Shown: positions 1 through 34,956 of the stretch, one piece after another
Numbering within the stretch: the stretch's first letter is position 1
How the letters are laid out: each line of letters begins with the position of its first letter
NCBI GenBank assembly: GCA_937128505.1
Contig: CAKZMM010000095.1
Coordinates: 1-34,956 of the forward strand
Reading direction: 5' to 3'
Source of the DNA: an uncultured Thermogutta sp.
Lineage (GTDB): Bacteria > Planctomycetota > Planctomycetia > Pirellulales > Thermoguttaceae
DNA length: 34,956 nt
Notes under the pieces: generated by a model
Seen by the model: only the letters and a program-made list of their open reading frames with translations
Told to the model about the DNA's origin: nothing
The model's database searches: none
Made by a program: the position numbers and the translations under genes

Positions 1-54
1 TCCGGCACTTCGCCGACTTCGTTATGGCCGTTTGGTACTCGCCCGGCCTCGGTG

Positions 55-78
55 TTGCCGTCAGACCCCTGACGGCAA
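55..78. other. Perfect 10-bp inverted repeat (hairpin)
   Basis: The arms TTGCCGTCAG (55-64) and CTGACGGCAA (69-78) are exact reverse complements around a 4-base loop. No T-run follows on either strand, so a rho-independent terminator is not well supported. It could be a terminator without a U-tract, a repeated extragenic palindrome or the end of a decayed mobile element. The last idea is suggested by the transposase-like remnant downstream. Confidence 0.6.
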
Positions 79-258
79 CCGGCAATTCTGCTATATTGCC
101 GCCGTGTCCTGCGGTCGTTCTACGTACCCCCGTGAACGCCCACAGAAAAAGTGATCGTCGTGATTAAGGAAAGCGGTGGCGGAGCGGTGGATTCTGGATT
201 GGCCGATTACCTGGTGAATGGTCGACCCGCTTTCCCCGTTGTTTGGCCCCCAATTTAA

Positions 259-311
259 GTCGCCGAGTATCTTCAAGGAAAAAAGGTCGCCGAGTATCCT
301 CGAGGAAAAAG
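259..311. repeat. Two-copy 27-bp tandem repeat
   Basis: Copy 1 (259-285) and copy 2 (286-311) both read GTCGCCGAGTAT, then C(T/C)TC(A/G)AGG, then an A-run. They differ at two substitutions and one A of the run. Read on the minus strand the repeat gives a short GDLFSLKIL peptide motif twice, which is probably coincidental. It sits in a gene-free stretch just before a transposase-like fragment. Confidence 0.7.
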
Positions 312-421
312 GTAGGAGCAAGCGTAGTCTCGGCCTCCATCGTTCTTTTCGCGTACCGTTGGTCTGGGCAGGAAGATGATTTCCTTCAAGAAGAATTACA
401 GTCAATGAGGACGAACGCACG

Positions 422-547
422 GCGAAGAAATACGTCGTGATGTTGCCGGATAAAGAGCGTAAAATTCTGGAAAATTTGGTGAAGAGCAAGTACCCCACAA
501 GTGGGAAGTCAGAAACGCCTGTGTATCGCCGAAGAGATCGGCGGTGA
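422..547 (+). pseudogene. IS630-like transposase N-terminal remnant
   Basis: The frame starting at 422 reads AKKYVVMLPDKERKILENLV and ends at TGA 545-547. This resembles the start of IS630-family transposases, which typically open with a KKYVVxLxxxERxxLxxLV-type segment before a helix-turn-helix. After about 20 residues the resemblance is lost. A neighbouring frame then reads IAEEIGGECDF, faintly like the next helix of such proteins, as expected after an internal deletion and frameshift. No catalytic DDE region is present and no terminal repeats are obvious. The assignment rests on a short match from memory and is tentative. Confidence 0.35.
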
Positions 548-636
548 GTGCGATTTCACGACCGAGCGCGGACACCCGAAGGAACAGACTGTTTATCCGA
601 AATTGATATTAGAAGGGAGGCCTAGCTCGCGGACAG

Positions 637-1185
637 GTGGCCGATGATCAGCTTAACGAAGTTCAGAAGCAGTGGGCCGCGTTGAAAGAGCGTCGTGACA
701 GGCTGCGTGAGTTAGTCTCACAAGCGCAGCGGCAGGTTTTCGAGGCGCGGGCCCGTCAGACGCTTCGTGTAGGGCAGGAAAAAAAGCTTGACCAGCGGAG
801 TTGGCTTGGACCAATGAAGATGGTTTTGCGCTATGACCACCTCTACTTTTGGCACAAGTACGATTCAAAAGGCAATCGGTGCGATATCATTTTCGACGAA
901 ATGATAGTGTTGGAAGATGGGCTGTTGGGGGTGGAGACCACGCCCAATCCCGCTCGGGGCATACCGCTTACATCGCCGGATGCGAGGGGCGGCCTACGAA
1001 GTGCTTTCGCTCGACTTCAGCCGGGGCGGCACTACAGTTCGGCAGCCGTATATCCAGACTCCTTCGATGTTTTTCATTTAATGCGAGAGCTATCTGTCGA
1101 GATTCGTTTACCATATCAGATTTGGATTATGGACGAAGATACTGTGCTCCACGACCGGGGTGGAACGGGGGCACATGTGAAATAG
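637..1185 (+). CDS. Hypothetical protein with N-terminal coiled coil
   Basis: I do not recognise this 182-residue protein. Residues 1-50 are rich in Lys, Arg, Glu, Gln and Leu with heptad-like spacing (EVQKQWAALKERRDRLRELV), suggesting a coiled coil. The rest is a mixed alpha/beta-looking region with many aromatic residues (LRYDHLYFWHKYD, PYQIWIMDEDTV). There is no signal peptide or membrane segment. The start is GTG at 637, the only start codon between an in-frame stop at 610-612 and an ATG at 814. A strong purine-rich Shine-Dalgarno (AGAAGGGAGG, 611-620) precedes it, although the 16-base spacing is long. It ends 34 bp before the convergent hydrolase gene. It may be cargo or a neighbour of the decayed element upstream. 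Confidence 0.6.
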   Translation: MADDQLNEVQKQWAALKERRDRLRELVSQAQRQVFEARARQTLRVGQEKKLDQRSWLGPMKMVLRYDHLYFWHKYDSKGNRCDIIFDEMIVLEDGLLGVETTPNPARGIPLTSPDARGGLRSAFARLQPGRHYSSAAVYPDSFDVFHLMRELSVEIRLPYQIWIMDEDTVLHDRGGTGAHVK

Positions 1186-1219
1186 ACATACTATATTCGC
1201 CGCAAGTCTTTGACGCCCA

Positions 1220-2893
1220 TTACCAGTCCTTCTTGCCGGAATATCGTGGCAAAATGATGTGCGAGGGGTATTTCGCGGAAAGATGTAGACTGTTTGTGGC
1301 AACCCGGGAAGGCCCCATGCCGAGGTGTGGTTTGCCGGTGTTGGGATTCGGCTCAAATCGCGGGGCATTCGATGACGAAACGGCCACCCGAATGCGATGT
1401 CCTCGGTTCAGGATCAGTGAGGTGCTCCAAAGGTCCACCTCTAGCTCGTAAACTTGGCCCGGTTCTAAGAACGCTTCGCGGTCGAGACCCTCGCGAAATC
1501 GGGCTCGAAAGATACCGTCGGTTACAAGCATCGATCGCCCGTCGGGATAGACATCGCAAAGCTTGACGGTGAAATCCGTATCCGGGCTATCACTCGAGAC
1601 AAATAGCCGAGCGCGAATCGGGCCGGTGATTTCAAGGGGCTCATCAAGAGTAGGGGTGGTAAACACCAAGACGTCGGGCCGCGATTCCACAGGACGTTGA
1701 TCCATCGGTCCCTTAGGTAAAAAAAGATTCTGCCCTCCGATGGTCGGAACCGGATTTTCCGGATCAAACCGGTAACTCTTTGCGGCATCGACATCTTGAG
1801 GTGGATCCCACCAAAGGCTACCATCCTTGTGAAAATATCCTCGGAGCGGCTCATATGGCGGGGGCCAGCTGTCGGCCGATCGCCAAAAATTCCCGGGGGC
1901 AGTTGGGTCCTCAGGATCGCCCATAACGTAGTAATGCACAGGTTTATCCTGAGGGACGCCGTTAACGACATTCTTCAACCAATAATCAAAAAACCGTAAG
2001 CGATCCACAGCCGCCGGTTGTTGCTGAGCATTGGGGGGATATCTTAGGCCGCTAAAATTACCGTGTGCCCAAGGTCCGATCACTAGGCGGCAGTTTCCAC
2101 GAGCCCGGGGACCCCCGTGGTTTTGTATGGCCACAAAAGAATTGATCGTGCCTTGCAAAAAAATGTCGTACCAGCCGCCGTGGAAGATGGCAGGAGCATT
2201 AACTCGCTCGGCAAACTTCTCGGGATTGAGCTGTTCCCAAAATTCGTCGTACCGATATCGGGCAAGGAAATTCTTCAAATTCTCAGGATGAAAACGGTTT
2301 TTCTCCAACCAGTTTTCCGCTAACTCTTTACGGAACACACCCCCTTGATAGATCCCCTGGTGATACATGCTGGAAAAAGCGACGCTCACATACTGAGCAC
2401 AAAGTGCGTCCGGGGCGTCGGGGGCCATCATATTCTGGAGGATCCCTAGTGCCGAGCCACCGAGTGTACCGATCTTGCCGTTACACCATGATTGACTGAG
2501 GATCCAATGCAAGGTGTCGTGACCATCACGGCGACCACCTGCCCATCCGTCATCGCTAAAGACGATGAAATCTTCGCCCTCCGATTGAAACCGTCCGCGG
2601 ATGTCTTGAATTACCACGGCATAACCGCGGCGGCAGAGCCCCGTGGCGGTGTCCGCCCCACCCTGCTTTGAATACGGGGTTCGTATCAAAATCACAGGCC
2701 AAGCTGCACCTTCCTGGGTGGGGAGGTAAACGTCGGTGGCTAGTCGAACCCCGTCGCGCATGGGTACCATCACGGTGGTCTTGCTGAGCGGAGTTTGACA
2801 TTTGACAGATGTGGGAACAGCCAGCAAAAGGGAGGCTAAAAGGATCGGGGTGGGAAATCGATAAAACTTCATCCGCTTGGTCCGATGCTGCAT
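1220..2893 (-). CDS. Secreted CocE/NonD family serine hydrolase (X-Pro dipeptidyl-peptidase S15-like)
   Basis: This 557-residue protein belongs to the alpha/beta hydrolase group that includes cocaine esterase, glutaryl-7-ACA acylase and X-prolyl dipeptidyl peptidase. Residues 1-32 form a signal peptide with a hydrophobic core (ILLASLLLAV). The family opening (VPMRDGVRLATDVYLP) follows at about 43-58. The probable catalytic triad is Ser147 in GGSALG, Asp243 in HGGWYDIF and His277 in GPWAHG, each in the usual order and context. From about residue 340 a beta-rich C-terminal domain (ITGPIRARLFVSSDSPDTDF) matches the jelly-roll domain of the family. The start at 2893 has an AGGAG Shine-Dalgarno (complement of 2905-2909). 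It probably cleaves ester or amide bonds outside the cytoplasm; the substrate cannot be told from sequence. It is monocistronic and convergent with the upstream hypothetical gene. Confidence 0.9.
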   Translation of the reverse strand: MQHRTKRMKFYRFPTPILLASLLLAVPTSVKCQTPLSKTTVMVPMRDGVRLATDVYLPTQEGAAWPVILIRTPYSKQGGADTATGLCRRGYAVVIQDIRGRFQSEGEDFIVFSDDGWAGGRRDGHDTLHWILSQSWCNGKIGTLGGSALGILQNMMAPDAPDALCAQYVSVAFSSMYHQGIYQGGVFRKELAENWLEKNRFHPENLKNFLARYRYDEFWEQLNPEKFAERVNAPAIFHGGWYDIFLQGTINSFVAIQNHGGPRARGNCRLVIGPWAHGNFSGLRYPPNAQQQPAAVDRLRFFDYWLKNVVNGVPQDKPVHYYVMGDPEDPTAPGNFWRSADSWPPPYEPLRGYFHKDGSLWWDPPQDVDAAKSYRFDPENPVPTIGGQNLFLPKGPMDQRPVESRPDVLVFTTPTLDEPLEITGPIRARLFVSSDSPDTDFTVKLCDVYPDGRSMLVTDGIFRARFREGLDREAFLEPGQVYELEVDLWSTSLILNRGHRIRVAVSSSNAPRFEPNPNTGKPHLGMGPSRVATNSLHLSAKYPSHIILPRYSGKKDW

Positions 2894-3232
2894 CGCCGTT
2901 TAAGCTCCTGATCAGAATTGCCCAATTAAAATCTGGTTACCAAACCTGAACACGTCGCGGAGCTCACCCGAGGCAGGCTTCGTTCCCCGCGCTTACGCCT
3001 TGGAGCAACGCCACATTCTATCACTAATTGAAACCTGGAGAGCAAAACCAAGGGTAACATTCCCGGGCTTTCCAGCTCCCCTACAGATTTTTTGAGCCGG
3101 AAATCACAGCAGGGTATGTGCGTTCGGCTTTCCTGCTTAGCTAGCGATTTTTCACTTTTCTAGCGCCTTTGGCCGCAAGATTTGTGATTGCTCACGCGAC
3201 CCCCCGGCTACGTGTCGGAGGCTTTGCAGCTT

Positions 3233-3259
3233 GGTAGCGGTCGGAAAGGCTACCCTTTC
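3233..3259. other. Overlapping, mutually exclusive hairpins
   Basis: GGTAGC (3233-3238) can pair with GCTACC (3249-3254), and GAAAGG (3244-3249) can pair with CCTTTC (3254-3259). The two stems share bases and cannot form together. No U-run or start codon in the right place makes this a clear attenuator. Confidence 0.35.
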
Positions 3260-4271
3260 GTCGGAGTTGAAATGCCCCTATCTTAACCAAAAACTTTCAG
3301 GAGTCATAATCATGCACCAACAGTAGTTTTTGACGGCCTCCACTTGCTGACAAGATCGCTAGCCAAATCCTTGATCATTAAGGGTACGTCAAGGCGAGGG
3401 TTTTACTTGGCAATATGCTAAGCATGAAAAACGTCGGTATTTCCAGCCCATTGGTTTATGTTTTCGATTGAAAGGAGGTCTTCTTTTTTCGCTGAAATTC
3501 GAATCAGCCTTTGCAGGCCAATCCGCCTGCGAGGACTCTTGGCATCAGACTGCTCCCTAAGTTCGTGCGGGCCAAAGAGTGTTTTCAAGCTTGCGAGTTC
3601 GCTCATTCAAATATTCGTTCTTCAATGCGAACCATTGGAAAAGTAAAAAAGTGAGTGTGGATTTGAGGCCTCGGTCGCCATGTGCGCTTCCCGATCGCTC
3701 GATGAATCAAGAGCCGTCGCCAGTTTCGGCGGGAGGACGCACCGGCTGAAGCGGCGGGATATTTATTGCTGGATCGATCCGAGGTAAGCTATTCCGGCAA
3801 TCGTATCGAAAGGGGGCAGAATCCTTGCAAAGCAGATAGAAAACGAATAGAGGGCTCTAAAACCGGGGTGGCCGCGACCTCCGGGGCTTGAGCAGGGGCT
3901 GGCCTTGCGCAATCAAAAATCGAAAGCCCTTTCGGCAGTTCCTTGAAAGCTATCATAGTCCGAAAAGCCACCATAATATCGAACCTCAGGCCGCGAAGCC
4001 AAATGCTTGCTGTTAGGCGAATCTTTACGAGTATGTAACTCGCATCGGTGCGAGGGGAGCGGTGGGTTTAATCGGTCATGGCTGGCTATTTTGCATGGGT
4101 AACTGAACCAATCTTACGACCTAGCTTTGAAACAAACGGCTCCAATTGAAATAGTTTCAATTTTTTGACAGGTCATTGCTTGGTTTTTTGAGTAAAATTT
4201 GGTAGGATCAATGGGGCTCTTGGTGGAAAATGAAGTTCTTGGCCCTTACCGGAACTAAGAGCAAGTGCTTT

Positions 4272-4299
4272 TTGAAATACCGGATCAACTCGCTACAAT
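4272..4299 (+). promoter_or_regulatory. Predicted sigma-70-type promoter of the XRE gene
   Basis: TTGAAA (4272-4277) and TACAAT (4294-4299) are separated by 16 bases, close to the TTGACA/TATAAT consensus. Transcription would begin near 4306, leaving a leader of about 75 bases before the ATG at 4380. Confidence 0.45.
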
Positions 4300-4379
4300 T
4301 ACGGCTATTAAATTGAGTGACGCTCGTAAAAGAGGCATTCGGGCAAAAAGTCCACATGCAACGTTGAAAGGGAGTTACT

Positions 4380-4622
4380 ATGAGCCCACCTCGCAAAGAG
4401 CCGAATCTGAGGTCCTATAGTGGCCGGTGTGGTCGACGGCTGCGAGAGTTGCGGGAAAAAGCTGGCCTAACCGTCGAACAGCTGGCCGCCAAACTCGGCG
4501 TCTCATGGCGAGCTGTGTACTATTGGGAAACGGGGAGGGTCACTCCGAAATGGGATCACTACCCGAAATTGGCTCGATTGTTCGGCATTCGATCGCCCCG
4601 GAATTTGCTACCCGAGGATTAG
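4380..4622 (+). CDS. XRE-family helix-turn-helix DNA-binding protein
   Basis: This 80-residue protein is almost entirely one Cro/C1-type helix-turn-helix. It contains LRELREKAGLTVEQLAAKLG, then VSWRAVYYWETGRVTPKWD, then a final helix (YPKLARLFGI). LTVEQLAAKLG followed by SWRAVYYWE is the classical HTH_3 arrangement, in which the second helix is followed by an aromatic and an acidic residue. There is no effector or dimerisation domain. The ATG at 4380 follows AAAGGGAG with good spacing. A hairpin begins 9 bases after the stop, so the gene is probably a single transcription unit. Its targets are unknown; the oxidoreductase gene 220 bp downstream is only a candidate by position. Confidence 0.88.
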   Translation: MSPPRKEPNLRSYSGRCGRRLRELREKAGLTVEQLAAKLGVSWRAVYYWETGRVTPKWDHYPKLARLFGIRSPRNLLPED

Positions 4623-4630
4623 GCAAAGCC

Positions 4631-4655
4631 AACTTCGGCCAGAAAAGCCGAGGTT
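4631..4655 (+). terminator. Hairpin after the XRE gene
   Basis: AACTTCGGC (4631-4639) pairs with GCCGAGGTT (4647-4655), including one G-T wobble, around a 7-base A-rich loop. It starts 9 bases after the XRE stop codon. The following sequence (AAATTAG) lacks a U-tract, so terminator activity is uncertain. Confidence 0.4.
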
Positions 4656-4740
4656 AAATTAGCACATCTGTTTCGATACTGGCCGCCAAGCAGCATCGGC
4701 CCTCTTTTCCTTGCAAAGGCGCGGTTTCCCGAGTTATCCT

Positions 4741-4768
4741 TTGCATAGACTATTTAGGGTGCTATAAA
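4741..4768 (+). promoter_or_regulatory. Predicted promoter of Gfo/Idh/MocA gene 1
   Basis: TTGCAT (4741-4746) and TATAAA (4763-4768) are separated by 16 bases. The start codon lies at 4842, giving a leader of about 65-70 bases. Confidence 0.45.
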
Positions 4769-4841
4769 GGGTCGGTATATCAGACGCCGAAGTAGTCGCC
4801 TCAAACATCCAGGTGCTCTTGATGTGAAAAGGAGCCTAAGA

Positions 4842-6233
4842 ATGTCTCAATTGCGGGTTACGCGCCGGGAAGCCTTGGCTGCGGTAGCAGCCATCGCCGT
4901 TCCACAATTCATCCCCCGTACGATCTTAGGTGGTTCCGGTCGACCCGGGGCCAATGAAATCGTCAATGTGGGGATTATCGGACTGGGAGGTCGTGCTCGA
5001 GCCATGGTTCAGGAATCGGCTGGCATCGCGGATTTGCGGTTTGTGGCTGTCTGCGATTGCTTTCGGCCCGCTGTGGATACGTTTATCCGGGTGGTGGGAA
5101 AGGATCAGAATTGGAACGGATATGACGACTTCCGAGAAATGTTCGACAAGGAAAAGCTCGACGGTGTCATGGTGGAAACCACGACTCATGCTCGGGCTTG
5201 GGTTACCGTCCACGCCATGCAGGCAGGTCTGCATGCTTACATCGAAAAGCCCATGTGCTTGACCATAGCAGAGGGGCGATACCTCGTGCGAGCAGCACGG
5301 CGGTATAACTGCGTGACTCAGGTGGGAACCCAGCAGCGCTCCATGCCCATCAACAATTGGGCAAGCGACCTAGTAAAAAATGGCGCAATTGGCAAGGTAA
5401 AAACGGTCTTAGCCCCTAACTTTGTTGGGCCCCTGCGCTGGCCGGGCAAGCCGGAGCAACCCCTACCGCAGGGGGGACGGGAAGGCTGGTGGGACATTTG
5501 GACCAATCAAGCGGAATACCGTCCCTATCATCCGGAACTGCACCACGGTTGGGCCACTTGGTGGGATTATGATGGCGGCGGATTATGTTTCGGCGTGACG
5601 GGATGGGGCACGCATTCTTACGATCAGATTCAACGGGCTTTAGGTACCGATGAAACAGGCCCTGTTGAAATCATGTTGGAAGAGCCGGTGTATGAAGCTC
5701 CGACGGGCAAGTTCGCAACCGTCACGGAGGTGGATGAGACCCGGTTGGACTACCTCATTCAATTGGCGAAACCCGTGGTTGGTCCGCGGGCAAAAATACG
5801 GATGTGGTATGCGAACGGAACCGAACTACGGCTGCACCTAGACGGGGATTGGGGACCAGGCCTGGGCGCAATTTTCATTGGCGAGAAAGGAAAGATCGAG
5901 ATTAACCGGAACAAAATCGCCAGCAATCCAAGGGAGATCGTCAGTTCACCGGATAATCCGGGGCCAATTACAAAGCCGGAGACGCAGTACCACGTGGAAA
6001 ACTGGGTACATTGCATCAAGACGGGTGAGCGTTGCTCGGCCGACGTTGAAATCGGTCATCGTTCCACCACGCTTTGCTACCTGGTGAACATTGTTCGGGA
6101 GGTCGGCCGAGTGGGCGAACGTATGCGGTGGGACCCGGTAGCCGAGCGATTTACGAACTGCGACGAGGCCAATAGATCATCTTATATGGATCGACCGAGA
6201 CGGAAAGGTTACCAACTTCCTTCGCTCACGTAA
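4842..6233 (+). CDS. Tat-exported Gfo/Idh/MocA family oxidoreductase (1)
   Basis: The 463-residue protein is an NAD(P)-dependent sugar or polyol oxidoreductase-like enzyme. Residues 7-30 (TRREALAAVAAIAV) form a Tat signal, so it should be exported folded, probably with its cofactor. The Rossmann fold begins with VGIIGLGGRAR (about 43-53). The family EKP motif carries the presumed catalytic lysine, Lys136. TQVGTQQRS follows, as in secreted planctomycete members. The C-terminal half is the substrate-binding Gfo/Idh C domain (NWVHCIKTGERC, GHRSTTLCYLVNIVREVGR). I prefer ATG 4842 over the upstream in-frame GTG 4824 because an AAAAGGAG ribosome-binding site lies inside the longer reading, 7 bases before 4842. 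Substrate unknown. It is the first of four paralogues in this window and stands alone. Confidence 0.92.
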   Translation: MSQLRVTRREALAAVAAIAVPQFIPRTILGGSGRPGANEIVNVGIIGLGGRARAMVQESAGIADLRFVAVCDCFRPAVDTFIRVVGKDQNWNGYDDFREMFDKEKLDGVMVETTTHARAWVTVHAMQAGLHAYIEKPMCLTIAEGRYLVRAARRYNCVTQVGTQQRSMPINNWASDLVKNGAIGKVKTVLAPNFVGPLRWPGKPEQPLPQGGREGWWDIWTNQAEYRPYHPELHHGWATWWDYDGGGLCFGVTGWGTHSYDQIQRALGTDETGPVEIMLEEPVYEAPTGKFATVTEVDETRLDYLIQLAKPVVGPRAKIRMWYANGTELRLHLDGDWGPGLGAIFIGEKGKIEINRNKIASNPREIVSSPDNPGPITKPETQYHVENWVHCIKTGERCSADVEIGHRSTTLCYLVNIVREVGRVGERMRWDPVAERFTNCDEANRSSYMDRPRRKGYQLPSLT

Positions 6234-7605
6234 TAGTTGTTTCTTGGTTCGACTCGGTGGCGACGCTCAATTCTTCCCGTGCTTTTTCTGCAAAGTCCGT
6301 TTCGCTGTTTTTCCGCAAAATCGCTGTTGCGGACGAATTGCATAACGGCCGGAATACTCCCTCAAATTGCGATTTGGCCGAACGGTAGAGTGTGCCCCCC
6401 GTAGTTGCAGTCCACTACCTACGATCAAATGGGTCGCAGCGCCCAGATCGTTCCACACCGATTCATCGTTTGCGGCTTTTGATTAGTAATTCCGTGATTC
6501 CTCGCGCTATGTTTGCTCGCGGCGAGGAAAAAAGTGTTTCGACTCACAGCCTCGATTCCAAATGCCTTCTGGCGACGCATCCCCTTCAGGGTAAGGGGCT
6601 GGGTTTGTCTTTTCGCTGCAATCTTCCGATAATCAGGGCGGAGCGCGGCGTGCTTTACCTCCCGTGCCCCGGGTATGCCTAGGATCCATAAACTGATCCC
6701 GGGGAGATCAGGCGGCCATCGCTGGGGGACTAGTTCCGGCTTAATTTCGGTCTAGTGGGTCTCTGCAACGGCCTGCATGCTTGGTCACCGAGAAAATGCG
6801 CGAATTTAGGCGTAAGGGCTTTCGGGGAGGGATCGTTCAGCCGGCTATTGGGGGTTATAAGAACTTATTATCGGGGGTGCGGGTGCTAACTTGGATGCTC
6901 ACTTGACCGCGGGGAAGCAAGATTAGGCATTAAGGCATGGATAACTGATTTTAGCGCCCGATATTGCTGGCCCTCGTGAGTCGGAAATGAAAGCTTATAA
7001 AATGCATGTCTTTAATGATTACGACACTCGATTTACATGGCGGATTGTCCGTAAGAGAACACGGATTTGCTTTGTTTCAGCCAAATCATTAGAGATAGCC
7101 AAAATAAAAAATCCAAATAGTTTATAGTTTATAGACTACAAATCTTATATGGTGATCATGCTAATAATAAAACTATATAATGACCGCCACCTCACGGAAC
7201 CAAAGAGAACACGACTGCTACAATCAATCTTGATACCGATTTGGAAGTTTGCAGCACTGGATAGTTGAGCACATTTAAGACCACTAAGTTAGAATTATAT
7301 ACTATGGTTATCATCTTTTCATTTCTTGGTGAATATGCTTTCTTTGCGTAAGCCAGTTACTTTACTTGTTACCATTTACCATACTGGACACGGCCCGCTA
7401 CGCTGGATGATTACTGATCTTTTCGAGATGAAGCTGATGGCTGGATGTTAATATTGCAAAGGTGATATTAAAAATTTGGAAAAAAATACAAAAATTCAAA
7501 ATCCGGCAAGGGGCGGACTTTTGGTAGGTTGCGGTTTTCACTGTAACTTTTTGGAATCGGGATCCTTGGAGTATTCGAGCAGCATTCCCAGGAGTAGCGT
7601 TTGTA
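6234..7605. other. Intergenic region with AT-rich core upstream of alaS
   Basis: No supported gene or RNA was found in about 1.4 kb. A short hairpin, CCCCTT (6581-6586) with AAGGGG (6593-6598), is present. From about 6960 to 7560 the composition becomes markedly AT-rich (about 30% GC over 7081-7200 by hand count), unlike the flanking genes. The 10-mer AGAGAACACG occurs in both flanks of the AT-rich core, near 7055 and 7203. A TATAAT at 7176-7181 has only a weak -35 partner. Confidence 0.5.
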
Positions 7606-10236
7606 ATGAAAGCTGACGAATTGCGGGAAAAATATTTGGTTTTTTTTGAGTCAAAGGGTTGCGTTCGTCGCCCGAGTGATGTTTTGGTTCCACGTAACGA
7701 CCCTACTGTGCTTTTCACGCCTGCGGGCATGAATCAATTTAAAGATCACTTCTTGGGGCGGGTTAAGTTGGAGTTTACTCGGGCCACGACGTGCCAAAAG
7801 TGTTTGCGCACCGCAGATATCGACAATGTCGGAAGAACTCCCCATCATCACACCTTTTTCGAGATGTTGGGAAATTTCAGTTTTGGAGATTACTTCAAGC
7901 GGGAAGCGATTCTCTGGGCATGGGAATTCTTAACCGATAAGAAGTGGTTGGGACTGGATCCCGAACGTCTATCCGCCAGCGTTTACTATGAGGACCATGA
8001 GGCGGCTGAGATCTGGATCAAGGAGGTCGGTCTACCTTCTGAAAAGGTGGCGTATTTAGGGGAGGATGAGAATTTTTGGCCGGCGAATGCCCCGACGGAA
8101 GGTCCCGACGGAGTCTGCGGGCCTTGTAGCGAGATCTTCGTACATACGCCCTTCGGCAAGGTTGAGGTTTGGAATTTGGTTTTCACCCAGTTTAATCGTG
8201 TAGGACCGCCCCCGAATAATCTGCGACCCTTGCCAAGTAAGAACATCGATACAGGGATGGGGTTAGAGCGAATGGCCGCGGTCCTGCAAGGGGTAGATTC
8301 CAACTTTCACATCGATATACTTCGGCCTTTGGTCGAAGCGGCCGCCGAAGCGTGTCATGCCCAGTATGATCCGAAGGATGATAACGGTCGTAGGTTGCGG
8401 CGAATCGCCGACCATATCCGGGCCTGCACTTTTGCCATTCATGAGAATGTGTACCCCGGTCCCAATAAAGACCGATACATCGTCCGCCGCTTGATTCGCC
8501 GCGCACTTTTGGATGGTTATCAGATCGGGGTAAGGGATCCATTCTTGTATCAGTTGGTCGACAAAGTGGCGGAACTCATGGAGGTTCCCTACCCTGAGCT
8601 GAAAGAGACTACAGCTCGGGTCGCCAAGGTTATCCGGGAAGAGGAGGCAAATTTCCTCGAGACCATTGAGGCCGGTTTGGACCGAATTGAGCGTCTGTTT
8701 ACGACGATGGAGTGTGAGGGCCGGCGCATGGTCTCGGGTGCTGAAGCAGCCTACATCTTCCAAACGTACGGCTTTCCGCCAGAGCTTCTGGAAAGCATGG
8801 CGGCGGAGCGTCGGTTTACCTTCGACTGGGAGGGCTTTCGCCGGGAAATGGAGCGGCATGGCGAGGAGTCGGGGGCAGGTCGGAAGGTGGAAGTCTTTAA
8901 AACCAGTCCTCTGGATAATTTAAAGAAGTCGTTTCAAGGAACGCGATTCCTGGGTTACGAGACGATCGAAAGCGCGGCTTCCATCCTAGGCATCGTCGTG
9001 GGCGAAAGCCTGCGCGAGGCATGGGCGGCGACCGATCAAATGGCGGATCAGCCCGTCGATGTGATCCTGGACCAATCGCCTTTTTATGGGGAGATGGGCG
9101 GGCAGGTGGGTGATACCGGGAAGTTGGTGGCAAAGGGCGTGTTATTCGAGGTCATTGATACCCAGGTGGAGGATGGATTCACTTTACATCGCGGCTTCCT
9201 CCGTGAGGGGCGGTTATCTCAAGGGTTGGAGGTGCGGGCTAAGGTCGATGCAGAGCGACGCCAAGGGATTCGCCGAGCGCACTCGGCCACTCATCTTCTC
9301 CATTATGCTTTGCGGAAACATCTAGGGCCGCATGCTCAGCAGGAAGGGTCGAAAGTTGACTGCGATTGGTTGCGATTCGATTTTGCCCATCCCACCTCAC
9401 TGACCGAAGAGCAGGTTGCCGCGATTGAAGATGAGGTGAACCGGAGTATTTTGGCGTGCGATTCGGTCTCGGCATCGGTCATGCCTTTGGTCGAAGCCCG
9501 GCGGCTGGGAGCGACCATGCTTTTCGGCGAAAAATACGGGGATGAAGTCCGCGTAATTCGAATCGGTAATTACAGCGTCGAGCTTTGTGGGGGCACGCAT
9601 CTCAAAAACACCGGGCAAATCGGCCTATTCAAGATTATCGACGAGGGGAGCATTTCGGCGGGCACACGTCGGGTCGTAGCACTGACGGGAATCGCGGCGT
9701 TCAAAGAGTTCCGCAAAATCGATATGGCGTTAGGAAGGGCCGCGAATTTGTTGCGGGTTTCCAAGGAGGAGCTACCCAACCGCATCGAAGCGATGCTTCA
9801 GGAATTGCGGCAGTTGCGCAAAGCTGCGGCAAGCGGCGCAGTGTCGCCGGCAGTTACCGCGGAGGGATTGCTCGCCGGCAGTGTTTCAGTGGGACAATCG
9901 CGAGTGGTCATTTCGCAACTTCCCGAGGCCAACCCCGCCTTGATGCGGCAACTCATCGATCAGCTCCGCCGGAAAGCCGCACCCGTTGCGGTGCTTCTCG
10001 GGGCTTGCGACGTGCAAGGTAAGGTAACATTGATCGCGGGCTTGAGCCGCGACCTGGTTGAACGGGGCCTCAGTGCGGTCGAATGGGTCCGAGCGATTGC
10101 TCCTATAGTAGATGGAGGTGGCGGCGGCCGCGATGACTTGGCTCAAGCGGGCGGAAAACTTGCCGACCGGTTGCCTCAAGCCTTAGAGGAGGGGCGACGG
10201 TTCATTGAGCAGCGGTTAGCCGTTGCCGTGAGTTGA
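7606..10236 (+). CDS. alaS: Alanyl-tRNA synthetase
   Basis: The 876-residue enzyme charges tRNA-Ala with alanine in the cytoplasm and hydrolyses mischarged Ser- and Gly-tRNA-Ala. Its length is normal for bacteria. The class II catalytic domain spans about 1-360, with the typical opening (LREKYLVFFESKGC), TPAGMNQFKD and the family-specific GRTPHHHTFFEMLGNFSFGD. The editing domain carries the zinc/editing residues H559-x3-H563 (HSATHLLH) and C661-x3-H665 (CGGTHL). A C-terminal DHHA1 domain contains the glycine-rich DGGGGGRDDLAQAGG near residues 835-850. The ATG at 7606 is preceded by CAGGAG. No neighbouring gene is close enough for an operon, and no T-box was recognised in the leader. All key motifs are intact, so it should be the functional cellular AlaRS. 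Confidence 0.98.
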   Translation: MKADELREKYLVFFESKGCVRRPSDVLVPRNDPTVLFTPAGMNQFKDHFLGRVKLEFTRATTCQKCLRTADIDNVGRTPHHHTFFEMLGNFSFGDYFKREAILWAWEFLTDKKWLGLDPERLSASVYYEDHEAAEIWIKEVGLPSEKVAYLGEDENFWPANAPTEGPDGVCGPCSEIFVHTPFGKVEVWNLVFTQFNRVGPPPNNLRPLPSKNIDTGMGLERMAAVLQGVDSNFHIDILRPLVEAAAEACHAQYDPKDDNGRRLRRIADHIRACTFAIHENVYPGPNKDRYIVRRLIRRALLDGYQIGVRDPFLYQLVDKVAELMEVPYPELKETTARVAKVIREEEANFLETIEAGLDRIERLFTTMECEGRRMVSGAEAAYIFQTYGFPPELLESMAAERRFTFDWEGFRREMERHGEESGAGRKVEVFKTSPLDNLKKSFQGTRFLGYETIESAASILGIVVGESLREAWAATDQMADQPVDVILDQSPFYGEMGGQVGDTGKLVAKGVLFEVIDTQVEDGFTLHRGFLREGRLSQGLEVRAKVDAERRQGIRRAHSATHLLHYALRKHLGPHAQQEGSKVDCDWLRFDFAHPTSLTEEQVAAIEDEVNRSILACDSVSASVMPLVEARRLGATMLFGEKYGDEVRVIRIGNYSVELCGGTHLKNTGQIGLFKIIDEGSISAGTRRVVALTGIAAFKEFRKIDMALGRAANLLRVSKEELPNRIEAMLQELRQLRKAAASGAVSPAVTAEGLLAGSVSVGQSRVVISQLPEANPALMRQLIDQLRRKAAPVAVLLGACDVQGKVTLIAGLSRDLVERGLSAVEWVRAIAPIVDGGGGGRDDLAQAGGKLADRLPQALEEGRRFIEQRLAVAVS

Positions 10237-10449
10237 AACGCGGTTCCTTTTGGGGGCCGACCTCTGTTCCAGAAAGTACGCCTGTTTTTCGGCAACCTGC
10301 TTTCAGTCAGACGTTTTGGGATTTTCTCGGCCTGCGTTCTACTTGTGGGATCACTGTTGCAATCTGATTTAGGTTCGCCTGCTTGGCGAGTTGAAGATCA
10401 TATCTCACAGAACCCCCAAAATTGCAAACATCTTATGCAGGTCGAATCG

Positions 10450-10478
10450 TTGCACGGACCCCGCGCGTGTCATAGAAT
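10450..10478 (+). promoter_or_regulatory. Predicted promoter giving a leaderless mRNA
   Basis: TTGCAC (10450-10455) and TAGAAT (10473-10478) are spaced by exactly 17 bases. The ATG of the next gene is at 10485, just 7 bases after the -10 element, where transcription itself should begin. No Shine-Dalgarno is visible before that ATG, which fits a leaderless transcript. Confidence 0.5.
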
Positions 10479-10484
10479 ACGTGC

Positions 10485-10802
10485 ATGAATTGGTCCGATT
10501 TTATGCCACCGCCGGAGCTGTCTCAGGACAGCGTCCCCCTTTGGTGCGACCGGTGTCAGCGCGAAGTTCACCCGGGCAAAGGGGACTTCTACGTCGTGCG
10601 GATTGAGGCTTTCGCGGACCCTACCCCACCGAATTTTACTTTCGAAGATTTGACGCGGGATTGCCGGACGGAAATCGACAATCTCATCGCCGAGCTTAGT
10701 CACTTTTCCCCCCAGGAGCTGATGGATCAAGTGTATCGACGCGTGACTCTTTATCTATGCACTTCGTGTTATCGGCAATGGATTGAAAAGCCGGTTGGGT
10801 GA
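10485..10802 (+). CDS. Small protein with two Cys-x2-Cys pairs (putative zinc-binding)
   Basis: I do not recognise a named family for this 105-residue protein. It has a CxxC pair near the start (WCDRC, Cys21 and Cys24) and another near the end (LCTSC, Cys92 and Cys95). These are a likely split zinc ribbon that brings the two ends together. Between them is an acidic helical stretch (RTEIDNLIAELSHFSPQELMDQVY). There is no signal peptide or membrane segment, so it is probably cytoplasmic. The ATG at 10485 lacks a ribosome-binding site but sits 7 bases beyond a good -10 box. It follows alaS by about 250 bp and seems to be independently transcribed. The second Cys pair and the absence of frameshifts argue for a real gene. 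Confidence 0.7.
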   Translation: MNWSDFMPPPELSQDSVPLWCDRCQREVHPGKGDFYVVRIEAFADPTPPNFTFEDLTRDCRTEIDNLIAELSHFSPQELMDQVYRRVTLYLCTSCYRQWIEKPVG

Positions 10803-11158
10803 GAAGGCAAAAACCGTCGAGCGGGCATTTTTACCTCTATCCTCCGCCGAGTCTAGTCCCCCAATCTCTATCCGTCGGTGCGATCCGTTACGTCTGACCA
10901 AACTCTCCCCCTCCGCTCGGCTATTTAGTTGGCAAGAAAGTCAGCATGCTTCGGTTCAAAATTTGCCCCGTGGTGGGAAGAATCCCTTATTGAATTGTAC
11001 TGACTCCTCATATCCGCCTCCCCTTACAAGTCGACACAAACCAGGCTGCATCACGCTGACGGTCTCAGAGTGTTAAAGGGGCAGCCTTGTCCGCCGAAGG
11101 CATCGCTTTTGTGGGAAACTTTTTCCGAACAGGTAGCAGCTCGGGGAATCTGGCAAGG
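10803..11158. other. Intergenic region between convergent genes
   Basis: These 356 bases lie between the Cys-pair gene and the end of oxidoreductase 2 on the other strand. I see no gene, strong hairpin or repeat. Confidence 0.45.
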
Positions 11159-12532
11159 TCACACCGTTTCGGGCACTTCGTAACCCGGGCGATATTCCCG
11201 CTTGAGATACTTGTCCGCCTCGCGGTCGTTGTCGAAACGCTCGGTTTTCGGATCGAAGTGGACACTTCGCCCAAGAAGGCAGGAGATCTTCATGAGATGG
11301 CAGATAGTCGTGGATATATGCCCTTCTAAAATATCGGCATTAAGATCTTCATGCCGACGCGACCGGATCGCCGCGATCCAGTTTTTGAAGTGCGGGATGC
11401 TTTCTGTCCACCAATCCGGCTGAGGGTCGGCAAATCCGCACGGCCCCGGTTCATTATGAGGACCGAGAAACGTGTAGTAACTGCTGTAATTCGGAAAGAT
11501 CATGAAACCTTCGGTGCCAAAGAAGATCTCGCCCACACATTGGTTGGGAGAAACGAATGGATACTTGTCCCGCATCCACGCCTCGCTGTTAGTATACCAA
11601 TGGCGGGTCTCCACGGTCACCAGAAGATTGCGCCCCGCCCATTGACAAATGGCTGCCTGCGTGTTGGGGGTATCCGCGTCGTCGTCCTCGGCTGGGGGAA
11701 AACGTCCCCCCAAGGACATCACGGTGGTTGGTGCCAAATCCAAGCCCAACCCCCACCTGACCTTATCTACGTCATGAACAAGCTGATTGGCGGCATCGCC
11801 GGAGGCAAAGTTCGAGATCCAGTACCATCGGCGGTGCATGAAAGGACTGTACTCGACCATCTTGGCGGGCCCGACCCATGCGTCCCAATCGAGGCCTTCT
11901 GGAACCGGCGTGGGCCGATGTTTTCCCAGGTTGCCGCGGATTTTGTAAGAGATTGCTCGTGCCATGTACAGTTTGCCGATCACTCCTTCGCGCAGTTTTT
12001 GCATGCCTTCCCGCACAAACGGATTAGAACGATTCTGCATCCCTACCTGAACCATGCGCTTATATTTGCGGGCTGCCTCCACCATTTTGCGGCCTTCCCA
12101 AATGCACCAACTCGGCGGCTTTTCCACGTATACATCCTTGCCTGCCTGGCATGCCCAAATCGTCTGCAAAGCATGCCAGTGGTCCTGCGTGGAGAAGCTG
12201 ATAGCGTGGATCGACTTATCATCAAAAAGTTTGCGTTGGTCCGTGTAAGTCACATACTTCAAATCGGCAAGTTCCGGGTAATCCTTCGGGGCGGTTTCCA
12301 GCCGTTTGCGATCGCAATCGCACAATGCGGCTATTTCAACGTTGTCTTCGTCCGCAATTCGCACTAATGACGCAATATGCGCACGCATCCTCCCCCCTAA
12401 TCCGACTAAGCCAATTCGGATCCGCCCATTGGCACTTTGGGAGGAACGTGCAATCGCCGGCATAGCGACCATTCCTGCCCCCGACAGAGCAGCCTGATGC
12501 AAAAATCTTCTTCGGGTGCGCACCTTCTTCAC
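11159..12532 (-). CDS. Tat-exported Gfo/Idh/MocA family oxidoreductase (2)
   Basis: The 457-residue protein begins with a Tat signal (RTRRRFLHQAALSGAGMVAMPAIA, within 5-28). A Rossmann motif follows (IGLVGLGGRMRAH, 40-52). The EKP motif contains Lys138, the expected catalytic lysine, and VQVGMQNRS follows. The C-terminal region (HFKNWIAAIRSRRHEDLNAD, GHISTTICHLMKISCLLGR) is the family substrate-binding domain. It is most similar in layout to copies 1 and 4. The start is GTG at 12530-12532 with a strong Shine-Dalgarno (GGAGAG, complement of 12539-12544) at ideal spacing. It is divergent from oxidoreductase 3 across a 700-bp gap. Substrate unknown. Confidence 0.92.
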   Translation of the reverse strand: MKKVRTRRRFLHQAALSGAGMVAMPAIARSSQSANGRIRIGLVGLGGRMRAHIASLVRIADEDNVEIAALCDCDRKRLETAPKDYPELADLKYVTYTDQRKLFDDKSIHAISFSTQDHWHALQTIWACQAGKDVYVEKPPSWCIWEGRKMVEAARKYKRMVQVGMQNRSNPFVREGMQKLREGVIGKLYMARAISYKIRGNLGKHRPTPVPEGLDWDAWVGPAKMVEYSPFMHRRWYWISNFASGDAANQLVHDVDKVRWGLGLDLAPTTVMSLGGRFPPAEDDDADTPNTQAAICQWAGRNLLVTVETRHWYTNSEAWMRDKYPFVSPNQCVGEIFFGTEGFMIFPNYSSYYTFLGPHNEPGPCGFADPQPDWWTESIPHFKNWIAAIRSRRHEDLNADILEGHISTTICHLMKISCLLGRSVHFDPKTERFDNDREADKYLKREYRPGYEVPETV

Positions 12533-13234
12533 GAGTATCTCTCCTTTTATGGCACTGGGTCAAAAGGCCGTTTTGCTCGTAGGGATCCTGAAACGGGTGA
12601 AACTAAGGAGGATGAAACCGTTTTGCAAAGGATAAAAGACGAAGCCATGCAACGCGATTCAATTTGGTGTCAGCAGACTGCGATTTTCTCAGCGCTTTGC
12701 GCAACCATTCCCCAACAAATGGCAATCGTGCACCGTAAAAAGACTCGCAATGTCGTTCCTTGCGGATACCTTTCGCACGGTAGGACCTAGGCCTTCGTGA
12801 GCAAGATACCGCCGAAAGGTTTTGTACCACAGCTTAACGCACTTCGGTAATCTTAGCAGGCACCGTTAAGCAAGGCAGGAATCAGCTCTTCCCAAGGTTT
12901 ACGAGAGATTCTAGCCTCGGGGTCACACCGATGCCAGGCTAAGCTTCCAATACCGAGGATCCTCCGCCAAGGGTTGAAAAAAATGGTCATGACTTATTGG
13001 TCCCGTTGTAGGAAAACGTTGCTTTAATGAATACTACCCGTTACAGTTTCACCCTGGGCGTGGAATAACCACCCACGCACTCACAACTGCTACTAACTCG
13101 CAAAAAACCCCGGGTAACGTGCGCGTGTGTTTGACTGGCGCATCGCCCCGCCCTATCCGCACAAATCAATACACAAATCATGCCAAAACCCTAATGTGCG
13201 TCCTCGAGAACCATTCAGGTAGGAGAATCCGATC
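12533..13234. other. Divergent intergenic region between oxidoreductases 2 and 3
   Basis: This 0.7-kb region should hold the promoters of both flanking genes. I see only a weak promoter candidate (TTGACT 13131-13136, 17 bases, TATCCG). The word ACAAATCA occurs twice near 13160-13180. A short plus-strand frame runs through the left part but lacks a ribosome-binding site. Confidence 0.4.
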
Positions 13235-14497
13235 ATGAAACCCCTTAATCAGACGAAGCTTAATCGGCGGCATTGGTTGACCGAAACGGCTGCGGCTAGC
13301 GCCACGGGCTTCGCTTTCTCCGCCGGTTGGTCGGTCATCCCAGCACGAGCATTGGGATCAAACGACCGAATTGGTCTCGGCTTCATCGGCACCGGAGCGA
13401 GGGCCAATGCCCACATCGACATTTGCTTAAAAATGAAAGAAGTAGGCCGCTGCGAAATCGTCGCACTCTGCGACGTTTATCGCCCCCGATTAGAAGCAGC
13501 CGCGCAAAAGACGGGGGCGAAGGTGTATCGGCACTATCGCGATTTATTGGCCGATCCCAATGTCGACTCGGTCTGCATCGCCACGCCGGACCGACACCAC
13601 GCCCCCCAAGCTCTGGATGCCCTTCGGGCCGGTAAAGACGTCTTTGTCGAAAAACCGCTTACCCATTGGTCACAAATGGATTTAGCCACTCAGCTTGCTC
13701 AAGAGGCGGAAAAGCGTAGGGCAATCGTCCAAGTAGGCACGCAATATGTAGCCGATGATGCTTACGCGAAAGCACGCGAACTCATCCGGCAGGGTCTCGT
13801 CGGCAAAATTGTGCACGTACAGCTCGGGTACTTCCGGCGGGGAGACTGGGGTGAGCGAATGCCGATCCCTGACCCGCACGCCAAGCCGGGCCCCGATTTA
13901 GATTGGGAGCAATTTCTCGGGGATGCGCCGCGCGTGCCTTTTGATGTATCTCGCTTCTTTCAATGGCGTTTGTATTGGGATTATGCAGGCGGTCCTGCTA
14001 CGGACCTTTTAGTTCACGCTTTTACGCCCGTCTTCTGTCTGCTCGAGCTGGATTATCCAGAACGTGTCCTCGGTGGTGGAGGAACTTTCCAGTACCCCCG
14101 CGAAGTCCCGGATCAGTGCAACATCATTGCTGATTACCCAGGCGGCCCTAGTGTGGTGATGTGCAATTCACTTTCCAATTACACAGGCATCCAAACGATC
14201 CTTCGCGGCACCGAGGGCGCGGTGTTGCTGGGGGATTTGGATCATCCGGGAAAGGGGATCCGGATCGTACCCGTGGGGAAAGAATCCGAGGAAATCCTGA
14301 TTCCTTGGACAAGCTTTGGAAGCACGGTGAAGCTTTGGGACAACTTCCTTGACTGTGTTCGAACTCGGCAACGCCCTTATAGTCCCCTCGATATCGGCGT
14401 TCGGGTCCAGGCCCCCCTGAACATGGGCATTCTTTCCCACCGGGAAGGAAAGGTAGCTCGTTTCGATCGACAAAGCGGGCGAATTCTGTTGGGGTGA
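13235..14497 (+). CDS. Tat-exported Gfo/Idh/MocA family oxidoreductase (3)
   Basis: The 420-residue protein has a Tat-like leader (NRRHWLTETAAASATGFAFS, 10-29). The Rossmann motif is GLGFIGTGARANAH and the EKP motif carries Lys140. VQVGTQY precedes the substrate-binding domain (RFFQWRLYWDYAGG). It is the shortest and most divergent of the four copies: the segment after EKP reads LTHWSQMDLATQLAQEA instead of the xxxxEGR(x)xVxAAR pattern of the others, so its substrate probably differs. The ATG at 13235 follows GTAGGAG with good spacing. It converges on the prepilin-like gene with only 28 bp between their stop codons. Confidence 0.92.
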   Translation: MKPLNQTKLNRRHWLTETAAASATGFAFSAGWSVIPARALGSNDRIGLGFIGTGARANAHIDICLKMKEVGRCEIVALCDVYRPRLEAAAQKTGAKVYRHYRDLLADPNVDSVCIATPDRHHAPQALDALRAGKDVFVEKPLTHWSQMDLATQLAQEAEKRRAIVQVGTQYVADDAYAKARELIRQGLVGKIVHVQLGYFRRGDWGERMPIPDPHAKPGPDLDWEQFLGDAPRVPFDVSRFFQWRLYWDYAGGPATDLLVHAFTPVFCLLELDYPERVLGGGGTFQYPREVPDQCNIIADYPGGPSVVMCNSLSNYTGIQTILRGTEGAVLLGDLDHPGKGIRIVPVGKESEEILIPWTSFGSTVKLWDNFLDCVRTRQRPYSPLDIGVRVQAPLNMGILSHREGKVARFDRQSGRILLG

Positions 14498-14525
14498 ACC
14501 GCCTATAAGTTTTTCTTGTGTTAAA

Positions 14526-15584
14526 TTAATAATTGCCCAACACTTCGCCGCCATTTCGGGAACCAAGGGCGCGCCAGGTGTCTACATCGATCGTTTGAGT
14601 TACGAAGCGAACCGATCCGTCGACCAAAGCCACGTTGACGCCCCCGGGATGCCGACTGCGAGCCATTTGCCAAAGCGACCTGAGAGGGGACCACTTGGCG
14701 CAATCCGGGATTCGCGAATTGGGTTCCCACCAATGATAGTATGCTGTGTAAAGCACAAAGCCATCGACCCATCTTGCGGTTCGGTTCGGCCGTGCCGCCA
14801 CTGGTTGGCCGAAGCGGGTGCACCATTCGACCGAGAGGTGCGGCCCGGCTTGTCTGCTGGAGGCCCCCACAATGACAAGATCCTTATTCTGTTCGGTTAA
14901 CACGATCCCTCCACCGAAAGGCATATCAGGATCGGGCAGGAGACTCTCCGAAAAGGCAGCCGTGTTGCTGGTCCCGTCGGTCACATCGGCAAATCGCACC
15001 GCATATCGATCATTGAAAAGACCGTCGGTATCGAACATGGCCGTTCCCTCGGAGGTCGGAGCACTACGCCCCCAGCAAGCCAGGTAATTCGTGGGAGCAA
15101 ACGCTGGTTCAGTACCTGTGCCCCTCTCGATTTTTTGCCTCTTGTCACTGGGGCAATAGAAAAACGATATCTCTTGGCTTACCGGCTCCCAGTTATCCGG
15201 ATGTACCCCATAACCGGGCCCCAAATAAGTCCCGGTGTGCCCGTAAAGGGGCATATCAAGGTTCAACGCCTTGTAAATATTGAATTGTTCCATGAAGGGG
15301 GTGAGCATGGCCAACGGACCCCAACGATACTGCCAGCCGGGAATCTGCTCGTATCCGGGGCACGTTTTGCTGGGGGACCCGACGGGGAATTCGCGCCTGC
15401 TGTCGTGGAAGTTATGAAGAGCAAGGGCAATCTGTTTTAGATTATTCAAGCAGCTTGCCCGCCGCGCGGCCTCTCGTGCAGCTTGCACCGCGGGCAAGAG
15501 CAGGGCAATGAGAATCCCAATAATCGCGATGACTACCAAAAGTTCTACCAGGGTAAAACCAGCGAAACGGCGATTTTTCCCCAT
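14526..15584 (-). CDS. DUF1559 domain prepilin-like protein
   Basis: The 352-residue protein has a type IV prepilin N-terminus: a short basic leader, then G9|FTLVELLVVIAIIGILIALL with Glu at mature position 5. It is probably cut and methylated by a prepilin peptidase and anchored by this helix. It continues with the conserved AREAARRASCLNNLKQIALA and ends with HPGGVNVALVDGSVRFV, the C-terminal signature of planctomycete DUF1559 proteins. These are strongly expanded in planctomycetes and their precise role is unknown. I choose ATG 15584 over the upstream in-frame ATG 15620 because AGGAG (complement of 15592-15596) lies 7-8 bases before it. Transcription probably starts from the promoter at 15822-15849. 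Confidence 0.93.
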   Translation of the reverse strand: MGKNRRFAGFTLVELLVVIAIIGILIALLLPAVQAAREAARRASCLNNLKQIALALHNFHDSRREFPVGSPSKTCPGYEQIPGWQYRWGPLAMLTPFMEQFNIYKALNLDMPLYGHTGTYLGPGYGVHPDNWEPVSQEISFFYCPSDKRQKIERGTGTEPAFAPTNYLACWGRSAPTSEGTAMFDTDGLFNDRYAVRFADVTDGTSNTAAFSESLLPDPDMPFGGGIVLTEQNKDLVIVGASSRQAGPHLSVEWCTRFGQPVAARPNRTARWVDGFVLYTAYYHWWEPNSRIPDCAKWSPLRSLWQMARSRHPGGVNVALVDGSVRFVTQTIDVDTWRALGSRNGGEVLGNY

Positions 15585-16443
15585 GATCGCACTCCTACGA
15601 AGGTTCTCTGCTAGCCACATCCTTACAGTCGTCTAACGCTTAAACGGGTTGCCCGCGGAAATAGCGGGACAGACCCCCTACGTGGCCTCTGATCTCGGCG
15701 GTTTCTAAACCCCTGTGCGACCTCGAAAATTTCAACTAGACCAATCCGCACCTTGGGAAATTGGTGGCGTCGCGAACGCGGTTACCCGATCTCACAGTTT
15801 AGTAATACGAATTTAAAAAACATAATACCAAATCATGACAATCTGTCAAGGACTAGTTCTTCGAGCTCCTCGACGAAACCAGGCCACGCAAAACGAAGCG
15901 TGGAAGAGGGAAACGACTCCGCCCCTTAAATTCAGCTTCGGACTTGCCCCCAGAACGGCGGTCGATGCTGGGGCATTTTTCGTGGGGGGACCAAAAGAGG
16001 CGCAAAGGTGGGACTCCGGCGAAGTTGACCGCCAGGCATCCCGCGAAGAGAATAATTGCTTTGAGGGAAATCGGCGTCGCCCTGGTATGCCCCGGGCGAT
16101 TTAGACATCTCGAAGCGTCTATTTTTATACCTCGAGATCTGGACGTCGAGGTGATTTGCAGCGAACGGTCGCAAATCAGTTTTAGATGTATTGATAAAAC
16201 CCCGGGTCGGCCGGACCGCCGCAAAAAGGAGTAATTTTCCGTTTTCCGGGCCCCCTGACAGCATTAACGCATGCAGGCATAACGAGCGGGAAGAGTGGCA
16301 TCGCGCCGACCGACCTTGAGGCTTAGATTCTCTATCCGAAACACAAATGAGTCGTCGACAGCGTCACCAGGGTGGGGTTGCAAAAAACCTCGCAATGCTT
16401 TAGAGCGAGGAGAGTTTCCCGCGAAACGGATTGGGCACAGAAT
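15585..16443. other. Intergenic region with divergent promoters
   Basis: It holds the prepilin promoter (15822-15849, minus) and the upstream region of the CBM9-like gene. A minus-strand frame over 15853-16224 contains a hydrophobic run but has no ribosome-binding site, and I do not call it. Confidence 0.4.
15822..15849 (-). promoter_or_regulatory. Strong predicted promoter of the prepilin-like gene
   Basis: On the minus strand TTGACA (complement of 15844-15849) is followed after 16 bases by TATTAT (complement of 15822-15827). This is nearly consensus for the housekeeping sigma factor. Transcription would begin near 15815, leaving a leader of about 230 bases before the start at 15584. Confidence 0.6.
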
Positions 16444-17637
16444 ATGACGTCGCTTAACACCGCGAGAAAAAACCTTACAGATCGTCCGACCAAATTCCCC
16501 TCCAAAAGCAGTTTTTTAGTATGCGTATCCGTGGTGCTCGCGACACTGTCGGTTAGCGTCATATCTATCCCATCGTGGAGCCACTTATTCCACAATATCT
16601 CCTTCGCACACGAAGGGGGTGTCGAGGGTAAATCCCAAGATTCTCTCCCCGAGGCAGGCAAGATCGAACTAAGATTCGAAAATCTCGTGGTCACGCCCCA
16701 ACATGGCCCAAATCTCGTGTTGTGGATCCGCAATGGCCTATCCCATTCGATTGTTGGAACGCTGCGCATTACCGTTCCGGCTGCTTGGCAGTTGGATAGG
16801 ACTCAGAGCGAGTTGGCCCTAGAACCCGGCACTATCCACCGAATGGCGTTTTTGATTCGCTCTGCTCAAGGAAGTGACCAAAACGCTTTTCCCGTTGAAG
16901 CCGAGATATCGGCCGGTGACCTAGCGGTAAGTCATCGGCAGGTTATTCAGACGGCAGCAGCGCCGAATTTTCGGGTCACGGTGGACGGTAATTTCGACGA
17001 ATGGGAGGCTGCCATTCCCGCGGGATGGGAGACAGCAGGCAAGCAAACCACCGTTTCCAGCGGATGGAACCGCCGTCAGTTTGCTTTGCTTGTCGCGGTG
17101 GAGGAATCCACACTCCTGCTTCTAGAGCCGGGTGAAAATAAGCCGCGCGATGCCGTTCAGGTGGCCATTAGTCCTCGGCACGCGCAGTTGCCGAAAACCG
17201 AAGTGGATCCTGTAGGTCGCTGGGAATGGCTTTTGGTCCCCATTTCTGAAAACGGTCCCGGCGTATGCTACCAGCTCGCCACGCCGGATACTCCCTTAAA
17301 AGAGTGCCGCAATCCGCGGCCTTTGGAGCAATTGCGCGTCCGCGAGGTTCCTTTGTGGACAAAAAGAGAGAGGAATACCACTTACTACGAATGGGCCATT
17401 CCTATGGATTGGCTCAGCGAAAAGATTCGTCCGGCTGAGGGTCGCGAATTCAACCTCTCCCTTTTGATTCACGATTCGGACGGCACGGGCTTGCGCGATT
17501 GGGGAGAAGCAGCAGGGCTTTGGCCTGGGCAGCGCTCGCACGCTGCATGGAGCCATTGGCCGGGGGCCGTGTGGCAGCTTCGGGTGCCGCCTTTTGATTG
17601 TCGCACACCGTGGGGTTTATGTTCATCCAAATATTAA
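16444..17637 (+). CDS. Membrane-anchored protein with CBM9-like domain
   Basis: The predicted 397-residue protein has a basic N-terminus and one hydrophobic segment (residues 23-43, SFLVCVSVVLATLSVSVIS), an uncleaved anchor or signal peptide. Residues about 70-165 look like a beta-sandwich. From about 173 a carbohydrate-binding CBM9/DOMON-like domain begins with NFRVTVDGNFDEWEAAIP. It continues with NRRQFALLVAVEE, YYEWAIPMDWLSE and FNLSLLIHDSDGTGLRDWGE, the usual order of conserved segments. The role is probably binding sugars or a ligand at the cell surface. The start is uncertain: ATG 16444 has no clear Shine-Dalgarno, and an in-frame GTG at 16372 would add 24 residues. No catalytic domain is present. 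Confidence 0.75.
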   Translation: MTSLNTARKNLTDRPTKFPSKSSFLVCVSVVLATLSVSVISIPSWSHLFHNISFAHEGGVEGKSQDSLPEAGKIELRFENLVVTPQHGPNLVLWIRNGLSHSIVGTLRITVPAAWQLDRTQSELALEPGTIHRMAFLIRSAQGSDQNAFPVEAEISAGDLAVSHRQVIQTAAAPNFRVTVDGNFDEWEAAIPAGWETAGKQTTVSSGWNRRQFALLVAVEESTLLLLEPGENKPRDAVQVAISPRHAQLPKTEVDPVGRWEWLLVPISENGPGVCYQLATPDTPLKECRNPRPLEQLRVREVPLWTKRERNTTYYEWAIPMDWLSEKIRPAEGREFNLSLLIHDSDGTGLRDWGEAAGLWPGQRSHAAWSHWPGAVWQLRVPPFDCRTPWGLCSSKY

Positions 17638-17941
17638 TCAGTTCAATAGGTTCATCCACGGGTTAATGTGTTCAAGATCGATGCCTTCAAAGGGAGGAGG
17701 AAACCGTTTGCCTCAGGGCCTATGAACCTCGAAGATGTCAGGCTCTTGCGATGACTTTAAAGAGTCCCGCTTCGGCGGCTGACGAGCGACGCTTACCGGA
17801 ATTTTTAGCCGGCGGCGACGGTAAAACAAACTTATGCGATTTGCGATCGATCGAAACACGTTAATGGACTAATCGTGGCATGACGGATTCATACTTTTCG
17901 GCAGGGAATTCAATTCAAACGAATTAGGGGAGACGCGTGTG
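17638..17941. other. Short intergenic region before the FIST gene
   Basis: About 300 bases with no gene or convincing terminator. A weak -35-like TTGCGA near 17850 has no good -10 partner. Confidence 0.35.
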
Positions 17942-19162
17942 ATGAGTAGACCGAAGCAAATCAGGATTTGGGTTTTTAGCCCGGAGCATCCTTCAGGCGA
18001 AAAATTCCCATCTGCCCCGTTCCATGTCACGTTCCGGAATCGCCGTTGTGTTTCCCCGCAGAGCGGACCGCAATCGGCCGAATTTAAAGCCGGGATCCAC
18101 TCGCGCTTTTTCGGCCTTGGTGCGATAGCTCTTCTTTCCATCTTGTGTGTTGCTGGGGGAATAAGCCTGCGATTAATCTCCCCTGCTTCTGCCGAGCAAA
18201 TCGATTCCGCAAGTGCTTCGGTAGCATTTCGGGCGGTGATGGTCGAAGATGAGCGGGGGGATCCCGCAGCGTGCGGCAAACAAGCTGCCGAGCTTCTCCG
18301 GCAGGCAATCGGAACCTTGCCGCTTAAGGCCGTGTTGATTTCGGAGTGCTTCGAGGATCAGGAGACAAAGGCCCAATTGCTGGCGGGGCTAAGCAGCGTA
18401 TTGCCGTCCGAAGTTCTTTTCGGAGGGGCCACGTATGGTTCATTCACCAACTCCGGTTGTAGCGATGTCGATTCAGTATGTCTCCTTGGTATTGCCGGGG
18501 ACAAAATCGAGGTGCGCCCAATTCTCGTCACCGAACTTGGAACCGCCGATTTGATTTTCGACGAAGCGCAAGGCCTGATTCGTACCCGATTGGTCGACGC
18601 AGGGCAAAAACTGGCTAAAGGCTTAAACCGGCAGTCCGATGACCGTCTGCTTATCCTTTTCGCCGATGCGCATTGGCCGAAAAATCAATTTCTTATCGAG
18701 GGGGTACATAAGGTCCTGGGGCAGGAGTTTCCCATTACCGGTGGCTGTGTGAACAAGAACGTTGGGCAAACTTTCGTGTATTACAAAGGGAAAATGTATC
18801 AAGATAGTGCTGTGGGCTTAATGCTGTCGGGCTCCATCCGAGTCAGCCTTGCTGGGAAGCACGCCAACGAAGCACCGCGGATTATTGCCACTGCGGAGGA
18901 AGCCGGGCGTCTTGCAGCGAAGAATGTTGAGGGAGTTCCCTGTGGTGTACTGGCATTTGGCTGCGCCGGTCGCCGGGGTAAGCTAGATCGTCTGGAAGAT
19001 GAGTTAGAAGCCCTTCAAAAGGGGATGCAAGTTCAAGCCCCCATCTTCGGCTGCTATTGTGCGGGAGAATTCGGACCGGTTGATGACCCGGCAGTATCGA
19101 GCGCGGCGCTGTGTGGCGGCTCAGGATGGCACCTGATGATCACATTAATTACCACCGAATGA
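17942..19162 (+). CDS. Membrane-anchored FIST-domain protein
   Basis: The protein is about 406 residues. Residues 56-79 form a hydrophobic segment (FFGLGAIALLSILCVAGGISL) ending in SPASAEQ, a plausible signal-peptidase site, so the remainder is probably outside the cytoplasm. From about residue 95 it matches FIST N and C domains, which bind small ligands such as amino acids. It has a CGKQAAELLRQAI helix, LLILFADAHWPKNQFLIEGV, ITGGCVNKNVGQTFVYYKG and the terminal PIFGCYCAGEFGP signature. No kinase, GGDEF or methyl-accepting domain is attached. The 55-residue pre-membrane extension is unusually long and may be partly untranslated if a later start is used. GTG 17939 and ATG 17942 are adjacent possible starts after a GGGGAG motif. 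Confidence 0.82.
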   Translation: MSRPKQIRIWVFSPEHPSGEKFPSAPFHVTFRNRRCVSPQSGPQSAEFKAGIHSRFFGLGAIALLSILCVAGGISLRLISPASAEQIDSASASVAFRAVMVEDERGDPAACGKQAAELLRQAIGTLPLKAVLISECFEDQETKAQLLAGLSSVLPSEVLFGGATYGSFTNSGCSDVDSVCLLGIAGDKIEVRPILVTELGTADLIFDEAQGLIRTRLVDAGQKLAKGLNRQSDDRLLILFADAHWPKNQFLIEGVHKVLGQEFPITGGCVNKNVGQTFVYYKGKMYQDSAVGLMLSGSIRVSLAGKHANEAPRIIATAEEAGRLAAKNVEGVPCGVLAFGCAGRRGKLDRLEDELEALQKGMQVQAPIFGCYCAGEFGPVDDPAVSSAALCGGSGWHLMITLITTE

Positions 19163-19538
19163 GTTGATCCGCAGGTTTACGATCTTACGTACGGTAGAAA
19201 ACTTACTTGACGTCAAAACGAACCACGCTCCAAATGACGTCTCCTGTCGGAGCATTGATGAGAAAGAAAGGCCTTCCCCAATGATTGCATGATTCGATCG
19301 CAAATGGCCTTACGAGTTGTATCGCGTAGTCATCAAGCTTAATTATGGAAACTCTCCCGAGGCTTTCAAACTATAACCCCCGCCGGATGGTCTGCCTGTA
19401 TCCGCCCTGACATGAAGGCAGCTTGCTTCCGATACGAGATGTGTTGAGGAGGTCGCCCTGCGGACAAATTTCCGCGGCTTAGGATCTCCGATATTTTCGT
19501 TGAATTTCCCGTCCTACAATTTTTTAGGAGGATTGTGT
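19163..19538. other. Intergenic region upstream of oxidoreductase 4
   Basis: This 376-bp region contains two TGACGTC words (near 19210 and 19237) and no gene. A strong ribosome-binding site (AGGAGG, 19526-19531) ends it. Confidence 0.4.
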
Positions 19539-20870
19539 ATGCCCCAGAAGACTTCACGGCGACAATTTCTCGAATTAGCGGCGGCAGGAGTGGCGGTGGC
19601 TCAGACTTATGCAGCAGGAGCAAAAGCCCATCCGGGTCCCCATGATACGATCAATATGGGACTGATCGGTTGTGGCGGCCAAGGACGCGCGGTCATGGAG
19701 GCCCATCGCCGCTGCGTCGGAGTGCGGTTCCTTGCCGTTAGTGATGTCAACAGCAAACGCCGCGCGGCGGCGCAGGAGCAAGCCGGCGGAAGCTCCGTCC
19801 TCGCATTTCACGATTATCGCGAATTGCTCGACCAGAAGGATATCCACGCGGTCGTCGTGGCCACCAACGGTCATTGGCATGTTCTGCCGACCATTCACGC
19901 TTGCCAAGCGGGGAAGGATGTTTACCTGGAAAAGCCGGTAGGTACTTCCATCGGCGAAGGTCGTGCGGCGGTAGAAGCTGCGAAGAAATATGACCGTGTG
20001 GTACAGATCGGCACGCAACAACATAGCTGGCCGCACTATCAGCGAGCAGTGGAGGCTATTCAGGCCGGGAAGCTTGGTGAAATTTCGGAGGTCAAAGTCT
20101 GGGACTTTGACTATTTATATCCGGGGATGGGAAACCCGCCGGATAGCGATCCACCGCCCGAGTTAGACTGGGATTTTTGGTTAGGCCCGTCGCCCAAGGT
20201 CCCTTATAATCCCAACCGCTACTCCTATCATTATTGGTTCCGAGATTACGGGGGTGCTTGGCAGGTCGATTGGGCGGTGCATCACTACGAAATCGTGCAT
20301 TGGGCTTTGGGAGTCAATGCCCCGGTTGCCGCCGCGGCGATGGGCGGCTTTATGTGCTTTGAACCGACCAATATCGAGTGGCCCGATACCTTCGTCGGGA
20401 TACTCGAGTATCCCCCGGGACCTGTAGCCAAAAAGGGCTTCATTCTTCAATACACGTTCCGCGGAGGTTGCCGACGAGAACAGCGATCTCATGCGAAGTG
20501 CTTTTTCGGAACCGAAGGCTCGATGATCCTAGACCGCAGCGGCTACACCATTCACGCGGAAGCGCGCGGCGGTCGAAAACTGGGCGAAGAAATCGAGACG
20601 GTCCCGAACGCCTTTCGCGAAAACGTCCACCTCGAAAGCCTCCAAGCTCATGCCGAGGTTTTCTTAGATTGCGTGCGGAACCGGAAAAAGCCCCCAGCGG
20701 ATATCGAAGTGGGACACTACGCCACCAACCCCGGACACTTGATGAATATTTCGTGGCTTGTGGGGCGAAAGATTCGTTGGGACGCAGAACGCGAAGAGAT
20801 CCTCGATGACCCCGAGGCCAATGCCCTTGTTACCAAGAAATATCGGCCGCCGTGGAAACTTGAAATTTGA
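19539..20870 (+). CDS. Tat-exported Gfo/Idh/MocA family oxidoreductase (4)
   Basis: The 443-residue protein has a classic Tat signal (SRRQFLELAAAGVAVAQTYA, 6-25). The Rossmann motif is GLIGCGGQGRAV and the EKP motif carries Lys132. VQIGTQQHS is followed by the substrate-binding domain (WFRDYGGAWQVDWAVHHYEIVHWALG). The end (EVGHYATNPGHLMNISWLVGRKIRWD) closely resembles copy 2. ATG 19539 is chosen over the in-frame ATG 19500 because AGGAGG lies 7 bases upstream and the shorter form places the Tat motif right at the N-terminus. It is monocistronic, and an exported sugar or polyol-type substrate is likely. Confidence 0.93.
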   Translation: MPQKTSRRQFLELAAAGVAVAQTYAAGAKAHPGPHDTINMGLIGCGGQGRAVMEAHRRCVGVRFLAVSDVNSKRRAAAQEQAGGSSVLAFHDYRELLDQKDIHAVVVATNGHWHVLPTIHACQAGKDVYLEKPVGTSIGEGRAAVEAAKKYDRVVQIGTQQHSWPHYQRAVEAIQAGKLGEISEVKVWDFDYLYPGMGNPPDSDPPPELDWDFWLGPSPKVPYNPNRYSYHYWFRDYGGAWQVDWAVHHYEIVHWALGVNAPVAAAAMGGFMCFEPTNIEWPDTFVGILEYPPGPVAKKGFILQYTFRGGCRREQRSHAKCFFGTEGSMILDRSGYTIHAEARGGRKLGEEIETVPNAFRENVHLESLQAHAEVFLDCVRNRKKPPADIEVGHYATNPGHLMNISWLVGRKIRWDAEREEILDDPEANALVTKKYRPPWKLEI

Positions 20871-21320
20871 CGAATCTTGGGGAAGCGGGCGTGCGTGAAT
20901 CGGGTACCGGCTTCATGCGTGCAGCTCCCGATGAGTCGTAGTTGATTGAATCTGCGCGGGTCAAAACGGAGCAAATCTTCGGTGGCGGTAGCGGTCCATC
21001 GGTCGGCCTACATCGACTTCGTTTTGTACCGGATTCCCGAACTTGCTCCCACGGAGGTTTGTCCTTCACGGATGGTAAGATATCAATTGGCGGGGGTGCC
21101 CGCCGAAAAAGCGGGTTTACTCGCGAAATTGAGGTTCGCCGAAGTCTGAAGCTTGACCTCAATACTCCCTTCTAGCGATGAGGTCTGCTACGATTCCAAG
21201 TTCCCCTTAAAAAGCGACTCGCTCGGGCAACAAGAATTCATTTCCCCGCGGCGGGGACAGGATTCTCTTTGCGGCTCGACAATCTCGCTCATTCGTGGCT
21301 ACTTCCTAGCCCAAATTAAA

Positions 21321-21375
21321 ACCGCGAGGAACTCACCCCGTAGCTCCTATGGGATATCCGGGGGTTCCTCGCGGT
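21321..21375 (-). other. Long stem-loop, possible terminator or structured RNA
   Basis: ACCGCGAGGAAC (21321-21332) and GTTCCTCGCGGT (21364-21375) are perfect complements. Inside, CCCCG (21336-21340) pairs with CGGGG (21359-21363) after a 3-base bulge, giving a 17-bp stem. On the minus strand it is followed by TTTAATTTG, so it could terminate transcription from the 23528-21759 gene, although it lies 380 bp past that stop. Confidence 0.5.
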
Positions 21376-21605
21376 ACTTTTCTGCGAGTTTGCTCTCCTA
21401 TTGCGGACGTCTTGATCCGCTCTCCGTAGAACGCCTTTTACTCAAGGATTCAGCTTCGCCCGATAATAGGAATTGCGTTTTTGCCCGAGAGGTGTCCTGC
21501 TCAAAGTTCCAATCCCAAACTGATGTGGGGACTACGGACCTTCTCAGAAGATCACAACACCGGGAATTCCGTAAGCCCTTCGACGATCCTCAAGCCGATA
21601 ATTTG

Positions 21606-21635
21606 CACGTATCGGGATTTCACGTATCGGGATTT
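21606..21635. repeat. Perfect 15-bp tandem duplication
   Basis: CACGTATCGGGATTT occurs at 21606-21620 and again immediately at 21621-21635. Confidence 0.85.
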
Positions 21636-21669
21636 GTCGCACGGCATTATAGAGCCGATTGGTTCGGCC

Positions 21670-21729
21670 GATCAACTCGGCCAAGCGCCCGAACATGTCA
21701 CCGGGGTTGATCATCCCGCCGAGTTGATC
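21670..21729. repeat. Perfect 12-bp inverted repeat beyond a stop codon
   Basis: GATCAACTCGGC (21670-21681) and GCCGAGTTGATC (21718-21729) are exact complements with a 36-base loop. The repeat begins 30 bases after the minus-strand gene ends at 21759. No U-run follows, so it may be a processing or stability hairpin rather than an intrinsic terminator. Confidence 0.6.
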
Positions 21730-21758
21730 ACGTCCTTTCAGCAGTACCCAGAGGCGAT

Positions 21759-23528
21759 CTAGAAGAAGGGACTTCGTCGCCCTTGACCACCAAATCCGGG
21801 AAATCCCGTGCCGCCCCCTTCCAATTCTGTGGCGGCTTTGACGCCAGCCTGTATGACACCTTCTTCGAGTTGTAGCCGCAACTGGAGACCGTTGGAAATT
21901 GGCGTGAGCGAGAACGTTACATCGGTCTTTTCGGCGACCGATTCCATCAATGCCGCCAGTTTCTGCGCGTTTTCACGCTCTTCTTCATCTTCGGTGAATC
22001 TCGCACTAAGGGCGGTCACTCCAGCCAGGTTCATGCGAGCGGCGAGGGCCATCGGTTTTGCCGCAGAGGAGCCAGCCGCGGTGCCGACTACGTCCCTCAC
22101 TGAAGACAGTGCGTCCCGGCCTAAGCCTAAGTAAACCACATCCTCTCCCACTCCGAGGGCAATTTGCATCTCTTCACCCATCAGTTCCACCAGCTGTTCT
22201 CGATTGTCCGCATCCGGCGGAATCGGCACTTTCGCGGTGTGAAAGTTGATCCCTGCCACCGTAGCAACGTCTAGCTGAATGAGACCCGCAACCTGGGGAG
22301 CTTCGCTTCGGAATACGGCAACAAGCTCCCGAACCACATCTTCGAATTTTTTGGCCTCGGCCAGGGTCAAGCCGTATACTATGACGGTATTCTGGGGTGC
22401 GAAGTCCGCCAACATCCCCCCCTCGAACTTACCCCCCGCGACTGTGCTCTGGAGCACATCAAAAAGCGAATTAGCGATATTCTTTGCCAGTTCCTCTTCC
22501 GCAGGCGAGCGCTGCTCCTTCTCGATTTGGTCAATGGCTCGGCTGCGGAGGGTGTCGACCCCTTGAGCCAACTCACCGCCTAGCTCCCGCCCGACGTCGA
22601 AGGCCCAACTTGCTGCCATCGTGGAATCTGCGTCGATTAGCCCGACAAACCTTCCGGTGACTTTCCGCATTTGATTCAGCGCTCGCGCAGCAGCTGTGCC
22701 GGGACGCACGTGGGCCGCCAGATCCAGGTTCAGCGCACCCGCATCAACGTCTACGTCGAGACCAAGTACGACCGTCTCCAACGAGCGAAGGGTATTTCGG
22801 ACCAACCGGAGGCCTTGCCTCTGCGCCAACATGCGGACAGCATATTCCTCATCGCTTTCATCCCAGCGACGAGCCGATTGTTCCCTAGCTTGGTTTTCCA
22901 AAGCCTCCAGAGCAAGCGTCACCAGTTCTGACGGAAAAGCGCCCACGTTCACCTGAAACGAGCAAAGATAAGTGGATCCCGGGCCGGCTAGCAAACTACC
23001 GGGATCGGCCGGAGCCAAGGCGAGCAATTCCTTTTCGTTTGACAGTACGGCCCATTTCCCCTGCTGCTTGATGTATCCTGGGGGCTGACCGGGCTGTCCG
23101 ATCTTAAAAACTCCGCCCCCCTGGTCCTCCGGCATTCCCACGAAAGCGGTGACCGAGTCGAGAAACATCTTCAAATTGGTTACGGGAAGAACGACCATCA
23201 CGGAGCCGGCCTCTGCTCCTTCGGCCCCCTCCGCGAGTTTTTCGGGATCCAATTGCACGGCCACGCCCCAACGCCGATCCCTGTCCAACCCTTGCAGCCC
23301 CCGCCCTTGCGTTGCGAAAATGATCACCCCCTCGATTCCTCCAGCAAGTTGTGGGTTCTCGACAAGATTACCAACATACTGGAGTGTAGACATCAGTTGG
23401 TTGTACCCGGCTACAGATACGACCAAATGCGGCGTAAACTCAGCCTTTTGCTGGGCGAATGCCCAAGGACACACGACGGCGACAACTAAAAAAAACACCG
23501 CAGCGACTCGAGAGCTCTTGTACCTCAT
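21759..23528 (-). CDS. Large secreted protein of unknown function
   Basis: I do not recognise a characterised function for this 589-residue protein. Residues 1-25 are a clear signal peptide (VAAVFFLVVAVVCPWAFA, cleavage before Gln26), so it is exported. The mature part is acidic and alpha/beta in appearance. It has repeated modules of the kind seen in large planctomycete secreted proteins: VVSVAGYNQLMSTLQYVGNL near the start, GSVMVVLPVTNLKMFLDSV around 110-125, and ARMNLAGVTALSARF towards the end. A charged stretch near residues 215-235 and a Gly-rich tail (GGGTGFPGFGGQGRR) are notable. The start at 23528 has an AGGAGG Shine-Dalgarno (complement of 23536-23541). No catalytic motif is visible; a structural or envelope role is possible but unproven. 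Confidence 0.85.
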   Translation of the reverse strand: MRYKSSRVAAVFFLVVAVVCPWAFAQQKAEFTPHLVVSVAGYNQLMSTLQYVGNLVENPQLAGGIEGVIIFATQGRGLQGLDRDRRWGVAVQLDPEKLAEGAEGAEAGSVMVVLPVTNLKMFLDSVTAFVGMPEDQGGGVFKIGQPGQPPGYIKQQGKWAVLSNEKELLALAPADPGSLLAGPGSTYLCSFQVNVGAFPSELVTLALEALENQAREQSARRWDESDEEYAVRMLAQRQGLRLVRNTLRSLETVVLGLDVDVDAGALNLDLAAHVRPGTAAARALNQMRKVTGRFVGLIDADSTMAASWAFDVGRELGGELAQGVDTLRSRAIDQIEKEQRSPAEEELAKNIANSLFDVLQSTVAGGKFEGGMLADFAPQNTVIVYGLTLAEAKKFEDVVRELVAVFRSEAPQVAGLIQLDVATVAGINFHTAKVPIPPDADNREQLVELMGEEMQIALGVGEDVVYLGLGRDALSSVRDVVGTAAGSSAAKPMALAARMNLAGVTALSARFTEDEEERENAQKLAALMESVAEKTDVTFSLTPISNGLQLRLQLEEGVIQAGVKAATELEGGGTGFPGFGGQGRRSPFF

Positions 23529-24705
23529 TCGAATACCTCCTCAAAAAGACGAAGCAACCCTGTGTCCACCTGACTACCCGGCTCAGAGCACAAGTTCTTC
23601 CGCGGAGTGTTGGCCGGCCAGCTGCCCGTCTTGCTCCCGCCCTTAAGCAGACAGCCATTTGGCTCAGAGCACCGGCGTACAGCGGGCGGGTTCTTCGCGG
23701 AATCAAGATGCCCAAAACGCGGTAGTTGCCCAGAAATCTGGTGGGTTAATGATACCCGAAAGACAACCAATCACAACCCCCGCAAGGTGTTGAAGCTCGT
23801 CTCTTGCATATTTTCTTCAGACAATCTACCCGTCACTCCGGCAACGGCCTCCCAGAGTTCACCTGCTTCGTAACGAGTAATTCGCAACGAAGGCGAATTT
23901 ATTTGAAAGTGGGCTAAGCTTTTGCACCGGCGATTCACTTGCTAGCGACCAAAAAAGCAATTCCCGCCATAAAAAAAGGGCTATAGCTTACCACGGTAGT
24001 CGTGAGCCGAAAAATTCGGGAAGACTTCCGGGATTTATGCGACCCATGGGATGATGGTCCGGTGGTCCCGCACTTTAAGCGTACCCATGGTGATGACGAG
24101 CGGCCTCAGAATCGCGATTTACACGGTCCTCCACCTCGCGAAGTTCAAGCCTCGGATGGTTGACACTAATTGGATTTCGGGCTGCCGGTACGCTTATGCC
24201 CTCTCCAATGATCAGAATGGATGGCCGGAAAAAGACGGGGATTGCTTGCTAAATTGATGATCAATGATTGCAACCGGGGTATGTGGGTAAAGAAGGATGT
24301 GGATACAAAGACAAAGAAGCAATTGGTTTCAAAAAAAATACAGGATCAAAAACAGAAACCTTGGAACCAAATAGCCCGCTAATTTAACAAAGAACTCTGA
24401 TACTACTTACTTCGTGTAAACCCCGCCCCCTTCATTTCAAACCCCAAGACAATCAGTGCATAATGCCAAAGCCGAATGCCACGCGCTACGGAGCGACCAT
24501 GTCGCATATTGGTCGCATATTATTTTGGACGAGTGCGATTACGGCGGTGTGATCTTCGGATACCGAGTATCACATGTCAGCTCCGAAGATCAAAAGATCA
24601 CCCCCCACGGCACCCGTCCGCGATCAACCGCCTTTGGATCAAGAAATTCATACCGCAGAGGCGATCACCGCCGAGCTTTAACACCATTCTCAATTAACCG
24701 GCCGT
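23529..24705. other. Intergenic region (about 1.2 kb)
   Basis: No supported gene. GGCTCAGAGCAC occurs twice (23580-23591 and 23661-23672), each followed by a related GTTCTTC(C)GCGGA word, suggesting an old local duplication. The stretch 24290-24420 is AT-rich. A perfect inverted repeat lies at 24550-24592. Confidence 0.45.
24550..24592. repeat. Perfect 11-bp inverted repeat
   Basis: TGATCTTCGGA (24550-24560) and TCCGAAGATCA (24582-24592) are exact complements around 21 bases. It lies about 115 bp past the end of glyS on the minus strand. No U-run follows on either side, so it may be an operator or a non-intrinsic terminator. Confidence 0.55.
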
Positions 24706-26409
24706 TCAAAATCCCAATCGCCCCCGTAGCTCCGCGGCGCATTCGTCTTTTTTGATCCGCCACTGACGTAGGCTATCGCGGTCGCGAATCGTAACTGTCC
24801 CATCCACCAGGGTTTGGCCATCGATGGTGATGCAGAAGGGGGTTCCTACCTCATCTTGACGTCGATAGCGGCGACCGATCGCTCCCTTTTCGTCGTAGAA
24901 GCTGGAAAAGTGCCGCTTCAATTCCCCATAAATCTCTTGCGCAACTTCCGGCATTCCCTCTTTTTTCACGAGGGGCAAAACGGCCACCTTGATCGGCGCG
25001 AGCCGAGGATGTAATCGAAGGACAACGCGCCGGGTGGGCTGCCCCTTTTCGTCAGGTACTTCGTCCTCCGCGTACGCCTCGCACAAGAAAGCTAAAGCAG
25101 CGCGGTCGGCACCTGCCGAGGGTTCGATCACATGGGGAATGTACCGTTCCTGAGTTTGGTCGTCGTAATAAGTGAGGTCTTTTCCGCTACCGCGATACTT
25201 TGGCTCGCCCGTGGGGGTACGTTCCAAAACAAATCCACCATTCTGGCGTGCCAATTTCCCTTCCATATGGCTTCGCAAATCAAAATCGCCACGGTGGGCA
25301 ACCCCCTCAAGTTCCCCGAATTGCCCTGGCGGTAAAAAAGGAAAGGCGTATTCGATATCGGCCGTCCCGCACGAATAATGGCTTAGCTCTTCCGGACCAT
25401 GGTCGCGCAGCCGAAGCCGGTCACCGGCCAACCCCAGATCCACATACCATTGGTAGCGGCGGTCGCGCCAATAGCGGTACCAAGCTGGCGAAGTACTCGG
25501 ATGGCAGAAAAACTCGATCTCCATTTGCTCAAATTCGCGTGACCGAAAGGTGAAGTATCGCGGCGTAATTTCATTGCGGAAACTCTTCCCAATTTGGGCG
25601 ATGCCAAACGGGATTTTTACCCGCGTGCTATCGAGCACATTTTTAAAGTTCACGAAAATTCCCTGAGCGGTTTCCGGCCGAAGAAATGTCTTGCTTTGTT
25701 CGTCGCGAACCGCCCCGACATAAGTCTCGAACATAAGGTTGAATTCTCTTGGCTCGGTCAAAGAGCCCCCACAATTCGGGCATGGGAGCCGCAAGCCGTT
25801 CCCACCTTGGTCGGAAGAACTCAAGCGCGCTAGAAGTTCCCAGGGTGAACAAGATTGCTCGGCAAGCTGCGAAGTCGATTGCGCTCCCCCATCGGCTTGC
25901 TCCAACTGCTGCACAGCCGCCAAACCCGGGGCAAACTTTTTGCCCTTTCCTTTGAGCCAACGGTGGAGTGCATCCGCCCGAGCAAGCACCCGGGAGTCCT
26001 CCAACTGGAAGCCAATGGCCTCCGCCAACGAAAGGACCCATTCGGACTCCCGCAGCATATCCCCCACTTGATCGGCGCGAAAGAGCTTCTTGCAATATTT
26101 GCACGACTGCATTAAGTCGTGAAATTGGTCGTAATGACCCGAGCACTTCCAGACCTGCGGATGCATAATGATGGCCGCATCCAACCCTACCATTTCGTAG
26201 GGCGACGGTGCCTCGGGAGGACAAACCAACTCGTTGTGGCTGGTGACCATATCGCGCCACCAAGCCTCCCGAATATTTCGCTTGAGCTCGACCCCCAACG
26301 GCCCGTAGTCCCAGAAGCCATTCAGTCCCCCATAAATCTCGCTCGACTGAAAAAGAAAGCCACGTCGTTTACACAACGCTACCAGTTGTTCCATTTGCAT
26401 ACGTTTCAT
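24706..26409 (-). CDS. glyS: Glycyl-tRNA synthetase (homodimeric type)
   Basis: The 567-residue class II synthetase charges tRNA-Gly with glycine. It is the single-chain alpha2 type, not the alpha/beta GlyQ-GlyS type. The N-terminus shows FLFQSSEIYGGLNGFWDYGPLG, the hallmark of this type. Later segments include EPREFNLMF, LRPETAQGIFVNF, the RNEITPR motif and DDQTQERYIPHVIEPSAGADR. A C-terminal anticodon-binding domain starts near 465 (LAPIKVAVLPL). A zinc site is formed by Cys103/Cys106 and Cys210/Cys213. About 105 residues lie between the two Cys pairs, longer than I recall for most bacterial homologues. The start is uncertain among Met codons at 26409, 26400 and 26394. It lies 93 bp downstream of comB on the same strand, possibly cotranscribed. 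Confidence 0.97.
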   Translation of the reverse strand: MKRMQMEQLVALCKRRGFLFQSSEIYGGLNGFWDYGPLGVELKRNIREAWWRDMVTSHNELVCPPEAPSPYEMVGLDAAIIMHPQVWKCSGHYDQFHDLMQSCKYCKKLFRADQVGDMLRESEWVLSLAEAIGFQLEDSRVLARADALHRWLKGKGKKFAPGLAAVQQLEQADGGAQSTSQLAEQSCSPWELLARLSSSDQGGNGLRLPCPNCGGSLTEPREFNLMFETYVGAVRDEQSKTFLRPETAQGIFVNFKNVLDSTRVKIPFGIAQIGKSFRNEITPRYFTFRSREFEQMEIEFFCHPSTSPAWYRYWRDRRYQWYVDLGLAGDRLRLRDHGPEELSHYSCGTADIEYAFPFLPPGQFGELEGVAHRGDFDLRSHMEGKLARQNGGFVLERTPTGEPKYRGSGKDLTYYDDQTQERYIPHVIEPSAGADRAALAFLCEAYAEDEVPDEKGQPTRRVVLRLHPRLAPIKVAVLPLVKKEGMPEVAQEIYGELKRHFSSFYDEKGAIGRRYRRQDEVGTPFCITIDGQTLVDGTVTIRDRDSLRQWRIKKDECAAELRGRLGF

Positions 26410-26502
26410 CCTACAAATTTTCTAGAAAACCACTCAAAGTGCCCTTAATGGATTTTTAGGCAGTAGTGGATTTCGGGCAGTACCGGTTTCTGACCAGGCC
26501 TT

Positions 26503-27297
26503 TCACCCGGGAGCCGGGCGAACGGTAAAGGTTTTCGGATCCAATTCCGGCACGATTTCAAATCGATCGACATGGGCGGCTGCCCAAATATCTTCCTCGC
26601 AGCCAATCGCTACCACATTTTTTCCCCCTGGTGTAGCGCGCAGACACTCCACCAGCCGCTCCAAGGGTACAGGCTCCGCCCCCAAGGCAAATGGCAAAGG
26701 CATCGCCTGAAGCCAATTCTCCCGGGCCGTAATAGCCTGGGCATTGAGCCGATAACCAGCCGCCGAAGCTTGTTGGAGCCTTTCCACGATCAGTCCGGCC
26801 AAAAGGATGTCATCCCGGCTGACTTCCCCCCGAGTCCCCGCACAAATCAGGTGGATGCGCTCCGCCGCCAGCAGCCTCCGGCAAAGTGCCGACACGTTGA
26901 CGAACGCACCTAAGTAGACCCGCTGGGCCTGCCTGCATCTGGCCAATGCCTGGGTCCCATTGGTCGTGGTAAAAACGATTTTGCGACCGGCAACTTTTTC
27001 GGGCGTGTATTCGCCGGGAGAATTGCCCAAATCGAACCCTTCCACCATCACTCCTTGCCGTTCACCCCCGATGAGTACGCTACCGCTAGGCAATTGGCCC
27101 GCGATCCGAAATGCTTCGTGGACTTCCAAACAAGGAATGATCATCTCGGCACCTGCTGCCAGTGCATATACGATCGTGGTGCAGGCCCGCAGCACGTCAA
27201 TAACCACCGCGACCCCGCCAGCCAGCTCCTCCGGAGCGGCAATCATCGGCAAAGCATACACGTTCAAAATCCGCTGAGGCAGCTCGGTGGAAGCCAT
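26503..27297 (-). CDS. comB: 2-phosphosulfolactate phosphatase (ComB family)
   Basis: The 264-residue protein matches the ComB family, whose archaeal members remove phosphate from 2-phosphosulfolactate in coenzyme M synthesis. Conserved segments are VVIDVLRACTTI (31-42, with Asp34), GGERQG (78-82), FDLGNSPGEY (88-97) and TTTNGTQAL (110-118), in the family order. Length is normal and there is no signal peptide. A GGGAG Shine-Dalgarno precedes the ATG at 27297. The window has no other coenzyme M genes. Bacterial members may serve sulfolactate metabolism or another phosphatase role, so the substrate here is inferred from family only. It is upstream of glyS on the same strand. Confidence 0.9.
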   Translation of the reverse strand: MASTELPQRILNVYALPMIAAPEELAGGVAVVIDVLRACTTIVYALAAGAEMIIPCLEVHEAFRIAGQLPSGSVLIGGERQGVMVEGFDLGNSPGEYTPEKVAGRKIVFTTTNGTQALARCRQAQRVYLGAFVNVSALCRRLLAAERIHLICAGTRGEVSRDDILLAGLIVERLQQASAAGYRLNAQAITARENWLQAMPLPFALGAEPVPLERLVECLRATPGGKNVVAIGCEEDIWAAAHVDRFEIVPELDPKTFTVRPAPG

Positions 27298-27970
27298 CGC
27301 CCAACTCCCTTCAAGTCAAATTAAGCCGCTGTCAAAACCGCTTGGCCTCGCGGAAAGCCGCTTGTGCTCTTGCGGAGATCACGGAAATGATGCCGAGAGT
27401 TTCGGGTATTGGTGTCAAAACTCCGACATAAACGGATTCGAATTAAACGCGAATTCAACAGCAATCGTTCCGCGGGCCTTTGGGGACGTCTCAGACGCTA
27501 ACCAACGGTTCTAAAGATTATCGCTAAATGTTCTCAACTGAAAAGTTTAGTTTGTCATGCTCATTCAGCGGTTTATAGCATACCCAAAGCATATCGAATG
27601 TCGGGTTAAATCGAATGTCGGGTTAAATAGAGCCATAGCACTTCAGCCAATAGCTTACTTATATTACAAAGATTAAGCATTACTTGCCCTGGCAAAAGAG
27701 AGAAGGAATTGAATATGCTCACTGATGTATCTTTTTGCGTGATTCACTCGAACCCAACGTGTTTTATTGCGTCAATCAGGTTAAACCCGCATTTGCTCAA
27801 GTCTCAGTCGGCCCAATCGGGCGCCCAAATTCGATTTCAAAAGGGTTTCACAACGCGGTGACCCAGTTATCATCTGGTTGGTGTCGGCGTTTCCCGTGGG
27901 CTAACCGAGGATTGCAGCCACCGCAAAGGGAAAGGTTCTGCTCCCTTTTCGTCGGAGTTTATTTTTCCGC
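27298..27970. other. Divergent intergenic region
   Basis: It lies between comB (minus) and the UPF0261 gene (plus). It holds a 17-bp tandem duplication (27594-27627) and AT-rich sequence around 27540-27700. No gene is supported. Confidence 0.45.
27594..27627. repeat. Perfect 17-bp tandem duplication
   Basis: TCGAATGTCGGGTTAAA occurs at 27594-27610 and again immediately at 27611-27627, in the gap upstream of the UPF0261 gene. Confidence 0.85.
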
Positions 27971-29200
27971 ATGGGGATTACCACCATGTCACAGACCATT
28001 GCCCTTTTAGGTTCGTTGGACACAAAAGGGGAGGAATATGCATTCGTTAAAAGTTGCATCGAAGACGCCGGGTTTCACACCCTGGTGATCGATACCGGCG
28101 TGCTTGGTCCGCCGGCTTTTCCGCCGGATATCACCCGGGAAGAAGTAGCCGCGGCAGCCGGGGTCCGTGTGGAGGAGCTTGCCGCGCGGAAAGACCGAGG
28201 CGAAGCCGTGGCGGCTATGGCCCGAGGTGTGGAGACGCTCATTCCGCGGTTTTACGCCGAAGGTCGTTTTCAAGGGATTATTGCGCTGGGAGGAGGCGGC
28301 GGAACTTCGGTCGCTTGTGCTGCCATGCGAACGCTCCCCATTGGGGTTCCCAAAGTGATGGTCTCAACCGTCGCGGGGGGAGATGTCTCTGGGTATGTAG
28401 GGGTGAAAGACATCGTTATGATCCCCAGCATTGTGGATGTCGCCGGTATCAATCGTATTAGTCGCGAGATTTTTGCCCGGGCGGCGGGGGCAATTTGCGG
28501 GATGGTGGCAGCGCGGGTTCCTGCCGGGGAAGATAAACCGCTGGTCACGGCCAGTATGTTCGGGAACACCACTCCTTGCGTCCAGGCGGCCAAGGCAATC
28601 CTCGAACGCGCCGGTTACGAGGTCCTTGTCTTCCATGCGACGGGGACAGGCGGCCGGACGATGGAGAATCTGATCGCCGAGGGTCGCATCGTCGGTGTGC
28701 TCGATGTGACGACAACCGAATGGGCCGATCAACTGGTAGGCGGTGTGCTAGCAGCAGGCCCGCACCGGCTGGAGGCAGCGGCCGCGGCGGGAGTCCCGGC
28801 AGTCATTGCACCCGGCTGTCTCGATATGGTCAACTTTTGGGCCCCCGAAACAATTCCCGAAAGGTTTCGCGGACGTCGGTTCTACCAACATAACCCCAAT
28901 ATCACGCTGATGCGCACCACCCCGGAAGAATGCTCTGAATTGGGTCGCATTATCGCAGCAAAACTCAATCGAAGCACCGGTCCGGTCGCCGTGTTTTTGC
29001 CCCTTCGTGGTTGGAGCATGATCGATTCGCCCGGTGGGCCATTTTGGTGGCCCGAGACTCACGACGCCTTCCGCGACGCTATCAAGGCGAATCTGCGGCC
29101 GGATATCCCCGTTCGCGAGTTGGACTTGAACATTAACGATCCTGAATTCGCCCGCCAATGCGCCGAGCAATTGCTCGAGTTTTTGAGCGCAAAACGCTGA
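27971..29200 (+). CDS. UPF0261 / Tm-1-like ATP-binding domain protein
   Basis: The 409-residue protein (404 if it starts at ATG 27986) belongs to UPF0261, the family of the N-terminal half of tomato Tm-1. Evidence is the opening IALLGSLDTKGEEYAFVK, the glycine-rich IIALGGGGGTSVACAAM, MVSTVAGGDVSGYVGVKDI with the following SIVDVAGIN, and the C-terminal FLPLRGWSMIDSPGGPF. These occur in family order at normal length. No signal peptide is present, so it is cytoplasmic. The biochemical reaction of bacterial members is not established; nucleotide binding is known for plant Tm-1. Neither start has a strong ribosome-binding site. The TIM-barrel gene that corresponds to the other half of Tm-1 lies 554 bp downstream on the same strand. 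Confidence 0.9.
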   Translation: MGITTMSQTIALLGSLDTKGEEYAFVKSCIEDAGFHTLVIDTGVLGPPAFPPDITREEVAAAAGVRVEELAARKDRGEAVAAMARGVETLIPRFYAEGRFQGIIALGGGGGTSVACAAMRTLPIGVPKVMVSTVAGGDVSGYVGVKDIVMIPSIVDVAGINRISREIFARAAGAICGMVAARVPAGEDKPLVTASMFGNTTPCVQAAKAILERAGYEVLVFHATGTGGRTMENLIAEGRIVGVLDVTTTEWADQLVGGVLAAGPHRLEAAAAAGVPAVIAPGCLDMVNFWAPETIPERFRGRRFYQHNPNITLMRTTPEECSELGRIIAAKLNRSTGPVAVFLPLRGWSMIDSPGGPFWWPETHDAFRDAIKANLRPDIPVRELDLNINDPEFARQCAEQLLEFLSAKR

Positions 29201-29754
29201 AGCCGCCTCTGCCTTTTCGTCCTTCCTTCGAACGTCGATTCTGCGCCCATCGGGGTATAGAATTTCGTGTTCTTATCCCGCGGTTCTGCGAGAACATTTC
29301 TCTTTTTAGGCATGGGAACTTTCAAGGAGAGCGGCAGCAAATCCGATCGATACGCGAATTCGTTTGCCGCAAAACCTCAGTTGCCTTTAAACCTATCCTG
29401 CTAAAACCTTATCCCTCCTAAACCTTGCCCACAGTACGCAGAAATAGGCACATCTAATAGGCAGCTGGGCAGCTTGGTTTTTGGGGGATTAGTCCCGGCG
29501 TGACGGGCGAGAGCTTGTAGCTTCTAACCAACCCGCCTGGCTGCCGAAACCGGCAAGTTAAAGTGGTCGACGTAATCACGAGCTTCCTGCGATCCTTCAG
29601 GAACCACTCCCGGCCTTTTGCGCGGAGGCCGCGAAGTGGACGCTTTTCCGTAGGGGGATAGCTTCGGAGCTCAGCCGGCGTTACACTCAGCAGCCTCAGA
29701 AAAGCCGTGTTCGCCAAATTATTATCGAAGCATCGTCGCGTTCGGAGGGGTCAC
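29201..29754. other. Gap between the two Tm-1-like genes
   Basis: About 550 bases with no supported gene. TTGCCT and TAAAAC near 29379-29407 are weakly promoter-like. The gap makes simple translational coupling of the two genes unlikely, though cotranscription is possible. Confidence 0.4.
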
Positions 29755-30606
29755 ATGACAGAGTCGAATTTGGCCATGTCGCGGTCGGCCATCCTGGAAC
29801 GTTTTCGGCAGAAAGTTAGCCACGGGCAACCCATCATCGGTGGCGGAGCGGGAACCGGCATCAGCGCGAAGTTTGAAGAGGCCGGGGGAATCGACCTAAT
29901 CATCATTTACAACTCAGGGCGCTACCGTATGGCCGGTCACGGATCGCTGGCCGGTCTTTTGCCCTTTGGAGACGCTAACGCGATCGTGATGGAGATGGCG
30001 CGGGAGGTGCTCCCGGTTGTGCGTTCCACCCCGGTCCTTGCTGGGGTTTGCGGTACAGATCCGATGCGGATCATGGACCGGTTTCTGCTCGAGGTAAAAC
30101 AAGCAGGCTTTGCCGGCGTGCAGAATTTCCCGACAGTCGGTTTAATTGACGGAATTTTCCGCATCAACTTAGAAGAGACTGGCTTCGGCTACGCGAAAGA
30201 GGTCGAAATGATCCGACTCGCGCGGCAGCTCGATCTTTTGACCACACCCTACGTGTTCGACGCGGATCAGGCGGTGCAGATGGCCGAAGCAGGGGCCGAC
30301 ATTCTCGTGGCTCATATGGGGCTGACCACGAAAGGATCGATTGGGGCAAAAACCGCAAAATCGCTCGATGAGTGCATCGAATTGATCGAGGAGATTGCGG
30401 TGGCAGCTCGGCAGGTGCGGCCGGAGGTGCTCGTCCTCTGCCACGGCGGGCCTATTGCAGAACCTGAGGATGCCCAGTATGTTTTCGAGCATAGTCGAGG
30501 GGTTGATGGATTCTATGGAGCCAGCTCAATGGAGCGCTTACCGACCGAGCGCGCTATTCGCGAACAAACGGAGCGCTTTACGCGCTTAGCCCTTCGACGT
30601 AGCTAG
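29755..30606 (+). CDS. Phosphoenolpyruvate hydrolase-like TIM-barrel protein
   Basis: The 283-residue protein matches the PEP_hydrolase/TIM-barrel family, which makes up the C-terminal half of tomato Tm-1. Conserved parts are [83 protein letters not shown] and [14 protein letters not shown]. They recur at beta-strand ends as in a TIM barrel. There is no signal peptide. I choose ATG 29755 over the in-frame ATG 29707 because GGAGGGG directly precedes it with normal spacing. Activity in bacteria is not established; the family name derives from PEP-mutase-like relatives. It probably works with the UPF0261 protein encoded upstream. Confidence 0.92.
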
Positions 30607-31129
30607 GCGCGTTCAAAGACCGGAAACCAAAGCTTCCTTTGGCTGTGGGTAGGCAGAGAATGAGTTGCAATGGGGCGTCTGGTGTTTCAATCTTACTTCA
30701 AAAGGGGTGCTTCCGGAAGGTAAATGTTTTTGTTGTTCTCACTTCTATGTTCAAGCGGGAAAGCGAGTGTGTTCAAGCGGAAAGGCGAGAAACTTTTTCA
30801 ACTCAACCAGGACGCGCTCCGGAAAAACGTCTTCCTGCTTGAAAGAAGGCTAAACGCAAAGAAGGGAGCAAAACGCAAAGAGGGGAATTGATGCGTTTTG
30901 CCATGGCCGAGGATCTGGCTACCAAAAAGCCAGGATGCTTGAAACTCGGAAAGCACCTAATTCCAAATTGGCATTTTTACCGGTTTAAAACCCGCGGGTC
31001 CACCAGGTGGAAACCGTAAGGGAGCGACATCAGAAATCTCAAACTCAGCACGTCCGGAGCCGGGAAGTCCACGCACAATCACGCGGAAAGGTGTTTGTCA
31101 AAAAGTTTCGAATGAGGAGCTGAGAACTT
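30607..31129. other. Intergenic region with degenerate short repeats
   Basis: It contains a small hairpin, CCAAAG (30627-30632) with CTTTGG (30637-30642), just past the TIM-barrel gene. Two pairs of imperfect direct repeats follow. No gene is supported. Confidence 0.45.
30749..30885. repeat. Two pairs of imperfect short tandem repeats
   Basis: GTTCAAGCGGGAAAGCGAG (30749-30767) recurs at 30771-30789 with two mismatches. AAACGCAAAGAAGGG (30852-30866) recurs at 30871-30885 with one or two mismatches. Periods are 22 and 19 bp. Confidence 0.7.
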
Positions 31130-34100
31130 ATGTCCGCAGACCACCCCGAATTGGCTAGGCGCGAAAGGGGCTGCTGTGGGTTGCCGGGATCTGGAAGTCC
31201 CAGCAAAATCTCCGGCAGTTGTTGTTCGGGAACGGCGCTACCGCGGCGTGAATTTGTGGCCCTGTCTGCCGTGCTAGGTGTCGGCACCTTGGGCCTCGGC
31301 GGAATTATGGCAGGACCATTTGAGCCAGTAGATACCGCCGATCATTTTGTGCCCCCGGATAAAAAACTGAATCCCGAGTGGGTCAACTCGTTATTTCAGC
31401 GAGGGGAAAGAACCTTTTACCGGGGCACGGATCTTAAAAACATCGCGATGCCGATCGGCGGAATTTGCACCGGTCAGCTTTACTTGACCGGCGATGGACG
31501 ACTTGATTACTGGGACATTTTCAACGCCTATAAATTTAGTGGTTACGGGGCAACAAACTATCAAGCTCGTCCTCAGCCGGCGGCCCAAGTTCGTCAAGGG
31601 TTTGCTGTGCGGGTTCGGTCATCGCGCGGGACGGTGATCCGGACTTTGGACCAGGCCGGTTTTGGCGACGTGACTTTTTGCGGTGAGTACCCTATTGCCG
31701 AAGTTCACTATCAGGATCCTAATGTACCGGTGCGCGTCAAACTGGCCGCCTTTTCGCCCTTTATCCCCTTGAACGAGGAGGATTCTGGTATCCCCGTGAC
31801 CATCCTCGAATATACGGTTACTAATCCGACTGAAGAAGATTTGGACGTCACTTTAGCGGGTTGGCTGGAAAATGCCGTGATGTGTCACCGCGGGATCTTT
31901 TTCGATTTGCTGCGAGTGAACTCGCCGAAATGCGGGGAAAATTGGTCGATGATTGACGGCGCATGCCGCCCTGGACCCGAGTCACCAGTGCGGCCACCGA
32001 TCGTGCTAGCGGATTTCGAGGGGGATAGCTACGGTAATTGGGTTGCCGAAGGTGAAGCTGTGGGCACCGCACCGGCTCGGGGAACGCTTCCGCGTCAGCA
32101 GCCGGTTACCGGCTTTTTGGGAGGGGGCTTGGTCAATACGTATCAGGGTGGGGACGACACGGTGGGCCGGCTACTTTCCCCTGCGTTCACCATCAATCGG
32201 CGCTTCATCAACTTTTTAATTGGCGGTGGAGCCCACCCGGGCGAAACATGCGTCAATCTGCTGGTTGATGGGCAAATCGTGCGCACCGCCACCGGGAAGA
32301 ACACCGAACGGTTAGAATGGCACACTTGGGATGTGCGCGAATTCGAGGGGAAGGAGGCTCAAATTGAAATCCTCGATCGCCGCAAAGGTCCCTGGGGACA
32401 CGTAAACGTGGATCAAATCGAGTTGCGCGATCGTCCTCGTTCGGAGCCGACCGGTCCAGCGGAAACTCAACGTGACTTCGGCACGATGGGGTTGGCGATT
32501 CTGGAGCGAGAGGTTTTGGCAGCAACTCAGGTGGGAGTCGACCCGGTTGCCACGGTGTTCTCGGAGGGTGTGCTTCGTTCTTGGGAACAAGTGCAACCAG
32601 CCGAGGAATCTTTGGATTGCCCCCTTGTAGGGGCTTTGGCTAAGCAATTCTCGCTGCGGTCGCAGCAATCCGCAAGCGTTCGCTTCTTGGTCGCATGGAG
32701 TTTCCCGAATTTGCACGAACGCGGCGAGCGGCGGGGCAACTACTATGCCAATCGATTTCCGAGTGCCAGCGCGGTGGTGGAGTATGTCGCGGCAAACTTC
32801 GAGCGTCTTTCGCGAGAAACCCGCTTATGGCATGAAACCTGGTATGACTCCACCCTGCCGCATTGGTTGCTGGATCGGCTGTTTTCGACCGTCTCCACTT
32901 TGGCAACGACCACATGTCAATGGTGGGCTAACGGACGATTCTGGGCTTACGAAGGAGTAGGCTGTTGCCACGGCACCTGTTCGCACGTCTGGAACTATGC
33001 TCATGCAATGGGGCGACTTTTTCCCCGGCTAGAGCGATCCGTGCGCGAGCTTCAGGATTTTAACCCACCCGCCGGTTTCGTGGAGGAAACGGGGATGATT
33101 CGTTTCCGCGGTGAGGGGTGGAACATGTGGGCAGGGGATGGGCAAGCAGGTACCATCCTGAAAGCTTACCGGGAGCATCTGGTGTCAACCGATTCGCAAT
33201 TCCTCCGACGGAGTTGGCCATTTATTAAGAAGGCTCTCGAATTCCTGATTAATGAAGATAAGGATGAAAACGGCATCCTCGAAGGCTCACAGCACAATAC
33301 CTACGACATTAACTTCGAGGGGCCGAACACCATGGTGGGTTCGCTCTATTTGGCGGCCCTCAGAGCGGGCGAAGAGCTGGCCAAGGAAATGGGCGATGAC
33401 GCATTCGCGCAGCGGTGTCGGACCCTTTTTGAGCGCGGGAAAGAATATACCGCGAAAGAACTTTTTAACGGCGAGTACTTCATCCAAAAAGTTGATCTCA
33501 CCAAACATCCCAAGCATCAGTATGCCGACGGTTGTTTGTCGGACCAACTTTTCGGCCAAGGTTGGGCTCACCAAGTGGGTTTGGGGTATATTTATCCCCC
33601 AGAGATGGTTCGCTCTGCCTTAAAGGCGATCTGGGTATACAATTGGACCCCCGATGTAGGGCCACAAAATCAGGCCCACCCCCCTCAGCGGTGGTTTGCG
33701 CGACCTGGCCAGGGGGGGCTTTTCGTGTGCACATGGCCAAAAAGCAAACACCTGGGTCCGGAAAGCGTCCTTTACCGCGACGAGGTATGGACCGGCTGCG
33801 AGTACCAAGTTGCCGGACACATGGTGTGGGAGGGCATGCTGACGGAGGCACTGGTGATCTGTCGGGCGGTCCATGATCGATATCACCCCTCGAGCCACAA
33901 CCCGTGGAATGAAGTAGAATGCGGGGACCATTACGCCCGGGCTCTGGCCAGCCATGGGGTCTTCTTGGCTCTCTGCGGTTTTGAGTATCATGGACCGCGG
34001 CAACACATCGGTTTTACGCCTCGATTTAATCCCGAGAATTTCCGAGCCGCCTTTACCGCAGCAGAAGGCTGGGGGAGTTATACACAAAGTTGCAAGCCCG

Positions 34101-34327
34101 ATTCGCAAGTTTGCTCGCTTATTATGAAATGGGGACGGTTGCCGATCCGAACTCTTGCCTTCGAGTTGCCGGAAGGAAAGGCGGCAGCCAAAGTTACGCT
34201 GAAGATGGGCGAAAAACTTATCGAATCGCAGTTCGCACAGACAGATCGCCGGTTGGAAATCCGTTTGGCCGAACCGGCAGTTATAGGGGTCGGAGATAAT
34301 CTGGAGGTGGCAATCAGCTTCGCGTAA
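31130..34327 (+). CDS. Tat-exported GH116-type (GBA2-like) glycoside hydrolase with inserted jelly-roll module
   Basis: This 1065-residue enzyme resembles family GH116, which includes GBA2 and bacterial beta-glucosidases. The N-terminus has two Cys-Cys pairs (15-16, 31-32) and then a Tat signal (PRREFVALSAVLGVG, 38-52). The GBA2-type N-terminal domain begins with NIAMPIGGICTGQLYLTGDG. A module at about 290-430 (ADFEGDSYGNW, FLIGGGAHPGETC, GPWGHVNVDQIEL) resembles one found in levanase/invertase-type enzymes and is inserted within the N-terminal domain. The (alpha/alpha)6 catalytic region follows (WYDSTLPHWLLDRLFSTVS). By alignment from memory, Glu608 (AYEG) would be the nucleophile and Asp726 (NTYDINFEGPNTMVGSLY) the acid/base. 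LSDQLFGQGW and RDEVWTGCEYQVAGHMV also match. The ATG at 31130 follows AGGAG. Substrate unknown; beta-glucosides or related glycans are likely. Confidence 0.9.
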   Translation: MSADHPELARRERGCCGLPGSGSPSKISGSCCSGTALPRREFVALSAVLGVGTLGLGGIMAGPFEPVDTADHFVPPDKKLNPEWVNSLFQRGERTFYRGTDLKNIAMPIGGICTGQLYLTGDGRLDYWDIFNAYKFSGYGATNYQARPQPAAQVRQGFAVRVRSSRGTVIRTLDQAGFGDVTFCGEYPIAEVHYQDPNVPVRVKLAAFSPFIPLNEEDSGIPVTILEYTVTNPTEEDLDVTLAGWLENAVMCHRGIFFDLLRVNSPKCGENWSMIDGACRPGPESPVRPPIVLADFEGDSYGNWVAEGEAVGTAPARGTLPRQQPVTGFLGGGLVNTYQGGDDTVGRLLSPAFTINRRFINFLIGGGAHPGETCVNLLVDGQIVRTATGKNTERLEWHTWDVREFEGKEAQIEILDRRKGPWGHVNVDQIELRDRPRSEPTGPAETQRDFGTMGLAILEREVLAATQVGVDPVATVFSEGVLRSWEQVQPAEESLDCPLVGALAKQFSLRSQQSASVRFLVAWSFPNLHERGERRGNYYANRFPSASAVVEYVAANFERLSRETRLWHETWYDSTLPHWLLDRLFSTVSTLATTTCQWWANGRFWAYEGVGCCHGTCSHVWNYAHAMGRLFPRLERSVRELQDFNPPAGFVEETGMIRFRGEGWNMWAGDGQAGTILKAYREHLVSTDSQFLRRSWPFIKKALEFLINEDKDENGILEGSQHNTYDINFEGPNTMVGSLYLAALRAGEELAKEMGDDAFAQRCRTLFERGKEYTAKELFNGEYFIQKVDLTKHPKHQYADGCLSDQLFGQGWAHQVGLGYIYPPEMVRSALKAIWVYNWTPDVGPQNQAHPPQRWFARPGQGGLFVCTWPKSKHLGPESVLYRDEVWTGCEYQVAGHMVWEGMLTEALVICRAVHDRYHPSSHNPWNEVECGDHYARALASHGVFLALCGFEYHGPRQHIGFTPRFNPENFRAAFTAAEGWGSYTQSCKPDSQVCSLIMKWGRLPIRTLAFELPEGKAAAKVTLKMGEKLIESQFAQTDRRLEIRLAEPAVIGVGDNLEVAISFA

Positions 34328-34330
34328 ATT

Positions 34331-34357
34331 TGAAGGTTGCGTTTGAACCTTCATTTG
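34331..34357 (+). terminator. Hairpin terminator after the GH116 gene
   Basis: TGAAGGTT (34331-34338) and AACCTTCA (34346-34353) form a perfect 8-bp stem with a 7-base loop, 3 bases after the stop codon. It is followed by a short TTTG. The U-tract is weak, but position and structure fit a terminator. Confidence 0.6.
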
Positions 34358-34794
34358 ACCCTAAGTGAAGGCGTAGTTTCGGGGGCATCCCCCCCGGTTG
34401 CGGGAAACGATCAAAGTTGGCTGAATTTCTTCTTGACCACGCACGCTTTATGCGTCTGCTGCCGCGAGGGGCTTACGCATCGACAAGTGTTTAGGTTCGC
34501 GCACAAAAGGTTAACTCTCGAAAAAAGGGAAACATAGTATTGGTTTGCATAGGGCAGTGATTTGATAACTGCATGGCGTTAGGCGGGAAGCGATGTTGTA
34601 TCGCTTGTTCCCTCGGTCTCGGGTAAGTTTGGGCGGGGATTGACGGCGGATCATTGGTGGTTGACCTTCGAATTCTCGCCTGCTTCTTTAAGCCGACTCT
34701 CCCGGAATACAACGAGGCCGGAATCCCTCAGCACGAGCTACCATGAGTTTTGAATAAACCGGGGCGAAAAATTTGCTTTACACAGTCTCTGGTC
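34358..34794. other. Region without recognised genes before the repeats
   Basis: No open frame with a ribosome-binding site and protein-like composition was found in these 437 bases. The last 50 bases before the repeats are AT-rich and could act as a leader if the repeats are a CRISPR array. Confidence 0.4.
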
Positions 34795-34943
34795 ATCACT
34801 CGCCTTGCGCATGGAAGGCAGAACTCGAGACTGATAACGCGGATAAGATAGAAGCATTGCTCGCCTTGCGCATGGAAGGCAGCTTCACAAGCTTTGCACA
34901 TCTCAAATTGCGGAATATCGCAGGCCGTGCACTCGGCCGGCAG
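34795..34943. repeat. Regularly interspaced repeats, CRISPR-like
   Basis: A 23-bp sequence starting CTCGCC and ending GGAAGGCAG is present identically at 34799-34821 and 34860-34882. A third, degenerate copy (15 of 23 bases by hand count) sits at 34921-34943. The starts are exactly 61 bp apart each time. An AT just upstream (34795, 34856, 34917) is also shared, so the unit may be about 27 bp with 34-bp unrelated spacers. GCCTT and AAGGC within the repeat can form a small hairpin. These are properties of a short CRISPR array with a decayed last repeat, but no cas gene is in the window and only two to three units are visible. A 61-bp period is not a multiple of three, arguing against a protein repeat. 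Confidence 0.6.
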
Positions 34944-34956
34944 ATTAAATCATTAA

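What the first reader, a model, noticed from the sequence alone, without database searches (positions are those of the whole stretch)
34795..34943. Exactly periodic (61 bp) repeats at the window edge: tiny CRISPR array or new repeat family
Two identical 23-bp repeats and a third degenerate copy lie at exact 61-bp intervals with unrelated, equal-length intervening sequences. A 61-bp period equals the 29 + 32 bp of type I-E arrays, but the repeat does not look like a typical I-E repeat. Degeneration of the last copy fits the leader-distal end of an array, and the AT-rich stretch on the left fits a leader. It could equally be a small solitary array or a non-CRISPR interspersed element.
Basis: partly seen in the sequence, partly recalled or inferred. 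Interest (0 to 1): 0.6.

Follow-up and report, generated by a model that had tools for sequence, protein, structure and literature searches.

The report
CRISPR-like repeat trio, probably not CRISPR
Two identical 23-base repeats and a weaker third copy, 61 bases apart at the end of a bacterial contig, look like a tiny CRISPR array, but the tests favour an ordinary local repeat that probably lies in front of a neighbouring gene.

Summary
The repeat is real: identical 23-mers at 34799-34821 and 34860-34882, an 18/28 copy at 34916-34943, spaced 61 and 61 bp, intervals unrelated. The window is a whole contig (C95), ending 13 bp after copy 3. The genome has a complete type I-E system with period 61 on another contig, so CRISPR was worth testing. 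A covariance model of 12 family I-E repeats scores true repeats at 33-44 bits; around the copies nothing exceeds 3.8. The would-be handle differs between copies. Of 19 window proteins scanned none is Cas-like. The 23-mer occurs nowhere else in the genome; 119 family and 396 order genomes gave only single 3-mismatch matches. Against my reading: ungapped resemblance to the genome's own I-E repeat (48/84; 0.0006-0.003 of shuffles do as well). Synteny with two genus-mates puts the repeats between GH116 and a DUF2961 gene, which lies at the end of contig C51. Best reading: a locus-specific direct repeat with a dyad, perhaps duplicated binding sites. A relict array is not excluded, since the junction is unassembled.

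The parts
34794..34821 (+). copy 1 (exact 23-mer at 34799-34821; dyad GCCTT-N8-AAGGC at 34802-34819)
34855..34882 (+). copy 2 (exact 23-mer at 34860-34882; same dyad at 34863-34880)
34916..34943 (+). copy 3, 18/28 identical; four outer dyad pairs kept, one of them by a two-sided change (T-A to G-C), fifth pair broken
34822..34854 (+). interval 1, unrelated to interval 2
   Evidence: 11/33 identical, counted at 34826-34858 and 34887-34919
34883..34915 (+). interval 2
31130..34327 (+). upstream gene, glycoside hydrolase family 116 (PF04685, PF12215)
34328..34956 (.). intergenic stretch up to the contig end; by synteny a DUF2961 gene follows (PF11175; ortholog at the end of contig C51, L086:7655-9721 minus)

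Best explanation
A locus-specific, non-CRISPR direct repeat in the intergenic region between a GH116 gene and, by synteny, a DUF2961 gene. Shown: two exact 23-mers and one weaker copy, same orientation, 61 bp apart, the strong ones holding an 18-bp dyad with 5-bp arms and the third a weaker form of it. Inferred: the repeat arose by local duplication, and if it has a function it acts as a tandem pair (with a weak third) of DNA-binding sites in the upstream region of the DUF2961 gene, bound by a dimeric regulator. The regulator is unknown and no step of this function was tested.
For: Location: the only GH116 match of this genome ends at 34327. Its 65-67% orthologs in both genus-mates are followed on the same strand by a DUF2961 gene after roughly 160 bp (G002) and 215 bp (G001) (distances worked out from those coordinates). 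This genome's DUF2961 ortholog (73% to G002) starts about 60 bp from the end of contig C51 in the matching orientation. Each strong copy carries GCCTT-N8-AAGGC; copy 3 keeps four outer pairs, one by change on both sides. No other copies in the genome. I-E model negative. Isolated exact pairs with unrelated intervals occur elsewhere in related genomes.
Against: The 23-mer includes bases outside the dyad arms that a binding site need not keep. None of 98 relatives matches the region, so there is no conservation evidence for regulation. The contig join is inferred; the pair GH116-DUF2961 was not found in G026 or G039. The period equals that of the genome's own I-E array and recurs twice, and the ungapped resemblance to its repeat is better than shuffles. 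61 bp is not a whole number of helical turns at 10.5 bp.
Confidence: 0.5

Rival explanations
1. A relict or divergent type I-E-like CRISPR mini-array (solitary, three or more units), possibly continuing in the unassembled gap.
For: Period 61 as in the genome's I-E array. Ungapped identity to the own I-E repeat 16, 17 and 15 of 28 in one register (start 34798), the best place in the window; 0.0006 of 5000 shuffled consensuses do as well, 0.003 of 20,000 dyad-preserving shuffles, 0 of 1000. Of 11 family I-E repeats the genome's own scores best, and 7 choose the same start, 8 if the one-base offset of G100 is allowed for. The dyad overlaps the place of the I-E stem. A 16/28 match to copy 1 near the start of C51 would be a fourth copy if the gap were about 18 bp; over 113 places and three copies this is near chance.
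Against: Model of 12 I-E repeats: true repeats 33-44 bits, a match at the far end of one array 22.4, nothing above 3.8 bits in the last 257 bases and none in the register above; copies 2 and 3 are met only on the other strand, at 2.9 and 0.8 bits. Copies hold only 5, 6 and 5 of the 10 columns invariant in the 12 repeats (my count). Copies 1 and 2 share their departures from the consensus yet differ in the handle, unlike independent decay. No Cas-like protein among 19 scanned. RNA folding is not better than shuffles over 111-142 nt. The other orientation also has a register (34790) chosen by 3 of 11 repeats, with 41/84 for the own repeat (0.035 of shuffles) and 43/84 for G002 (0.01, above its own 41 in the first orientation), so the orientation is not settled.
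Confidence: 0.25
2. A neutral local duplication with no function; the third copy is chance similarity.
For: Three comparable isolated pairs in 282,851 held bases. No match in 98 relatives. No RNA-fold signal over longer stretches.
Against: Copy 3 lies exactly at the predicted offset, and no other place on the window's + strand reaches 18/28.
Confidence: 0.25

Closest known systems
Type I-E CRISPR array (the genome's own, contig C102)
   Same: period 61, unrelated intervals, a dyad overlapping the place of the stem
   Different: repeat not recognised by the I-E model, handle not conserved, two strong copies only, no Cas-like protein found on the contig
'False-CRISPR' elements (PMC5294841; start of abstract and passages seen)
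   Same: repeat-interval structure without companion cas genes at the locus
   Different: the paper's definition also asks for a lack of diverse spacers; the two intervals here do differ
Tandem operator sites of a dimeric regulator (general knowledge, no call)
   Same: repeated dyads, same orientation, probably upstream of a gene
   Different: no regulator or conservation shown

Membership tests
Type I-E CRISPR array | period of about 61 bp with unrelated intervals | tested here: met
Type I-E CRISPR array | repeat recognisable as an I-E repeat (in the 12 family repeats: TCCC stem start, GGG stem end, TG in the handle) | tested here: not met
Type I-E CRISPR array | whole repeat, handle included, near-identical in all units | tested here: not met
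   identity of copies 1 and 2 stops after the 23-mer on the right; copy 3 is 18/28
Type I-E CRISPR array | cas genes in the genome (adjacency not strictly required) | tested here: met
   Cas1, Cas2, Cas3, Cse1, Cse2, Cas7, Cas5, Cas6e on contig C102; none among 19 window proteins scanned
Type I-E CRISPR array | leader like that of the genome's own array | tested here: inconclusive
   no similarity above shuffles for any of 7 leaders; among the true leaders only G019 stood out against the own one (score 25, others 12-16; no shuffles made for these pairs)
Type I-E CRISPR array | spacers match mobile elements | tested here: inconclusive
   exact 18-base pieces, no viral match; (phages, 34700-34956; plasmids, 34330-34956): no match
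CreTA-like guide (name and features recalled; not confirmed by a paper read here) | degenerate repeats flanking a guide that partly matches a nearby promoter | tested here: inconclusive
   no 8-base seed match of either interval, in the registers and strands tried, in 34330-34956, the first 400 bases of the C51 end or C102:1-1100; the gap could not be read
Tandem operator | dyad in each copy | tested here: met
   the fifth pair is broken in copy 3
Tandem operator | bound by a regulator and affects the downstream gene | not testable with these tools
   needs binding and expression data

The most novel reading that the evidence does not exclude
A divergent I-E-like mini-array sitting upstream of a DUF2961 gene, whose RNA would be taken up by the genome's own Cascade to steer something other than phage defence, such as control of the neighbouring gene.
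Probability: 0.07. Interest if true: 0.55.

Novelty: new member of a known kind. Interest (0 to 1): 0.17.

Why it matters
Mainly as a calibration case. Exact period, palindrome and a degenerate end copy can imitate a CRISPR array even in a genome that owns a real array of the same period; a repeat model built from the family and contig synteny help to tell them apart. If the junction did hold more units, it would be a solitary divergent array on a contig without its cas genes.

Tried and rejected
LysR-type regulator start: the open frame 34773-34955 (+) looked LysR-like by eye, but Pfam at E 10 and the PDB sequences gave nothing. Apart from itself its best match in 119 family genomes (G119, E 0.004) lies antisense within a longer frame. 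Rejected as coding evidence.

Trailing end of the C102 array: would need the other orientation, which fits the own repeat less well, and the I-E repeat itself occurs only on C102 (up to 3 mismatches). Not supported, not excluded.

Known RNA family: none in the window at gathering score. Promoters and terminators in 34300-34956: none and one, about what shuffles give. 23-mer in other bacteria: a 20-base core matched 4 stretches in genome contigs, one match each, three of them with near-identical flanks; the 18-base core matched one viral contig once. In the family search 3 of 119 genomes match, own included, at up to 3 mismatches, in the order search 10 of 396, own included. Every match outside this genome is single and has 3 mismatches, and the reversed control pattern matches in 5 and 6 genomes. 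So this is background.

Literature: three searches; passages seen in PMC4869251 and PMC5294841, whose abstract I saw in part. No claim is made that such a repeat is absent from print.

Mended on re-check: DUF2961 had been named from memory and is now a Pfam match; Cas2 and Cas6e had not been scanned and now are; the remaining 9 of the 19 window proteins were put through PADLOC.

Full report
Observation. The two strong copies are exact over 23 bases and alike at 26 of 28; the third matches at 18 of 28. Spacing is 61 and 61, and the intervals are unrelated (11/33). Up to 3 mismatches the 23-mer occurs only here in a 5.58 Mb, 198-contig genome. The window is the complete contig C95, so the array-like end is a contig end, 13 bases after copy 3. 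The exact pair by itself is not remarkable: of 9 rows printed by a scan of 44 held loci (282,851 bases, window included) one is the finding, three are other isolated pairs with unrelated intervals, three rows of L069 were dropped as tandem arrays and two rows of L062 as an I-E array that my filter missed. The three pairs lie in loci chosen for carrying I-E cas1, so this is no fair rate. What is less ordinary is the third copy in register.

Does the genome have CRISPR? Yes. Contig C102 carries Cas1, Cas3, Cse1, Cse2, Cas7, Cas5, Cas2e and Cas6e of type I-E, over NCBIfam cut-offs (Cas3 over the core and HD cut-offs, below that of the full-length PRK09694 model). Its array is cut by the contig's left end, with three repeats GTTCTCCCTGCACACGCAGGGATGATCC at period 61; that repeat occurs only there (up to 3 mismatches). 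Contig C122 carries a second cas1, a reverse transcriptase-like gene next to it (below the group II cut-off), and 37-base repeats at spacing 74 and 72. The only Cas3 core over cut-off is on C102; a weak match on C167 is below it.

Are the copies I-E repeats? The evidence is split, and the stronger test is negative. Without gaps, the own I-E repeat fits the three copies at 16, 17 and 15 of 28 in one register (start 34798), the best place in the window. Shuffled consensuses reach that in 0.0006 of 5000 trials, dyad-preserving shuffles in 0.003 of 20,000. Among 11 family repeats the own one scores best and 7 choose the same register. The other orientation gives 41/84 for the own repeat (0.035) at a register (34790) that 3 of 11 repeats choose, and G002's repeat fits that orientation slightly better (43 against 41). 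On the other side stands a covariance model of 12 I-E repeats from the genomes whose arrays could be read (17 of 119 family genomes had a cas1e match at E 1e-30). It finds true repeats at 33-44 bits, a match at the far end of the L070 array at 22.4, and off-strand matches of the same arrays at 15-16 (10 loci, listed hits in 6; these repeats are also in the model, so high scores are expected). In the whole window it lists 12 matches at E up to 10, best 12.8 bits, none of them the copies. In the last 257 bases the best is 3.8 bits; the copies are touched only on the - strand, copies 2 and 3 at 2.9 and 0.8 bits in the 34790 register. The copies hold 5, 6 and 5 of the ten invariant columns (my count), and the bases after the stem, which would be the crRNA handle, differ between copies beyond CAG. 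I read this as CRISPR-like geometry, not an I-E repeat.

Where is it? GH116 at 31130-34327 is the only GH116 match of this genome. In both genus-mates its ortholog is followed on the same strand by a DUF2961 gene (Pfam PF11175 for G002's and the own protein); in G026 and G039 no DUF2961 match was found in the 8 kb searched. This genome's ortholog (73%) lies at the very end of contig C51, its start towards the end, with about 60 bases upstream of the start that aligns with the genus-mates. So C95 (+) most likely continues into C51 (-), and the repeats sit in the upstream region of DUF2961. The interval is roughly 160 and 215 bp in the mates and at least about 690 bp here (worked out from the coordinates). 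The two contig ends show no convincing overlap (best 9 of 11). A 16/28 match to copy 1 at base 3 of the C51 end would be in register if the gap were about 18 bp; over 113 places and three copies that is near chance, so I do not claim a fourth copy.

Mechanism. Each strong copy holds GCCTT-N8-AAGGC; copy 3 keeps four outer pairs, one by a two-sided change, and loses the fifth. RNA folding of 111-142 nt is no better than shuffles; the single copies have z 0.2, -1.5 and -2.1. This leans to DNA-level dyads, that is duplicated binding sites, or to a neutral duplication, over processed RNA; none of this is shown. No conservation is available, as none of 98 relatives matched the region.

Verdict. The CRISPR reading keeps some statistical support but fails the repeat-family and handle tests. 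Most likely an ordinary local direct repeat, at best a small set of regulatory sites; a relict array stays possible until the junction is read.

Noticed in passing
L026 (G000:C122), 7814-8899 and 8924-10486, repeats 11102-11287: A second CRISPR locus: Cas1 followed by a separate reverse transcriptase-like gene (group II model, below cut-off) and a three-repeat array with 37-base repeats at spacing 74 and 72.
   Followed up: partly
L027 (G000:C102) 1-9452: Complete type I-E gene set whose array is cut by the contig end after three repeats.
   Followed up: partly
L064, L063, L027, L046: In several genomes of this family the contig ends inside or right beside the I-E array; in G001 it ends exactly at the end of the first repeat.
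   Followed up: no
L071 781-7955: A very long I-E array (over 100 repeats) with occasional irregular spacings of 62, 63, 70 and 80.
   Followed up: no
L065:2153-2242 and L070:5695-5797: Isolated exact direct repeats (25 bp at 65, 34 bp at 69) with unrelated intervals near I-E loci, similar in kind to the finding.
   Followed up: no
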